Below are positions 1 to 64,000 of a DNA stretch of 64,000 nt, one piece after another. The first letter of the stretch is position 1. The number at the start of each line of letters is the position of its first letter. A model generated the notes under the pieces. It had not been told where the DNA came from, ran no database searches, and worked only from the letters and a program-made list of their open reading frames with translations. The DNA is taken from contig NZ_LGIC01000061.1 of the NCBI RefSeq assembly GCF_001294535.1, positions 248,001-312,000 on the forward strand, in the 5' to 3' direction. The stretch is from Cypionkella psychrotolerans. Its GTDB lineage: Bacteria > Pseudomonadota > Alphaproteobacteria > Rhodobacterales > Rhodobacteraceae. A program made the translations under genes and the position numbers.

Positions 1-2
1 GC

Positions 3-2477
3 GCCTTGGGTCTGCGGGCGTTTGATGTGCAGCTGATGGGCGGGATCTTCCTGCATCAGGGCAATATCGCGGAAATGCGCACGGGTGAGGGCAAGACGCT
101 GGTCGCGACCTTCCCGGCTTACCTCAACGCGCTGTCCGGCAAGGGCGTGCATGTGGTGACGGTGAACGATTACCTCGCCAAGCGCGATGCGGAATGGATG
201 AGCAAGGTCTACGGCGCTTTGGGCCTGACCACGGGCGTCGTCTATCCCTATCAGGGTGAGGTTGAAAAGCGTGAGGCGTATCGCGCCGACATCACCTATG
301 CGACGAATAACGAGCTGGGCTTTGACTATCTGCGCGACAATATGAAAGCCTCGCTGGAGGAGATGAACCAGCGCGGGCATAACTATGCGATTGTCGATGA
401 GGTTGACAGCATTTTAGTCGATGAGGCACGGACGCCGTTGATCATCTCTGGCCCGTCGCAGGATCGCAGCGAGTTGTATCAGTTGGTCGATAAGCTGATC
501 CCGCTGCTGAATGAGACGCATTTCAAGCTGGACGAAAAGACCCGCAACGTCACCTATTCGGAAGACGGCAACGAGTTTATCGAGAACGCCTTGCACGAAG
601 CCGGGATTCTGCCCGCCGAGCAAAGCCTGTATGAGCCTGAAAGCACCACCATCGTGCATCACGTCACGCAGGCGTTGCGGGCGCACAAGCTGTTCACCCG
701 TGATCAGCAATATATCGTCCGCGATGGCGAGGTGATGCTGATTGACGAGTTTACCGGACGGATGATGAAGGGCCGCCGCTTGTCGGATGGCCTGCATCAG
801 GCGATTGAGGCGAAAGAGGGCGTGGCTATTCAGCCGGAAAACGTCACTTTGGCCTCTGTGACCTTCCAGAACTATTTCCGCCTCTATGACAAGCTGGCCG
901 GGATGACCGGAACGGCCTCGACCGAGGCTGACGAGTTCATGGAAATCTACAAGCTGGGCGTGGTCGAAGTGCCGACCAACCGCGAAGTGAAGCGGAAAGA
1001 CGAGCATGACGCGGTGTACCGCACCGCGCGTGAGAAGTTTGAAGGCGTGGTCAAGACCATAAAGGAAGCCCATGCGACGGGCCAGCCGATCTTGGTCGGC
1101 ACCACCTCGATTGACAAATCCGAGGCGCTTTCGGAAATGCTGAAGGCGGCGGGCATTCCGCATAACGTGCTGAACGCACGTCAGCATGAGCAAGAGGCAC
1201 AGATTGTCGCCGATGCGGGCAAGCTGAATGCGGTGACAATTGCGACCAACATGGCAGGCCGTGGCACCGATATTAAGCTGGGCGGCAACGTCGAGTTCAA
1301 GGTGATGGAGGCGATTGCTTCTGACCCATCCGTGCATCCCGATGAAGTGCGCGCGCGCATCGAAGCCGAACATGCCGATGAAGAAGAAGCCGTGAAGAAG
1401 GCCGGCGGTCTGTTCGTTCTGGCCACCGAGCGCCACGAATCACGCCGGATCGACAACCAGTTGCGCGGTCGTTCAGGCCGTCAGGGCGATCCGGGGCGGT
1501 CTTCGTTCTTCTTGTCGTTGGAAGACGATCTGATGCGCATTTTCGGCAGCGAACGCCTTGATGCCGTGCTGTCGAAGCTGGGCATGAAGGAAGGCGAAGC
1601 GATTGTTCACCCTTGGGTCAACAAATCGCTGGAGCGCGCGCAGGCCAAGGTCGAAGGCCGCAACTTTGACATCCGCAAGCAGTTGCTGAAGTTCGACGAT
1701 GTGATGAACGACCAGCGCAAGGCGATCTTTGGTCAGCGCATGGAAGTCATGCAGGCCGAGGATCTGGGCGAGATCGTGATGGATATGCGCCATCAGGTTG
1801 CCGAGGATTTGGTCGATCACTACATGCCGCCGAAAACCTACGCCGACCGTTGGGATACCGCAGCGCTGCATGAGGCATTGATCGAAAAGATGGGCCTTGA
1901 TCTGCCCGTCGCCGCTTGGGCTGCCGAAGAAGGCACCGATCAGGACGCCATTCGTGAGCGGATCATCGCAGCGAGCGACACTTTGATGGGCGAAAAGCTG
2001 GAGGCCTTCGGGCCGGACAGCATGCGCAACATCGAAAAACAGCTGTTGTTGCAAAGCATTGACGCGAAATGGCGTGACCATTTGTTGCGGTTGGAGCATC
2101 TGCGCTCGGTCGTCGGTTTCCGTGGCTACGCTCAGCGCGATCCGCTGAACGAGTATAAAACTGAAAGCTTCACGCTGTTCGAATCGATGCTGAACTCTTT
2201 GCGCCAAGATGTGACGCAGAAGCTGGCGCAAATTCGACCGATCAGCCAAGCCGAGCAAGAAGCCATGATGGCCCAGTTCATCGCGCAGCAGCAGGCGGCA
2301 CAGGCCGCTGATCGCGCGGCGGCTCCGGCCGAAGTGGCGGCTCCGGCCACGGTTATGACGGCGCTGGCGGGCTTTGTTGAAAGTGATCCGACGACCTGGG
2401 GTGATCCGGGGCGGAATGATCCTTGCCCCTGCGGTTCGGGCCAGCGCTTTAAGGCTTGCCACGGCAAGCTGGTCTAA
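3..2477 (+). CDS. secA: Protein translocase ATPase SecA (5' end missing)
   Basis: SecA is the ATPase motor that drives unfolded preproteins through SecYEG. The frame is open from the window edge, so roughly the first 80 residues are missing. Visible in order are the FDVQLMGG segment, Walker A (MRTGEGKT), the [18 protein letters not shown] stretch, [12 protein letters not shown], the helicase-type [13 protein letters not shown] motif and the [11 protein letters not shown] arginine-finger region. An Ala/Gln-rich linker follows. The protein ends in a SEC-C zinc motif ([14 protein letters not shown]), which in the family binds SecB. A secB gene lies at 39.5 kb. A hairpin directly downstream probably ends the transcript. 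Identification is certain; only the true start is outside the window. Confidence 0.98.
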
Positions 2478-2500
2478 TCTGATTTCGGATTGTTGGCGCA

Positions 2501-2519
2501 GGGGCGGCTTTAGCCGCCC
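2501..2519 (+). terminator. Probable terminator after secA
   Basis: A 7-bp perfect GC stem (GGGCGGC / GCCGCCC, loop TTTA) lies 24 bp after the secA stop codon. The downstream sequence is only moderately T-rich, so termination strength is uncertain. Confidence 0.6.
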
Positions 2520-2623
2520 TTGCCCATTTATTGCCCGCATTTTCGGAAACATTCCTTGATTGCGCCACGCCCTCGCCGCGTTTGAGGGCCAAAAGCGCGC
2601 AAACGGATTCGATGGAGGAACCG

Positions 2624-3694
2624 ATGGCGGTGGATATGAAGCGCAGACTGGCCCGTGGCGTCGCCGTGATCGCGATTGCGCTGGGGGCCGGGCAGCTGGT
2701 GCAAAGCATGTCGGGCAAAGCTCCGCCGCCGCATGCGGCAGAGAACCAGACGACCAAGAAACCCAAAGCCATCGAGCGCGTCGCAGCGACCGAGGTTGGC
2801 GACAAGCCTGCCCCGATGGTGGCGCTGGAAGCCCCCGCAAATACGCAAGCCGAACCGCCGAAGGCAAAAGCTCCGGTTATGGCCAGCACGACCGCCCCTG
2901 TGGCGACGCCCGAACCTGTCGCTAAAGCTGCTCCGGTTGTGCCCAAAACACCCGCAGCGCCCATCGCAGCAACCGTTCCAGCGCCGAAGCTCGAAATCAC
3001 CGCCAAACCCGAACTCGCCGATGCCTGCCCGGTCTCGCTGGAACTTTCCAATGCTGACAACGCGCTGATCGCGGTGACGCTGGTCGCCCCTTGTCACGCT
3101 GATGAGCGTGTGGTGCTGAAACATGCGGGCCTGACCGTCACCGCGAAAACCACACTGACCGGGGCCTTGTTCGCCGACATGCCCGCACTGATGCAAGACG
3201 CTAAGGTTGAGGTGATGTTCAAGGACAATACCTCGGTCGCAGCTTCGGTTGCCGTGCCGGAACTGGCTGGGTTGCGCCGTTTTGCAGTGCAATGGCAGCA
3301 AGATGATGCCTTCCAGCTGCACGGTTTCGAGGATGGCTCTGATTTCGGCGGGCCGGGTGATGTTTCGGCAGCCACTCCGCATCAGCCGATCGCGGGCGCG
3401 CCTGCCAAGGGTGGTTTCCTGACCCTGTTGGGCGATGCCAGTACCGATCTGCCGATGCTGGCGCAGGTCTACACCTATCCCAAAGACAGCCAGATCAAGC
3501 CCGAGATCGTGGTGGAAGCCGCTGTCACCGAAGCCACCTGTGGCCGCGAACTGTTGGGCCAGACGCTGCAAACCGCCCCAGGCACGGTCAAGGTGAGTGA
3601 TATGTCGCTTGCGATGCCCGATTGTGATGCGGTGGGTGATTATCTGGTGTTGAAAAATCTTGTGCCGGACATGACTATCGCCTCCTCAAACTAA
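2624..3694 (+). CDS. Membrane-anchored or exported protein of unknown function next to secA
   Basis: About 356 aa. The start was chosen at the ATG preceded by GGAGG at 6-bp spacing; longer in-frame starts lack this. Residues about 8-26 form one hydrophobic segment after MKRR (signal anchor). A Pro/Ala/Lys-rich, probably extended region of about 80 residues follows. The C-terminal domain carries several Cys residues (DACP, APCH, TCGRE, PDCD) that could pair in the periplasm. Related genes next to secA in Rhodobacterales are, as I recall, often annotated simply as 'translocase' from context, with no demonstrated function. A periplasmic role near the Sec system is inference only. Confidence 0.75.
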   Translation: MAVDMKRRLARGVAVIAIALGAGQLVQSMSGKAPPPHAAENQTTKKPKAIERVAATEVGDKPAPMVALEAPANTQAEPPKAKAPVMASTTAPVATPEPVAKAAPVVPKTPAAPIAATVPAPKLEITAKPELADACPVSLELSNADNALIAVTLVAPCHADERVVLKHAGLTVTAKTTLTGALFADMPALMQDAKVEVMFKDNTSVAASVAVPELAGLRRFAVQWQQDDAFQLHGFEDGSDFGGPGDVSAATPHQPIAGAPAKGGFLTLLGDASTDLPMLAQVYTYPKDSQIKPEIVVEAAVTEATCGRELLGQTLQTAPGTVKVSDMSLAMPDCDAVGDYLVLKNLVPDMTIASSN

Positions 3695-3727
3695 GAGTCA
3701 CAGACTCAGGGTCAGGCAGGGCGATTT

Positions 3728-5260
3728 ATGATGGGTTACTGGCGCGCGGCGATCATCGCCGCGCTTTTGCCGTGTTCGGTGTTACCCACGGTGGCTGTGG
3801 CGCAGGATGTCACGCTGACCTCACGCGATGGGGCGCTGAGCATTGCGGGCACCTTGCAAGGCTATGACGGTGAGTTTTTCCGTATTGAAAGCGCTTATGG
3901 CCCGCTGACATTGGATGCCTCGGGCGTGATCTGCGATGGTCCGGCCTGCCCTGATCTGACAGCGCCGAAAGCGGTGATCCGGCTGGTGGGTGAGGCGGAT
4001 GCAGGCGCGGCGCTGCTGCCGCCGCTGATCGCCGCTTTCGCGCAGTCGCGCGGGCTGGTCTATAGCGCCCCCGCCACGCCGGATGCGGCTGCGGTGCTGA
4101 CCGATCCCGCGACGGCGAAGGTTCTGGCCGAGATTTCCTTCCGCCCGCTGCCTCCCGATCAAGCCCGGGCCGAGTTGAAAGCCGGGCGCGCCGAGTTGAT
4201 GGTGGCCTCGGCGGTGGAGCCTGATCTGGGATCAAAGGCGATGGCGCTGGATGCACTGGTGCCGATTGTGGCGCCGGACAATCCGCTGCCGGGGATTTCG
4301 ACGATTGACTTGGCGAAGGTTTTGGCGGGCGAGGTGAAGAATTGGTCCGAGGTTGGTGGCCCGGATATGCCGTTGGTGCTGCACGGGCTGGCGGCTGACA
4401 GCGATCTGCAACGGGCCTTGTCGGCGCGGTTGGGGCGAGATCCGGCGGCGCGCGTCACCCATGCCGATCTGCGCACGCTGGCTGATGCGGTCTCCAAAGA
4501 CCCTTGGGCCATCGCGCTGACCGGGCGCGCCTCGGTGGGCGCGGCGCGGGCGCTGCCGTTGTCGGACAGTTGCGGCTTTCCGCTTTTGCCCAGTGGGTTG
4601 GCGGTGAAGGCCGGGGATTATCCGCTGACCTTGCCAGTGTTTTTGCTGACCCCCCGTCGTCGCCTGCCGCTGATGGCGCGGGAGTTTCTGGATTTTCTGG
4701 CGCTTCCGACAGCCCAGGCGGCGATTGCCAGTGGCGGCTATATTGATCGCGGCCCGGAAAGCCAGCCGATGACGGCGGACGGATTGCGGCTGATCAACGC
4801 GATTCAAGGCGCGGGCGAGGAAACCACCTTGGCCGATCTGAAACGGCTGGTCGATCTGATGGACGGTGCCGACCGCTTGTCGCTGACCTTCCGGTTTCAG
4901 GACGGCACCTCGGCGCTGGATGCCGCGAGCCAAGACAATCTGGCCGATCTTGCACGGTTGATTGAGGCGGGGGTGTTTCGCGACAAGGCTCTGATCTTGG
5001 CCGGGTTTTCGGATGGCTCAGGGGCGGCGAAGGCCAATCTTGATCTGTCGCAAGATCGCGCCGATGGTATTCTCGCGGCGCTGAAACAGGCCGCTGCGGT
5101 GCCCGCGGCCGCTTTGCCACGGGTGGAGGCGTTTGGCGAGGCGCTGCCAATGGCCTGTGATGAAACCGCTGCGGGGCGCCGCCTGAATCGCCGGGTTGAG
5201 GTTTGGCTGAAACCGTCGTTCACGCCGGATGCTACAGATACCCCGCCGCCCGAAAACTAA
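3728..5260 (+). CDS. PstS-like substrate-binding domain fused to an OmpA-type domain
   Basis: 510 aa. An N-terminal signal peptide (hydrophobic to about residue 25, cleavage near AVAQD) precedes a periplasmic solute-binding domain of the phosphate-binding PstS/PBP type. Motifs typical of that fold include VPIVAPDNPLPGIS and VLAGEVKNWSEVGG. The last 130 residues resemble OmpA C-terminal peptidoglycan-binding domains (LAGFSDGSGAAKANLDLSQDRA and NRRVEVW). The combination suggests a wall-tethered binding protein; the ligand is unknown. No pst transport genes are adjacent. The 3' end overlaps the convergent radC by 29 bp. Confidence 0.85.
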   Translation: MMGYWRAAIIAALLPCSVLPTVAVAQDVTLTSRDGALSIAGTLQGYDGEFFRIESAYGPLTLDASGVICDGPACPDLTAPKAVIRLVGEADAGAALLPPLIAAFAQSRGLVYSAPATPDAAAVLTDPATAKVLAEISFRPLPPDQARAELKAGRAELMVASAVEPDLGSKAMALDALVPIVAPDNPLPGISTIDLAKVLAGEVKNWSEVGGPDMPLVLHGLAADSDLQRALSARLGRDPAARVTHADLRTLADAVSKDPWAIALTGRASVGAARALPLSDSCGFPLLPSGLAVKAGDYPLTLPVFLLTPRRRLPLMAREFLDFLALPTAQAAIASGGYIDRGPESQPMTADGLRLINAIQGAGEETTLADLKRLVDLMDGADRLSLTFRFQDGTSALDAASQDNLADLARLIEAGVFRDKALILAGFSDGSGAAKANLDLSQDRADGILAALKQAAAVPAAALPRVEAFGEALPMACDETAAGRRLNRRVEVWLKPSFTPDATDTPPPEN

Positions 5261-5996
5261 GTTCGCGGCTTTTGCCGATGATGAGATGGTCGTGCAGGGT
5301 GATGCCCAACACCTGCGCGGCCTCTTGCACTTGCAGGGTCATAGTGATGTCAGCTTGCGAAGGGGTAGGGTCGCCAGAGGGGTGATTATGCACGAGGATC
5401 AGCGCCGAAGCATTGAGTTCTAAGCCCCGCTTGACCACCTCGCGCGGGTAGACCGGAACGTGATCAACGGTGCCTTTGGCCTGTTCTTCATCGGCAATCA
5501 GCACGTTTTTGCGGTCCAGAAACAGGATGCGGAATTGTTCGGTTTCGCGGTGTGCCATTGCGGTGTGGCAATAATCCAGCAGGGCATCCCAACTAGATAG
5601 CAGGGGCCTGTTCATCACCCGCGCCCGCATCATCCTCTGGGCGGCGGCCTCGACAATCTTCAGTTCTTGCACCACGGCTTCACCGACGCCTTTTACCATC
5701 ATCAAGCGGGCGGGAACGGCGGTGACGACGCGATTAAAGTCGCCGAATTCATCCAGCAGGGCGCGGGCGAGCGGTTTCACATCCTGCCGCGGAATGGCGC
5801 GGAACAGCAGCAGTTCGAGCAGTTCATAATCGGGGATCGCCGTGGCACCGCCTTCCATAAACCGGGTGCGCAGGCGTTTGCGGTGGTCTGCAATGTAGGA
5901 CGGCAACCTATCCGGCAAAGCCTGACCCACGGCCTCATCGCCATCAGCGGCGAACAGAGGCAAGGCGGCTTCATGAAAGGCGCGGGGTTTGCTCAT
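5232..5996 (-). CDS. radC: RadC family JAB/MPN-domain protein
   Basis: 254 aa. It has an N-terminal helix-hairpin-helix region (MMVKGVGEAVVQELK) and a C-terminal JAMM domain with the intact metal-site signature HNHPSGDPTPSQAD. RadC proteins are historically called DNA repair proteins, but their biochemical role is unresolved. The start ATG follows a short gene-free gap after the lytic transglycosylase gene on the same strand. Its 3' end overlaps the convergent PstS/OmpA gene by 29 bp. Confidence 0.95.
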   Translation of the reverse strand: MSKPRAFHEAALPLFAADGDEAVGQALPDRLPSYIADHRKRLRTRFMEGGATAIPDYELLELLLFRAIPRQDVKPLARALLDEFGDFNRVVTAVPARLMMVKGVGEAVVQELKIVEAAAQRMMRARVMNRPLLSSWDALLDYCHTAMAHRETEQFRILFLDRKNVLIADEEQAKGTVDHVPVYPREVVKRGLELNASALILVHNHPSGDPTPSQADITMTLQVQEAAQVLGITLHDHLIIGKSRELSFRAAGYL

Positions 5997-6042
5997 GGCG
6001 GCTAGGCTGCCATGACAGTGGTGAAGGAATCGTTAACGCCCC

Positions 6043-7266
6043 TTAAAGCATCCGCAGCAGGTCCATGCTGGGCTGGCCTGTCACCGGCAAACCCCGCGCG
6101 CGTTGGAAATCGCTGATCGCCGCGATGGTTTTTGCACCGATCACGCCATCCGAACCTTGGGTGTCGTAGCCTGCCGCGGTCAGTTTGCGCTGCAAGGCCT
6201 GCCGATCTTGCAGCGTCATACCCTGCGCATCCGGTCCAAACGCCGCACGCAACGCCCCTGCGCCGTTCAGGCGATCCGACAGATAGCCGACGCCCAGCGC
6301 GTAATTCTCGGCGTTGTTGTAGCGCAGGATGACGTTGAAGTTCTGATACAGCAGGAAAGCCGGGCCGCTGGACCCACCGGGCAGCAGCAAAGACGCCGCA
6401 CCATGTCCGCCCAAACCACCATTCACCGCCCGCACTCCCAGATCGGCCCAATCGGAGCGACCCTTGCCGCGCCCTGCCAGCCCGGTGTTGAAGCCGCTGG
6501 GCAGTGTCACCTCTTGGCCCCACGGCTGACCATGCGTCCAGCCGTTTTTGGACAGATAGGCGGCGGTCGAGGCGAGGGCATCGGTGGGATCATCGCTCCA
6601 GATATCGCGGCGGCCATCACCGTTGAAATCCACCGCGAAGGCTTGATAGCTGGTCGGGATGAACTGGGTGTGGCCCATTGCCCCCGCCCAACTGCCGGTC
6701 ATGTTCTGTACCGAGGTATCGCCGTTTTGCAGAATCTTCAGCGCCGCCACCAACTGCTGTTCAAAGAACGCGGCGCGGCGGCCTTCATAGGCCAAGGTCG
6801 CCAAGGCCGAGATCACCGGAACATTGCCGCGCCGTGTGCCGAAAAAGCTTTCAAGGCCCCAGAAGGCGGCAACAACATGCGGCTCTACCCCAAAACGCGC
6901 CTCAATCGCGCGCAGGGTGCCCATTTGCTGCGCCAGCATCTGGCGGCCCATGGTCAGGCGTTCATCGCTGGCGGCAATCGCCAGATAGTCCTCTGTCGTG
7001 CGGGTGAATTCGGTCTGGTTGCGGTCTTTCTCGATCACGCCGGGGATAAAGCCCGAGGCGCGGAAGGCGGAACTGAAGGTACTGTCCGAGATGCCCTTCG
7101 ACAAGGCACGCGGGCGGAAGGCTTGTACCCAAACGTCAAAGCCCGCGTCGGGGACCATCGGCATGGTTGCGGGCGCAGAGGGGCGGGAGGCGGAACCGCC
7201 ACCGACGCAGGCCGACAGCCCAAGCGCTGCGATGCCGAGTGAGAAATTGCGCCGAGACACCTGCAT
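6043..7266 (-). CDS. Lytic murein transglycosylase, MltB/SLT_2 type, with peptidoglycan-binding domain
   Basis: 407 aa from the ATG preceded by GGAGG. The N-terminus combines a twin arginine (SRRNFSLGIAALGLSAC) with a lipobox-like LSAC, so it may be a Tat-exported lipoprotein. The catalytic domain contains FWGLESFFGTRRG, with the glutamate expected for MltB-type enzymes, and GAMGHTQFIPTSY. The last 60 residues (LQRKLTAAGYDTQGSDGVIG to the end) are a PG_binding_1 module. It cleaves glycan strands to 1,6-anhydro-muropeptides, which would feed the recycling genes near 54 kb. Confidence 0.93.
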   Translation of the reverse strand: MQVSRRNFSLGIAALGLSACVGGGSASRPSAPATMPMVPDAGFDVWVQAFRPRALSKGISDSTFSSAFRASGFIPGVIEKDRNQTEFTRTTEDYLAIAASDERLTMGRQMLAQQMGTLRAIEARFGVEPHVVAAFWGLESFFGTRRGNVPVISALATLAYEGRRAAFFEQQLVAALKILQNGDTSVQNMTGSWAGAMGHTQFIPTSYQAFAVDFNGDGRRDIWSDDPTDALASTAAYLSKNGWTHGQPWGQEVTLPSGFNTGLAGRGKGRSDWADLGVRAVNGGLGGHGAASLLLPGGSSGPAFLLYQNFNVILRYNNAENYALGVGYLSDRLNGAGALRAAFGPDAQGMTLQDRQALQRKLTAAGYDTQGSDGVIGAKTIAAISDFQRARGLPVTGQPSMDLLRML

Positions 7267-7448
7267 GAAAACCTCCACCGTTTTGTTTTGCCGCCAGCTT
7301 AGTGGATTTGCGGCAAAGGGCAAACCGATGCGGGTATTTCCGCTTAGCGGCAGGCCCGGAATTGGACGGGCGCGCAAATCGTCTTGCCACCACAGCTCAC
7401 AGGTTGGCTTTTCGCGGCGCAGGCCGTATCAACGGCGCACTCACTTGG

Positions 7449-7494
7449 ACCCGGTGTAAATCCGGGTGGCTATTCCGGCCGCCTATCCGCCGGA
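7449..7494 (+). promoter_or_regulatory. Tandem-hairpin leader of the SulP transporter gene (candidate cis-regulatory RNA)
   Basis: Two consecutive perfect stems lie in the 256-bp non-coding leader. The first is ACCCGG / CCGGGT (7449-7454 / 7462-7467, loop TGTAAAT). The second is TCCGGC / GCCGGA (7474-7479 / 7489-7494). GTGGC at 7466-7470 can also pair with GCCAC at 7386-7390, so alternative folds are possible. The start codon at 7523 has no evident Shine-Dalgarno sequence. A structured-RNA class called sul1 is known, to my memory, upstream of sulP genes in Alphaproteobacteria; I could not test this sequence against its model. Confidence 0.45.
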
Positions 7495-7522
7495 CCACGC
7501 ATCATAGCGCGTCGTCACATTC

Positions 7523-8956
7523 ATGAACATCTTGCCGCACTACCTGCGCCAGTGGCAGCAGAATCCTGTCCGCGAGCTTCTTGCGGGGGCCGTCGCCACC
7601 TTTGCGCTAATCCCCGAGGTGATTGCGTTTTCGTTTACCGCCGGGGTTGATCCTGCGGTGGGGCTTTATGCGTCTTTCGTGATCAGCATTGTCATCGCGT
7701 TTTTCGGTGGGCGTCCGGCGATGATTTCAGCGGCGGCAGGGTCGGTTGCGCTGGTCGTGGCCCCCTTGGTCCAAACACATGGCGTGCAGTATCTGTTTGC
7801 GGCAGGGCTGCTGGGCGGCGCGTTTCAGATCTTGTTCGGGTTTGCGCGGCTGAGTTCGCTGATGCGCTACGTTTCAAACTCGGTCCGCACCGGGTTTGTC
7901 AATGCGCTGGCGACCCTGATCTTTGCGGCGCAGCTGCCGCATATTCTGAATGCGGGGGTGATGGGATATGGAGTGATAGCGGCGGGGCTGGCGATTATTT
8001 ATCTGGCACCCAAGCTGACAACGGCGATCCCTGCGCCGCTGATTTGCGTGGTGGTACTGACGGCGTTGTGCGCAGCGCTGCAGATTGATGTGCCGACGGT
8101 GGCCGATCTGGGCAAGTTGCCTTCGGGCTTGCCGGTGTTCGCCCTGCCGGATGTGCCGTTTGACCTTGACCTGTTGCGCATCATCTTCATGCCCGCTTTG
8201 GCCATTGCGATGGTCGGCCTTCTGGAATCGCTGATGACGGCGGGCGTGGTGGATGATCAGACCGGCACGCCCTCGAACAAAGACAGTGAGGCGCGCGGGT
8301 TGGGGCTGGCGAATGTGGCGGCAAGCCTATTTGGCGGTATCGCTGGCTGTGGGATGATCGGGCAAACCGTGTCGAATGTGAAATACGGCGGGCGCGGGCG
8401 GCTTTCGACTCTGGCGGCGGGCGGGATTTTGCTGCTGCTGATGGTGTCGCTGAAAGGGTTAGTGTCGCAGGTTCCAGTGGCCGTGCTGGTGGCGATCATG
8501 ATTATGGTGTCGATTGATACGCTGGATTGGGGATCACTGCGGCGGTTACGGCAAAATCCCGGCCTGTCAAATCTGGTGATGCTGGCCACGGTGGCGGTGA
8601 CGATCGCCAGCCACAATCTATCGCTTGGCGTTCTGGTGGGTGTGCTGATGAGCGGGGTGTTCTTTGCCGCGAAGGTTGCACGGATGCAGCATGTGACGCG
8701 GCAGGGCGATCATTATACCGTGGAGGGGCAGTTGTTTTTCGCCTCTGCTGCCGCGTTCATCGACGCGTTTGATCCGCTGGAGCATGACGGCCCGGTCAGC
8801 ATTGATCTGAGCCGCGCCAACATCTGGGACATCACGGCCTTGGATGCGGTGGAGAAAGTGCGGGAGCGTTTTGCGCGGCATGGGCTGGCGGTCACGGTGA
8901 CTGGCGCGTCAGATCATCTACTGGCGAAGGCCGGGAGCAAGCCGCTGCCGCTTTAG
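7523..8956 (+). CDS. SulP-family inorganic anion transporter with STAS domain
   Basis: 477 aa. The N-terminal two-thirds is a multi-pass membrane domain starting with the family signature region (ALIPEVIAFSFTAGVDPAVGLYAS), with a helix-break AGSVALVV further on. The final 95 residues form a short cytoplasmic STAS domain (SIDLSRANIWDITALDAVEKV). SulP members carry sulfate, bicarbonate or other anions; substrate cannot be read from sequence. The gene stands alone, has a long structured leader, and overlaps the convergent betI-type gene by 4 bp. Confidence 0.93.
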   Translation: MNILPHYLRQWQQNPVRELLAGAVATFALIPEVIAFSFTAGVDPAVGLYASFVISIVIAFFGGRPAMISAAAGSVALVVAPLVQTHGVQYLFAAGLLGGAFQILFGFARLSSLMRYVSNSVRTGFVNALATLIFAAQLPHILNAGVMGYGVIAAGLAIIYLAPKLTTAIPAPLICVVVLTALCAALQIDVPTVADLGKLPSGLPVFALPDVPFDLDLLRIIFMPALAIAMVGLLESLMTAGVVDDQTGTPSNKDSEARGLGLANVAASLFGGIAGCGMIGQTVSNVKYGGRGRLSTLAAGGILLLLMVSLKGLVSQVPVAVLVAIMIMVSIDTLDWGSLRRLRQNPGLSNLVMLATVAVTIASHNLSLGVLVGVLMSGVFFAAKVARMQHVTRQGDHYTVEGQLFFASAAAFIDAFDPLEHDGPVSIDLSRANIWDITALDAVEKVRERFARHGLAVTVTGASDHLLAKAGSKPLPL

Positions 8957-9564
8957 GCAGCAAGCTGCGCGCGTTCGGCCTCGGTCAACAGCGCCACTGC
9001 GACCGAAAGCACCAAAGTGGTGGAGTCCTGCGGCGACAGCGCCTCTCCTGTTGCGCGGCGCAGCCAGAGGCCGTCGATCATCGTGCCCAGCGCAAGCGCG
9101 ATCTGCTTGAAGCGCGCATCTGGCAGCGCGTCGCGGAACACCGAGGCGAGGTTGGATTGCAGCCGCGCGTAGAAAATCCGTTGCAGACGGGCATAGCGTT
9201 GGTTGGTGGCCGACGCCGCGCAGACCGACAGCCAGGCGTTGGCGATGTTCGTCTCGAACAAACCTTCGGGGAAGTTGCCCGCGATGATCGCCTCCAGCCT
9301 ACCCCATCGGGTTGTGGCCTGCGCAAGCCCTGTCGCCACCGCCTCCATCAGCAGCCGATTGTTCAGCCGCACCATCGCGAACAGCACGTCTTCTTTGCCT
9401 TTGAAGTAGTAGGACAGGATACCGGGCGACATCCCGGCTTCCTCGCAAATCCGCTTGGTGGTCATACCGCCCAAGCCATGCTGCATGAACACGCGATGCG
9501 CGGCCTGAATGAGTTCGCGGCGGCGGAGGTCTTCGATACGGGTGCGGAAAGCGATTTTGGTCAT
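8953..9564 (-). CDS. betI: TetR-family regulator of the BetI type
   Basis: 203 aa from ATG 9564, the usual BetI length; the longer open frame upstream runs through the intergenic operator. A helix-turn-helix occupies residues about 28-50 (MTTKRICEEAGMSPGILSYY). The C-terminal ligand domain has the BetI-like series NIANAWLSVCAA, RLQRIFYARLQSN and IDGLWLRR. BetI proteins repress choline-uptake and glycine-betaine genes and are released by choline. It is divergent from a choline-binding protein gene across an intergenic region holding a perfect 9-bp inverted repeat. No betAB genes are in the window. Confidence 0.85.
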   Translation of the reverse strand: MTKIAFRTRIEDLRRRELIQAAHRVFMQHGLGGMTTKRICEEAGMSPGILSYYFKGKEDVLFAMVRLNNRLLMEAVATGLAQATTRWGRLEAIIAGNFPEGLFETNIANAWLSVCAASATNQRYARLQRIFYARLQSNLASVFRDALPDARFKQIALALGTMIDGLWLRRATGEALSPQDSTTLVLSVAVALLTEAERAQLAA

Positions 9565-9604
9565 GGGTTTTTGTAGCAGATCAAAAAACTGAACGCACAT
9601 ACAA

Positions 9605-9628
9605 AAATTTATATTGACGTATAAATTT
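9605..9628. promoter_or_regulatory. Inverted repeat, candidate operator between betI and choX
   Basis: Perfect arms AAATTTATA (9605-9613) and TATAAATTT (9620-9628) are separated by TTGACG. It sits in the 103-bp divergent intergenic region in an AT-rich patch unlike its surroundings, and TTGACG could itself be a -35 element. The placement fits an operator for the adjacent TetR/BetI-type protein controlling both directions. Confidence 0.55.
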
Positions 9629-9667
9629 GGCGCGCGCAGGTTTGGAACAGCAAACGGGAGGATGACC

Positions 9668-10586
9668 ATGCGCAAGGTTCTGGCAGGCTTGTTGATGACG
9701 GCGATGGCGGCGGGGGCCGCGCAAGCGGGCGAGTCCGAGGCCTGTAAAGCGGTGCGAATGTCCGATCTGGGCTGGACCGACATTGGGCTGACCAATGCGA
9801 CAGCGGAAACCGTGTTGAAGGCGTTGGGCTATGAGGTGACGCAGAACCTGCTCAGCCTTGATGTGACCTTCGTGTCGATGCAGCGCGGCGATATTGACGT
9901 GTTTCAGGGCAACTGGCGGCCCTTCCAAGACGTGCAATACGCGCAGTTCTTCGACGATGGCTCGGTCGAGCGGCTGGGGATGAACCTTGAGGGTGCGAAA
10001 TACACTTTGGCCGTGCCGAAGTATGTGGCTGACGCGGGCGTGCACAGTTTCAACGATCTGGCCGCCCATGCCGAGCAGTTCGACAAGAAGATTTACGCGA
10101 TCGAGCCGGGATCGAACCAGCCGCTGTTGGATATGGTCGCGGCCAATGCGCATGGTCTGGGCGACTGGACCATCGTGGAAAGCAGCGAGGCCGGGATGCT
10201 GGCCGAGGTGGAGCGGTCTGTCGCCCGCAAGGATTGGATCGTGTTCCTAGGCTGGCAACCGCATCCGATGAACGTGGTCTATCAGATTGACTATCTTGCC
10301 GATGGCGACGCCGAATTTCGGCGGTGCGTCGGTCTATACCATTGCGCGCAAGGGCTATGCGCAAACCTGCCCGAATGTGACCAAGTTCTTCAGCCAGCTT
10401 GCGTTCAACATTGATTATGAAAACTCCGGGATGCAGATGGTGATGGGCGATGGGATGGAGTTTCCGGCCGCCGCCAGTGCGATGATGGCCAAGCACCCCG
10501 ATATGGTTCAGGCTTGGTTGAAAGATGTCACCACCTTTGACGGCCAGCCCGCCCTGCCTGCGGTGAAGGCCGCTCTGGGTCTGTAA
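9668..10586 (+). pseudogene. choX: choX-like choline/betaine ABC binding protein, frameshifted
   Basis: The frame opens at ATG 9668 behind GGGAGG, with a signal peptide cut near AAQAG. It continues as an OpuAC/ChoX-type protein (SDLGWTDIGLTNATAETVL, FQGNWRPFQDVQY, IEPGSNQPLLDM, WQPHPMN). Near 10300-10320 the reading shifts: frame one runs on to a stop at 10414 as unrelated sequence, while family-like sequence resumes in another frame (PNFGGASVYTIARKGYAQTCPN) and ends at 10586. One small indel therefore splits one gene. No choV/choW permease or ATPase genes follow. It is either a young pseudogene or an assembly error; the surrounding codons look intact. Confidence 0.82.
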
Positions 10587-11606
10587 ATGGCCCTGATGCG
10601 TGCTGCCGTGATGAACGGTTTTGGCCAGCCCTTGCGGCTGGTTGAGGTGCCTATGCCCACCCCCGGCCCCGGCGAAATCCTGATCCGGCTGGAGGCGAGT
10701 GGGGTGTGCCATTCCGATGTGCATATCTGGAAGGGTGACACCCAAGCCCCTGTTGCCCCCGATCCGTTCATTCTTGGGCATGAGGGCGTCGGCGCCGTCG
10801 CGGCCCTCGGCGCGGGGGTTGAGGGTTGGGTTCTGGGCGAGCGCGCCGGCGCGGCTTGGCTGCACGATACCTGTGGCATCTGCGATCTGTGCTTGGCGGG
10901 CGAGGAAAGTTTCTGCGCTGCCCAGCGCGCGCATGGCTTCAACGTGCCAGGGACGTTTGCGGAATATGTGGTGGCGAAGGCGGCGTTTGCGGTGAAGGTT
11001 CCGTCGGGGGATGGCCCTGCCTTGGCCCCGCTGATGTGCGCGGGCTTGACGGCTTATGGCGCGATTGAGCGGGCAAAGCTGGCGCAGGGCGAGACTTGCG
11101 CGATCTTTGGCTGTGGCGGTCTTGGCCTGTTCGCGGTGCAACTGGCAGCGAGGCGGGGGGCGACAGTGGTGGCCGTTGATACCGATCCCGCCAAGCTGGA
11201 CATGGCGCGGCGGATGGGGGCGCATGCCACCGAACTTGCCACCGCCACCCTGCCCGACACTTGGCCCAGCGCCCTGCGCGCCCATGCCACGATCAACTTC
11301 GCCCCCACCCCCCGCACTTGGCCCGCGATGCAGGCAGCGACGCGGCCCTTGGGGCGGATCATCGCGGCGGCGATGGTGGCCGAGCCCGTGCCGCTGAGCC
11401 AAGAATGGCTGACATGGACCGGCATCACCCTGACCGGCACCAGCGTGGGCACTCGCGCGCAGATGGCGGCGCTGATGCGGTTGCATGAGGCGACCCCGCT
11501 GGAAAGCCCGGTTGAGGTGATCCGGCTGCAAGACGCCTCGGACGCCTTGCGGGCTTTGGCCGAGGGTCGGGCCAAGATGCGCTATAGCATCGCTTTCCAA
11601 GGCTAA
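10587..11606 (+). CDS. Zinc-dependent medium-chain alcohol dehydrogenase
   Basis: 339 aa, starting directly after the choX stop. Catalytic-zinc motifs are GVCHSDVHIW and GHEGVGAV. Structural-zinc cysteines are CGICDLCLAGEESFC. NAD(P) binding is through GCGGLGLFAVQLAARRGA followed by VAVDTD, whose acidic residue favours NAD over NADP. It resembles AdhP/AdhA-type ethanol dehydrogenases, but the substrate is not determined. An in-frame ATG three codons later (MRAAV) is an alternative start. Its abutment with choX suggests co-transcription. Confidence 0.88.
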   Translation: MALMRAAVMNGFGQPLRLVEVPMPTPGPGEILIRLEASGVCHSDVHIWKGDTQAPVAPDPFILGHEGVGAVAALGAGVEGWVLGERAGAAWLHDTCGICDLCLAGEESFCAAQRAHGFNVPGTFAEYVVAKAAFAVKVPSGDGPALAPLMCAGLTAYGAIERAKLAQGETCAIFGCGGLGLFAVQLAARRGATVVAVDTDPAKLDMARRMGAHATELATATLPDTWPSALRAHATINFAPTPRTWPAMQAATRPLGRIIAAAMVAEPVPLSQEWLTWTGITLTGTSVGTRAQMAALMRLHEATPLESPVEVIRLQDASDALRALAEGRAKMRYSIAFQG

Positions 11607-11669
11607 GCGCTTGGAGAGCGGGCGGTTTCATTGCTATGCTGCCCGCGCAATGGCAATGAGGGCGACAGG

Positions 11670-12425
11670 ATGCGCATTGACCTGAACTCTGATCTTGGTG
11701 AGGGCTACGGCCCTTGGGCGATGGGCGACGATGCCGCAATGCTGGCGCTTGTGACCAGCGCCAATATCGCCTGCGGTGGTCATGCCAGCGACCCCGAGAC
11801 GATGTATCAGACGCTGCGATTGGCGGCCCAGAACGGCGTCATCGTGGGGGCGCATCCGGGCTATAACGATCCGCTTGGCTTTGGCCGCCGGGTGATCCCG
11901 ATGACCCCGGCAGAGGTGGGGCGGATGGTGGCCGCACAGATCGGCAGCTTGCAGGCGATGGCCGCATTGGCGGGAACGCAGGTGGCCTATGTCAAACCGC
12001 ACGGCGCGCTGGCTAATCTCGCCGCCGATGATCGCGCTGTGGCAGATGCGATAGCGGCAGCCGTCAAAGCGATCTCACCCGGTCTCGCGCTGCTGGCGAT
12101 TTCGGGCACCGAGTTGGAACACGCCGCCCGCTCTGCCGGTATCCGCGTGTTCTCCGAGATTTTTGCCGACCGTGGCTATCTGACCAATGGCCGACTTGTG
12201 CCGCGCTCAAAACCCGGCGCGATGATTCACGACCCGGAAGCCGCAGTCGCCCGCCTGCTCTCGTTCCTTGAGTCCGGCCTGATGCCCGTGGTCGGTGGCG
12301 ACCCGATTCCCCTCGCCGCGCAATCCATCTGCGTCCACGGCGACAGCCCCGGCGCGATCGAGATGGCCCGCCACATCCGCAGCAGGCTAGGCGCGGCTGG
12401 CGTCACCATCGCCGCTTTCCTGTAA
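11670..12425 (+). CDS. pxpA: 5-oxoprolinase subunit PxpA (LamB/YcsF family)
   Basis: 251 aa. The start MRIDLNSDLGEGYG is the canonical family N-terminus and has GAGGG upstream; the longer open frame lacks conserved sequence. Other family motifs are SANIACGGHASDP, VGAHPGYND, VKPHGAL and FADRGY. With PxpB and PxpC it forms the ATP-dependent enzyme that opens 5-oxoproline (pyroglutamate), a damage product of glutamine, to glutamate. The three genes are consecutive (gap of 3 bp, then a 4-bp overlap). Confidence 0.95.
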   Translation: MRIDLNSDLGEGYGPWAMGDDAAMLALVTSANIACGGHASDPETMYQTLRLAAQNGVIVGAHPGYNDPLGFGRRVIPMTPAEVGRMVAAQIGSLQAMAALAGTQVAYVKPHGALANLAADDRAVADAIAAAVKAISPGLALLAISGTELEHAARSAGIRVFSEIFADRGYLTNGRLVPRSKPGAMIHDPEAAVARLLSFLESGLMPVVGGDPIPLAAQSICVHGDSPGAIEMARHIRSRLGAAGVTIAAFL

Positions 12426-12428
12426 GCC

Positions 12429-13115
12429 ATGCAACCCAGCCCAAACGCCCCCATCTTCCGCTCCATCGCCGAACGCGCGGTGCTGGTGGAGTTTGGCACG
12501 GTACTCGAGCACGCCGCCCATGATGCCGTCTTGCGCCTTGATCAGGCGCTTGCGGCACAGCCGTTCCCCGGTTTTCGCGAATCCATCCCCGCTTTCGTCA
12601 ATCTGCTGGTCGAGTTTGACGCCCTGACCACCGATCACTCCACCGCCATCGCCCATCTGAGCGGCCTGCTCACCGCCAAAACCACCGCGCGCCCGCAACC
12701 GACGCAGCGCGAGGTTCTGATCTGCTACGATGCCGACCTCGCCCCCGATCTGATAGCCGTCGCCCAGCAAACCGGCCTTTCGCCCGAGGCGGTGATAGAC
12801 GCGCATCTGTCTGGCGATTACGCGGTGTTCATGTATGGCTTTGCCCCCGGCTACGCCTATCTCGGGGGTGTGCCGGAAGCGATCCGACTGGACCGCAAGC
12901 CCGCGCCGCTGCGCAATATCCCGGCGGGATCGGTGATCATCGCGGGGGCGCAATGCTTGGTGACCACGCTGCTGATGCCGACCGGATGGTGGATCATTGG
13001 CCGCTCGCCCACCGCGATCCTGACCCATGACCCCGCCCGCCCCTTCCTGTTCGACGTTGGCGATAAAGTGCGATTCCGCCGTATCAGCCGGGCGGAATAC
13101 GAGGCGGCTCAATGA
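12429..13115 (+). CDS. pxpB: 5-oxoprolinase subunit PxpB (KipI family)
   Basis: 228 aa. The N-terminal segment (AERAVLVEFG) and the cyclophilin-like C-terminal half show allophanate-hydrolase-subunit-1/KipI motifs: MYGFAPGYAYLGG, PRKPAPLRNIPAGSV-like DRKPAPLRNIPAGSVIIAG, and GWWIIGRSP. It acts with PxpC. Start ATG lies 3 bp after pxpA, and its stop overlaps the pxpC start by 4 bp (ATGA), so translation is probably coupled. Confidence 0.94.
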   Translation: MQPSPNAPIFRSIAERAVLVEFGTVLEHAAHDAVLRLDQALAAQPFPGFRESIPAFVNLLVEFDALTTDHSTAIAHLSGLLTAKTTARPQPTQREVLICYDADLAPDLIAVAQQTGLSPEAVIDAHLSGDYAVFMYGFAPGYAYLGGVPEAIRLDRKPAPLRNIPAGSVIIAGAQCLVTTLLMPTGWWIIGRSPTAILTHDPARPFLFDVGDKVRFRRISRAEYEAAQ

Positions 13116-14065
13116 CCGAAGCCACCCTTCGCATCACTTTCGCTGGCCCGCATGTCAGCATCCAAGACGCAGGCCGCCCAGGCCTGATGCGCTACGGCGT
13201 CCCCGCCTCTGGCCCAATGGATCGCCAAAGCTTCGCCCTCGCCAATGCGGCTTTGGGCAACCCAGCCAATCACCCCGGCATCGAAATCTCGCTCGGTGGC
13301 CTCAGCCTGCATTGCCTGACCGGAGACGTGACTCTCGCGCTTGTCGGTGGCGGGTTCATCGCTGAAACTAAGGCGCGCAAGCTGGGTGCCTGGAACGTGC
13401 TGACCCTGCGCGCGGGCGAAACCCTGACCATCCGCCCCGGACCTTGGGGCGGTTGGAGCTACCTTGCCGTTGCGGGCAAGCTGCAAGCCAAGGCATGGCT
13501 GGGCAGCCACGCCACGCATGGTTCCTCCGGGTTCGGGGGTGGCAAGCTGACCACCGGCCAAACTCTGACCATCACGGACCCAGAAATCCACCCCGACCGC
13601 GAAGGCCCGGTCCCCTGCCCCGTCTGGGCACGCCCCCGTCATTTGTTGCGCTGCACACTTGGCCCACAGGAGCGCTTCTTTGACGCCGAAACCCTAACCA
13701 CTTTCACTTCTGCGCGGTTCGAGACGACCGACGCTTTTGACCGCATGGGCCTACGGCTGCGCGGCCCGGCCCTGATCCCCGCCGCGGCGCTTTCGATCCC
13801 GTCCGAGCCGATCCTGCGCGGTTCTGTCCAAGTCTCGGGTGATGGCACCGCAACCGTGCTGCTGTCAGATCACCAAACCACCGGGGGCTATCCGAAGATC
13901 GCCACCATTCTGGCTGATGATCTCGACGCTTTCGTGCAATGCCGCCCGCGCGATGCGGTGATGTTTCAGGCCATCACGCCAGCCGAAGCCATTGCCATCA
14001 CGCGGCAAAACGCAACCCGCTTTGCCACGTTTGAAGATCGGTTGCGCGGGCGTCAGATGCCGTGA
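13112..14065 (+). CDS. pxpC: 5-oxoprolinase subunit PxpC (KipA family)
   Basis: 317 aa. It carries the biotin-dependent-carboxyltransferase-like/KipA signature at the N-terminus (VSIQDAGRPGLMRYGVPASGPMD) and FALANAALGNPANHPGIEI. The C-terminus has LLSDHQTTGGYPKIATI, also typical. This is the last gene of pxpABC. The 3' end overlaps the convergent gnd by 13 bp. Confidence 0.95.
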   Translation: MTEATLRITFAGPHVSIQDAGRPGLMRYGVPASGPMDRQSFALANAALGNPANHPGIEISLGGLSLHCLTGDVTLALVGGGFIAETKARKLGAWNVLTLRAGETLTIRPGPWGGWSYLAVAGKLQAKAWLGSHATHGSSGFGGGKLTTGQTLTITDPEIHPDREGPVPCPVWARPRHLLRCTLGPQERFFDAETLTTFTSARFETTDAFDRMGLRLRGPALIPAAALSIPSEPILRGSVQVSGDGTATVLLSDHQTTGGYPKIATILADDLDAFVQCRPRDAVMFQAITPAEAIAITRQNATRFATFEDRLRGRQMP

Positions 14066-15462
14066 CCGGCCCAAGGCCCGTGCTTGTCGGCGATGCCATC
14101 CACCCGCTCAAACCCATGCGCGCCAAAGAAATCGCGCTGGGCTTGGATCATATTGGCGGTCGAGCGCCCGGTGCGCATCATGTCAAACCACGCAAGGCCC
14201 GAGGCCAAAGCGGGCAGCGGCAGACCGCTGAGCGCCCCCGCCGCAATCACCTGCCGCAGCCCGCCGTGGGTGGCTTTCAGATGGTCGGCAAAGAACGGTG
14301 CCAGCATTAGATTGCGCGCCGAATCCTCGGTTAAAGCCGTCGCCATATCGTTCAACATCGACGAGCGGATGATACAACCCTCGCGCCAGACCCGCGCGAT
14401 TTCCGGCAACGGCATCGGCCAATTAAACGCCTTCGACGCCGCCGAGATCAGCGCAAAGCCCTGCGCATAGCACAGGATTTTCCCAGCAATCATTGCCTGT
14501 TCCAACTGCGCCAAAGTCACACCAGCACCCGCTTGCGGCGCCGCGCCAAACACCGCTTCGCCCGCCAGCCGTTCCTCCAACCGCGACGACAAATTCCGCA
14601 CCATCACCGCCGCTTCAATCGCGGGGATCGTCGCCGCCAAATGCTGCGCCTCAATCACCGTCCAGCGCCCCGTGCCCTTTTGCCCAGCGCGGTCAAGGAT
14701 CATATCCAGCATTGGCTTGCCGGAATGGGTGTCGGTGGCCGCGGAAACCTCCGCCGAAATCTCGATCAGATAGGATTGCAGCGGCCCTTGGTTCCAGGCC
14801 TTGAACGTCTCGGCAATCTCTGCCGCAGCCATCCCCAGCCCATCGCGCATCACGCCATAAACCTCGGCGATCATCTGCATATCGGCATATTCGATGCCGT
14901 TGTGCACTGCCTTGACGAAATGCCCCGCCCCCGCAGGCCCCATATAATCGGCGCAAGGTGCGCCCTTATATTTCGCCGCAATCGCGTTCAAAATCGGCGC
15001 CACGCGATCCCAATCCGACCGCAAGCCGCCACCCATAATCGCCGGGCCATGCCGCGCACCTTCCTCGCCGCCCGACACACCGATGCCCATGAAATGCGGC
15101 CCCTGCACTGCCGCCTCAGCCGAGCGACGATCAGTATCGTGGAACAACGCGTTGCCAGCATCAATGATCAGATCATCCGCTGCCATCAATGGGCGTAGGG
15201 CGACAATCATGTCATCCACCGCCTGCCCCGCAGGCACCATCAGAATGATCGCGCGCGGCGGCGCAATCGCTGCGACCAGATCGGCAAGAGTCTCGCATGG
15301 CGTGATCTTATCCGCCAGCGCCCCCGCTTCGGCCTTAAAGCCATGCGTCACCGCCACGGTGCGGTTCCACACCGCAATCGGAAAGCCTTTTTCTGCAATG
15401 TTCAGGGCCAACATCGCCCCCATGGTGCCAAGGCCGATCAGGCCGATTTGCGATTGGGTCAT
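14053..15462 (-). CDS. gnd: 6-phosphogluconate dehydrogenase, decarboxylating
   Basis: 469 aa, the size of classical long-chain enzymes. The dinucleotide motif GLGTMGAML is at residue 10, the substrate signature GIGVSGGEEGARHGPAIMGGG mid-protein, and the catalytic region VKAVHNGIEYADMQM follows. It converts 6-phosphogluconate to ribulose-5-phosphate and CO2 with NADP. Its ATG overlaps the stop of the upstream SMP-30 gene by 4 bp, suggesting an operon for sugar-acid oxidation. Confidence 0.97.
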   Translation of the reverse strand: MTQSQIGLIGLGTMGAMLALNIAEKGFPIAVWNRTVAVTHGFKAEAGALADKITPCETLADLVAAIAPPRAIILMVPAGQAVDDMIVALRPLMAADDLIIDAGNALFHDTDRRSAEAAVQGPHFMGIGVSGGEEGARHGPAIMGGGLRSDWDRVAPILNAIAAKYKGAPCADYMGPAGAGHFVKAVHNGIEYADMQMIAEVYGVMRDGLGMAAAEIAETFKAWNQGPLQSYLIEISAEVSAATDTHSGKPMLDMILDRAGQKGTGRWTVIEAQHLAATIPAIEAAVMVRNLSSRLEERLAGEAVFGAAPQAGAGVTLAQLEQAMIAGKILCYAQGFALISAASKAFNWPMPLPEIARVWREGCIIRSSMLNDMATALTEDSARNLMLAPFFADHLKATHGGLRQVIAAGALSGLPLPALASGLAWFDMMRTGRSTANMIQAQRDFFGAHGFERVDGIADKHGPWAGHGI

Positions 15463-16352
15463 GGTGTTTGTGCTCCGACGCGGTTCAAGGTGATGGCGTA
15501 TAGGCTGGTGGTGGCGGTGATATACAACTGATGCTTGGCCCGCCCACCAAAGCAGATATTTGAGACTTTCTCAGGCACAAGGATCTTGCCCATCAAGTGG
15601 CCGTCAGGTGCGATGCAATGCACGCCATCGCCCGCCGAGGACCACAGATTACCATCCATGTCACAGCGGATACCGTCGCCCTTGCCGGGCGCGATGGTGT
15701 GGAAGATGCCAAGGCTTTTCGGCCGCCCCGACTCCATGGAAAAGCGGCGAATGTGCGCCGGATCATCCTGATACATCCGGCCCGTATCGGCGACATACAA
15801 CAGCGTCTCATCCGGGCTGAACGCCAGACCATTCGGGCAGTTGAAATCGGTCAGCACGGCTTCTATCGTTCCATCCGGGTCGATGCGATAGACGTTGCAG
15901 GGCAATTCCTGGTCTGCCGCAAAGCCTTCGTAATTCGAGCCGATGCCGTAATGCGGATCGGTGAACCAGATCGAACCATCGGATTTCACCACCACATCAT
16001 TTGGCGAATTCAAGGACTTGCCTTGATAACTGTCGGCAATCACCGTGATGCTGCCATCCAATTCGGTGCGCGTCACCCGGCGGGTGCCGTGTTCGCAGGA
16101 CACCAGCCGCCCCTGACGGTCGCGCGTATGGCCGTTGGAATAGTTCGACGGCGCGCGATACGTCGAAATCCCCACCCCCGGCGTATAGCGCAGGATTTTG
16201 TCGTTCGGGATGTCGGAAAACAGCAAACAGCCAGCATCGCCAAACCACACCGGGCCTTCGACCCAATCAAACCCGGTCGCCAGTTGTTTCAGAGCCGCAT
16301 TGCCCAGCACAAAGCGGCCAAAGGCTGGGTCTAGGATTTCAAAGCATGACAT
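15459..16352 (-). CDS. SMP-30/gluconolactonase-family lactonase
   Basis: 297 aa from MSCFEILDP behind GGGGGAGG; a longer open frame adds 12 residues. The beta-propeller family pattern is clear: WVEGPVWFGDAGCLLFSDIPNDKI, NSPNDVVVKSDGSIWFTDPHYG, PNGLAFSPDETLLYVADTG and KGDGIRCDMDGNLWSS, carrying the metal-ligand Glu, Asn and Asp positions. It most likely hydrolyses a sugar lactone. Coupling to gnd points to gluconolactone-type substrates, but this is inference. Confidence 0.9.
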   Translation of the reverse strand: MSCFEILDPAFGRFVLGNAALKQLATGFDWVEGPVWFGDAGCLLFSDIPNDKILRYTPGVGISTYRAPSNYSNGHTRDRQGRLVSCEHGTRRVTRTELDGSITVIADSYQGKSLNSPNDVVVKSDGSIWFTDPHYGIGSNYEGFAADQELPCNVYRIDPDGTIEAVLTDFNCPNGLAFSPDETLLYVADTGRMYQDDPAHIRRFSMESGRPKSLGIFHTIAPGKGDGIRCDMDGNLWSSAGDGVHCIAPDGHLMGKILVPEKVSNICFGGRAKHQLYITATTSLYAITLNRVGAQTP

Positions 16353-16518
16353 GAAGCCGCCTCCCCCGCGCAATGTGAGCGATAACATAGCGCAAGGTCA
16401 AACCGAAAGGTATCCCGCCGCATACCGCAAAAATAGCCGCCCGTTGCGAAGCGCAGCAAAAAGGGGCACCTTGGTGCAGGCCCCACAGCCGCCATTTGAT
16501 TTGACACAGGAGATTTTC

Positions 16519-17400
16519 ATGAACTTCGACCAGTTCCTCGGCAGCGGTGCGGTGTTTGCCGCCATCGCGCTGTTTATCATCGTGGCCTTGTTCAAGGCGG
16601 TGCGGATCGTGCCGCAAAGCGACAAGTATGTGGTTGAACGGCTGGGCCGCCTGCGCTCGGTTCTCGGGCCAGGCATCAATTTTACCGTGCCGTTTCTGGA
16701 CCGCGTGGCGCATAAGGTTTCAATCCTGGAGCGTCAGCTGCCTACAGCACATCAAGACGCCATCACCACCGATAACGTGCTGGTCAAGGTGGAAACCTCG
16801 GTGTTCTATCGGGTGATCGCGCCGGAAAAAACCGTCTACCGGATCAAGGATGTCGATAGCGCGATTGCGACCACCGTGGCGGGGATCGTGCGGTCCGAGA
16901 TCGGCAAGATGGAACTGGATCAGGTGCAATCCAACCGCAACGAGTTGACCGCGAATATCCGCGAGCATGTGCGTGCAATGGTGGAAGATTGGGGCATCGA
17001 AGTAACCCGCGCTGAGATTCTCGACGTGTCACTAGATGAAGCCACCCGCCACGCCATGATGCAGCAGTTGAACGCCGAACGCGCGCGTCGGGCGCAAGTG
17101 ACCGAAGCCGAGGGCAAAAAGCGCGCGGTAGAGTTGAACGCCGACGCCGAGCTTTACGCCGCCGAACAGGGCGCCAAGGCGCGTCGTGTGCTTGCCGATG
17201 CCGAAGCCTATGCGACCGAAGTGATTGCCGGTGCGATCAAGGAAAACGGTATCGAGGCCGCACAATATCAGGTCGCCTTGAAGCAGGTCGAGGCTTTGAC
17301 CACCGTGGGCCAAGGTGCGGGCAAGCAGATGATCATCGTGCCAGCGCAGGCTTTGGATGCGTTTGGCGATGCATTCAAGATGTTGAAAGGGCGTGTATAA
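16519..17400 (+). CDS. SPFH-domain (stomatin/QmcA-like) membrane protein
   Basis: 293 aa starting at ATG after AGGAG. Residues about 10-30 are one membrane segment; the SPFH/band-7 domain follows (VPQSDKYVVERLGR, GINFTVPFLDRVAHKVSILERQ). A charged alanine-rich coiled-coil covers residues about 190-260. Such proteins scaffold membrane microdomains and modulate FtsH-type proteolysis; here the partner is the NfeD gene beginning in the next codon. This is the QmcA/YbbJ-type arrangement. Confidence 0.92.
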   Translation: MNFDQFLGSGAVFAAIALFIIVALFKAVRIVPQSDKYVVERLGRLRSVLGPGINFTVPFLDRVAHKVSILERQLPTAHQDAITTDNVLVKVETSVFYRVIAPEKTVYRIKDVDSAIATTVAGIVRSEIGKMELDQVQSNRNELTANIREHVRAMVEDWGIEVTRAEILDVSLDEATRHAMMQQLNAERARRAQVTEAEGKKRAVELNADAELYAAEQGAKARRVLADAEAYATEVIAGAIKENGIEAAQYQVALKQVEALTTVGQGAGKQMIIVPAQALDAFGDAFKMLKGRV

Positions 17401-17667
17401 ATGTGGACAGTGTGGTGGGTCTGGATCGCTGGTGGCTTTGCCTTGGGTGTGGCCGAGGTGCTGCTGCCCGGCTTCATCTTCCTTGGCTTTGCGCTGGGCG
17501 CGGTGCTGACGGGAGTGTTCCTGGGCATCGGTCTGTCGGTGAGCTTACCGCTGACGCTGCTGATCTTTGCCCTGCTGTCGCTGGCGTCGTGGATCGGCCT
17601 GCGCGCCACGGTTGGGGTGAAAAAGGGTCAGGTCAAGCTGTGGGACAAAGACATCAATGACAACTGA
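17401..17667 (+). CDS. NfeD-family membrane protein (YbbJ-like)
   Basis: 88 aa. Two or three membrane helices (residues about 5-60) precede a short hydrophilic tail. It lacks the long protease part of full-length NfeD and is at the short end of the YbbJ-type class, since little of the OB-fold is left. It starts one base after the stop of the SPFH gene, the usual SPFH-NfeD pair. Function is inferred from that pairing. Confidence 0.8.
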   Translation: MWTVWWVWIAGGFALGVAEVLLPGFIFLGFALGAVLTGVFLGIGLSVSLPLTLLIFALLSLASWIGLRATVGVKKGQVKLWDKDINDN

Positions 17668-17676
17668 CGCGCGCTG

Positions 17677-18087
17677 ATGGATTTTGTTGGCGCAAAGGTG
17701 GCGCTGCTGTGCGGCGACGCCTTGCTGACCTATCTGCGCGACGACAAACCCGGCCTGCCTTGGGCCGCGATGTGGGATCTTCCCGGTGGCGGGCGCGAGG
17801 GCGATGAGACGCCCGACGCTTGCCTTTTGCGCGAATTGCACGAGGAGTTTGGGCTAGTTCTGCCACCAGATCGGCTGATCTGGCGCAAGGTTTGGCCCAG
17901 CATGATGGACGCGACCCGGCTTTCGGTATTCTTCGCGGGCAGGATCTCCGCCGCCGAAATCAAAGCCATCCGCTTTGGCGAGGAGGGCCAGTATTGGCAA
18001 ATGATGGCGGTGGCCGACTACCTTGCCCACCCCCGCGCCATCCCGGAATTGCAGCACCGCGTCACCGTGGCGCTGACCGATCTTTAG
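17677..18087 (+). CDS. Nudix hydrolase
   Basis: 136 aa with a complete Nudix box: GGGREGDETPDACLLRELHEEFGL, reported here in two parts as GGGREGDETPDA and RELHEEFGL. The metal-binding glutamates are present. Substrate is unknown; the family removes nucleoside-diphosphate-linked groups. It begins 9 bp after nfeD and overlaps the 3' end of convergent maeB by 4 bp. Confidence 0.9.
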   Translation: MDFVGAKVALLCGDALLTYLRDDKPGLPWAAMWDLPGGGREGDETPDACLLRELHEEFGLVLPPDRLIWRKVWPSMMDATRLSVFFAGRISAAEIKAIRFGEEGQYWQMMAVADYLAHPRAIPELQHRVTVALTDL

Positions 18088-20339
18088 CCAACCTTACACG
18101 CCGCCATCACCGCCATGTTCAGAATATCGTTCACCGTCGAGTTGGTGGAGCAAATCTGAATAGGCTTCTTCACCCCGGTCAGGATCGGCCCGATCACCGT
18201 CGCCCCGGCCATTTCCTGCATCAGTTTGACCGAGATCGAGGCCGAGTGCCGCGCGGGCACCACCAGAATATTCGCCGGGCCCGACAGGCGACAGAACGGA
18301 TACTGCGCCATCACCTCAGCGTTCAGCGCGACATCCACCGTCATCTCGCCCTCATACTCAAAATCCACGCCCATCTTGTCCAACACCCTGGGGGCTGCGT
18401 GCATTTTGGTGGCGCGTTCCGACACCGGATAGCCGAAGGTCGAAAAACTGACAAACGCCACCCGAGGCTCTAGCCCCAGGTTGCGCGCCACCCCGGCGGC
18501 TTTCACTGCGATATTGGCCAGATCAACCTCATCCGGCCATTCATGCACCAAGGTATCGGCGATCAGTACGATCCGGCCCTTGTGCAGCAAAGCCGTCACC
18601 CCCACCGCGCCATCCGAGGCTTTGGCGTCAAACACATGGTTGATCAACGAAAGCACATGCGCCGATTTGCGCGTGACGCCAGTGATCAGCGCATCGCCAT
18701 GGCCGTGTTGCAGCATCAAGGCAGAGAACACATGCCGATCCCGGCCAGCCAGACGATGCACATCATGGCGGTCAAAGCCATCACGTTGCAGGCGCTGGTA
18801 CAGAAACTCTTTATAGGCTTCGAGATGCCGGGAATTGGCGGCGTTGACGATGTCCAACTCGCGCACCGCATCGCCAAGACCTGCGGCTTCCAGCTTTTCC
18901 TTCACATCGGCCTCGCGGCCCACCACCAAAGCCTTGCCCAAACCGGCGCGCTGATAGGCCACGGCGGCGCGCAACACCCGTGGATCATCGCCCTCGGCAA
19001 AGATCATCCGGGCTTGGGCTTGCTTGGCGCGGGCATGGATGCCTTGCAGGATCGACGCCGTCGGGTCCATTCGGGCCTTCAGGCTGTGCTCATAAGCCTT
19101 CATATCAATGATCGGGCGACGCGCCACGCCAGTATCCATCCCGGCTTTGGCGACCGCAGGCGGGATCACATAGATCAGCCGAGGATCAAACGGCGTCGGG
19201 ATGATATAATCGCGGCCAAACGACAGCTTGCGCCCGTAGGCCATCGCCACCTCATCCGGCACATCTTCGCGCGCCAAAGCCGCCAAAGCACGGGCGCAGG
19301 CGATCTTCATCTCATCATTGATGGCGCGGGCGTGAATATCCAAAGCGCCGCGGAACAGATAGGGGAAGCCCAGTACGTTATTGACCTGATTGGGATAATC
19401 GCTGCGCCCGGTGGCCACAATCGCATCCGCCCGCACGGCATGCGCTTCTTCCGGGGTGATCTCGGGATCGGGATTCGCCATCGCGAAGATCACCGGATTG
19501 TCGGCCATGCTGGCAACCATCGCTTGCGTCACCGCCCCCTTGGCCGAAACGCCAAGAAACACATCCGCCCCCACCATCGCCTCGTCCAGAGTGCGCAGAT
19601 CCGTGCGCGCGGCATGGGCGGATTTCCACTGGTTCATGCCCTCGGTGCGGCCCTGATAAATCACGCCTTTGGTGTCGCACATGATGCAGTTGTCGTGTGT
19701 GGCCCCCATCGCCTTCATCAGCTCAAGGCAGGCGATCCCCGCCGCCCCCGCCCCGTTCAGCACGATCCGCACCTCGTCTATTTTCTTGCCGCTGATCTCC
19801 AACGCATTGATCAGCCCCGCCACGCAGATCACCGCGGTGCCGTGCTGATCGTCATGGAACACCGGGATGTCCATGATCTCCTTAAGTCTTTGCTCGATGA
19901 TAAAGCACTCGGGTGCCTTGATATCCTCAAGATTGATACCGCCAAAGGTCGGTCCCATCAGGCTAACCGCCTTGATGATCTCCTCGGGGTCTTCGGTGTC
20001 GAGTTCAATGTCGATGGCGTTCACATCGGCAAAGCGCTTGAACAGCACCGCCTTGCCTTCCATCACTGGCTTTGACGCCAAAGCGCCCAGATTGCCCATG
20101 CCCAGAATCGCGGTGCCGTTCGAGATCACCGCCACCATATTGCCCTTGACGGTATAGTCATACGCCGCCGCCGGATTGTCCGCGATCGCCTGCACCGGCA
20201 CGGCCACACCGGGCGAATACGCCAGCGACAAATCGCGCTGCGTCGCCATCGGGGTTGAGGCGATCACCTCATATTTGCCGGGGCGAGGTTCCAAATGGTA
20301 AGCAAGCGCCTCTTCCGGCGTGATTTTCATTCTGGTCAT
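18084..20339 (-). CDS. maeB: NADP-dependent malic enzyme with phosphotransacetylase-like domain (MaeB)
   Basis: 751 aa from MTRMKITPEEAL; the open frame extends 171 codons further up without conserved sequence. The malic-enzyme N-domain has YSPGVAVPVQAIADNP and GNLGALASKPVMEGKA. The NAD(P) domain has LNGAGAAGIACLELM and ANPDPEITPEEA. From residue about 435 to the end there is a phosphotransacetylase-like domain (RMIFAEGDDPRVLRAAV), which in MaeB is thought to be regulatory rather than catalytic. It decarboxylates malate to pyruvate. It is divergent from mutS. Confidence 0.96.
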   Translation of the reverse strand: MTRMKITPEEALAYHLEPRPGKYEVIASTPMATQRDLSLAYSPGVAVPVQAIADNPAAAYDYTVKGNMVAVISNGTAILGMGNLGALASKPVMEGKAVLFKRFADVNAIDIELDTEDPEEIIKAVSLMGPTFGGINLEDIKAPECFIIEQRLKEIMDIPVFHDDQHGTAVICVAGLINALEISGKKIDEVRIVLNGAGAAGIACLELMKAMGATHDNCIMCDTKGVIYQGRTEGMNQWKSAHAARTDLRTLDEAMVGADVFLGVSAKGAVTQAMVASMADNPVIFAMANPDPEITPEEAHAVRADAIVATGRSDYPNQVNNVLGFPYLFRGALDIHARAINDEMKIACARALAALAREDVPDEVAMAYGRKLSFGRDYIIPTPFDPRLIYVIPPAVAKAGMDTGVARRPIIDMKAYEHSLKARMDPTASILQGIHARAKQAQARMIFAEGDDPRVLRAAVAYQRAGLGKALVVGREADVKEKLEAAGLGDAVRELDIVNAANSRHLEAYKEFLYQRLQRDGFDRHDVHRLAGRDRHVFSALMLQHGHGDALITGVTRKSAHVLSLINHVFDAKASDGAVGVTALLHKGRIVLIADTLVHEWPDEVDLANIAVKAAGVARNLGLEPRVAFVSFSTFGYPVSERATKMHAAPRVLDKMGVDFEYEGEMTVDVALNAEVMAQYPFCRLSGPANILVVPARHSASISVKLMQEMAGATVIGPILTGVKKPIQICSTNSTVNDILNMAVMAACKVG

Positions 20340-20453
20340 CAGGGGGCCATCCTGTTTGTCTGCAAGTCTGACGGTGATAGCGATGCGAGGCTTGCACGCA
20401 TAGAGCCTTTCCGTCGCCCCCCCGGTTTTGTAGGGTGACGGGCGATCAGGGGG

Positions 20454-23099
20454 ATGAATGTGAGCGACGACAGCGTAACGCCGATGATGGCGCAATATCT
20501 GGAGATCAAGGCGCAGAACCCCGGCGCTTTGCTGTTCTACCGTCTGGGCGATTTCTACGAGATGTTTTTCGAGGATGCCGTGGCCGCTGCCGAGGCTTTG
20601 GACATCACTTTGACCCAGCGCGGCTTTCACAACGGCAAACCGATTGCGTTGTGCGGCGTGCCCTATCATGCCGCCGAGGGCTATCTGCTGACGCTGATCC
20701 GCAAGGGCTTTCGGGTGGCGATTGCCGAACAGATGGAAGACCCCGCCGAAGCAAAAAAGCGCGGCGCGAAATCCGTGGTGAAGCGCGACGTGGTGCGGTT
20801 GGTGACGCCCGGCACCTTGACCGAAGATTCGCTGCTGGAGGCCCGGCGGCACAATTATCTGGTGGCCTTCGCCGAAGTCCGCGAGGAAAGCGCTCTGGCA
20901 TGGGTAGATATTTCTACCGGCGAAGTGCGGGTGATGCCCTGTCCCGAAGTGCGGCTTGGGCCGGAACTGGCGCGACTGGCACCGCGTGAGGTGCTGGTGT
21001 CCGAGACCAGAGAGCGTGATTTGGCTTTGATCGTGACTGAAACGGGGGCAGCGCTCACCGCCCTATCACGCGGCAGTTTCGATTCCACCAGCTCGGAACA
21101 ACGGTTGTGCAAGCTGTGGAACGTCGGATCCCTCGACGCGTTCGGCGCGTTCGGACGGGCTGAAGTGTCAGCAATAGGCGCGTTGGTCGATTACCTCGAC
21201 CTGACACAACGCGGCAAACTGCCCCTGCTGCGCCCGCCCCTGCGCGAAAATGCCAATGGCGCGATGCAGATTGACGCTTCAACCCGACGCAACTTGGAAA
21301 TCAGCCAAGCCTTGTCGGGTGGGCGCGAGGGGTCGCTGCTGGCCGCTGTGGATCGCACCGCCACCGCAGCAGGCGCGCGGCTGTTGGGGCGTCGGATTTC
21401 CAGCCCCTCGCGTGATCTGGGCGTGATTCACCTGCGGCTGGAATCGGTGCGATTTCTGCTAGAACAGAGCCGTTTACGCGAAGACCTCCGCGCCGATCTG
21501 CGCCAGGTGCCGGATATCGACCGCGCGTTGTCGCGGTTGGCATTGGAGCGTGGTGGGCCACGGGATTTAGCCGCGATTCGAGCCGGGCTGACGCAAGCCG
21601 AGAGCATCGCTGCGCGCCTTGTGGATGTACCGCCGCTGCTGGCTGATGCTGCGAAAGTATTGGTGGGGCATGGCGCGCTGATCGACCTGCTGGATGAAGC
21701 GCTGATCGCCGAACCGCCATTGATGGTGCGCGATGGCGGCTATATCGCGGCTGGGTTTGACCCCGATCTGGATGAGACGCGCCGTCTGCGCGACGAGGGG
21801 CGCGGCGTGATCGCGCAGATGCAGGCGGAATATATCGCGCTGTCTGGCGTGCAAAGCCTGAAGATCAAGCACAACAACGTGCTGGGGTATTTTATTGAAA
21901 CCACTGCCCTGCACGCGGAAAAAATGCATGCGGCTCCGCTATCAGAAACCTTCATCCACCGCCAAACCACCGCCAATCAGGTGCGATTCACCACTCTGCC
22001 ATTGAATGAAATTGAGACCAAGATCCTCAACGCGGGCAATCGCGCCTTGGAGATCGAAAAACGGCACTATGAAGCGCTTAGAGCCGCAATTTTGGATCAA
22101 TCTGGCCCGATTGGAGCCGCCGCGCGCGGGTTGGCCGAGATTGATTTAAGCGGCGCTTTTGCGGATTTGGCGGCGGCGGAAAACTGGGCGGAGCCGCGCG
22201 TCGATAATAGTCACGCTTTCATCGTGACCGGTGGGCGGCATCCGGTGGTAGAACGCGCGCTGCGCAGGCAGGGCGGCGGGGCATTTGTCGCCAATGACTG
22301 CGCTTTGACGGAAGCCACAACGCCGGCGATCTGGCTTTTGACCGGGCCGAACATGGCGGGTAAATCGACCTTTCTGCGGCAGAACGCGTTGATTGCACTG
22401 CTGGCGCAGGCGGGCAGCTTTGTGCCTGCGACTGCGGCGCATATTGGGCTGGTCAGCCAGTTGTTCAGCCGGGTGGGGGCTTCGGATGATTTGGCGCGCG
22501 GACGATCCACCTTCATGGTCGAGATGGTCGAAACCGCCGCGATTTTGAACCAAGCCGATGATCGGGCTTTGGTTATTTTGGATGAGATCGGGCGCGGCAC
22601 GGCAACCTATGACGGGCTGTCGATCGCTTGGGCGACGATGGAGCATCTGCACGAAACCAACCGCTGCCGCGCTCTGTTCGCCACGCATTATCATGAAATG
22701 ACCGCGCTTTCCGGAAAGTTGGCGGGGGTGGAGAATGCCACTGTCACCGTCAAGGAATGGGACGGCGAGGTAATTTTCCTGCACGAGGTCAAGAAAGGTG
22801 CGGCGGATCGCTCTTACGGCGTGCAGGTGGCACGGTTGGCAGGGCTGCCTGCCACGGTGATCGAACGGGCAAAGGTGGTGCTGGAGGCGCTGGAATCCGG
22901 AGAGCGCGAGGGCGGTTCGCGGCAAAAGGCGTTGATTGATGATCTGCCGCTGTTCCGGGCGATGCCCGCGCCTGCACCGAAAGCCATTGTGAAGGAGTCT
23001 CGGCTGGAAGCAACGCTGAAAGGCGTGCTGCCGGACGAGTTGACGCCCATGCAGGCGCTGCGTTTGGTCTACGATCTAAAGGAAATGCTGAAACCTTGA
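20454..23099 (+). CDS. mutS: DNA mismatch repair protein MutS
   Basis: 881 aa. The mismatch-reading Phe-x-Glu motif is F34-Y35-E36 (GDFYEMFF). The ATPase domain has Walker A GPNMAGKST near residue 631 and Walker B/D-loop LDEIGRGTATYDGLS near 709; a signature STFMVEMVE lies between. The AGGGGG ribosome site sits immediately before ATG 20454 and is better spaced for a GTG at 20460, so the true start may be two codons later. It recognises mispairs and recruits MutL, which is not in this window. Confidence 0.97.
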   Translation: MNVSDDSVTPMMAQYLEIKAQNPGALLFYRLGDFYEMFFEDAVAAAEALDITLTQRGFHNGKPIALCGVPYHAAEGYLLTLIRKGFRVAIAEQMEDPAEAKKRGAKSVVKRDVVRLVTPGTLTEDSLLEARRHNYLVAFAEVREESALAWVDISTGEVRVMPCPEVRLGPELARLAPREVLVSETRERDLALIVTETGAALTALSRGSFDSTSSEQRLCKLWNVGSLDAFGAFGRAEVSAIGALVDYLDLTQRGKLPLLRPPLRENANGAMQIDASTRRNLEISQALSGGREGSLLAAVDRTATAAGARLLGRRISSPSRDLGVIHLRLESVRFLLEQSRLREDLRADLRQVPDIDRALSRLALERGGPRDLAAIRAGLTQAESIAARLVDVPPLLADAAKVLVGHGALIDLLDEALIAEPPLMVRDGGYIAAGFDPDLDETRRLRDEGRGVIAQMQAEYIALSGVQSLKIKHNNVLGYFIETTALHAEKMHAAPLSETFIHRQTTANQVRFTTLPLNEIETKILNAGNRALEIEKRHYEALRAAILDQSGPIGAAARGLAEIDLSGAFADLAAAENWAEPRVDNSHAFIVTGGRHPVVERALRRQGGGAFVANDCALTEATTPAIWLLTGPNMAGKSTFLRQNALIALLAQAGSFVPATAAHIGLVSQLFSRVGASDDLARGRSTFMVEMVETAAILNQADDRALVILDEIGRGTATYDGLSIAWATMEHLHETNRCRALFATHYHEMTALSGKLAGVENATVTVKEWDGEVIFLHEVKKGAADRSYGVQVARLAGLPATVIERAKVVLEALESGEREGGSRQKALIDDLPLFRAMPAPAPKAIVKESRLEATLKGVLPDELTPMQALRLVYDLKEMLKP

Positions 23100-23131
23100 G
23101 CTTGGTCTTGGCAAAATGCTCCAAGGCAGGA

Positions 23132-23154
23132 CCGGAGGGTGTGAAACCCTCCGG
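23132..23154. terminator. Hairpin between convergent mutS and grpE
   Basis: A perfect 9-bp stem CCGGAGGGT / ACCCTCCGG with loop GTGAA lies in the 70-bp gap between the two 3' ends. Neither side has a real T-run, so a bidirectional terminator is likely but not certain. Confidence 0.55.
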
Positions 23155-23169
23155 GAGCCGTCAAGGGGC

Positions 23170-23703
23170 TTAACCTTGGGTATTCGAGGACACACCGACC
23201 TGTGCCGGACGCAGAAGGCGGTCATGCAGCATGAAGCCGACGCCCATGACCTGGATGATCTGGCCAGCTTTGGTGCCTGGCAGCGGCGCTTCGAACATCG
23301 CCTGATGCTGCTGCGGATCGAAGGTGTCGCCGATTGCGGGGTTAACTTCATCCACACCGTGCTTTTTCAGCACATTGGTCAGTTCGCGCAGGGTTAGTTC
23401 CAGCCCCTCAATCAAAGCTCCGGCCTGCGCGCGGGTTTCCTCGGTTGCAGCGTCCAGCGCGCGCTTGAGGTTGTCGTAAACCGCCAACATGTCGCGGGCG
23501 AGTTTCGAGCCGCCGTATTGCTCGGCCTCGCGGCGATCGCGCTCGCCGCGCTTGCGGGCGTTTTCGGCATCGGCCAGCGCGCGCATGAAGCGGTCGCGCA
23601 TGTCGTCACGCTCGGCGCGCAGGGCGTCGAGTTCTTCGGCTGCGACATAATCTTCGAGCCCCGCCAGATCGTCAGCCTCTGGGGCGGTGTTTTCCTGCGC
23701 CAT
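23170..23703 (-). CDS. grpE: Nucleotide exchange factor GrpE
   Basis: 177 aa from the ATG behind AAGGAAG. An alternative ATG at 23739, just past hrcA, adds 12 residues. A long heptad-like helix (residues 25-80, VAAEELDALRAERDDMRDRF) precedes the beta-domain with the GrpE signature KHGVDEVNPAIGDTFDPQQHQAM. GrpE releases ADP from DnaK. It follows hrcA in the same direction, giving an hrcA-grpE heat-shock operon. Confidence 0.96.
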   Translation of the reverse strand: MAQENTAPEADDLAGLEDYVAAEELDALRAERDDMRDRFMRALADAENARKRGERDRREAEQYGGSKLARDMLAVYDNLKRALDAATEETRAQAGALIEGLELTLRELTNVLKKHGVDEVNPAIGDTFDPQQHQAMFEAPLPGTKAGQIIQVMGVGFMLHDRLLRPAQVGVSSNTQG

Positions 23704-23742
23704 TTTCGTCTTCCTTACATTCGTTCCGTCTTTGGCCATGCC

Positions 23743-24813
23743 TTAGCCCGAACCGCGTTCGGACAAAAGCCTGCCGACCAGTTGGGCAGTGTAATCGACG
23801 ATTGGAACAATCCGGCCATAGTTCAGCCGGGTCGGTCCAATCACGCCCACCGCGCCAATGATCTTGCGATCAGCGTTCATATAGGGAGAGACCACCAGAG
23901 AGGAACCCGAAAGTGAAAAGAGTTTGTTCTCGGAGCCAATAAAAATGCGCACACCTTCGCCAGTTTCGGCCAGTTCGAGGAAATCGGCGATATCCCGCTT
24001 GCGTTCAAGGTCATCGAACAGCACACGGACGCGGTCGATATCTTGGGATTCGGCTGAATTCTCGATCAGGTTGGAGCGGCCCCGCACGATCAGGCGCTCG
24101 GAATGCTCATCCGAATTGTCCCAAAGCGCAATGCCGCTCTCCACCAAGGCACGGGCGAGCGAATCAATCTCCTGTCGGCGTTTGGCGATATCTTGGCCAA
24201 TGCTGCGGCGGAGTTCCGAGAGGGTTTTGCCCTCGGCCAACGCGTTGAGGAAATTCGCGGCCTCACGCATTGACGACGGGGTTTGGCCGGGCGGCGGGGT
24301 GAAGACGCGGTTTTCGACATGGCCGTTGGCGAAGACCAGCACCACCAGGGCGCGTTCGGCGGCAAGGCTGACAAATTCGATATGGCGGATCGGCGCCTCG
24401 GCTTTGGGCGCAAGCACGACGGACGCGCCCTTGGTGATGCCGGACAGGGTGCCGCCGATATGGTCGAGCAGGCTGGTGATATCCGGCTCGTTGCTGGTGG
24501 AGGCGGTGTCAATCAGCTGGCGGTCTTCGGCAGCCAGTGTGCCGACTTCCAGCAGGCCATCGACGAACATCCGCAGGCCAAGTTGGGTCGGGATGCGGCC
24601 TGCCGAAATATGCGGGCTGTCGAGCAGGCCGAGAAATTCAAGATCCTGCATGACGTTGCGGATGGTTGCGGCAGACAGCCGCTCAGTCATGCTGCGCGTC
24701 AGGGTGCGTGAGCCGACCGGATCGCCTGAGGCCAAGTAGCCTTCGACGACGCGGCGGAACACCTCGCGAGAGCGCTCGTTCATCTCGGTGAGGATCTTGC
24801 TGCCGTCGGTCAT
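23743..24813 (-). CDS. hrcA: Heat-inducible transcription repressor HrcA
   Basis: 356 aa from MTDGSKILTEMNER; the longer open frame upstream overlaps divergent rph and is not conserved. A winged-helix N-terminus (LSAATIRNVMQDLEFLGLL, PHISAGRIPTQLGLR) is the family hallmark. The central GAF-like region and C-terminal IGPTRLNYGRIVPIVDY also match. HrcA represses groE/dnaK genes through the CIRCE repeat. I found no CIRCE sequence in the 144-bp hrcA-rph interval, so its targets lie elsewhere. Confidence 0.96.
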   Translation of the reverse strand: MTDGSKILTEMNERSREVFRRVVEGYLASGDPVGSRTLTRSMTERLSAATIRNVMQDLEFLGLLDSPHISAGRIPTQLGLRMFVDGLLEVGTLAAEDRQLIDTASTSNEPDITSLLDHIGGTLSGITKGASVVLAPKAEAPIRHIEFVSLAAERALVVLVFANGHVENRVFTPPPGQTPSSMREAANFLNALAEGKTLSELRRSIGQDIAKRRQEIDSLARALVESGIALWDNSDEHSERLIVRGRSNLIENSAESQDIDRVRVLFDDLERKRDIADFLELAETGEGVRIFIGSENKLFSLSGSSLVVSPYMNADRKIIGAVGVIGPTRLNYGRIVPIVDYTAQLVGRLLSERGSG

Positions 24814-24957
24814 GTTGCATTCTCTGTGGGGTCGATCAACGCGGCCCGTCCAATAGGGAGGCTCGTCCATTAAGGAGGCTCTGGCGCGAACGTCAATGAG
24901 GGTTGCATCGGTGAGGGGTGCGGGACTATCTGGAGCAAAGCGGAAAAGGATGATGCG

Positions 24958-25677
24958 ATGCGCCCCTCTGGTCGAAAATTGAACGAAATGCGCGCGGTTT
25001 CGATGGAAATCGGCGTGATGAAACATGCGGAAGGCTCCTGCCTGATCAAGATGGGCGAGACGCATGTTTTGTGCTCGGCCACGATTGAGGATAAAGCACC
25101 GCCGTTTTTGAAGAACACCGGGTTGGGCTGGGTGACGGCAGAATATGGCATGTTGCCGCGTGCAACCAATTCGCGGGTGCGCAGGGAAGCTGCTGCGGGC
25201 AAGCAATCGGGTAGAACGCAGGAAATTCAGCGGCTTATCGGGCGGGCGTTGCGGGCTGGTGTGGATCGCTCGGCTTTGGGTGAGCGGCAGATTGTGATTG
25301 ATTGCGATGTTATTCAGGCGGATGGCGGCACCCGCTGTGCCTCGATCACCGGCGGTTGGGTGGCGTTGCGGTTGGCGATGAACAAGCTGTTGAAGGCTGG
25401 GGTGATTGTCAGCGACCCGATGATCGACCATGTTGCCGCGGTGTCTTGCGGGATTTATGCCGGGCAGCCGGTGTTGGATCTGGATTATCCCGAGGATTCC
25501 GCGGCGGGGACGGATGGCAATTTCATCCTGACCGGGCGCGGCCGGATCATTGAGGTGCAGATGTCGGCGGAGGGGGCGACGTTCTCTCGCGATGAGATGG
25601 GTGAGTTGCTGGATCTGGCAGAAGCCGGGGTTGCCGGACTGGTTGCGGCGCAGAAGGCGGCTTTGGGGATCGCGTGA
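24958..25677 (+). CDS. rph: Ribonuclease PH
   Basis: 239 aa. Begins with the canonical [19 protein letters not shown]; further family segments are [38 protein letters not shown] and [19 protein letters not shown]. It is a phosphorolytic 3'-5' exonuclease that trims tRNA 3' ends. Its stop overlaps the rdgB start (TGATG). This is the first gene of rph-rdgB-ridA-hemW. Confidence 0.97.
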
Positions 25678-26285
25678 TGCGGAAGTTTTCGGGCAATCGG
25701 CTGCTGGTTGCGACGCATAATCGCGGCAAGCTGGAGGAAATCGCCAAGTTATTGGAAGGGTTTGGGATTTCGGTTATTTCGGCGGGCGATCTGGGCTTGC
25801 CAGAGCCGGTAGAGACCGAGGATAGCTTTGTCGGCAATGCCCGGATCAAGGCCCATGCGGCTGCGCAGGCCACCGGGCTGCCCGCGCTTTCCGATGATTC
25901 TGGCATCACGATTGAGGCTTTGGATGGGGCTCCGGGCGTCTACACGGCGGATTGGGCGGAAACGCCGACGGGCCGGGATTTTGTCATGGCGATGACGAAA
26001 ACCTGGGACAAACTGGAGGCGATTGCGGCGCCAGAACCTCGGCTGGCGCAGTTTCGCTGCACTTTGGTCTTGGCTTGGCCGGATGGCCATGATGAAGTGT
26101 TTGAAGGGATGATGGCGGGGCAGATTGTTTGGCCGATGCGCGGCGATCAAGGCCATGGCTATGATCCGATTTTCCAGCCTTTGGGCAGCGATCAGACCTT
26201 TGGTGAGATGGATCGCTGGCAGAAAAACCAGATCAGCCACCGTGCTGATGCGTTTCGTAAACTTGTAGAAGGATGTTTCACGTGA
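25677..26285 (+). CDS. rdgB: Non-canonical purine NTP pyrophosphatase RdgB/HAM1
   Basis: 202 aa. It shows LLVATHNRGKLEEI, ALSDDSGITIEALDGAPGVYTADWA and GYDPIFQP, all standard HAM1 motifs. It hydrolyses dITP/XTP to keep them out of DNA. ATG 25677 overlaps the rph stop; a GTG one codon earlier is possible. The last codons and the stop TGA lie inside a parS palindrome shared with the ridA start. Confidence 0.96.
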   Translation: MRKFSGNRLLVATHNRGKLEEIAKLLEGFGISVISAGDLGLPEPVETEDSFVGNARIKAHAAAQATGLPALSDDSGITIEALDGAPGVYTADWAETPTGRDFVMAMTKTWDKLEAIAAPEPRLAQFRCTLVLAWPDGHDEVFEGMMAGQIVWPMRGDQGHGYDPIFQPLGSDQTFGEMDRWQKNQISHRADAFRKLVEGCFT

Positions 26286-26656
26286 AACAAATCTCCACCG
26301 GATCGCCGTTTGAAACGACAATGGGCTATAGCCGCGCCATCGTCAAAGGCGGCTGGTGTTTCGTGTCGGGCGTCACGGGCTACGATTACGCGACGATGCA
26401 GATGCCTGACGGCGTCGCGGATCAGGCACGAAATTGTTTTGCCACCATCGCGGGGGTTTTGACCGAGGCGGGCTTCGAGATGGCTGATATTGTGCGGGTG
26501 CAGTATACCGTGGTTGCGCCGGAGTTGGTTGAGACGCTGGTGCCGGTGCTGGGTTCGACGTTGGGGCAGATCCGGCCCGCCGCGACGATGGTGATCGCCG
26601 GACTGATCCGCCCAGAGATGAAAGTTGAAATCGAAGTTACGGCATTTAAGGGCTAG
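26273..26656 (+). CDS. RidA/YjgF-family protein
   Basis: 127 aa. The Rid fold is evident from ISTGSPFETTMGYSRAIVKGGWCFVSG and the C-terminal LIRPEMKVEIEVTAF. Family members deaminate reactive enamine/imine intermediates. In this copy Arg of the canonical IRPAATMV region is present (GQIRPAATMV). The first codons (MFHVKQ) come from a parS site, and the start overlaps rdgB by 13 bp. Confidence 0.9.
   Translation: MFHVKQISTGSPFETTMGYSRAIVKGGWCFVSGVTGYDYATMQMPDGVADQARNCFATIAGVLTEAGFEMADIVRVQYTVVAPELVETLVPVLGSTLGQIRPAATMVIAGLIRPEMKVEIEVTAFKG
26274..26289. promoter_or_regulatory. parS site 1 (ParB-binding)
   Basis: Perfect 16-bp palindrome TGTTTCACGTGAAACA, the chromosomal parS consensus. It supplies the rdgB stop codon and codons 1-6 of the ridA-like gene. 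parA and parB lie 1.5-3.3 kb away. Confidence 0.93.
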
Positions 26657-26658
26657 AG

Positions 26659-27816
26659 ATGGAAGACTGGCAGCATGGCGGCTTTGGTCTGTATCTGCAT
26701 TGGCCGTATTGCGAGTCAAAATGCCCCTATTGCGATTTCAACAGCCATGTCGCCAGCCACATTGACCAAAAGCAGTGGCAGCAGGCCTATCTGTCAGAGA
26801 TTGATCGGCTGGGGCAAGAAACCAACGGCCGGATTCTGAATTCGGTGTTCTTCGGCGGAGGCACCCCGTCGTTGATGGAGCCGGAGTTGGTTGCGGCGAT
26901 TATTGAGCGCATCCGGGCCACTTGGCCGATGTCGAACGATCCCGAAATCACCCTGGAAGCCAATCCCGGTTCTGTCGAGGCCGGGCGCTTTCGCGGCTTT
27001 CAGCAGGCTGGGGTGACGCGGGTTTCGATGGGGATGCAGGCGATGAACGATGAGGATTTACGCCGCCTCGGTCGCAAGCACAGCGCCGACGAAGCGCGCA
27101 AAGCCTTTGAAATCGCACGAAATTGCTTTGATCGCGTCAGCTTCGATCTGATCTATGCTCGGCAGGATCAAAGCCTTGCGGCTTGGCGTGATGAGTTGGG
27201 CAAGGCGCTAGAGCTGGCGATTGATCACCTGTCGCTGTATCAGTTGACCATTGAAGATGGCACCGCCTTTGCGGATCGCTTTGCCAAGGGGGGCCTGCGC
27301 GGCTTGCCAAGCGAGGATCTTTCGGCTGAGATGTTTGAGCTGACGCAAGAGTTCTGCGACAAGGCCGGGCTACCCGGTTATGAAGTGTCAAATCACGCCA
27401 AAAGCGGCTGCGAATCGCGCCACAACCTAATTTATTGGCGCGGTGGCGACTATGTTGGCATAGGCCCCGGCGCGCATGGACGCATGACTCTGCAGGGCAC
27501 AAGATGGGCAACAGAGGCGCCGAAGTCTCCGGCACTTTGGTTGGGCATGATTAAATCCGGCAAAATGCCCGAACTGCCGCGCAGCGCCCTGACCGCAGAA
27601 GAACACAGCTTGGAATATCTGCTGATGTCATTGCGTCTTAGCGAAGGGCTGGATCTGGCGCGCTACCAGAATATTTCTGGCACAGCGCTAAACGCTCAAA
27701 AAATCTGCGAATTGTCCGATATTGGTATGATTGAAATCACCGGAAACCGACTGCGCACAACACCAAATGGTCGTATGGTGCTGAACGCTGTCTTGCGCGA
27801 TCTGGCGACCGCCTAA
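26659..27816 (+). CDS. hemW: Radical SAM heme chaperone HemW
   Basis: 385 aa. The radical-SAM cluster motif is YCESKCPYCDF near residue 20, followed by FGGGTPSL and the HemN/W region RVSMGMQAMNDEDLRRLGR. It lacks the extra N-terminal part that distinguishes oxygen-independent coproporphyrinogen oxidase HemN, so HemW is the better name. Last gene of the rph operon; the convergent parB ends 11 bp away. Confidence 0.92.
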   Translation: MEDWQHGGFGLYLHWPYCESKCPYCDFNSHVASHIDQKQWQQAYLSEIDRLGQETNGRILNSVFFGGGTPSLMEPELVAAIIERIRATWPMSNDPEITLEANPGSVEAGRFRGFQQAGVTRVSMGMQAMNDEDLRRLGRKHSADEARKAFEIARNCFDRVSFDLIYARQDQSLAAWRDELGKALELAIDHLSLYQLTIEDGTAFADRFAKGGLRGLPSEDLSAEMFELTQEFCDKAGLPGYEVSNHAKSGCESRHNLIYWRGGDYVGIGPGAHGRMTLQGTRWATEAPKSPALWLGMIKSGKMPELPRSALTAEEHSLEYLLMSLRLSEGLDLARYQNISGTALNAQKICELSDIGMIEITGNRLRTTPNGRMVLNAVLRDLATA

Positions 27817-27827
27817 AAGATACGGGC

Positions 27828-28733
27828 CTAAAACTCCGCGTCGCGCGGGATCACCGACAGCACCCGGCACAGCAAATCAAGCTGATCGAGCGAGCGGTAG
27901 CTGATCGTCAGCTTGCCGCCCTCGCCGCCCGGAAGATGGTCGATTTGCACCGACATATGCAGATTGGCCGAAAGATCGGATTCCAACGCGCGCGTATCCG
28001 CATCTTTCTCACTGCGCTGCCGTAGGGAGCGCCTCTTGGCGGGGTCGATGGCAGACTTTCGCACCAGTTCCTCAGTATCGCGCACCGAAAGACCGCGTCC
28101 AACCACTTGCAGCGCCAGCTCCGTTGCATTGCCAGTGGTGATCAGCGCCCGGGCATGTCCGGCAGACAAAGTGCCGGATTTGACCATTTGTTGTACGTCT
28201 TCCGGCAGTGCCAGCAAGCGCAGCAAATTGGCGATATGACTGCGGCTGCGCGACAAGGCTTCGGCAATCTTTTCTTGGGTATGGCCGAACCTATCCATCA
28301 ACTGGCGATAGGCCAGCGCTTCTTCGATAGAGTTTAGCTCGGCGCGCTGGATGTTTTCAATAATCGCGATCTCAAGCACTTCCGAATCACTGAACTCGCG
28401 GACAATCACCGGCAGTTCATGAAGTTGCGCAATCTGCGCCGCCCGCCAACGCCGTTCGCCTGCGACGATTTCGTAAAGATCCTGACCGGGCTTTTTGCGC
28501 ACGATGAGGGGCTGAATGACACCCTTCTGACGCAGAGAATCCGCGAGATCCTTCAACGCTTCCGGCTGGAAATCGCGCCGCGGCTGATCGGGGTTCGGCA
28601 CAATCTTTTCGACAGGCAGCATCAATTCGGAGCGCCGGGTCTCGGATGCAGCTGACGGTGCCTCAAGATTCACATCTGCCATCAGCGCCGAAAGTCCGCG
28701 GCCAAGGCCGCGTCGATCAAACTTCTTTTCCAT
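27828..28733 (-). CDS. parB: Chromosome partitioning protein ParB
   Basis: 301 aa. The N-terminal RRGLGRGLSALM is typical. The CTPase/N-domain has PNPDQPRRDF and the hallmark GERRWRAAQIA. A helix-turn-helix region (MDRFGHTQEKIAEALSRSRSHIANLLRLL) and SGHARAL-type SAGHARALI follow, with a dimerisation tail. ParB loads on parS and spreads as a clamp to organise the origin. Its start overlaps the parA stop by a single base. Five parS sites are in this window. Confidence 0.97.
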   Translation of the reverse strand: MEKKFDRRGLGRGLSALMADVNLEAPSAASETRRSELMLPVEKIVPNPDQPRRDFQPEALKDLADSLRQKGVIQPLIVRKKPGQDLYEIVAGERRWRAAQIAQLHELPVIVREFSDSEVLEIAIIENIQRAELNSIEEALAYRQLMDRFGHTQEKIAEALSRSRSHIANLLRLLALPEDVQQMVKSGTLSAGHARALITTGNATELALQVVGRGLSVRDTEELVRKSAIDPAKRRSLRQRSEKDADTRALESDLSANLHMSVQIDHLPGGEGGKLTISYRSLDQLDLLCRVLSVIPRDAEF

Positions 28734-29560
28734 CAGACGGTCTCCTCTTTGAAACGATTGCGCACCGGATGCCGCAGCAAAATCTCGGTCGACAGAGCTC
28801 GGTAGGCTTCTGAGCCTTTCGACGCGCTGTCATAGCTTAGAACAGGCTGCGCATAAGACGGCGCTTCGCTGAGCCGCACATTGCGCGGAATCATGGTTTT
28901 GAACACCAAATCCCCCAAGGTCGTACGCGCATCATGTTCGACCTGCTGCGAAAGTCGGTTGCGGCCATCCACCATCGTCAGCACCACGCCTTCAATGCGA
29001 AGCCCCGGATTGGCGCTGCGCCGCACTTCGCGAATGGTCAACATCAGTTGCGACAAGCCCTCCAGCGCGAAAAACTCGGCCTGTAGCGGCACCAGCACGG
29101 CATGACTTGCCACCATCGCATTGATCGTCAGCAAACTCAGCGACGGCGGGCAGTCAATCAAAATAAAGTCAAGATCCAGCATTTCAACCCGCGGTTCGCG
29201 CAGTGAATCATGCAGCAAAAAGCTGCGCTTCTCATTAGAGACCAGTTGAATATCGGCGGAAGACAGATCAGCGCTGGAGGGGCAAAGCAACAAGCCCGCG
29301 AAGTCGGTGCCAACCACCGTCTCAACCAGCGGGGTCTCCTCCAACAGCAAATCATAGGTGGTCTTTTTGCGATCTGTCGGTGCGAAGCCCAGGCCGGTCG
29401 AGGCATTGCCCTGTGGATCCAGATCCACCAACAGCACCCGCGCGCCCTGCTCGACCAAAGCAGCCGCAAGGTTGATCGCGGTGGTTGTCTTGCCCACCCC
29501 GCCTTTTTGGTTGGCAATCGACAGAATATGCGGCCCATCCGCGCCAATAAGGTCATGCAC
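28733..29560 (-). CDS. parA: Chromosome partitioning ATPase ParA
   Basis: 275 aa. Deviant Walker A KGGVGKTT at residues 19-26, LVDLDPQGNASTGLG, and DCPPSLSLLTINAMV. The start is a GTG at 29560 with GAGGGG about 9 bp upstream, overlapping the end of rsmG by 8 bp; no ATG fits the conserved N-terminus as well. ParA patterns on the nucleoid and moves ParB-parS complexes to the cell poles. Confidence 0.97.
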   Translation of the reverse strand: MHDLIGADGPHILSIANQKGGVGKTTTAINLAAALVEQGARVLLVDLDPQGNASTGLGFAPTDRKKTTYDLLLEETPLVETVVGTDFAGLLLCPSSADLSSADIQLVSNEKRSFLLHDSLREPRVEMLDLDFILIDCPPSLSLLTINAMVASHAVLVPLQAEFFALEGLSQLMLTIREVRRSANPGLRIEGVVLTMVDGRNRLSQQVEHDARTTLGDLVFKTMIPRNVRLSEAPSYAQPVLSYDSASKGSEAYRALSTEILLRHPVRNRFKEETV

Positions 29561-30179
29561 GCTGAATGCCCCTCACTGCCAGAACAAGCGATTCAGGGTC
29601 GGTATGGCTTTGCATCGCATCACAGTTGAACCGCCACAGCTTCTGCGCATCCTCGATTTCGCGCGCCGCAGCGGCGCCCTTCGGAAAAATCGCCACGCCT
29701 TGCGGCTTCAAATGCCGATATGCGTAGCCACACAGAGTAGATAATGGCGCCAATGCCCGCGCAGTAAGGACATCAACATTCTGTGGCTCAAGATCTTCAA
29801 TACGCTGGGTTTTAACACTGACAGCGATATCCAAGAGACGTGAGGCTTCGGACAGAAACACCGATTTCCGACGATCTGCTTCCACCAGAATCATCCGCGT
29901 CTCAGGCTGCAATTCCTTCGCAAGAATGGCCAGCACGATGCCCGGAAACCCGCCGCCGCTGCCCAAATCGCACCAGAGGCCGACTTCAGCGGGTACTTGT
30001 CGAATAAGCTGTGCAGAATCAATGACATGCCTGTCCCAAATTTCAGAAATTCCCGATTTGGAGATGAGATTTATGGCTGGATTCCATTTTTCGACCAACG
30101 CGCAATAGGCAAAAAGCCTCTCCAGTGTTTCACGTGAAACATTCAACCAAGCAGGGACCTCAACCTCGTCACGGTTCAT
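29553..30179 (-). CDS. rsmG: 16S rRNA (guanine-527-N7) methyltransferase RsmG
   Basis: 208 aa. SAM-binding motif [16 protein letters not shown] and [13 protein letters not shown] are present, and N-terminal [12 protein letters not shown] is the family start region. Codons 13-18 (NVSRET) are encoded by a parS site. It overlaps mnmG by 4 bp and parA by 8 bp within the rho-mnmE-mnmG-rsmG-parA-parB block. Confidence 0.96.
30126..30141. promoter_or_regulatory. parS site 2
   Basis: Perfect TGTTTCACGTGAAACA inside the 5' part of rsmG, read there as V-S-R-E-T. Confidence 0.93.
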
Positions 30180-32056
30180 TGCGAGGCGACCTCTCGACGG
30201 GCCTTACGGATATGCGCCAAGATCAGCGTCAGCGCAGCCGGCGTCATTCCCTCAATCCGCGCCGCTTGCGCCAAATTGGCCGGTCGCACATGCGACAGCT
30301 TTGCGCCCAACTCTGTCGAGAGCCCCGGCAGGCCGGTAAACACAAAGCCGCCTGGAATTTCCGCGGATTCTTCGCGCTTCAAAGCCGCAATCTCATACCT
30401 TTGTCGCTCAACATACTGAGCATAAAGCGCATCCGTCGCCGTCTGTTGCTGAATCTCCGGGGTAAACTCGGCAAACTCGGGCACCAATACGGCAATTTGC
30501 GCGACCGTCACATCCGACAGTGCCATCAGCGCCTGCGCAGTGCGTCGTGTGCCGTCCTGACTAAGCGAAATCCCAACCCTGTTCAGTTCGGTCGGTGAGA
30601 ACGCTCTTTGTTGCAACACATCCGCCGCCGCCGCGAGACTGTCACGCTTGCGTAAAAATGCCGCTTTGCGATCATCCCGAACACAGCCTAAAGCAAGCCC
30701 TATCGGTGTCAGCCGCTGGTCCGCATTGTCCGCCCGCAACGTCAAACGATACTCTGCCCGCGAGGTAAACATACGGTAAGGCTCCGTCACGCCCCGCGTG
30801 GTCAAATCATCAACCATAACCCCGATATAGCTTTCAGCCCGGCCGAAATGCACCGGATCTTTTGCTTGCGCCAAAGCCGCCGCGTTCAAGCCAGCCAACA
30901 AGCCCTGCGCCGCCGCCTCCTCATATCCAGTGGTCCCATTGATTTGACCGGCCAGAAACAACCCCGGCAGTGCTTTCAGCTGCAGCGACAAGTCAAGCGC
31001 ACGGGGATCAAAGTAATCATATTCAATGGCATAGCCCGGCTGGATGATCCGCACATTCTCAAGCCCAAGGATAGAGCGGACATAGGCCTCTTGCACCTCT
31101 TGTGGCAAAGAGGTCGAAATTCCGTTCGGGTAGACAGTGCTATCGTCCAGTCCCTCAGGTTCCAAAAACACCTGATGTGAGGTTTTGTCGGCGAATCGCA
31201 CGATCTTATCCTCGATAGACGGACAATAGCGCGGCCCAATCCCTTCGATATGGCCGCCATACATCGCGGATCGACTGAGATTCTGACGCACAATCGTATG
31301 GGTTTTCTCATTGGTATGGGTGATGCCACAGGCAATCTGCCGCACCTGCGGCAGTTTGTTCAGGAAAGAAAACACCACCGGGTCTTCGTCGCCGGGCTGG
31401 ATTTCCAACACATCCCAGTTGATCGTGCCGCCATCCAGACGCGGCGGCGTGCCGGTTTTCAAGCGCCCGCGCGCCAGCCCCAACGCTGCCAATTGTTCGG
31501 CCAACAACACAGAGGGCCGATCACCGACCCGGCCACCAGGCCGCCGCTGATCGCCAACATGAATCACCCCATTCAGGAATGTACCAACGGTCAACACCAC
31601 GGCATCAGCCGATAAATCAACCAAATCCGCCAAGGTAACTCCGGTCACTCTGCCATTTTGCTGTTTCAGCGCAATGACTTCACCTTCCAGGATCGTCAGA
31701 TTTTCCTCAGCGCTCAACAAATCCAGAACAGCGGCCCGATACAGCTTTCTGTCGGCCTGCGCCCGTGGACCCTGCACCGCCGGACCTTTTCGTCGGTTCA
31801 GCATCCGATATTGAATCGCCGCACGATCAGCCGCCAGAGCCATAATACCATCCATCGCGTCGATCTCACGCACCAGATGGCCCTTGCCCAAGCCTCCGAT
31901 AGCCGGATTGCACGACATCACCCCAATGCCATCACGGCGCAACGAAATCAGCGCCGTCCGAGCGCCCATCCGTGCCGAAGCCGCCGCAGCTTCCGCGCCG
32001 GCATGGCCGCCGCCAATGACAATCACCTCAAAATGTTTCACGTGAAACAACCTCAT
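30176..32056 (-). CDS. mnmG: tRNA uridine-34 carboxymethylaminomethyl enzyme MnmG (GidA)
   Basis: 626 aa. FAD-binding [10 protein letters not shown] near residue 16, [30 protein letters not shown], and [19 protein letters not shown]. With MnmE it installs cmnm5 at U34 of certain tRNAs using FAD. Codons 3-8 (LFHVKH) come from a parS site. The start overlaps the mnmE stop by 4 bp. Confidence 0.98.
32034..32049. promoter_or_regulatory. parS site 3
   Basis: Perfect TGTTTCACGTGAAACA at codons 3-8 of mnmG, read as F-H-V-K-H. Confidence 0.93.
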
Positions 32057-33348
32057 TTCCCGATGCAGAAGCTGGAGAATATCTCATCGAGCAGATTCTC
32101 AACATCGATTCTTCCCACCATGATTTCCAAAGCCCGCATCGACGCGCGCAAATCCGCCGCAACCAGCTCTGGCAAACTCTGTGCTTGCCCCATTCTGCCC
32201 CGTGCCGATTCCAACCCAGACACCGCAACCTGCATCGCGATACGCTGCCGCTCGCGGATCAGCAACCCCGCCGATGCCGCACGCCCCGACAACCGTGCCG
32301 CTATCTCAGCTATAAGCCAGTCAATGCCGGCCCCCGTCTTGCCGGAAACCGCCCCTGAAGACGCCAATGCCGCGCCATTGCGAACATCCGCTTTCCCCAA
32401 CACCACAAGATCATCGACCTCCGGCAACAACATCAGCACCTCATCAGGGTCGGCTTGCAAGAAAATCCGCAAATCAGCCTGACGTGCGCGCTCCAACGCC
32501 CGCTCCACGCCAATCCGCTCAACCACATCCACCGAATCACGCAGACCCGCAGTATCCAGCAATGTCACCGACAGCCCGGCAATATCCATCCGAACCTCAA
32601 TCACATCCCGGGTTGTGCCAGCAACTTCCGAGGTAATCGCCGCCTCCCGCCCCGCCAACGCATTAAGCAACGTCGACTTACCGGCATTGGGCGCCCCGAC
32701 AATCGCCACTTCAAAGCCGTGCCTGATCCGCTCCGCAGCTCGCGCGCCATCCAACTCGCGGCGCAACTGGACCAACAGACCATCAATCAGCGTCTGAACC
32801 TCGGGGGTCACATCCAGCGGCACATCCTCATCAGCAAAATCAATCGTCGCCTCGATCAAAGCCGCCGCCCGTACAAGATCCAGCCGCCAAGTCTCCACCC
32901 GTCGCCCCAAAGCCCCGGACAACACCCGCAACGCCTGCTTGCGCTGCGCTTCGGTCTCCGCATCAATCAGATCGGCAAGCCCCTCAACCTGCGTCAGATC
33001 AAGCCGGCCATTCTCCAGTGCCCGGCGAGTAAACTCCCCCGCCTCAGCCATCCGCAAGCCCGTTATCGCCGCCAGCGCCTGCAACACCCGCGCCACCACA
33101 GCGGTACTGCCATGCAACTGCAACTCGGCGCTGGCTTCACCCGTAAAACTCGCCCCCGCCGCAAACAGCAGTACCAAGGCTTCGTCCAATACCTCGCCCT
33201 GCCAGATCAACCGCCGCAATCCTGCTTGCCGAACAGAAGGCAAATCACACAGCCCAGCCACCGCGTCATGCGCCAAGGGCCCGGAGATCCGGATCACCGC
33301 AACGCCCCCCTTACCCCGCGCAGAGGCGAGGGCGAAAATTGTGTCCAT
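32053..33348 (-). CDS. mnmE: tRNA modification GTPase MnmE
   Basis: 431 aa from ATG 33348 (MDTIFALAS, the usual N-terminus). The G domain has Walker [30 protein letters not shown], and a GKAD-type specificity element (LGKADV). The protein ends in CIGK, the zinc/potassium-dependent C-terminal CxGK motif of the family. Partner of MnmG. It lies 27 bp after rho in the same direction. Confidence 0.97.
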
Positions 33349-33375
33349 AGCCAAGCCTTTGATTAGAGACGCAAT

Positions 33376-34647
<1,272 letters not shown>

Positions 34648-34787
34648 GTGGAATTCACCTTAGGCGCGCGGCCCCAAGCTTGGGCCAGCAGCAGCAATGT
34701 CAATGGAAAGCGGAAGGACCGAATGGCCGCGCTGCGGACCACCTAAGACCAGCCTGCGCCCAAGTCAAGGATTTCAGATTGGGGATT

Positions 34788-35237
34788 TCAGAACTTCACG
34801 ATCACCGAGATCACGATAATCATCATAAGCAGCGTCGGCACCTCATTCATCATGCGGTACTGTCGGCCGGTGACGCTGTTACGCCCCGCGACAAAATCCT
34901 TCCGCCGCCGCCCCAGCCAGTGGTGAAATAGCGTCATGGCAATCACGCAAAACGCCTTAGTCCAAGGCCAAGCTGCGGTCCAATCCACAATCCCAGGCGT
35001 GAACACCAGTGCCAAACCAAACGCCCATGTCGCCACAGATGCCGGATTGATGATCGCCTTCAGCAACCGTCGCTCCATCAGCTGAAACATCACGTCTGTG
35101 GCAGATCCGGGTTCTACCTGCTCCACATGATATACAAACAGCCTTGGCAGGTAGAACAGGCCCGCCATCCAAGCGATCACCGAAATCACATGCAATGCCT
35201 TGATCCAAGGATAATACGTCGCCAGAAAGTCGCCCAC
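34788..35237 (-). CDS. hemJ: Protoporphyrinogen oxidase HemJ
   Basis: 149 aa with four predicted membrane helices. It starts with the conserved YYPWIKALHVISVIAWMAGLFYLPRLFVYH, which in short form is WIKALHVISVIAWM plus LPRLFVYH, including the histidines thought to bind haem. Later RLLKAIINPAS and YRMMNEVPTLLM match the family. It oxidises protoporphyrinogen IX in bacteria lacking HemG/HemY. It is the last gene before the proposed origin; in other Alphaproteobacteria hemE often occupies this position. Confidence 0.92.
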   Translation of the reverse strand: MGDFLATYYPWIKALHVISVIAWMAGLFYLPRLFVYHVEQVEPGSATDVMFQLMERRLLKAIINPASVATWAFGLALVFTPGIVDWTAAWPWTKAFCVIAMTLFHHWLGRRRKDFVAGRNSVTGRQYRMMNEVPTLLMMIIVISVIVKF

Positions 35238-35306
35238 AGGTTCACCTCACTTCTTAGCTTCTTCTTAAAGAATAGATTCTAGAAAGAAAGATGTTGTTGT
35301 AGGGGC

Positions 35307-35315
35307 CGTGGATAA
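35307..35315 (-). other. DnaA box (one mismatch)
   Basis: Reads TTATCCACG on the minus strand against consensus TTATCCACA. Confidence 0.5.
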
Positions 35316-35378
35316 CGGAATTTCTCGGGTTCTCCCGCCTTATATCCCCAAGGTCCGGGCTGTGCGTAACTATAGAAC

Positions 35379-35431
35379 GATTTTCGTGATTCACATTTAT
35401 ACGTTGTAAATCAATATTATACACGAAAATC
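35379..35431. repeat. Inverted repeat around an AT-rich core in the proposed origin
   Basis: Perfect 10-bp arms GATTTTCGTG (35379-35388) and CACGAAAATC (35422-35431) enclose 33 bp that are about four-fifths A/T. It could be the unwinding element or a protein-binding dyad. Confidence 0.6.
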
Positions 35432-35615
35432 ACGCGGCACATCTTGCTCCACAGCCTCTGGATATATCTCTCGCGCACAGTCCAGTCTTTACGCCATCCC
35501 CATGTGGGCAAACCCGCCGAGCCTCGCCTCTGCGCTTGACAAAACCCTCCCCATCCCGCCTTTTCGACGCTAAATCGGGTTTACCCCCAAATCCACCTGC
35601 CGGAACAAACCCAGC

Positions 35616-35624
35616 TTATCCACA
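35616..35624 (+). other. DnaA box (perfect)
   Basis: Exact TTATCCACA, 15 bp before the maf start codon. Confidence 0.7.
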
Positions 35625-35638
35625 AGGCCGCCCCCATC

Positions 35639-36235
35639 ATGCGCCCGCTGCTTTTAGCCTCTGCATCGCCGATCCGCTTGCAGCTTTTGCGCAACGCCGG
35701 GCTTGAGGTTACAGCGCAGCCTGCCCGCATCGACGAAGACGCCATCCGCCAAGCGCTTCAGGTCGATGCCGCCCCGCCCCGCGAGATTGCCGATGCGCTT
35801 GCCGAAATGAAAGCCCGCAAACTGGCCGAGAAAAACCCCGACGCGCTTGTGCTGGGCTGCGATCAGATACTCGCTTTCAAGGGTCGGGTTTTTGGCAAGC
35901 CCGAAACCCAGAATGAGGCCCACGCTCAACTGACCGAATTCCGCGGTCAAACCCACCAGTTGATCTCGGCCTTGGTGCTTTATGACGGTGGCAAGCCGAT
36001 TTGGCGGCATATGTCAGAGGCGAAACTGACGATGCGGCTCCTCTCCGAGGGCTATCTTGACGATTACATCAGCCGCAACTGGCACTCCTTGCGCGAATCC
36101 GTTGGTGGCTACAAACTCGAAGAAGAAGGCATACGGCTGTTTTCCACTATCGAGGGCGATTACTTCACCATTCTCGGCCTGCCCCTTCTTCCCTTGATCG
36201 GCTATTTAGGCACCAGAGGCTTCATCGCAGCATGA
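35639..36235 (+). CDS. maf: Maf-family nucleotide pyrophosphatase
   Basis: 198 aa. N-terminal [14 protein letters not shown], the central [12 protein letters not shown] and the [22 protein letters not shown] tail are Maf hallmarks. Family enzymes hydrolyse dTTP/UTP or m7GTP; which subtype applies is not clear. First of four genes (maf-aroE-coaE-dnaQ) with 4-8 bp overlaps. Confidence 0.94.
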
Positions 36236-37071
36236 CAGATTTGCCCCGAATCCCACTTGCCGGCGTCATCGGCCACCCGATTGCGCACAGCCGTTCGCCT
36301 GCGCTGCACGGCTTCTGGCTGAAGCGGTATGGCATTAAAGGCCACTATATCCCGATGGATGTGGCACCGCAGGATCTTCGGCAAGCGCTTGAAATCCTAC
36401 CGAAACTTGGCTTCGTGGGTGTTAATGTGACCATCCCCCATAAGGAAGCGATCCTGAAAATCGCCGATGTTGTGACGGACCGTGCCGCGCTTATCGGCGC
36501 CGCCAACACGCTGATTTTTCGCAAAGATGGCCGGATTCACGCCGATAACACCGATGGCGCTGGTTTTATCGCTAACCTACGGCAAAACGCGCCGCATTGG
36601 AATCCCACTGCTGGTCCCGCCGCTGTCTTTGGTGCCGGGGGCGCCGCCCGTGCAATAGTCGCCGCCTTGATCGAGGTCGGGGCGCCAGAGATTCGCATCG
36701 CCAACCGCACCCAGCCTCGGGCTCAGGCCCTCCGCGCAGATTTTGGCGCAAAGCTGCAGATTTACGATTGGGTGCAGGCCGCAAATATGCTGGAGGGTGC
36801 CGCCACCGTCATCAATACGACCTCGCTCGGCATGTCTGGCAAATCGGATTTCCGGGTGCCGCTGGATGGACTCGAACGCGACGCGCTTGTCACTGACTTA
36901 GTGTATAACCCATTGAAAACACACTTCCTTATCGAAGCTGAAGCCAGAGGCTGCACCGTGGTCGATGGCCTCGGCATGTTGCTTCACCAAGCCGCCCCCG
37001 GCTTTGAACGCTGGTTCGACCAACGGCCAGAAGTGGACGAAGCCACCCGCCAAGCCGTGCTATCGGCATGA
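36232..37071 (+). CDS. aroE: Shikimate dehydrogenase
   Basis: 279 aa. Substrate-binding [16 protein letters not shown] and [12 protein letters not shown], with the catalytic Lys in PHKE; NADP-binding [10 protein letters not shown] followed by IANRTQPRA. It reduces 3-dehydroshikimate to shikimate in aromatic amino-acid synthesis. It overlaps both neighbours by 4 bp. Confidence 0.97.
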
Positions 37072-37655
37072 CCTTTCGCCTCGGCCTCACCGGCTCCATC
37101 GGCATGGGCAAATCCACCACCGCTGCCATGTTCGCCGCCGCGGGGCTGCCGATCTGGGACGCTGACAGCGCCGTTCACCAACTCTACGCCCGCGACGGTC
37201 TTGCGGTCAGCCCAATCAGCGAAATCTGCCCCGAAGCCACCATGGATGGGAATGTTTCACGTGAAACATTGAAACGCGCGATTGCAGCCGATCCTGGCCT
37301 GCTCGCCAAACTCGAAGCCATCACCCACCCGCTCGTCGCCGCCGACCGCGCCGCTTTCCTCGCGCAGACCACCGCCGACATTGCCGTCCTCGACACCCCG
37401 CTGCTGTTCGAGACATCCAGCCAACCCGAATTCCACGCCACTCTCCTCGTCACCGCCCCCGCCGATCTGCAACGGCAACGCGTTTTGCAACGCCCCGGCA
37501 TGACCGAACAGCACTTCCAAACCCTGCTCAGCCGCCAAATGCCCGACGCCCAAAAACGCTCCCTCGCCACCCATATCGTTGAAACGCTGGACCTTTCCGC
37601 CACTGAAGCCTATGTCAAATCCCTGATCGCCCATATCCGAGCCCGCCATGCGTGA
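37068..37655 (+). CDS. coaE: Dephospho-CoA kinase
   Basis: 195 aa. P-loop GLTGSIGMGKSTTA at residue 6, DADSAVHQLY, and DTPLLFE. It performs the last step of CoA synthesis. Residues 62-67 (NVSRET) are encoded by a parS site in a region that varies among homologues. It overlaps dnaQ by 8 bp. Confidence 0.96.
   Translation: MTFRLGLTGSIGMGKSTTAAMFAAAGLPIWDADSAVHQLYARDGLAVSPISEICPEATMDGNVSRETLKRAIAADPGLLAKLEAITHPLVAADRAAFLAQTTADIAVLDTPLLFETSSQPEFHATLLVTAPADLQRQRVLQRPGMTEQHFQTLLSRQMPDAQKRSLATHIVETLDLSATEAYVKSLIAHIRARHA
37253..37268. promoter_or_regulatory. parS site 4
   Basis: Perfect TGTTTCACGTGAAACA inside coaE, read V-S-R-E-T. It is the only site found on the right of the proposed origin within 10 kb. 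Confidence 0.93.
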
Positions 37656-38343
37656 GATCGTCCTCGACACCGAAACCACTGGCTTTGAACCCTCCGAAGG
37701 CGATCGAATCGTCGAAATCGGCGCGGTCGAACTGTTCAACCACCTACCCACAGGCAAAACCTACCACCAATATATCAACCCCGAACGCCTGATGCCGAAA
37801 GCCGCTTTTGACGTCCACGGCCTCGGCGATGAGTTCCTGCGCGACAAACCCGTCTTCAAAGCCATCGCCCAAGCCTTCCTCGAGTTCATTGGCGAGGCCC
37901 AACTGATCATCCACAATGCTAGTTTTGACATGAAATTCCTCAACGCCGAATTAACATCCGTCAAACTGCCGACTCTGCCGATGACCCGCGCCACCGACAC
38001 GCTGATGATGGCCCGCCGCAAGTTTCCCGGTTCCCCCGCCACCCTAGACGCGCTCTGCCGCCGCTTTGGCGTCGATAATTCTGCCCGCGAAAAGCACGGC
38101 GCTCTGCTCGATTCCGAAATCCTGGCCGAGGTCTATCTCGAACTTGTCGGCGGTAGGCAACCGGATTTTGGGCTCAATCCTGCGACGCAAACCGCCTCTG
38201 GCCCCGCGAAAACCCTCTCAGATTGGCGTCCACGCCCGCGCCCAAACCCGCTACCGCCCCGTCTGACCGAGGCAGAATCCGCCGCACACACCGCCTTCGT
38301 CGAAAAAATGGGCGTGGTGGCCATCTGGAAAAAGCGGCTCTAA
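37648..38343 (+). CDS. dnaQ: DNA polymerase III epsilon subunit (proofreading exonuclease)
   Basis: 231 aa. DEDDh exonuclease motifs: EIVLDTETTGF (motif I), LIIHNASFDMKFLN (II), and EKHGALLDSEILAEVY (III, with the catalytic His). The C-terminal proline/arginine-rich tail would bind the alpha subunit. Last gene of the maf operon. Confidence 0.96.
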   Translation: MREIVLDTETTGFEPSEGDRIVEIGAVELFNHLPTGKTYHQYINPERLMPKAAFDVHGLGDEFLRDKPVFKAIAQAFLEFIGEAQLIIHNASFDMKFLNAELTSVKLPTLPMTRATDTLMMARRKFPGSPATLDALCRRFGVDNSAREKHGALLDSEILAEVYLELVGGRQPDFGLNPATQTASGPAKTLSDWRPRPRPNPLPPRLTEAESAAHTAFVEKMGVVAIWKKRL

Positions 38344-38406
38344 TATCGCTTAAAACCTCAAATTAGCGTAAATTAACCTATACCGCCCATCCCCAAAAAG
38401 GCCCCC

Positions 38407-39420
38407 ATGAAAACCATCTTTGTCACCGGTTCCGCAGGCTTCATCGGCTTTCACCTTTGCAAACTCCTCTTGGCCGAGGGCTTTCGCGTCGCAGGCTACG
38501 ATGGCATGACCGATTACTACGATGTGACGCTGAAACAGCGCCGCCTCGCCATGCTGCTGCAAAACCCCAACTTCACCAACACCGAGGCTTTGCTGGAAGA
38601 CCAAACTACCCTCGAATCCGCGATGCGTGCCGCCAATCCGCAAGTGATCATCCACCTCGCCGCCCAAGCCGGTGTCCGCTACAGCCTTGAAAACCCACGC
38701 GCTTATCTGAATGCCAACCTTGTCGGTGGCTTCAACGTGCTTGATCTCGCCCGCGAACTCAACGTCGAGCACCTCCTGATGGCCTCGACCTCCTCGGTCT
38801 ACGGTGCCAACACTGAAATGCCGTTCCTTGAGACCCATAAAACCGAAACCCAACTCACCTTCTACGCCGCCACCAAAAAGGCCAATGAGGCGATGGCGCA
38901 TTCCTACGCCCATATCTACGGCCTGCCCGTCACCATGTTCCGCTTTTTCACTGTCTACGGCCCTTGGGGCCGCCCCGACATGGCGCCCTATAAGTTCACC
39001 AAAGGCATCCTCGAAGGCACCCCAATCGACATCTACAACAACGGCGAGATGTGGCGCGACTTCACCTATGTCGACGACCTCGTGCGCGGCATCCGCCTGC
39101 TGATCGACGCCGTGCCGCAACGTCCAGCCACCCCAGAAGACATACTCCCCGGAGACAGCCTTTCTCCCGCCGCCCCCTACCGAGTCGTCAACATCGGCAA
39201 CTCCGACAAGGTCAAACTGTTGGATTTCATCGAAGCCATCGAAGACTCCACCGGCTGCAAAGCCATCCGCAACTACATGCCGATGCAAACCGGCGATGTC
39301 GTCGCCACTTGGGCCGATGCCAACCTGTTGAAAACCCTCACAAACTACCAACCGCAAACCAATGTCCGTGACGGCATGGCAAATTTCGTGCGCTGGTATC
39401 GCGACTATTATCAGATCTGA
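38407..39420 (+). CDS. NAD-dependent epimerase, UDP-glucuronate 4-epimerase type
   Basis: 337 aa, extended short-chain dehydrogenase fold. NAD-binding GSAGFIGFHL at residue 8; catalytic STSSVYG and YAATKKANE (Tyr-x3-Lys); YGPWGRPDMAPYKF and RDFTYVDDLVRGI are characteristic of UDP-GlcA 4-epimerases (LspL/WbnF group). It would make UDP-galacturonate for envelope polysaccharide. It stands apart from other polysaccharide genes, 63 bp after dnaQ, and ends before a strong hairpin. Confidence 0.9.
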   Translation: MKTIFVTGSAGFIGFHLCKLLLAEGFRVAGYDGMTDYYDVTLKQRRLAMLLQNPNFTNTEALLEDQTTLESAMRAANPQVIIHLAAQAGVRYSLENPRAYLNANLVGGFNVLDLARELNVEHLLMASTSSVYGANTEMPFLETHKTETQLTFYAATKKANEAMAHSYAHIYGLPVTMFRFFTVYGPWGRPDMAPYKFTKGILEGTPIDIYNNGEMWRDFTYVDDLVRGIRLLIDAVPQRPATPEDILPGDSLSPAAPYRVVNIGNSDKVKLLDFIEAIEDSTGCKAIRNYMPMQTGDVVATWADANLLKTLTNYQPQTNVRDGMANFVRWYRDYYQI

Positions 39421-39429
39421 AACGCAAAA

Positions 39430-39451
39430 GGCCGACCCCGCAAGGTCGGCC
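39430..39451. terminator. Bidirectional terminator between the epimerase gene and secB
   Basis: An 8-bp perfect stem GGCCGACC / GGTCGGCC with a 6-nt loop. On the minus strand TTTT follows directly, serving secB; on the plus strand the tail is weaker. Confidence 0.7.
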
Positions 39452-39473
39452 CTTCAAATTCAACGCTCTAAAC

Positions 39474-39950
39474 TCAGTTCGCCACCGGCGCAGGCTGCGC
39501 CCGCCGCGCAATTTCCTGCCGATACAAAGCCAAGAAATCCACCGTGTCGATGTTCAGCGGCGGGAAGCCGCCATCGCGCGTCACATCCGAGATAATCCGC
39601 CGCACAAACGGGAACAGCAGCCGCGGGCATTCGATCATCAGAAACGGATGCAGCTGCTCCTCCGGTACGCCCTCAACATGGAAGATCCCGCCGTAATCGA
39701 CCTCCAGCAGAAACAGCGTATCGCCGTTCACCTTGTTCTTCGAGGTCACCTTGAACTTCGTCACAATATCAAACTGATGATCCTGCGCGCGCTTGCGCGC
39801 GTCCAAACTGACCTGCACCTGAATATCCGGCTGCACTTCATTGGCCGTCAGCCCCTTCTGTGCCACCATGTTTTCAAACGACATATCCCGCACAAACTGC
39901 GCCAGAACCGACATCTTGATCTGCGGCGCGCCGCCATTTTCCTCGGCCAT
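39474..39950 (-). CDS. secB: Protein-export chaperone SecB
   Basis: 158 aa from MAEENGGAPQ, with AGGGAG upstream. Conserved parts are QFVRDMSFENMVAQKG, FLLEVDYGGIFHVEGVPEEQLHPF and IECPRLLFPFVRRIISDVTRDGGFPPL. It holds preproteins unfolded and hands them to SecA, whose zinc tail is intact at the left end of the window. Probably follows fxsA (54-bp gap). Confidence 0.97.
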   Translation of the reverse strand: MAEENGGAPQIKMSVLAQFVRDMSFENMVAQKGLTANEVQPDIQVQVSLDARKRAQDHQFDIVTKFKVTSKNKVNGDTLFLLEVDYGGIFHVEGVPEEQLHPFLMIECPRLLFPFVRRIISDVTRDGGFPPLNIDTVDFLALYRQEIARRAQPAPVAN

Positions 39951-40004
39951 AAGCCCCACTCCCTGAAAAATCCTGCATACCCCTAGCAGGTCATCTCAAA
40001 GGCC

Positions 40005-40466
40005 TCAATCCTCACGCCACTTCGAAGGCCGCGTCACCCCACCAATCTTATCGCGTTCGGGCACAACTTCCTCATATTCCGCATCCACCCAGTCGGCCTC
40101 GCCGCGACGCCGCGCAAAGCCATGCACCTGCACACGGGCAGCCAGCATGGCAATCAACGCCGTCCGCACAAACGGAACCAGCAACACCAAGCCGAGAAAA
40201 TCGGTGAAAAACCCCGGCAGGATCAGCAACATCCCGCTCAGCATGATCAACGCACTATGCGCCATCGGCTGCAACGCAGCGATACCGCCGCCGCCACGCA
40301 CCTCGCGCAAAGCCCCCATGCCAAGCCCGCGGATCAACCCGACCCCCAGCATCGCACTCAACACCACCCAGGCCAGCGTCGCCCACAGCCCCAACCAGCC
40401 GCCAACAACCACAAACAGCCCAATTTCCAGCAAAGGCCATGCCAAAATCAGCGCAAAAACCCACAT
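40005..40466 (-). CDS. fxsA: FxsA-family membrane protein
   Basis: 153 aa from MWVFALILAWPLLEIGLF behind GGAGGG. Several membrane helices in the first 110 residues, including MLLILPGFFTDFLGLVLLVP, the most conserved FxsA region, and a charged C-terminal tail. Named for suppression of phage-T7 exclusion by F plasmid; its normal role is unknown. Confidence 0.9.
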   Translation of the reverse strand: MWVFALILAWPLLEIGLFVVVGGWLGLWATLAWVVLSAMLGVGLIRGLGMGALREVRGGGGIAALQPMAHSALIMLSGMLLILPGFFTDFLGLVLLVPFVRTALIAMLAARVQVHGFARRRGEADWVDAEYEEVVPERDKIGGVTRPSKWRED

Positions 40467-40581
40467 CTCAGCACCCTCCGTGCAATCTAGCGGCCAAACC
40501 ATAGACTTGGCGGCCCCCAGCCCCTACATAAGGGTCCAACGCCCGGATCACCAACCCCTCGGGCCCCGTTTTGAGGCGCTT

Positions 40582-41241
40582 ATGAATTCCTCCTTGATTC
40601 AACTGCTCGTTCTGGCCGGAATCGCCGTGTTCCTGATCCTGAAACTGCGTTCCGTGTTAGGCAGCCGCGAGGGCTTCGAGAAGCCCGCCGTGCCGCAAGA
40701 CCCCGCACGCCCGCAGCCGAAACTGGTGCCGCCCGTCGGCGCAGACGGCGTCGATCTCGACATCACCGATCACGCCCCGGCAGGCAGCCCCGCAGCCCTT
40801 GCCCTCGCCGCGATGAAACAAGCCGAACCCGGCTTTTCCGTCGGCGAATTCCTGCACGGCGCGCGCGGCGCGTATGAGATGATTCTGATGGCCTTTGAGC
40901 GCGGCGATATCGACCCGGTCCGCCCCTTCCTCGCCGACGAAGTTGAAGCCTCTTTCACCCAAGCCATCAACGCCCGCGAACGTGAGGGCCAGACGGTAGA
41001 GGCCAACTTCCTCGGCCTGCGCGAAATGACTCTGTCGGATGCCGAATACGATCCCACCACCCGCACCGCCGAAATCACCCTGCGCTACACCGGAGAGCTG
41101 ACCTCGCTCGTCCGCAACAAAGCCGGCGAGATCATCGAAGGTTCCGCCACCGAGGTCAAACGCCAACGCGACGGCTGGACCTTCGCCCGCCGCATGGGCG
41201 TGCAAGACCCGAACTGGCAACTCGTCGGCACCAGCGACTAA
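40582..41241 (+). CDS. Tim44-like domain protein (TimA type)
   Basis: 219 aa. One N-terminal membrane anchor (residues about 5-22), then a linker and a Tim44-like domain (FSVGEFLHGARGAYEMILMAFERGDIDPVRPFL, beginning FSVGEFLHGARGAYEMILMA). Homologue of mitochondrial Tim44 from Alphaproteobacteria; a role at the inner membrane or in protein transport is suggested but not settled. Divergent from fxsA across 115 bp, and 5 bp before mltA. Confidence 0.88.
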   Translation: MNSSLIQLLVLAGIAVFLILKLRSVLGSREGFEKPAVPQDPARPQPKLVPPVGADGVDLDITDHAPAGSPAALALAAMKQAEPGFSVGEFLHGARGAYEMILMAFERGDIDPVRPFLADEVEASFTQAINAREREGQTVEANFLGLREMTLSDAEYDPTTRTAEITLRYTGELTSLVRNKAGEIIEGSATEVKRQRDGWTFARRMGVQDPNWQLVGTSD

Positions 41242-41246
41242 GGCGG

Positions 41247-42266
41247 ATGCGTGTTGTTCTCGCCTGCCTTCTGGCCCTGCAAATGACAGCCACGCCCGCC
41301 CCGGCGCAGATGCTGGATTTTGAGGCGCTGGAAGGTTGGCCTGAGGACAACCACCTTGCCGCCCTCACTGCCTTCCGCGAGACCTGCGATACACTCGACG
41401 CCCCCGATTGGCAGCCGATCTGCAAACTCGCCGCCGATGCCGGGGCGACAGATGCCTCCGCCAAAGCCTTCTTCGAGTTGATGTTCAAACCGGTGCTGAT
41501 TGGCCAACCCCCCGCCCTGTTCACCGGATATTATGAACCCGAACTGAACGGCTCCTACACCCGCACCCCCCGCTTCGCCTACCCGATCTACGCCCGCCCA
41601 CCCGAGCTGCAAGATGGCCAAGTCTACTACGACCGCGCCACCATCGAAGGCGGGGCACTGCGGGGCCGGGGCTTGGAAATCGCTTGGCTCGAAGACCCGG
41701 TAGAGGTTTTCTTTCTGCAAATCCAAGGCTCTGGCCGGATCAAAATGACCAACGGCCATGTCATCCGCGTCGGCTACGCTGGCCGCAACGGCCACGCCTA
41801 TCGCTCGGTTGGCAAAGAAATGATCGCGCGCGGCATGCGCACCCCCGATCAAGTCTCCGCCCAAGACATCAAACTGTACGTCCGCTCCAACCCCACGGCA
41901 GGCAACGCCCTGCTCGCCGTTAACCCCTCCTACATCTTCTTCCGCAAAATCGCCGACCTGCCGTCTGACAAAGGCCCAATCGGTGCCATGGGCCGCAGCA
42001 TCACCCCAATGCGCTCCGTCGCCATCGACCCCGCCTTCACCCCGCTCGGTGTCCCAGTCTGGATCGAGAAATCCGGCGACAACCCGATTCACAGCCTGAT
42101 GGTCGCCCAAGACACCGGCGGCGCGATCAAAGGCCCCCAGCGCGCCGATATCTTCTTCGGCACGGGTGACGGCGCAGGCGATGCCGCTGGCACGATCAAA
42201 GACGGCGGCCGCATGATCCTGCTGCTGCCCATCGACCGCGCCTATGCCATGCTGCCGGAAGGCTGA
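41247..42266 (+). CDS. mltA: Membrane-bound lytic murein transglycosylase A
   Basis: 339 aa. Signal peptide ending near PAPAQ without a lipobox. MltA domain with TGYYEPELNGS, IQGSGRIKMTNGHVIRVGYAGRNGH and the C-terminal 3D domain with the Asp residues (ITPMRSVAIDPAFTPLG, VAQDTGGAIKGPQRADIFFGTG). It cleaves peptidoglycan strands with formation of 1,6-anhydro-MurNAc. Confidence 0.95.
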   Translation: MRVVLACLLALQMTATPAPAQMLDFEALEGWPEDNHLAALTAFRETCDTLDAPDWQPICKLAADAGATDASAKAFFELMFKPVLIGQPPALFTGYYEPELNGSYTRTPRFAYPIYARPPELQDGQVYYDRATIEGGALRGRGLEIAWLEDPVEVFFLQIQGSGRIKMTNGHVIRVGYAGRNGHAYRSVGKEMIARGMRTPDQVSAQDIKLYVRSNPTAGNALLAVNPSYIFFRKIADLPSDKGPIGAMGRSITPMRSVAIDPAFTPLGVPVWIEKSGDNPIHSLMVAQDTGGAIKGPQRADIFFGTGDGAGDAAGTIKDGGRMILLLPIDRAYAMLPEG

Positions 42267-42269
42267 TCC

Positions 42270-42857
42270 ATGCGTCGCCGCACTTTGCGCCCTGAAGAAG
42301 AAGAAATCTGGCAAACTGTCGCCCGCACCGCCAAGCCGATGCACCCGATGGGCCACGTTTTCCCAAAGCTGATCGAGCCAAAACCACAACCGACCCAAAC
42401 CGCAGTTCCGGCAACGCCACGTCTGCCGCACTTCCGTTTGGGCGAAAAATCCCGCAGCAAACCCGGTCACGACATTCTGCCCACCCTGTCAGAATCCCTT
42501 TCCGCTGCTCCGCTGCAAATGGACGCCAAGACCCATGGCAAAATGACCCGTGGCAAACTCGCGCCCGAGGCCCGCATCGACCTGCATGGCATGACACTTT
42601 CTGAAGCCCACCCCGAACTGATCCGCTTTATCCTCAACGCTCAAAGTGCCGGAATGCGGCTGGTTCTGGTGATCACCGGAAAAGGCAAACGCGGCCATGA
42701 CGTGGGCCCCATCCCGCAACGCATGGGCGCTCTTCGCCATCAAGTTCCACACTGGCTGCGCCTACCGCCTCTCGGCCCCGCAGTGCTGCAAATCTCGGAA
42801 GCCCACCTAAAACACGGCGGCTCCGGTGCATATTACATCTACCTGCGCAGGCGCTAG
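42270..42857 (+). CDS. Smr-domain DNA-binding/nicking protein
   Basis: 195 aa. A low-complexity N-terminal half and a C-terminal Smr domain with the motifs RIDLHGMTLSEAH and VITGKGKRG, then the YYIYLRRR end. Stand-alone Smr proteins are thought to nick or bind nucleic acids; the target is unknown. Three bp after mltA. It probably ends the timA-mltA-smr operon. Confidence 0.9.
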   Translation: MRRRTLRPEEEEIWQTVARTAKPMHPMGHVFPKLIEPKPQPTQTAVPATPRLPHFRLGEKSRSKPGHDILPTLSESLSAAPLQMDAKTHGKMTRGKLAPEARIDLHGMTLSEAHPELIRFILNAQSAGMRLVLVITGKGKRGHDVGPIPQRMGALRHQVPHWLRLPPLGPAVLQISEAHLKHGGSGAYYIYLRRR

Positions 42858-42861
42858 AACC

Positions 42862-42876
42862 TTAAGAAACCCTTAA
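42862..42876. promoter_or_regulatory. Full CtrA-type site (TTAA-N7-TTAA) in a convergent gap
   Basis: TTAA-gaaaccc-TTAA, an exact match to the CtrA consensus. It lies between the 3' ends of two convergent genes, so no known promoter uses it. Confidence 0.45.
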
Positions 42877-42917
42877 CGCCTCAAACTAAACGATTGATTT
42901 AACGTTATTTATGCAAA

Positions 42918-42934
42918 GGTCCCAAGGCGGGACC
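42918..42934. terminator. Short hairpin between convergent genes
   Basis: Six-bp stem GGTCCC / GGGACC with loop AAGGC; the minus-strand side is followed by TTT only. A weak shared terminator is likely. Confidence 0.45.
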
Positions 42935-42938
42935 ACTC

Positions 42939-44045
42939 CTACCGCGTGAAATCCGAAGCCACCGTCGCCACGGGCCGCAGCACGATCTGAGTCGCATTCT
43001 GCACCGTCAAAACCACCCCCGGCAGCAACCCGATCCGCGCCTGCCGATCCGCCTCGAAAGCATTGGAAACGTCGCTCAGTCGATCCAAAATCGCGATCAA
43101 AGCCGCCGAATCCCCCATCACGAAATGCCCGGCCCCCTTCGAGAATGCGCCGACATCCATGAACGTTACCTTCAAATCTGCCACCCGCGACACATCCTTT
43201 AGCGACCCCAACCGCTCATCCTGCCCAGTCAACAGCGCCGACAACCGCAGGTATTTATCGCGATCCGAGCCAAAAATCACAAACGGCTGCGGCAGCGCCC
43301 CCATCGAATGTGCGCTTCTTTTGAACACATCCACATCAATATCCGGCGAAATAAAGATCACCCCACCGATCAGCCCGAGCGTCTTCTTATCCCCCCGGAT
43401 CGCCGTCTGCCGCAGCGCCTCCATCGTCAACCCGGCGCCCATCGAATGTGCCACGATCAAAATCCGCTTCGCGCCCGCCGCCGCAACCTCATGCATCAAA
43501 GATTCCAAGCCATCCCGCGCAAACAGCGCAGAATCGCGGTCATAGGCATAACCCAGCGGCTCCGCAGCCGAGGGCCAAGCATAATGCACCACCGCGCCGG
43601 GCAGCTTCAGATCATGTGCAAACTGAGCGACGCGGTAGACCCCCTCCGAGAAATTGTTGTTATAGCCGTGCACGAAAATCACTGCTTCGCCGCCATTCGC
43701 GGCCAGTTGAGTTTTCAAATCTTTGCGGAACGGCACGTCGTCTTGATAGACGATCTCATCGGTGGTCAGGAAATGTTTTAAAGGGTTGGCCTTGCCGTGA
43801 CGGGGCGGCCAGTTGATCTCACCCAGCTTGCGGTCGGGCGGCACGGAAACGTCGTAGCGGGCGAAGTTGATCTGTTCTGATCGGTAAGTTCCGAACGAAC
43901 CGTCTTGCTCTTGCTTGCGGGTAGTGCCGATGAAGATCTTCTGGACCTGCCCCACCGAGGCCGCCTGCGGGTCAAGTGTGACATGCCCGCGTGGCGCGCA
44001 GGCCAGCAGGAAGCTTAGGGAAAGGATCAACAGAAATCGGGTCAT
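42939..44045 (-). CDS. Lipoprotein alpha/beta hydrolase (DUF900 type)
   Basis: 368 aa from MTRFLLILSLSFLLAC, a lipoprotein signal with lipobox LLAC. The fold has VIFVHGYNNNFSEGVYR (oxyanion loop), nucleophile elbow IVAHSMGAGLTMEALR, and a C-terminal acid/His region (GHFVMGDSAAL). It resembles esterase-like DUF900 proteins; substrate unknown. It stands alone, 272 bp from hslU. Confidence 0.88.
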   Translation of the reverse strand: MTRFLLILSLSFLLACAPRGHVTLDPQAASVGQVQKIFIGTTRKQEQDGSFGTYRSEQINFARYDVSVPPDRKLGEINWPPRHGKANPLKHFLTTDEIVYQDDVPFRKDLKTQLAANGGEAVIFVHGYNNNFSEGVYRVAQFAHDLKLPGAVVHYAWPSAAEPLGYAYDRDSALFARDGLESLMHEVAAAGAKRILIVAHSMGAGLTMEALRQTAIRGDKKTLGLIGGVIFISPDIDVDVFKRSAHSMGALPQPFVIFGSDRDKYLRLSALLTGQDERLGSLKDVSRVADLKVTFMDVGAFSKGAGHFVMGDSAALIAILDRLSDVSNAFEADRQARIGLLPGVVLTVQNATQIVLRPVATVASDFTR

Positions 44046-44124
44046 TGGCGGGCCTTTTTTGGCCAAAGTCTGGGGTTTCAAGGGGCGGGTCAAGTGACGT
44101 TATATTGCAGGCGCAGAAATGCCG

Positions 44125-44140
44125 CTGTCCACGCGTGGCG
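44125..44140 (+). repeat. 16-bp direct repeat, copy A
   Basis: CTGTCCACGCGTGGCG, containing the 10-bp palindrome CCACGCGTGG. An identical copy starts 176 bp downstream in the same gap. Confidence 0.7.
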
Positions 44141-44249
44141 TGGGCGTAGATCGCATGCTTTTCAAGGGATTAGGCTTTTGCATTCAGGGTTTGTTAACAC
44201 CACGGCATGTGAGTGTTTAGGCCAAGATGAAGCCGGGACAAGTATGAAA

Positions 44250-44279
44250 AAAGGGTTAAGGACATATCCCTAACCCTTT
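44250..44279 (-). terminator. Rho-independent terminator of hslVU
   Basis: Read on the minus strand: a long stem with arms AAAGGGTTA / TAACCCTTT (9 bp, plus inner pairs) followed immediately by TTTTTTC. It lies 38 bp after the hslU stop. This is the clearest intrinsic terminator in the window. Confidence 0.85.
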
Positions 44280-44300
44280 GAAATCATATAAATCGCAGCC

Positions 44301-44316
44301 CTGTCCACGCGTGGCG
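44301..44316 (+). repeat. 16-bp direct repeat, copy B
   Basis: Second exact copy of CTGTCCACGCGTGGCG, ending 1 bp before the hslU stop codon. Confidence 0.7.
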
Positions 44317-44317
44317 C

Positions 44318-45613
44318 CTACAAAACATAGCGCGAAATATCCGCCGACCGCGCCAGCGCGCCCAGATTTTTCTCGACGAAAGCGGCGTCCACCACGACCT
44401 CTTCCCCCGAGCGGTCCGGGGCGGTGAAAGACAGCTCCTCAAACACCCGCTCCATCACCGTATAAAGCCGGCGCGCCCCGATGTTCGCGATGGATTTGTT
44501 GACCTCTGCCGCGATCCGCGCCAGCGCCGCGATCCCGTCCGCCGTGAAGGAAACCGCGACATCCTCGGTCCCCATCAGCGCCGCATATTGTCGGGTCAGC
44601 GCATTGTCCGTTTCGGTCAGGATGCGGACAAAGTCTCCCTCCGTCAGCGGTGCCAGCTCCACCCGGATCGGCAAGCGACCCTGAAGTTCCGGCAGCAAAT
44701 CCGAAGGCTTCGCGACATGAAACGCTCCGGACGCGATGAACAGGATATGATCGGTTTTAACCGGGCCATATTTGGTGGAAACCGTCGTTCCCTCAATCAG
44801 CGGCAACAAATCCCGCTGCACCCCTTCCCGCGACACATCGGCTCCCCGCGCATCCGCCCGCGCGCAGATTTTGTCGATCTCATCCAGAAACACGATGCCA
44901 TTGTCCTGCACCGCCGCCAGTGCCACCGTCTTGACCGCCTCATCATCCAGCAGCTTGTCGGCCTCTTGCCCGATCAGCAAATCATAACTGTCGGCCACGG
45001 TGACCTTCTTGCGCGTGGTCCGCCCGCCGAACGCTTTGAACAAATCCTGCAGGCCTTGCATCTGCATTTCCATGCTCTGCCCGCCCATCATCGGCATCGC
45101 GGGGGCGGCGTCGGCGATTTCCAACTCGATCACCGTCGCATCCAATTCCCCGCGCCGCAGCTTGCCGCGAAACATCTCGCGGGTCTGCTCGCGCGCGTCT
45201 TTGCCCGCCAAAGCCTCAACCACCCGCTCCTCTGCGGCTTGCTTCGCCTTCGCCGCCACGTCTTCCCGCATCCGCGCGCGGGTGTCGATCATCGCGGCAT
45301 CGACCAGATCGCGGATGATGCTATCGACATCGCGACCGACATAGCCGACCTCGGTAAACTTGGTGGCCTCGACCTTCAGGAACGGCGCTTTCGCCAGTTT
45401 TGCCAGGCGGCGGGCGATCTCGGTTTTGCCCACCCCGGTTGGCCCGATCATCAGGATATTCTTCGGGTAAACCTCATCCCGAATATCGTCCGGCAGGTTG
45501 CGACAGCGCCAACGGTTGCGCAGGGCCACAGCAACGGCGCGTTTGGCGTCGCGTTGGCCGATGATGTGGCGGTCGAGTTCAGAGACGATCTCACGCGGGG
45601 TCAGGTTGGTCAT
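44318..45613 (-). CDS. hslU: ATP-dependent protease ATPase subunit HslU
   Basis: 431 aa from [13 protein letters not shown]+ motifs: Walker [16 protein letters not shown], Walker [12 protein letters not shown], and [21 protein letters not shown] sensor region; the terminal residues (ADISRYVL) that dock into HslV are present. It unfolds substrates for HslV. Start overlaps the hslV stop by 4 bp. Confidence 0.97.
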
Positions 45614-46167
45614 TTGGAAATCCGTTCCACGGTCAGGTTGCCGTTGGTGAACACGCAAATCTCGGCAGCAATCGCCATGGCGCGGCGGGCGACGTCTTCG
45701 GCGGGCAGATCGGTGGTCATCAGGCCCCGTGCTGCGGCGAGGGCGAAGTTGCCGCCCGATCCAATGGCGGCCACATCATGTTCGGGTTCCAGTACATCTC
45801 CGGCACCCGTGATCACGTAAAGATTGCGGCCATCGGTGACAATCAGCATGGCTTCCAGATTGCGCAGGTATTTGTCCATCCGCCAATCTTTCGCCAGATC
45901 GACGCAGGCGCGGGCGAGTTGACCAGGGGCAGCTTCCAGCTTTTTCTCTAGCCGTTCCAATAAGGTGAAGGCGTCAGCGGTCGATCCCGCAAAACCTGCA
46001 ACCACATCGTGGCCACCCGGCGAGAGGCGGCGGACCTTGCGGGCAGTGCCTTTGATCACGGTATTGCCTAAGGAAACTTGGCCATCGCCGGCCACCACAA
46101 CCTCGCCACCGCGACGCACGGCCAGAATGGTGGTGCCATGCCAACCGGGGAATTTGTCTTCGGACAT
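45610..46167 (-). CDS. hslV: ATP-dependent protease peptidase subunit HslV
   Basis: 185 aa from [11 protein letters not shown] with GGAG at a good distance; an ATG four codons earlier exists. The catalytic threonine should be Thr12 after removal of the short propeptide ([11 protein letters not shown]). Further motifs are GTARKVRRL and [17 protein letters not shown]. Forms the proteolytic core with HslU. A possible heat-shock promoter lies just upstream. Confidence 0.97.
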
Positions 46168-46190
46168 TTTGCGCTCCATCTGCTGGGCTT

Positions 46191-46220
46191 TATATGGAAG
46201 GCGGCTGCGCCGGGCGCAAG
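46191..46220 (-). promoter_or_regulatory. Possible RpoH-type heat-shock promoter for hslVU
   Basis: On the minus strand CTTGCG (46215-46220) is followed after 15 bp by TTCCATATA (46191-46199), resembling CTTGAA / CCCCATnTA. It lies 24 bp before the hslV start. Pattern match only. Confidence 0.4.
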
Positions 46221-46263
46221 CGGGCGGCTGGTGAGGCGGAGGGAAAACGCATAGTTTGCTGCC

Positions 46264-47121
46264 ATGGAACGGATTTTGAATTTCTATCTGGACGGTGACA
46301 AGCGCGCCCGCGCCGAGGCGGGGATCGGGATTTTTGGTGCTGTGGTGGGAGTGGTGCGGGCGGCGGGCTGGCAGGTTCGATACGCTGGGCACGCGGCGGA
46401 GGTTGCGGGTGAGGGCTATCACCTTGTTTACAATCGCGCGGTGGCGGGGTCGTTTTGTTTTAGCCTAAGACGCTGTTACCTTGAGAAATTCTACCGCATT
46501 GAGGCGACGAATGATCGCTGGGATTGGGCGGTGGCGGGGCTGCCGTTTCAGGGTGGAGAGCGGCAGGCGTGGTTTCAGCGCTATTGGCGCGCGCGGCTGT
46601 TTGGCGGGCTGACCGCCGCGCGGGGGGGCTATATTTTCATGCCGTTACAGGGGAAATTGTTGCAACGGCGGCATTTTCAGACCGCGTCTCCGGTTGAGAT
46701 GATCCAGGCGACTTTGGCGGCGGACCCAGAGCGGCGGATCGTGGCGACACTGCATCCGCGCGAGGTTTATTCTGAGGCGGAGCTGGATGCGCTGCGGGGG
46801 ATTGAGCGGTTTGAGCTGGTTCAGGGCTCGCTGCCGGTGCTGGCGGGCTGCGATTATGTGGTGACGGAGAATTCGTCGATGGCGCTGACCGGGTTCTTTG
46901 CCGACAAGCCAGCGGTGCTGTTTGCGCGGATTGATTTTCACCATATCGCGGCATCGGTGGGGCGGTTGGGGGTGGCGGGGGCGTTTGAGGCGGTGCATCG
47001 ACCACAGCCCTATGCGTCCTATCTGCATTGGTTTTTCAAGCGGCAGGCGCTGGCATCGTCGGGCGATGGCCATGAGGCGCAGATTGCGGATCGCTTGCGG
47101 GCGCACGGTTGGCCGCTGTGA
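46264..47121 (+). CDS. Protein of unknown function, possible glycosyltransferase
   Basis: 285 aa, divergent from hslV. I recognise no firm family. Segments [27 protein letters not shown] (in short [14 protein letters not shown]), [16 protein letters not shown] and [15 protein letters not shown] resemble the C-terminal half of capsule/Kdo-type transferases (KpsS/KpsC-like), where HP and ENSS elements line the nucleotide-sugar site. No signal peptide or membrane segment is evident. The gene is G-rich on its coding strand, like several others here. It ends 5 bp before a bidirectional hairpin shared with trxA. Confidence 0.6.
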
Positions 47122-47126
47122 AAAAA

Positions 47127-47144
47127 GGCCCCCCGAGGGGAGCC
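47127..47144. terminator. Bidirectional terminator between convergent genes
   Basis: Stem GGC-CCCC / GGGG-GCC with GA loop and one mismatch, followed on the minus strand by TTTTTT, so it ends trxA transcription; TTT follows on the plus strand. Confidence 0.75.
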
Positions 47145-47166
47145 TTTGATCCGATTTTCGCGGGGT

Positions 47167-47493
47167 TCAGAGCGCGGTGGCGATCCAGTTGGCGAGGGCC
47201 GCTTTCGGGGCTGCCCCGACTTTGTTCGACACAACTTCGCCGTTTTTAAACAGGAACAGCGAGGGGATGCCGCGCACGCCGAGGGCGGCGGGGCTGTCGG
47301 GGTTTTCATCGACATTGATCTTCACGATCTTCACCTTGCCCGCGTATTCGGCGGCGAGTTCTTCCAGGGCTGGGCCGATTTGACGGCAGGGGCCGCACCA
47401 TTCGGCCCAGAAATCCACGACGACCGGGATCGCGGATTTACGAACTTCGGCGTCGAAAGTGGCGTCGGTTACAGCGACGGTATTGGCACCCAT
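47167..47493 (-). CDS. trxA: Thioredoxin
   Basis: 108 aa from [10 protein letters not shown] behind AGGAG. Active site [14 protein letters not shown], cis-proline region [13 protein letters not shown]. General cytoplasmic dithiol reductant. It follows addA in the same direction (60-bp gap). Confidence 0.97.
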
Positions 47494-47553
47494 GATGGGA
47501 ACTCCTGAGGGGGAAATGTCAGGCATTGAACTTAGGGACGGCGGGGGCGGACG

Positions 47554-50500
47554 TCAAGGGATAGTGCTGCGTTGCATAGCAGCCCGCACAATATCGGGGG
47601 GCAGCGGCATCAGGGTGGCGGTGCGGGTCCACAGGACTGCGGTGTCGATGCGGTGGCTGGGGTAGATTTGGCGCAGGGCTTCGGCATAGGCGGCCATCTG
47701 CCGCAGGATGCCTTCGGGGGTTTCTACAGCGGTGGCGGGGGTGCGGTGGTTGGATTTGAAATCGACGGCGAGGATGTGATCTGCGGCGATCAACAGGCGG
47801 TCGATGGTGCCCTGCATGGGCTGGCCGTTGAAGGTGGCGGTGAAGGTGACTTCGGCGAGGGCTTCGGGTGCGAAGATATGGGGGTGGGTTGTCAGAACGG
47901 CTTCGGCCTCGGCTATGAGGTCGGCGCATTGGCCGGGGTCGGGGATCAGGGCGGCGCTGAGAGCGGGCCAATCGGCACGGGGGGTATTGGGCAGATATTC
48001 AAGCAGAAGATGCAAAGCGGTGCCACGGGCTTTGGCGGCGTCTTCCCCAGAGCCATCGGTTTCACCGGGTAGCAGCTTTGCGCCGCCGAGATTGGAGGGA
48101 GAGAGGGGCTGCGGGGGGCGTTCGGGGGTTGCGGCGAGAGTCGTTGCCCAGAGGGGGGTTTCGGGCGATTTTGGCAAGATTAGAAACTGTTTTGGTGCTG
48201 GATCAGGCCAACTGCCAAAGCTGTGGCGCAATGCGCCATCGGCGATGGGTTCGGACCCTGCGGCCTGCATGCCCTGCTGGACCAGCTTATACCACGCGCC
48301 ATCCTTCTTTGCTTCGCCCGCGCCGCAGACGATAAGCCAGGTGCGGGCGCGGGTGAGGGCGACGTAGAGCAGGCGGAGGCTTTCTTCCTCACCCTTATCT
48401 TTGCGCAAGCTGCGCGCGGTGGCAATCGGTGGCGGGCTTTCGTCAGACGGGGTTTTCCAGACGGGGATGCCATCTTCCATCGCGTAAATCTCATCGCGGT
48501 CTTGCGGGGTGCGGTCGCAGGTGTCTGGCAGGATCACCAAGGGTGCTTCCAGACCCTTTGCGCCGTGGACGGTCATCACGCGGATGCGGTGGCCTTCGCT
48601 GTCCATCTGGCGCTTGACCTCGATGTCATCGGTTTCCATCCAGATCAGAAATCCGGTCAGACTGGGGACTTCGTTGCGTTCGAAGGCGAGAGCTTGGGAG
48701 AGGAATTCGTCAATGCCGTCTTCCGCTTCGGGGCCAAGCCGGGTGAGCAGGCGGCGGCGGCCGTCGTGGCGGGTCAGAGCGCGTTCGATCAGATCATAGG
48801 GGCGCAGGAAGTCAGCGTTGTTGCGCAGATCGTGCAGCATGGAAAGCGTTTCGGGGTGGTCGGTGGTATCGCGCAAGGTTTCCCACAGGAAGCCTTTGCG
48901 GGGTTGGGCGAGGGCGTAAAGCTCGGCTTCGGTCCAGCCGCAGAGCGGGGAGCGCAGGAGGGCTGCAAGCGACAGATCATCCTCGGGTGTGGCGAGGAAG
49001 GACAGCAGGGCGGCGAGGTCTTTCACCGCCAGTTCCGCGCCGAGTTTCAGGCGGTCTGCGCCTGCAATGGGGAGGTTGGCTTTTTTGCAGGCGCGGATGA
49101 TTTCGGAGAACAGGGCGGAGCGGCGCTGCACGAGGATCAGCACATCGCCCGCGTGCAGAGGGCGGCTTAGGTTTGGGTCTTCTTCTTTATCGACGGGAAT
49201 TTGGGTGCCCGCGTCGATCAGCGCTTTGATATGGCTGGCGATTTGTTCGGCTAGCCGTGCGGTGTGGTGGGTATCGGTGATCAGGTCAACGGGGTCTTCC
49301 CAGTTTTCATCTTTGGGGTCTTCGGATTTTTCCAGAAGCGGCCAGAGATCTACCCGGCCCGGCAGATCGGATTTGAAGGCGAGGTGGTGGACAGATGAGC
49401 CCATCGCTTTGGGGAAGCGGTCGGCGAAGGTTTCATCGACGACGCGCAGAATCGCGGTGGACGAGCGGAAGGAATATTCGAGATCGAGGCGGACGAAGTT
49501 CTTTTGCGCAGCTCGGAATTTGGTTTGGAAATCGGTCTGTTTTTCGTCGAAAGCGGCGACGTCCGCGCCTTGGAAGGAATAGATCGACTGTTTTTTATCA
49601 CCGACGACGAACAAAGTGCGGGTTTCATCGCGGGTGCCTTGGCCTGCGGTAAATTCAGCAGACAGCAGTTCGATCACGCGCCATTGGTCGGGGCTGGTGT
49701 CTTGCGCCTCATCGACGAGGATATGGTCGATGCCGCCATCAAGCCGGAACAGCACCCATGCGGCGACGGAAGGATCGGTCAGCAGGGCCTTGGCGCGGGT
49801 GATCAGATCGTCGAAGTCGAGGAAGCCTCGGGCGGATTTTGCGGATTCGTAGAGCGGCAGGAAACTGGCGGCGAAGCGGTGCAGAATGGCGGTTTTCTGG
49901 GCGGCTTGCAAGGCGATGCGGCGGGGGCGGGCGGCTTCGACTCGCAGCATCAGGGCGTCGAGTTGCGGCAGGTGGTTGCCGATCAGCTTTTGCGTGGGTT
50001 TGGTGGGCAGCGCGCCGATTTTCGCGCCGTATGGGGCTTTGGCGGTGCCGCCGTAGAGCAGGGTGTTTTCTAGGGCGCCTAGGGTGGCGAGGCTGGGGGC
50101 AGTTAGATCGAGGGCGGCGAGTTTTGCGGCAGTTTTGCTATCGGTGGGGCCGCCGTTTTGCAGGGCGGGCAGGATGTTGGCGATCAGATCGGATTCAATA
50201 CCGAGCAGCACATCGGCCAGCAGGGTTTGAGGGATTTCCACATTGGGAACATTGAACAAATCACGGGATTGGGCCTCGGTCAGCGATTTGGTGAACCCTG
50301 CGCGTTTGGCCGAGACTTGCTCCATCAGCGCGGTGAAATCTTCGCCGGTATAGGCGCGGGCGACTTCGGCCATGATTTCGGGGGCGCGAAATTCGGCCAT
50401 TTCTTCGACGATGTTTTCGCGCAGCAGGCGGGCTGCGCGGTCGTCGAGTTCAGTGAATTGCGGGGAGACGCCCGCTTCGAGGGGGAAGCGGCGCAGCAGT

Positions 50501-50886
50501 GTGGCGCAGAAGCTGTGGATGGTTTGGATGCGCAAGCCGCCGGGGGTTTCAATCGCGCGGGCGAACAGTTGTCGGGCTTTGGCGAGGGCACCGGGGGCGT
50601 GGCGTGTGTCGTCGCCTAGGTCGGCGAGGGCGCGGTGAAGGTCGGCATCGGGCTTCATTGCCCATTCGCCCAAGCGGCGGAACAGGCGGTTCTGCATCTC
50701 GGTCGCGGCGGCTTTGGTGTAGGTGAGGCAAAGGATGTGCTGGGGTTCAACGCCGCGCAGCAGCAGGCGGGCGACGCGGTCGGTCAGCACGCGGGTTTTG
50801 CCGGAACCTGCGTTGGCGGAAAGCCAGACGGTGTCGGCTGGGTTGGAGGCTTGGACTTGGCGTTCGGAGGCATCGTTGCGGGTCAT
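47554..50886 (-). CDS. addA: AddA helicase-nuclease subunit
   Basis: 1110 aa. UvrD-type helicase motifs: Walker A ANAGSGKTRVLTDRV, VDEAQDTSPDQW, GDKKQSIYSFQGAD, VMTVHGAKGLEAPLVIL, and LYVALTRART. The C-terminal RecB-like nuclease has the metal site VDFKSNHRTP. With AddB it resects double-strand breaks for RecA loading. Start overlaps the addB stop by 4 bp. Confidence 0.96.
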   Translation of the reverse strand: MTRNDASERQVQASNPADTVWLSANAGSGKTRVLTDRVARLLLRGVEPQHILCLTYTKAAATEMQNRLFRRLGEWAMKPDADLHRALADLGDDTRHAPGALAKARQLFARAIETPGGLRIQTIHSFCATLLRRFPLEAGVSPQFTELDDRAARLLRENIVEEMAEFRAPEIMAEVARAYTGEDFTALMEQVSAKRAGFTKSLTEAQSRDLFNVPNVEIPQTLLADVLLGIESDLIANILPALQNGGPTDSKTAAKLAALDLTAPSLATLGALENTLLYGGTAKAPYGAKIGALPTKPTQKLIGNHLPQLDALMLRVEAARPRRIALQAAQKTAILHRFAASFLPLYESAKSARGFLDFDDLITRAKALLTDPSVAAWVLFRLDGGIDHILVDEAQDTSPDQWRVIELLSAEFTAGQGTRDETRTLFVVGDKKQSIYSFQGADVAAFDEKQTDFQTKFRAAQKNFVRLDLEYSFRSSTAILRVVDETFADRFPKAMGSSVHHLAFKSDLPGRVDLWPLLEKSEDPKDENWEDPVDLITDTHHTARLAEQIASHIKALIDAGTQIPVDKEEDPNLSRPLHAGDVLILVQRRSALFSEIIRACKKANLPIAGADRLKLGAELAVKDLAALLSFLATPEDDLSLAALLRSPLCGWTEAELYALAQPRKGFLWETLRDTTDHPETLSMLHDLRNNADFLRPYDLIERALTRHDGRRRLLTRLGPEAEDGIDEFLSQALAFERNEVPSLTGFLIWMETDDIEVKRQMDSEGHRIRVMTVHGAKGLEAPLVILPDTCDRTPQDRDEIYAMEDGIPVWKTPSDESPPPIATARSLRKDKGEEESLRLLYVALTRARTWLIVCGAGEAKKDGAWYKLVQQGMQAAGSEPIADGALRHSFGSWPDPAPKQFLILPKSPETPLWATTLAATPERPPQPLSPSNLGGAKLLPGETDGSGEDAAKARGTALHLLLEYLPNTPRADWPALSAALIPDPGQCADLIAEAEAVLTTHPHIFAPEALAEVTFTATFNGQPMQGTIDRLLIAADHILAVDFKSNHRTPATAVETPEGILRQMAAYAEALRQIYPSHRIDTAVLWTRTATLMPLPPDIVRAAMQRSTIP

Positions 50887-53843
50887 TCTGGCTCTCCGAC
50901 TTGTTCTGGTCCAACCATTTCTGGCACGGCGCGGTCGGACATTTCCCATTCGCCAAAGCGTGAGAGGTGGTCGTAGTCGCCCGCGTGGCGGACCTCAAAC
51001 AGCGCGCGGCGGGCGGTGTAGCCGGTGCTGCGGCGCAGGTAGCGGGAGATGAGAGTCAGCAGTTTTTCCCAGTGTTCGGTCAGCAGAGCCTCGGTGATGT
51101 CGGTTTCCACCACGTCCTCGCTGGTGCCGAGACCGATGTAGCTGATTTTTGCGACGTCAGAGGGGCCGAGATCGGCGAAACCGCCACGGTCGGCCATCAC
51201 GGCGGCGAGCAGAAGTTGTTTGGCGTATTGCTTTTGCTGGGCGGCTTTGGGGGCGGCTCCGGTTTTGTAGTCGATGAGATGCAGGGTTCCGTCGGGGAGG
51301 CGGTCAATGCGGTCGGGGGTGCCGAACAGGGTGAAATCGAGGGGGGCGAGTTTGAGGGCACCTTGGGTTTCCAGCGCAAGCGAGGTTCCGCCGTGTTTGG
51401 CGTCTTGGGTCAGGAAATGGTCGGCGGCGCGGTCGAGTTTCGCCAACCACAAAGCGCGGGCGGCGGGGAAGGGGGATTCTTGCGCAAGGACTTCGCGGGC
51501 GAGCGTGAGCAGGCGGGTGCGGGCCTCAGCGCGGGTTTCGGTTTCGGGACGGGTTTTGACGAACCGCTCCAGCACCTCATGCACGATGATGCCACGGTCG
51601 CGGGCGTCGGGGGTTTGGTGCAGTGGGTCGAGTGGATTGAGCCGCAGGATGTAGCGGGCGTAGATGGCGTAGGGGTCGCGGATCAGGCGTTCGATATTGG
51701 TGAGCGACAGTTTGGGCGGGCGCGCGGCGATGGGCGGCTGCGGGGCGGGACGTTTAGCGGGGTGCAGGCGGGGGTCGGCCTGTTGCGCAGGCGTGGGCTG
51801 TTCTAGGGCGCGAGCGAGAGTGAGCCATTTGGTGCCGCGCGCGCGCATTTCGGCCAGCGCCTGCTTGCCATTTTGCTGCGGCAGACCGTCCATTAGGTTC
51901 ATCAGGCGATTGAGCCAGCGGCTCGGGACGGTTTCCGCCTCGGCATTGCGGATGGCGCGCGATAGGATCACATGGGGGGCGGCGATGGCTTGTTGGTAGT
52001 CGTGGGCGGAGAGGCCGATTTGACGTTCTGGCAATAACAGAGCCGCTTTTTTGCGCATCGAGCGGTTCAACCACGGGTCGGGTTCGGGAAGTTTTGGCCA
52101 GATGCCATCGTTGAGGCCGCCAAGGATCACCAGATCAGCGCCTTGGACGCGAGCCTCTAAGGTGCCCCAGATCATGATGTTGGGGTGGGCTTGCACGGGT
52201 TCGCGGACCTCGCCTTTGTTGACGAGAGCCTCGAACAGATCGCGGTATTCAGTGACGGAGCAAGTGCCGCCGTAGGGGGCTTCGGCGGCGAGGGTTTCCA
52301 TCAGGGCGAGGGCTTCGATCCCGGCGGCCTTATCCCAAAGTGCGCCAGTGTCGCAGGGGTCAAGACCGCGTGCCAAGGATTCGGACAAGGCGCGGTGTTG
52401 GGAAACGTGATCGGCCAGCGGCCGACGCGGAATTTGGTCGAGGTTTTGCAGCGTGTCGGCGAGGAATTGCGCCCATGGCAAAGCGTTGTCGGTGCGCGCT
52501 TTCGCCCATTCCAGCAGATCGGGACCAGTGGGGAAGGCAGGGCCGGTTTTGCGGAGTTTGAGTTCGAGATAGCGGGTCAGCAGCAGATGCGGGCCGCGCG
52601 CCGTGCCAGACGCCGTCAGCGGGTGTTTCAGGATGGTCAGCAGGCTGTCGGCGGTCAACCGTTGACCGAGCAAAGCGGCGGTGTGGCGCAGGAATCGGCC
52701 GGGGGCGGAGAGCGCCAAGGGGCGGCCTGCGGAATCGTCGGGCAGGATCGCCCAACGGTCGAGGGCGGCGGTGACTTGGCGGCTTAGGTTGCGGTCGGGG
52801 GTGATCAGCGCGGCCTTGGTGCCAGCTTCGGCGGCCTCGCGCAGGATCATCGCGATGGCGAGGGCCTCGGCACGCGGGGAGGCGGCTTCGATCAGGGTGA
52901 GGCTTTCGGTGGCGCGGGGTAGATTGGGCAGGTTTGGGCCTTCGACCAGCCATTGATCGGTGACGGGGGCGGGGCGGAGGGACAGCGAAATCAAGCGGTT
53001 GCGGTTGGGGTCTGGCGGGAGGGTGTTTCGCCAGGGTTTGATACTGCTGGGGGAGATGTGCAGCAGGTCTGTCAGGTGGCGGAAGCGGTATTGCGGATGA
53101 TCTTCGGCGGTGAGCGCATCGTCCATCGCCTGCCAGACGCTGGAGGGTGTGTCAAAATCGAAGCCGGGCAGGATCAGCGCGCCTTGTGGCAGGCCCGCGA
53201 CCGCCTGCATCAGCAGGGCGGTGGTGCCGCGTGAGCCCGTGGAGCCTGCGATCAGCACCGGGTCTTGCGGCGGGGCGCTTTGCCAGCGCTGGGCAAGTTG
53301 CTGCACGGCGAGGCGTTGGCGCGATTCGGCATCGGCGGCATCGCTGAACAGCGGGGCAACGATGCGCAGGAAGGTTTGGGTTCTTTCCCAGTGTTTGGAA
53401 TGGGTTGAAACATCGAGGGCGGCGATAGCCTCTGCTGGAACGCCCTCGCCCTGCATTTCATCCATCAGATTGGCGAGGCTGTCGGCGAGGTCATAAAGCG
53501 CCGCGCGAGGGGCGAGATCGGGCTGGGCGTCGAGCAGTTTGGCGATGAGTTCGGCCATTTGCAGGCGACGACGCAGTGGGGGAATGGTGGGGGTAAGGTT
53601 GAGGCTGGGATCTTTTGCGAGATCGCTGAGCAGCAGCAGGCGCGGCAAGAAGCGCGCGCCATGGGTCGCGAATAGGTCGCTGACGCGGCGCACCATGCGG
53701 GCGGTGTTGAGGTAAATCGTGACGCGCGCCATGGCTTCTGGCGGCTGGTGCGCCATACGCTCGATCAGGCCCGCGACCAGTTCGGCGGGAAAATCTGTGC
53801 CGGGCGGCAGGGCGAAAATGCGGGGGGTGTAAGGGTTAAACAT
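50883..53843 (-). CDS. addB: AddB double-strand-break repair subunit
   Basis: 986 aa from MFNPYTPRIFALPPG. An inactivated helicase-like body of the alphaproteobacterial AddB type (VLIAGSTGSRGTTALLMQAV, DLVILGGLNDGIWP) and a C-terminal nuclease with HLIDYKTGAAPKA (D-x-K) and the REE-like EVLERF. It overlaps the upstream nucleotidyltransferase gene by 8 bp. Confidence 0.94.
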   Translation of the reverse strand: MFNPYTPRIFALPPGTDFPAELVAGLIERMAHQPPEAMARVTIYLNTARMVRRVSDLFATHGARFLPRLLLLSDLAKDPSLNLTPTIPPLRRRLQMAELIAKLLDAQPDLAPRAALYDLADSLANLMDEMQGEGVPAEAIAALDVSTHSKHWERTQTFLRIVAPLFSDAADAESRQRLAVQQLAQRWQSAPPQDPVLIAGSTGSRGTTALLMQAVAGLPQGALILPGFDFDTPSSVWQAMDDALTAEDHPQYRFRHLTDLLHISPSSIKPWRNTLPPDPNRNRLISLSLRPAPVTDQWLVEGPNLPNLPRATESLTLIEAASPRAEALAIAMILREAAEAGTKAALITPDRNLSRQVTAALDRWAILPDDSAGRPLALSAPGRFLRHTAALLGQRLTADSLLTILKHPLTASGTARGPHLLLTRYLELKLRKTGPAFPTGPDLLEWAKARTDNALPWAQFLADTLQNLDQIPRRPLADHVSQHRALSESLARGLDPCDTGALWDKAAGIEALALMETLAAEAPYGGTCSVTEYRDLFEALVNKGEVREPVQAHPNIMIWGTLEARVQGADLVILGGLNDGIWPKLPEPDPWLNRSMRKKAALLLPERQIGLSAHDYQQAIAAPHVILSRAIRNAEAETVPSRWLNRLMNLMDGLPQQNGKQALAEMRARGTKWLTLARALEQPTPAQQADPRLHPAKRPAPQPPIAARPPKLSLTNIERLIRDPYAIYARYILRLNPLDPLHQTPDARDRGIIVHEVLERFVKTRPETETRAEARTRLLTLAREVLAQESPFPAARALWLAKLDRAADHFLTQDAKHGGTSLALETQGALKLAPLDFTLFGTPDRIDRLPDGTLHLIDYKTGAAPKAAQQKQYAKQLLLAAVMADRGGFADLGPSDVAKISYIGLGTSEDVVETDITEALLTEHWEKLLTLISRYLRRSTGYTARRALFEVRHAGDYDHLSRFGEWEMSDRAVPEMVGPEQVGEPE

Positions 53844-54519
53844 GCAAGGACTCAGCCAGTGCAATGCCTTCGGGGCGACCTACATCGCACCAGCCGCCGT
53901 GATGGATCAGGCCGTAGGCGCGGTTGTTGGCGATGGCAATATCCCAGAGGAGATTCAGGCTGAAAACAGGATCTGATATGGCGGAAAGACCTTGGGTCTT
54001 GAGAATTTGCGCGCCGAGATATATCGGGGCGTTGACACCGTTTGCGCGGGAAATGCGGCCGTTAGGATCAAGGTGGAAGTCGCCTTTGCCGCTGTGGCCG
54101 AGGGCGTTTTCGGCAGGAAGCAGCAGGAGTAGCGCATCCATTTTAGCCGGATCCCAAGCGGTGAGCAGTTGGGTGAGGGGGTTTTGCCCAGTCCACACCG
54201 CGTCGGTGTTCAGGGTCAGCACCGGGCCATCGCCAAGCAGCGGAAGGGCGGCTTTCAGACCGCCACCGGTTTCGAGGATCTGGTTGCGCTCCCATGAAAA
54301 CAGGACGTCGCGGTTTTTCAGGTGGTCGGCGATTTGATCGCCAAGATAGTGCAGGTTTACCACGATTTTTGCGATCCCCGCCGCGTCGGCAACAGCTAAG
54401 GCGTGGTCGATCAGCGGTTTCCCGGCCACGTCGATCAGCGGTTTCGGTCGATGGGCGGTCAAGGCACCCATGCGGGTGCCGAAGCCTGCGGCGAAAAGCA
54501 TTAACGGAAGTGGCCGCAT
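53836..54519 (-). CDS. murU: Sugar-1-phosphate nucleotidyltransferase, MurU type
   Basis: 227 aa from MRPLPLMLFAAGFGTRM. The nucleotidyltransferase signature FAAGFGTRMGALTAHRPKP and the catalytic aspartates (LTLNTDAVW) are intact; the length matches MurU. Beside an AmgK-like kinase, the pair should convert MurNAc via MurNAc-alpha-1-phosphate to UDP-MurNAc, recycling peptidoglycan. The identification rests on the pairing; a mannose-1-phosphate guanylyltransferase-like activity cannot be excluded. Confidence 0.85.
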   Translation of the reverse strand: MRPLPLMLFAAGFGTRMGALTAHRPKPLIDVAGKPLIDHALAVADAAGIAKIVVNLHYLGDQIADHLKNRDVLFSWERNQILETGGGLKAALPLLGDGPVLTLNTDAVWTGQNPLTQLLTAWDPAKMDALLLLLPAENALGHSGKGDFHLDPNGRISRANGVNAPIYLGAQILKTQGLSAISDPVFSLNLLWDIAIANNRAYGLIHHGGWCDVGRPEGIALAESLHV

Positions 54520-55511
54520 TGGGCACCTATTCGGGCAAGGGCTTCGGGGGTGGGTTCGGGCAGCAGGCGGGCGCATATTTTGGCGAGCGGGGCGAGTTCT
54601 GGCTCGGAGAGGTTGCGCTGCAGGTGGTGCCAGACGCGGGGGATCAAGCGAACGTAGTTGGATTTGCCGCTCTGCAGGCAGAGGCGAGCGAAAATTCCGA
54701 TGATGCGCAGAGCGCGCTGCGCGCCAAGCGTGGCATAGGTGGGGCGGAAGCTGTCTGCCGTGGTGCCGGTTTGCAGACAGAAAGCGCGGATCATCGCGGC
54801 CTCCGTTTCACGTGAAACATCCCTTCGGGCGTCTTGCAGCAATGAGACGAGATCGTAGCCGGGCTGGCCAAGTTGGGCGAGTTGGAAATCCAGCACGCCG
54901 ACGCGGGCAAGGCCGGGCCGATCCGGCAGCCAAAGCAGGTTTTCGGCGTGATAATCGCGAAGGATAATCACGCGCGGGCCGTCGGCATGGCGCGATAGCG
55001 CATCGGTGAGGATGTTGCCGAAATCGGCAGGCTCGATGCGGTCGCCAGTGATTGCGAAACGATACCAATCGAGCGCAAAGCAGGCGGCCTCGGCCCAATC
55101 CTGCGCGGTCAGATTGGCGAGGTTGGCGGCGGGTGAATGGCGTTGCAGATGGGCAAGGACCTGCGTTGCCGCCGTATAGAGACTGTTTTCTCGGGACGGA
55201 GCCATTTTCAGAAGGGTGGCATAGATATTGTCACCCAAGTCCTCTAACAGTAGAAAGCCGTTTTCCAGATCCTGTGCGTAGCAACTTGGAGCAGAGAGGC
55301 CGATGGCCGAAAGATGCGCGGCAATTGCCAGAAATGTTGCCGGATCATCGCCCTTTCCCGGCGGCGCATCCATCAGGACGGCGGTTTTCGCGCCTTGCTC
55401 AAGCCGATCATAGCTGCGATCCGAAGCGTCTCCGGCGAGAAACCGACGATTGGCATTGCCCCAGCCGGCTTGGGTCAGAAATGCCTGCGATAAGGCGGCG
55501 CGGTCGTTCAT
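54501..55511 (-). CDS. amgK: Sugar kinase of the aminoglycoside-phosphotransferase fold, AmgK type
   Basis: 336 aa. Nucleotide-binding RRFLAGDASDRSYDRL, catalytic loop VIILRDYHAENLLWL, and Mg-binding VLDFQLAQLGQPGYDL. In Pseudomonas and Caulobacter such genes beside murU encode the anomeric MurNAc/GlcNAc kinase. Residues 231-236 (DVSRET) are encoded by a parS-like site. It overlaps murU by 19 bp and tsaE by 4 bp. Confidence 0.87.
   Translation of the reverse strand: MNDRAALSQAFLTQAGWGNANRRFLAGDASDRSYDRLEQGAKTAVLMDAPPGKGDDPATFLAIAAHLSAIGLSAPSCYAQDLENGFLLLEDLGDNIYATLLKMAPSRENSLYTAATQVLAHLQRHSPAANLANLTAQDWAEAACFALDWYRFAITGDRIEPADFGNILTDALSRHADGPRVIILRDYHAENLLWLPDRPGLARVGVLDFQLAQLGQPGYDLVSLLQDARRDVSRETEAAMIRAFCLQTGTTADSFRPTYATLGAQRALRIIGIFARLCLQSGKSNYVRLIPRVWHHLQRNLSEPELAPLAKICARLLPEPTPEALARIGAQCGHFR
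54804..54819. promoter_or_regulatory. parS site 5 (one outer mismatch)
   Basis: CGTTTCACGTGAAACA; the 14-bp core is perfect. It is inside amgK, read V-S-R-E-T, about 19 kb right of the proposed origin. Confidence 0.8.
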
Positions 55512-55981
55512 TGCGACCAACTTTGGGCGAACTCTGCCAGCAGATCGGGGTGGTCCGGCGCAGTCAGCGTGACATTCCGACCCTCTCCGCTGGTCGATAG
55601 CGCTATTCGAATAGCATGAGCGGGCGTCAAGCGACCCAAACGGTCCGGCCATTCAATCAGACAAATCGCTTGTGAAAGCGCGTCTTCCAGCCCCAGCTCG
55701 GCAACCTCATCGGGATGCGACAGACGGTAAAGATCGGCGTGCCAGATCTCGACATCGGCCTGATAGGTCTGCACGAGGGTGAAGGTGGGCGAGGGCACAT
55801 CCTCCATCCGACCCAAGCGGGCGCGGATCAGGGCGCGGGCGAGATGGCTTTTGCCGGCACCAATCGGACCTTCCAGCAACACAGAATCGCCCGCGCTTAG
55901 CCGCGATGCCAGCCAGCGGCCAAGATCGGCGGTGTCGTCCTCAGAGGGCAAAAAGGCGGTAACGGCATGCGGCTTTGTCAT
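55508..55981 (-). CDS. tsaE: tRNA threonylcarbamoyladenosine ATPase TsaE
   Basis: 157 aa. P-loop EGPIGAGKSHLARALI, SPTFTLVQTY, HADLYRL and ECWPDRLG-like LIEWPDRLGRL match the family. It supports t6A modification of tRNAs with TsaB/TsaD. The operon runs tsaE-amgK-murU-addB-addA with overlapping ends. Confidence 0.95.
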   Translation of the reverse strand: MTKPHAVTAFLPSEDDTADLGRWLASRLSAGDSVLLEGPIGAGKSHLARALIRARLGRMEDVPSPTFTLVQTYQADVEIWHADLYRLSHPDEVAELGLEDALSQAICLIEWPDRLGRLTPAHAIRIALSTSGEGRNVTLTAPDHPDLLAEFAQSWSQ

Positions 55982-56025
55982 GCGCCAAGTCTACCCTCCC
56001 CACCCGCCGCTGCAAGTCGCGAAGT

Positions 56026-57594
56026 TCAGGCGCGCCGCAGGCCCGCACCTTCGGCCAATCTCGTCTGGCCTGACTCGGAGGGCGGCACGGGCCGGAAGGT
56101 TGCCAGCGTTGACCCCCCCGCCAAAGGCGCGAATTTGCATCCGATCAGACGGCCATCCAGCAGCCGCACCTCGCCGCGCCAGCTGTCACGGTCACCGACG
56201 GTGGCGACGTATTCTTCGACTTCGGCCCAGATTGCACTGGGGGCTGATTGCACGCGCCAATGTGCTGACAAAGTGCGGACGGTGTTGTCTCCCAAGGTTT
56301 CCCCCGGATCATGGCCCCACAGCGCGGCATAGCTGTTGTTCGACATCACCAACTGCCCCGATTGCGAAAACACCGCAATCGCCTCATCCATATGATCAAT
56401 CACCGATTGGCCAAGCTCCAGATCGGCGCGGTAGCGGCGGGTGCGCAGCATTTCCGACGAGATATCTTCGATCAACAGCGCCAAGGCCCCATTCGGATGC
56501 GGTCGCCCGACCACCCGATAGGTTTGGCCATCGGGCAGGCTCCAGGTTTCCTCATAAAGCCCGGTAGCGGCGGCCTTTTCGATCTCGACAATCTGCCGCC
56601 GCCAGTCGCGATAATCTTTCGGCTCTGGCAGCATTTTGCGATCCCGCATCGCATCCAGCACCGCCAGCAGCGAGGGGCGCAGCGACAGAAAATCGGCGGG
56701 CAGTTGGGTCAGATCCATCAAAGCGGGGTTGAACAGTTGCAATTTGCGCTGACGGTCAAAGATCGCAAGGCCAATCGGCAGTTGCGCAAAGGTTTTGGTC
56801 AGGGTTTGCATAAAATCGCGCAACGCACCTTCCGCCTGCACCGCCGAATCGGCAGGGATAGCGAACATCAGATCGCCGTCCGCCTCGGCTCGGCTCGAGA
56901 TATCGAACCAGAGCGCAGGCTTGCCGACAGCCACCAGACTTTGCCTTTGATCCTTGCCCGATTTCGCCGCCGACCGGTTAAACAACCTAGGCAGCGGCCA
57001 GCCCAATTCTTTGTCCTCACCCAGAACGTCACAGGCCTGCAACAGATAGGGTCCATTTGCCCAGACCACGTCACCCGCCGTATTCTCACGCCACAACAAG
57101 ACCGGCGCGGTCGCGACGGTTTCACGCAGCAGCGCCAATTCATCCAGCATTGCGCGCTGGGCAATCGCATCGCCCGCCGAGAGATGGCCGTCTTTGCTCG
57201 CATCAATCAGCGTCAGTTTGGTCAACCCGCCCGCATGTTCCGCCTTCAGGATCAAGGGCGTGGCATTTCCCACCGAAGGCAGTTCAATCGCGCCATCGTT
57301 TTGCAGCCGCTGCAACTGCGCCTCTAAATCTTCAAACCGCGCGGTCAGGAACGCCATCAACCGGCCCCAGGCGGGCCCTTTCATCGGGCTGGCCGCCAAA
57401 AGTGCGCGGGCATTGGCGGTACTATCGACCATAATCTCACCATCAAACATAAACAGCGTCTCACTGCCGGTATCGGTGAAGACGCTGGCTTGCACCGGAA
57501 ACTCGCGGGCGGGTAGCAGCCACAACGCCAGCATCCCAATACAGGCCGCCATCAGCGAAGCCGCAACCACGGCGAGAATAAGCGGAAAAATCAT
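56026..57594 (-). CDS. divL: PAS-domain membrane protein, DivL-like without a kinase domain
   Basis: 522 aa. One N-terminal membrane helix (residues about 4-27), then about three PAS-like repeats: LRETVATAPVLLWRENTAGD, AQLPIGLAIFDRQRKLQLFN and VIDHMDEAIAVFSQSGQLV, the last followed by NNSYAALWGHDPGE. No histidine-kinase H-box or ATP-binding N/G boxes follow; the protein ends about 80 residues after the last PAS start. In Rhodobacter capsulatus a PAS protein called DivL next to regB has, as I recall, the same build and controls CtrA phosphorylation and gene transfer agent production. A full CtrA site lies 60 bp upstream. Confidence 0.65.
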   Translation of the reverse strand: MIFPLILAVVAASLMAACIGMLALWLLPAREFPVQASVFTDTGSETLFMFDGEIMVDSTANARALLAASPMKGPAWGRLMAFLTARFEDLEAQLQRLQNDGAIELPSVGNATPLILKAEHAGGLTKLTLIDASKDGHLSAGDAIAQRAMLDELALLRETVATAPVLLWRENTAGDVVWANGPYLLQACDVLGEDKELGWPLPRLFNRSAAKSGKDQRQSLVAVGKPALWFDISSRAEADGDLMFAIPADSAVQAEGALRDFMQTLTKTFAQLPIGLAIFDRQRKLQLFNPALMDLTQLPADFLSLRPSLLAVLDAMRDRKMLPEPKDYRDWRRQIVEIEKAAATGLYEETWSLPDGQTYRVVGRPHPNGALALLIEDISSEMLRTRRYRADLELGQSVIDHMDEAIAVFSQSGQLVMSNNSYAALWGHDPGETLGDNTVRTLSAHWRVQSAPSAIWAEVEEYVATVGDRDSWRGEVRLLDGRLIGCKFAPLAGGSTLATFRPVPPSESGQTRLAEGAGLRRA

Positions 57595-57653
57595 CCGAAA
57601 GCCCCATCTTAATGGGAGGGTCCCATGTTTTGATCAACCTAAGGAGTAGATCG

Positions 57654-57668
57654 TTAATAGGGGGTTAA
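57654..57668 (-). promoter_or_regulatory. Full CtrA-type site upstream of the divL-like gene
   Basis: TTAA-taggggg-TTAA, an exact CtrA consensus match, 60-74 bp before the start codon in the 105-bp gap behind regB. It suggests the gene is under CtrA control. Confidence 0.6.
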
Positions 57669-57699
57669 GGATAGCGCAGTCATGCAGGCTTTTATGCCG

Positions 57700-59088
57700 C
57701 TAGCCGATAAAGCGCTGGTTTTCACCCAAAGCCCCTGCCGTTTCAGCGAGAATATCTGCGGCCTTCCATGTCACCTCGACAATCGCCCCGGATCGCGCCG
57801 GGCGTTCTTCTGGCGACAGGAACGGGTCGGCGGCATTGGCGAAAGACAATTCGGCCCCGGTGCGCTCTAGCAGGGTTTTGGCGATGAATAGGCCCAGCCC
57901 CATGCCCTCATATTCGGGACGCCGCGCCAGATCCTGCTCATCACGGCGCGAGCGCACGAACGGGTCGCCGATCCGCCCCAGCACTTGCGCCGGAAAGCCT
58001 TCGCCGTCGTCGATGATGCGCAGCAGGATGCGATCCGGTGCATATTGCGCATCAACCCAGACCGTACTGCGGGCGAAATCCACCGCATTCTGCACCAGAT
58101 TGCGAAGCCCGTGGATCAGTTCGGGGCGGCGCACCACTACGGGCGGCAGGCCTGCCCCTGCCATGGTGAAGATCACCTCGATGCCGCGCGCCATGTGCGG
58201 CTCGGCGGCCTCTTGCAGCACGGTTTCCAACGGGGCTTGCCGCAGCAGCAGATCATCCTTCCCGGCCTTGCCCATCGAGCGCAAGATATCGCGGCAGCGG
58301 TTGGCTTGTTCGTGGATCAGCCGGGCGTCTTCGGCGAGATCGGGGTGATCCGCGAGTTCATCCATCATCTCAGAGCTGATCAGCTTGATCGTCGCCAAGG
58401 GCGTACCCAATTCATGCGCGGCGGCGGCGACCACACCGCCAAGGTCGGTCAGCTTTTGCTCACGCGCCAAAGCCATTTGCGTCGCCAAAAGTGCGTCGGA
58501 CATCAAGCGCATCTCGGTCGCCACCCGACGCGAATACAGGCCAAGAAAGGCGATGCCGATCAGCAAAGACAGCCAGAATCCGAAGGTAAACAGGCTGGGG
58601 ATGGCGAATATGGTGCCATCGGCCAGCCGCAGGGGGATGTTGAGCAGGCCGATCAAGGTGACAAAGGCTGCCGCGAGCACACCAAGGATCAAGGTGCTGC
58701 GCAGTTCCAATGCGCTGGCAGATACCGTCACTGGGGCCAGTACCAGCAGCGCAAAGGGGTTGGCCAGTCCGCCGGTCAGGAACAACAGAAAGCACAGTTG
58801 GGCCAGATCGAACAGCAGCGTCAGCATCGCCTCAAGCTCGGTCAGCCGCTTGTTCTGCGGGAAGATGAACATCGCGATCAGATTGGCAATGACCGCCAGC
58901 CCAACCGCCAGAAAACACAAGCCCAGAGGCAGTTGCATGCCATAATAGCGCGTTGCCACCAAAAGCGCCGCCAACTGACCAAAGCTTGCCATCCAGCGCT
59001 GAAAGATCAACGTTCGCAGCCGCAGCCAATCCGCCCGCTCGGGCCGAAAATGTGCGGATTGGGCGGTTATGTCACGCTGGTTTGACAT
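57700..59088 (-). CDS. regB: Redox-sensing histidine kinase RegB/PrrB
   Basis: 462 aa from MSNQRDITAQ. Six membrane helices lie between residues about 30 and 185, with the quinone-site heptapeptide GGLANPF at 106-112. Phospho-acceptor His225 is in AAAHELGTPLATIKL, and the redox-active Cys265 in QANRCRDIL; both numbers equal those of R. capsulatus RegB. N, G1 and G2 boxes follow (LRNLVQNAVDFA, IDDGEGFP, GMGLGLF). It senses respiratory/redox state and phosphorylates RegA. Divergent from senC. Confidence 0.97.
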   Translation of the reverse strand: MSNQRDITAQSAHFRPERADWLRLRTLIFQRWMASFGQLAALLVATRYYGMQLPLGLCFLAVGLAVIANLIAMFIFPQNKRLTELEAMLTLLFDLAQLCFLLFLTGGLANPFALLVLAPVTVSASALELRSTLILGVLAAAFVTLIGLLNIPLRLADGTIFAIPSLFTFGFWLSLLIGIAFLGLYSRRVATEMRLMSDALLATQMALAREQKLTDLGGVVAAAAHELGTPLATIKLISSEMMDELADHPDLAEDARLIHEQANRCRDILRSMGKAGKDDLLLRQAPLETVLQEAAEPHMARGIEVIFTMAGAGLPPVVVRRPELIHGLRNLVQNAVDFARSTVWVDAQYAPDRILLRIIDDGEGFPAQVLGRIGDPFVRSRRDEQDLARRPEYEGMGLGLFIAKTLLERTGAELSFANAADPFLSPEERPARSGAIVEVTWKAADILAETAGALGENQRFIG

Positions 59089-59181
59089 GGGATGCCTTGG
59101 CGGGGGCTGGCCATTACGGCGGCTTTGCGATTGATAAGGGTTGGTTCGGCGCGGATCAATGCGCAATGAGGAGGGCGAGTA

Positions 59182-59814
59182 ATGTTAGAGAACTATGCAA
59201 AGCTGGCGGTCGTTGCCGTTGTCGCATTTTTCGGTGTCTTTGGTGGATACTTATGGAACAAAGACCGAGAGGCTCGCACCAATGATCCTTTCGCCGATTG
59301 CCGCACGTCTGCTATTGCCGGGGGCGGTGGCGAGATTGGCGGGCCGTTTACGCTGGTGGATGAAGACGGCAAGACGGTGACCGACAAAGATGTGCTGGCC
59401 AAGCCATCGCTGGTCTATTTTGGCTACAGCTTTTGCCCGGATGTTTGCCCGCTGGATGGCGCGCGCAATGCCGAGGCGGTGGATTTGCTGAAGGCCAAGG
59501 GTCTGGATGTCACCCCGGTTTTTATCTCAATCGACCCCGAACGCGACACGCCTGCGGTGCTGAAGGATTTCACCGCCAACCTGCATCCCGACATGATCGG
59601 TCTGACCGGCACGCTTGAGCAAGTGCAGGCGGCGTCACGCGCTTATAAGACCTATTTCAAAAAGCAGGACACCGGCGATCAGTATTACATGATGGATCAT
59701 TCGACCTTCACCTATCTGATGCTGCCCGGCAGTGGCTTCGCTGATTTCTTCACCCGTGATGATACCGCCGAACAAATCGCCACCCGCGCTGCTTGCTTTA
59801 TTGAGAAAAGCTAG
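59182..59814 (+). CDS. senC: SCO-family copper/redox protein SenC (PrrC)
   Basis: 210 aa. N-terminal membrane anchor (residues about 8-25), then a thioredoxin-fold domain with copper-binding FCPDVCP and the distal His in MMDHSTFTYL. In Rhodobacter it helps assemble cytochrome cbb3 oxidase, whose electron flow feeds back on RegB. Good GGAGGG site before the ATG. First gene of senC-regA-hvrA. Confidence 0.96.
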   Translation: MLENYAKLAVVAVVAFFGVFGGYLWNKDREARTNDPFADCRTSAIAGGGGEIGGPFTLVDEDGKTVTDKDVLAKPSLVYFGYSFCPDVCPLDGARNAEAVDLLKAKGLDVTPVFISIDPERDTPAVLKDFTANLHPDMIGLTGTLEQVQAASRAYKTYFKKQDTGDQYYMMDHSTFTYLMLPGSGFADFFTRDDTAEQIATRAACFIEKS

Positions 59815-59875
59815 GGCGCGTTTGACGATAAGCCTTTAGCGGCCTAGGTTAGCAGACGAATGAACGGGGGATTTC

Positions 59876-60430
59876 ATGGCAGATGATCTTGGCGAAGAAC
59901 TGGGACCGGATCGCAGCTTGTTGTTGGTCGATGATGACGAGGTTTTCGTCAAGCGCCTCGCCAAAGCGATGGAAAAGCGCGGGTTTTTGCCGGAAACCGC
60001 AGGCAGCGTGGCGGCAGGGCGGGCGATTGCGCTGGCACGTCCTCCGGCCTATGCGGTGATTGACCTGCGGCTGGAAGATGGCAATGGGCTGGACGTGGTG
60101 GAAACCCTGCGCGAGCGTCGGCCGGATTGCCGGATCGTGGTGTTGACCGGCTATGGCGCGATTGCGACGGCGGTGGCGGCGGTTAAAATCGGTGCGACGG
60201 ATTATCTCTCGAAACCCGCCGATGCGAATGATGTGATGCAGGCCCTGCTCGCCAAAGGCGCTGCAATGCCGGAACCGCCGGAAAATCCAATGTCGGCAGA
60301 CCGGGTGCGCTGGGAACATATCCAGCGGGTCTATGAGATGTGCGACCGCAACGTTTCAGAAACCGCGCGTCGACTTTCGATGCATCGGCGGACTTTGCAG
60401 CGGATTCTCGCCAAACGTAGCCCAAAATAA
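59876..60430 (+). CDS. regA: Redox response regulator RegA/PrrA
   Basis: 184 aa, the exact length of Rhodobacter RegA. The receiver has acidic VDDDE, phospho-acceptor Asp63 (AVIDLRLEDG), VLTGYGAIATA and SKPAD. A four-proline hinge (PEPPENP) links to a Fis-type helix-turn-helix (VSETARRLSMHRRTLQRILAKR). In relatives it controls photosynthesis, CO2 and N2 fixation and respiratory genes. Confidence 0.98.
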   Translation: MADDLGEELGPDRSLLLVDDDEVFVKRLAKAMEKRGFLPETAGSVAAGRAIALARPPAYAVIDLRLEDGNGLDVVETLRERRPDCRIVVLTGYGAIATAVAAVKIGATDYLSKPADANDVMQALLAKGAAMPEPPENPMSADRVRWEHIQRVYEMCDRNVSETARRLSMHRRTLQRILAKRSPK

Positions 60431-60497
60431 GCGAGTACTTGAAAGAATAATCCTTTCAGCCTAAATGGCTTTACCATAGTCCTGAAAGGATGCTTAC

Positions 60498-60812
60498 GTG
60501 ACCATTGATATCAACGGGCTGTCTCTTAAAGAGTTGAAAGATCTGCAATCGCAAGTGGTAAAGGCTATTGCGTCCTTTGAGGATCGCAAAAAGAAAGAGG
60601 CTCTTGCCGAGATTGAAGAATTCGCCCGCGCGAAGGGCTTTTCTCTGGCTGAGCTGACCGGCGTGACGGTTGCGCGCAAACGCTCGCCAGCTGTCGCGAA
60701 ATACGCCAATCCGGCGGATTCATCGGACACCTGGTCGGGCCGTGGCCGCAAACCGCGTTGGTTTGCAGCAGCATTGGCTGCGGGCAAGCAGCCGGACGAA
60801 ATGTCGATCTGA
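60498..60812 (+). CDS. hvrA: H-NS-family regulator HvrA
   Basis: 104 aa starting at GTG 60498 behind AAAGGA. An N-terminal coiled coil (residues about 8-45) and a C-terminal H-NS-type DNA-binding motif DTWSGRGRKPRWF. In R. capsulatus HvrA, encoded next to regA, trans-activates light-harvesting/reaction-centre genes at low light and affects nitrogen fixation. It ends 22 bp before a strong hairpin. Confidence 0.93.
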   Translation: MTIDINGLSLKELKDLQSQVVKAIASFEDRKKKEALAEIEEFARAKGFSLAELTGVTVARKRSPAVAKYANPADSSDTWSGRGRKPRWFAAALAAGKQPDEMSI

Positions 60813-60833
60813 TCTTTCGCAGGTAAGAAAACC

Positions 60834-60859
60834 GAAGGCCGCCTCAAATGGCGGCCTTC
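60834..60859. terminator. Bidirectional terminator between hvrA and hvrB
   Basis: A 10-bp perfect stem GAAGGCCGCC / GGCGGCCTTC with 6-nt loop, containing the hvrB stop codon; on the minus strand GGTTTTC follows. Confidence 0.75.
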
Positions 60860-61719
60860 AGCCATTTCATGAAGGTTTTCAACTCGGCGCGTTTCGGGCC
60901 CGGCCTTGTGACCAAATAATAGGCAAGGCTTTCATCCTTAATCTCGCCCACAGCGATCAGATCACCGCTTTCCAGATCTTTCTCCATCAAGGCGGCGGCT
61001 TCAACATGCAGGCCCAAACCCTGCCGCGCAGCGGAAAGTGCCAATTCTTCGGTTGGAATGTAGGTGATGTTCATCGCATCTGGTTTCAGCCCAAAACTGC
61101 GCAACCAAATCAAAGCCTCGGGCCAATCCGGTTCAATCACCCAAGGCATTGCCGACATTTCTGAGGTGGTTAGTCCTTCACGCTCCTGCAACAGCGCCGG
61201 CGCGGCGACAATGATGTAATGCGCCGAGGTCAGAAACTCGGCCTCCACTCCCGGCCATTTGCCATCGCCAAAGCGGATCGCCAGATCAAGGCTGTCGCGG
61301 CGCAAGTCCATCACGCGATGTTCGGGGTGCAGCGATAATCCGATTTCGGGATGCGCCTTCCAGAACGCCCCCAGACGCGGGATCAGCCATTGCGCAGCGA
61401 AAGCCGGGGTCAGCGTCACCCGCAGCGGCGCGTTGGGATCGGCGCCGCGCAGATCATTCACCGCAACTTCAATGCCGTGGAAACCGTCGGTCAGCGCCTG
61501 CGCCAGCTTTGCGCCCTCAGCGGTCAGTGCCAGCCCGCGACCCTGCCGATAGATCAACTCGCGCCCCAGATCAGCCTCAAGGGCGCGCACCTGTTGCGCG
61601 ATGGCGGCGTGGGTGACGTTCAGATCGCGGGCGGCGCGGGAAAAATTTTGCAACCGTGCAGCCGCCTCAAACGCCCGCAAGGCAGTGAGGGAGGGGAAGC
61701 TTTTCCAGTCTACAGACAT
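60844..61719 (-). CDS. hvrB: LysR-family regulator, HvrB-like
   Basis: 291 aa from MSVDWKSFPSL. N-terminal helix-turn-helix RLQNFSRAARDLNVTHAAIAQQVRALE and a C-terminal effector domain with LAIRFGDGKWPGVE and LGLHVEAAALM. In R. capsulatus the LysR gene hvrB beside hvrA activates ahcY at low light, and ahcY lies 0.9 kb away here. The intergenic region to the next small gene holds CCAA-N9-TTGG (61725-61741), a possible LysR-type dyad. Confidence 0.88.
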   Translation of the reverse strand: MSVDWKSFPSLTALRAFEAAARLQNFSRAARDLNVTHAAIAQQVRALEADLGRELIYRQGRGLALTAEGAKLAQALTDGFHGIEVAVNDLRGADPNAPLRVTLTPAFAAQWLIPRLGAFWKAHPEIGLSLHPEHRVMDLRRDSLDLAIRFGDGKWPGVEAEFLTSAHYIIVAAPALLQEREGLTTSEMSAMPWVIEPDWPEALIWLRSFGLKPDAMNITYIPTEELALSAARQGLGLHVEAAALMEKDLESGDLIAVGEIKDESLAYYLVTRPGPKRAELKTFMKWLKAAI

Positions 61720-61816
61720 GATAGCCAATCTAACAGTTTGGAAAAATCGCTGACTCGGGGCTTGGGCTGAAATGCGCTATAAACACGCTATGACAACAAG
61801 AAAATAGGAGCAAGTC

Positions 61817-61945
61817 ATGTTAAACATTCTCGCAGATGCCCTGCTGATCGCCCTGCGCGCCAGCCCGGCCCCAACTCCGCGCGATCGCTTTCCCAGCCGT
61901 CCGACGGAAGCCCGTTGGACCAAGCAAACCAGCGATCGGGTTTAG
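61817..61945 (+). CDS. Small reading frame of 42 codons, divergent from hvrB
   Basis: ATG 61817 has a textbook AGGAG six bases upstream. Product: MLNILADALLIALRASPAP, then a basic Pro/Arg-rich tail PRDRFPSRPTEARWTKQTS ending DRV. A short hydrophobic or amphipathic N-terminus precedes a charged tail; no Cys. No domain is recognised. The codon use resembles genes around it (GCC, CTG, CGC). It overlaps the convergent HD gene by 4 bp. Position suggests control by HvrB. Confidence 0.6.
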   Translation: MLNILADALLIALRASPAPTPRDRFPSRPTEARWTKQTSDRV

Positions 61946-62535
61946 GTCTTGAGCGCCGCCAGCAAATCCAAATGCCGCGCGACATAATCCGCCCGCACCT
62001 GTGCGGGCGGTCTTAGTTTTATCTCCAGCCCACGCAACAACGCGGTATCCGGCCTGCCAAACAGCTTGTCCGCCTCGGGTTCCGAAAACCCTGCGATCTG
62101 CACCGCCTCAAGCCAAGCCGAGATTTTATCCGCCGCCTTGATGGCCTTTTTCACTACCACCGGCAGCACCGCAGGCAGACCAAAGCGCAGATGCACCGCC
62201 GCTGTCAGCCGCAGATCCAGTTCCGTATAGCTTGGCCCCACCGCAGATTTCACCGGGCTGATCATATCACCAATCACATATTCCGGCGCGTCATGCAGCA
62301 AAGCCGCTAGCTGCCAACGCGGATTGGCAGGGTTCTGGCGCGCGTAGATTTCTTCGACCAGCAAAGAATGTTCCGCCACCGAATAGGCAAAATCGCCCCG
62401 CGTCTGACCGTTCCAGCGCGCCACAAACGCCAAGCCATGCGCGATATCGGCGATCTCGATATCCATCGGCGTCGGGTCCAGCAGGTCAAGCCTGCGGCCA
62501 GATAGCATCCGTTGCCATGCGCGCGGTTGTTTCAT
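61942..62535 (-). CDS. HD-domain phosphohydrolase (YfbR-like)
   Basis: 197 aa from MKQPRAWQRM behind AGGAGG. HD metal motifs SVAEHSLLVEEI (His), AALLHDAPEYVIGDM (His-Asp) and AADKISAWLE (Asp). Close to 5'-nucleotidases of the YfbR type that dephosphorylate deoxynucleoside monophosphates. Divergent from ahcY. Confidence 0.9.
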   Translation of the reverse strand: MKQPRAWQRMLSGRRLDLLDPTPMDIEIADIAHGLAFVARWNGQTRGDFAYSVAEHSLLVEEIYARQNPANPRWQLAALLHDAPEYVIGDMISPVKSAVGPSYTELDLRLTAAVHLRFGLPAVLPVVVKKAIKAADKISAWLEAVQIAGFSEPEADKLFGRPDTALLRGLEIKLRPPAQVRADYVARHLDLLAALKT

Positions 62536-62637
62536 GACGGCCTCCTGCCGCATTTTCCTGCCACTCACGGCCTCTGTTGTCGAGAGGTCCTGTAAATGCT
62601 ATCTGCCCCGCAACCATAGGATCAAGGAGTGCGCCAG

Positions 62638-64000
62638 ATGGCGAAAGATTACATCGTTAAGGATATTGCGCTGGCTGCATATGGCCGCAAAGAACTGGTC
62701 ATCGCTGAAACCGAAATGCCGGGCCTGATGGCCTGCCGCGAGGAATTTGGCACCACCAAGCCGCTGAAAGGCGCGCGGATTGTCGGCTCGCTGCACATGA
62801 CGATACAAACCGCTGCCTTGATTGAGACGCTGACCGCGCTTGGTGCCGATGTGCGCTGGGCGTCTTGCAACATCTTCTCGACCCAAGACCACGCAGCTGC
62901 GGCCATCGCCGAAGCTGGTGTCCCGGTGTTTGCCATCAAGGGCCAGACCCTGACCGAGCATTGGGATTATCTTGACCGTTCCTTCATGTTCCCTGATGGT
63001 GCAAACATGATCCTCGACGATGGCGGCGACGCGACGCTGTATGTGCTGCTCGGCGCGCGGATGGAGGCGGGTGAAGACGTGCTGTCCGTGCCGCAATCCG
63101 AAGAAGAAGAAGTCATCAAGCTGCAAATCCAGAAGCGGATGAAGCAATCGCCGGGCTGGTTCGCCAAAACCAAAGCCGCGATCAAAGGCGTTTCCGAAGA
63201 AACCACCACCGGCGTGCATCGTCTCTATGATCTGCACAAAAAGGGCCAACTGCCCTTCCCGGCGATCAATGTCAACGACAGCGTCACCAAGTCGAAATTC
63301 GACAACAAATACGGCTGCAAGGAATCGCTGGTGGATGGTATCCGCCGTGCGACCGACACCATGATGGCGGGTAAGGTGGCTGTTGTGTGTGGTTACGGCG
63401 ATGTGGGTAAAGGCTCGGCGGCGTCCCTGCGTGGTGCGGGTGCCCGCGTCAAAGTCACCGAAGTCGATCCGATCTGCGCGCTGCAAGCCGCGATGGACGG
63501 CTATGAAGTGACGCTGCTGGAAGATGAAGTCGCCAACGCCGATATCTTCATCACCACCACTGGCAATCGCGACGTCATTCGTATCGAGCATCTGCGCGAG
63601 ATGAAGGATATGGCCATTGTCGGTAACATCGGCCATTTCGACAACGAGATCCAAGTTGCAGCCCTGAAAAACCACAAATGGACCAACATCAAAGAGCAGG
63701 TCGATATGATCGAGATGCCCTCGGGCAATCGCATCATACTGCTGTCAGAAGGCCGCTTGTTGAACCTTGGCAACGCCACTGGGCATCCGTCTTTCGTGAT
63801 GTCGGCGTCGTTCACCAACCAAGTTCTGGCGCAGATCGAACTCTGGACCAAGGGCGAAGATTACGCACCGGGTGTCTATATCCTGCCGAAAGAACTGGAT
63901 GAGAAAGTCGCCCGCCTGCACCTGAAGAAAATCGGCGTCAAGCTGACCGAGCTGCGCAAGGATCAGGCGGATTACATCGGCGTGAAAGTCGAAGGCCCGT
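62638..64000 (+). CDS. ahcY: S-adenosylhomocysteine hydrolase (3' end missing)
   Basis: 454 codons visible; about 8-10 residues at the C-terminus are beyond the window. [19 protein letters not shown] start with AAGGAG upstream; [31 protein letters not shown] and the NAD-binding [13 protein letters not shown] and [11 protein letters not shown] are diagnostic. It splits S-adenosylhomocysteine to adenosine and homocysteine, relieving product inhibition of methyltransferases. I did not recognise an SAH riboswitch in the 102-bp leader. Confidence 0.98.

Follow-up and report, generated by a model that had tools for sequence, protein, structure and literature searches.

The region considered here is a window of 64,000 nucleotides from the draft genome of Cypionkella psychrotolerans, corresponding to positions 248001-312000 of a contig of 360,444 bases (C61) in an assembly of 5.08 Mb and 93 contigs. 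In this window, at about 283.4 kb of the contig, a 401-bp gap (35238-35638) separates the divergent genes hemJ and maf, its edges being exactly set by the start of hemJ on the minus strand at 35237 and the start of maf on the plus strand at 35639. An initial annotation of the window had proposed the gap as the chromosomal replication origin (oriC), describing it as the longest gene-free interval, with genes diverging on both sides and an AT-rich core. Each of these descriptions holds on re-examination: with an ORF filter the next longest gap measures 373 bp (55653-56025), hemJ and maf do point away from each other, the gap has a GC content of 0.50 and the window one of 0.604, and the core, at about 35380-35426, contains an IHF-like site with one mismatch. 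The genes and partition sites around the gap are as follows.

26274..26289, no strand: parS, perfect 16-mer
27828..28733, minus strand: parB (TIGR00180, above cut-off)
28733..29560, minus strand: parA-like ATPase (top NCBIfam match, under its cut-off)
29553..30179, minus strand: rsmG (NCBIfam)
30126..30141, no strand: parS, perfect 16-mer
30176..32056, minus strand: mnmG (NCBIfam)
32034..32049, no strand: parS, perfect 16-mer
32053..33354, minus strand: mnmE (NCBIfam)
33376..34647, minus strand: rho (NCBIfam)
34788..35237, minus strand: hemJ (TIGR00701, above cut-off)
35238..35638, no strand: predicted oriC between hemJ and maf (divergent gap, DnaA boxes, conservation)
35639..36235, plus strand: maf (TIGR00172, above cut-off)
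36232..37071, plus strand: aroE (NCBIfam)
37068..37655, plus strand: coaE (NCBIfam)
37253..37268, no strand: parS, perfect 16-mer
37648..38343, plus strand: dnaQ
39474..39959, minus strand: secB
54804..54819, no strand: parS, 15 of 16 positions, 14-mer core perfect

Alphaproteobacterial origins often lie beside hem genes and near parAB and gidAB, as the initial annotation points out; here hemJ is the immediate flank, and mnmG, rsmG, the parA-like gene and parB lie on the same side. The dnaA gene lies on a separate contig (C86) and hemE on a third (C90). Three further short matches to the DnaA family (C88:169798, C37:275 and C68:18539) have identical scores and are perhaps copies of a mobile-element ATPase. 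A genome-wide search for the 14-mer core of parS, allowing one mismatch, recovered five copies, each of them perfect; they all lie on C61, at 274.3, 278.1, 280.0, 285.3 and 302.8 kb; the gap at 283.4 kb lies among them, and each is within 20 kb of it. The presence of parAB and parS beside the gap is among the properties by which an oriC is recognised in the Rhodobacterales. In relatives chosen from the loci at hand, the perfect parS cores listed were all less than 20 kb from hemJ, in three of three and 16 of 16 further genomes (distances taken by hand, contigs being assumed the same where coordinates agree).

DnaA boxes and other elements of the gap

The initial annotation had reported perfect, near-perfect and several two-mismatch DnaA boxes in the gap, and our count at up to two mismatches gives 11, namely one perfect box, four with one mismatch and six with two. 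Five boxes have at most one mismatch, a number that was never reached when the interval was shuffled 2000 times with its dinucleotides preserved (mean 0.25). Over the whole window, boxes of this quality occur at chance level (20 against 18.5 expected), and hence it is their clustering in the gap that constitutes the signal. In the 712 kb (14%) of the draft that was scanned, the gap is the only cluster of at least three such boxes, other stretches of 401 bp holding two at most; perfect boxes number 37 across the genome, one of them inside the gap. The elements of the gap, with the frequency of each aligned box slot among the 101 related intervals described below, are:

35254..35289, no strand: AT-rich stretch adjoining hemJ, candidate unwinding element; overlaps TTAG-N7-TTAA (35254-35268) and GANTC (35275)
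35290..35306, plus strand: conserved block GATGTTGTTGTAGGGGC, following the AT-rich stretch and preceding the first DnaA box
35307..35315, minus strand: DnaA box TTATCCACG, one mismatch; slot at up to one mismatch in 39/101
35361..35369, minus strand: DnaA box TTACGCACA, one mismatch; slot at up to one mismatch in 35/101
35387..35395, plus strand: DnaA box TGATTCACA, one mismatch; outside the 14 aligned slots listed
35409..35421, plus strand: IHF-like site AATCAATATTATA, one mismatch to WATCAANNNNTTR; within the AT-rich core
35417..35425, plus strand: DnaA box TTATACACG, one mismatch; outside the 14 aligned slots listed
35616..35624, plus strand: DnaA box TTATCCACA, perfect; the most often matched slot, at up to one mismatch in 47/101

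Relatives were collected through HemJ. A family search of 149 genomes gave some match in 127 and none in 22, several weak matches being probably not HemJ, and the 110 loci fetched comprise, besides our own, 29 relatives from the family search and 80 of 237 named loci, the best-matching ones in each case, some genomes perhaps being present in both sets; the nearest named relatives belong to Cypionkella, with HemJ identities of 89 and 85%. In 106 of these 110 loci, our own included, maf is divergent to hemJ, with 346-503 bp between them (median 411), and in the remaining four no maf is found on the piece, the contig ending within about 210 bases of hemJ on the side where maf is expected. A conserved length of the gap and conserved neighbouring genes, seen here among the best HemJ matches, are likewise a mark of the Rhodobacterales oriC. 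Inside the genus, the DNA of the gap found a match in 14 of 15 genomes, our own counted, with the four weakest matches confined to 35258-35321.

De-duplication left 101 intervals, of which 100 contain DnaA boxes with up to one mismatch; the average is 3.76 per interval, and 0.31 in shuffles. Their density is 9.15 per kb in the gaps, whereas the flanks (1.30 Mb, from loci longer than 8 kb) have 0.257 per kb, a 35-fold difference. The boxes recur across the 101 gaps in aligned slots, 14 of which were listed; one at 35342 is occupied at up to one mismatch in 39 of the 101 intervals. Certain slots have decayed in our own gap, for instance the one abutting maf, which in the relatives is filled at that stringency in 33 of 101. 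In the family consensus two tandem boxes abut the start codon of maf (window 35616-35638), and it is the second of these that is decayed here.

On the hemJ side, the family consensus runs from an AT-rich stretch through GATGATGATGTTGTAGGGCC to a reversed DnaA box. The block pattern was found in 46 of the 101 intervals (mononucleotide shuffles give 1.6 of 101), and in all 46 the 25 bp preceding it are richer in AT (median 0.84) than the gap to which they belong; at a fixed distance beyond the block, 26 of these intervals have a DnaA box with up to two mismatches and 20 have none. At the level of sequence, a candidate AT-rich unwinding element stands beside a DnaA box. As a genome-wide mark of origins, the short block pattern was rejected for its lack of specificity, with 72 matches at up to two mismatches. 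The site at 35409..35421 is called IHF-like by comparison to WATCAANNNNTTR, which we take to be the IHF consensus; its columns TATCAA..TTA are conserved in the family alignment, and IHF-like sites with up to one mismatch are present in 75 of the 101 gaps, with an average of 1.06 per gap where shuffles have 0.51.

The sites for CcrM and CtrA fared less well. Both GANTC sequences named in the initial annotation are present, at 35275 and 35388, but as support for an origin they fail, the motif being rarer in the 101 related intervals than in shuffles (1.02 vs 1.76 per interval), and it was discarded as an origin mark. Similarly, the TTAG-N7-TTAA near-site for CtrA does exist at 35254-35268, but it lends little weight: the perfect consensus TTAA-N7-TTAA occurs in 17 of 101 intervals (0.34 vs 0.03 per interval in shuffles, palindromes counted twice), with no copy in our own gap, and as a mark of origins it is weak on account of this scarcity. 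At one mismatch the CtrA site is found 1.05 times per gap against 0.50 in shuffles. In Dinoroseobacter shibae, of the same order, ctrA can be deleted, according to the part of that study drawn on here (PMC4046655). Given the depletion of GANTC, control of the gap by CcrM is not supported by the motif content; with a perfect CtrA site that is not general and a ctrA gene that is dispensable in D. shibae, control by CtrA is at best a possibility.

Strand asymmetry in relatives and in Cypionkella

GC skew was sampled in four of the eight genomes in which dnaA had been located (G101, QY30 (G163), G123 and G093), using 20 stretches of 20 kb per genome spaced 0.04-0.32 Mb apart. The score of the hemJ-maf position was reached by 4, 1, 0 and 4 of 2000 permutations respectively, and for third-position skew by 0, 77, 0 and 1 of 2000. 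The best-fitting origin range contained the gap in two of eight cases and lay about 7 to 207 kb away from it in the other six. At this coarse resolution, the sampled skew of the four relatives fits an origin near hemJ-maf. Of the 80 named loci, 62 had enough flanking sequence for a local comparison: the hemJ side has negative skew in 57 and the maf side lies above the hemJ side in 50, as expected, while the maf side, taken over 9 kb, is positive, also the expected sign, in just 21 of the 62.

These genomes also bear on the proposition that the origin lies beside dnaA, as it does in many bacteria. In QY30, G123 and G093 no more than 0.1 Mb lies between dnaA and the gap, and the sampled skew is unable to tell the two apart; third-position skew is even slightly higher at dnaA in QY30 (0.024 vs 0.018) and G123 (0.099 vs 0.094), and in G093 the two positions tie. 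G101 is the single genome of the four that separates them, dnaA being 0.5 Mb off, and there the skew prefers hemJ-maf over dnaA (0.022 vs 0.007; 0.041 vs 0.032). In our own genome, the approximately 7.5 kb around dnaA on C86 contain a single DnaA box with up to one mismatch, and C86 is devoid of parS cores. With these observations against it, we regard an origin at dnaA as barely credible.

On the organism's own contigs the picture is different. Over the 352 kb of C61 that were read, in a genome divided among 93 contigs, GC skew has neither a switch nor a minimum at the gap. The gap instead sits inside a C-rich domain at about 277-293 kb of C61 (window 29-46 kb), in which genes of either strand are C-rich on the plus strand, with skew at 4-fold sites from -0.06 to -0.60; the 60 kb flanking the gap on each side give -0.027 and -0.030. 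Farther out, the sign is the reverse of that around a usual origin at 108-213 kb (positive) and 328-358 kb (negative), and 288-328 kb is weakly positive, the expected sign. The 4-fold skew is strong and alike on both gene strands, forming alternating domains of 10-100 kb on C61 (8-360 kb), and is mostly negative on C86 (1-360 kb). The correlation between the two gene strands in 10-kb blocks is 0.82 for C61, 0.71 for C86 and 0.49 for Cypionkella aquatica; among the sampled relatives it is 0.58 in G123, 0.55 in G101, 0.14 in G093 and -0.05 in QY30.

Cypionkella aquatica behaves mostly like our own contig beside its gap. Over 114 orthologs the coding-strand skew of the two species is correlated at r = 0.84, with 60% identity at 4-fold sites, and at 70-260 kb from the gap (190 kb read) C. 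aquatica is positive where a usual origin gives negative values. The block map of the two species reveals an inversion: 236-319 kb of C61 correspond to 601-525 kb of C. aquatica in reverse (45 orthologs), and the flanking 206-223 and 321-351 kb run in the same direction in both. The inverted segment, of about 83 kb, contains the gap nearly at its centre, the two ends lying 47 and 36 kb away. Bacterial genomes commonly show inversions centred on the origin, and we take this as mild support for oriC. An inversion that contains the origin leaves the leading strand unchanged, and hence the skew of our own contig is not explained by it; the notion that this skew had been carried over to the other replichore was dropped on the same ground, since the inversion seen in the block map keeps the leading or lagging state.

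The absence of a skew switch at the gap is what might be expected if the gap were a divergent promoter region alone, with hemJ and maf regulated by DnaA and the origin placed elsewhere, and the divergent arrangement and the box slot abutting the maf start (filled at up to one mismatch in 33/101) agree with such a role. Against this stand the number and density of the boxes, the conserved length of the gap, the nearby parS sites of the 20 genomes searched and the skew of the sampled relatives, which together make a promoter without origin function very unlikely.

The skew switch nearest to the gap lies at window 45.0-46.7 kb. Between hslU/hslV and the ORF at 46264 (window 45000-46700), the 4-fold skew passes from -0.19 to +0.58 in adjacent genes. 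It could be supposed that in this lineage initiation has moved by about 10 kb to this border of hslV and the ORF, where the step is sharp and recurs in C. aquatica. Yet the stretch from 42917 to 47117 is free of DnaA boxes with up to one mismatch, and further sign changes along the contig mean that the switch is not unique; we consider such a relocation highly improbable.

Own-contig GC skew was accordingly rejected as a locator of the origin, being a mosaic and partly of opposite sign. KOPS-type octamers GGGNAGGG, counted over 88-360 kb of C61, were too few to serve this purpose; they number 10 on the plus and 18 on the minus strand left of the gap, leaning the expected way, and seven on each strand to the right. 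The search for a dif motif gave no match at up to three mismatches, and that for 16S rRNA, sought for its direction of transcription, gave none in the draft (the control was positive in 9 of 14). Gene strand and co-oriented runs, examined as a test of polarity, showed no clear polarity. The skew in Cypionkella may be reversed or mosaic, or the forks may behave otherwise than usual. The more specific reading, that both species have a C-rich leading strand (or a fork direction near the origin unlike that implied by the box cluster) together with a both-strand mosaic, appears to us unlikely.

A probable Rhodobacterales origin and its proposed mode of action

The cluster of DnaA boxes, the conserved length and flanks of the gap, the parS sites around it and the change of skew near it in the sampled relatives make oriC the best reading of the hemJ-maf gap, and the proposal of the initial annotation is supported by them; judged from sequence, the gap is very likely the chromosomal origin. 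We picture it as probably an ordinary Rhodobacterales oriC beside a reversed or mosaic skew.

Several published origins offer comparisons, made here with the portions of the cited papers at hand. In the Rhodobacteraceae, oriC was predicted with Ori-Finder in 101 closed genomes, on criteria that include DnaA boxes, skew and parAB (PMC6699656). As far as those portions go, our gap resembles these origins in its DnaA boxes, local GC minimum and proximity to parAB, and differs from them in that, over the stretch of the contig that was read, it is not close to the minimum of GC disparity. Partition genes have been recommended as an anchor for the origin (parAB; PMC8116508), and the R. sphaeroides origin was located through skew and partition loci (PMC6315104), again going by excerpts of these papers. 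The gap is a further instance of the known Rhodobacteraceae oriC type; hemJ and maf as flanks of an origin are not named in the consulted portions of PMC6699656 or of the other origin papers cited, the searches having been aimed at other questions. The mapped origin of Caulobacter (Cori) is flanked by hemE and COG1806 and has five CtrA sites, as given in the sections used of PMC1914354. From the same sections, our gap is like Cori and the Rickettsia origin in its length of about 400 bp, its higher AT content than the genome, its DnaA boxes and its IHF-like site, and unlike Cori in its hemJ and maf flanks, hemE being on C90, and in having no perfect CtrA site where Cori has five.

The order of elements on the hemJ side also recalls the DnaA-trio module, in which a DnaA box, a GC-rich spacer, a triplet block and an AT-rich stretch succeed each other (PMC8287927, in the part considered). 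The rule given there asks for at least three 3'-NAN-5' triplets no farther than 16 bp from a DnaA box. Read by eye, such triplets may be present in our window, with a 13-bp spacer; they are mostly not of the canonical 3'-GAT-5' type of the module, the match is loose, and the likeness offers no more than a lead.

What is observed is that the sites are present, clustered and conserved, and from this we infer every step by which the origin would act. 1) DnaA-ATP would load onto the boxes spread along the gap. 2) The middle of the gap would be bent by IHF or a similar protein. 3) A DnaA filament might then open the AT-rich stretch on the hemJ side, which adjoins the conserved GATG...GTAGG block with the first DnaA box beyond it. 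4) The helicase would be loaded at the opened stretch. 5) Two forks would leave the gap, one through hemJ, rho, mnmEG, rsmG and parAB, the other through maf, aroE, coaE and dnaQ. 6) The new origin would subsequently be moved by ParB bound to the five parS sites.

If the skew of Cypionkella is truly reversed, origin finders that depend on skew would put the origin of its members in the wrong place, and the genus would then furnish a testable exception to the common rule of strand asymmetry. For the draft genome itself, a probable origin, and hence a replication map, is now fixed. For the Rhodobacterales more widely, the analysis provides a family-wide picture of the origin, with a gap of near-constant length, recurrent slots for DnaA boxes, a conserved block on the hemJ side and a bracket of parS sites.
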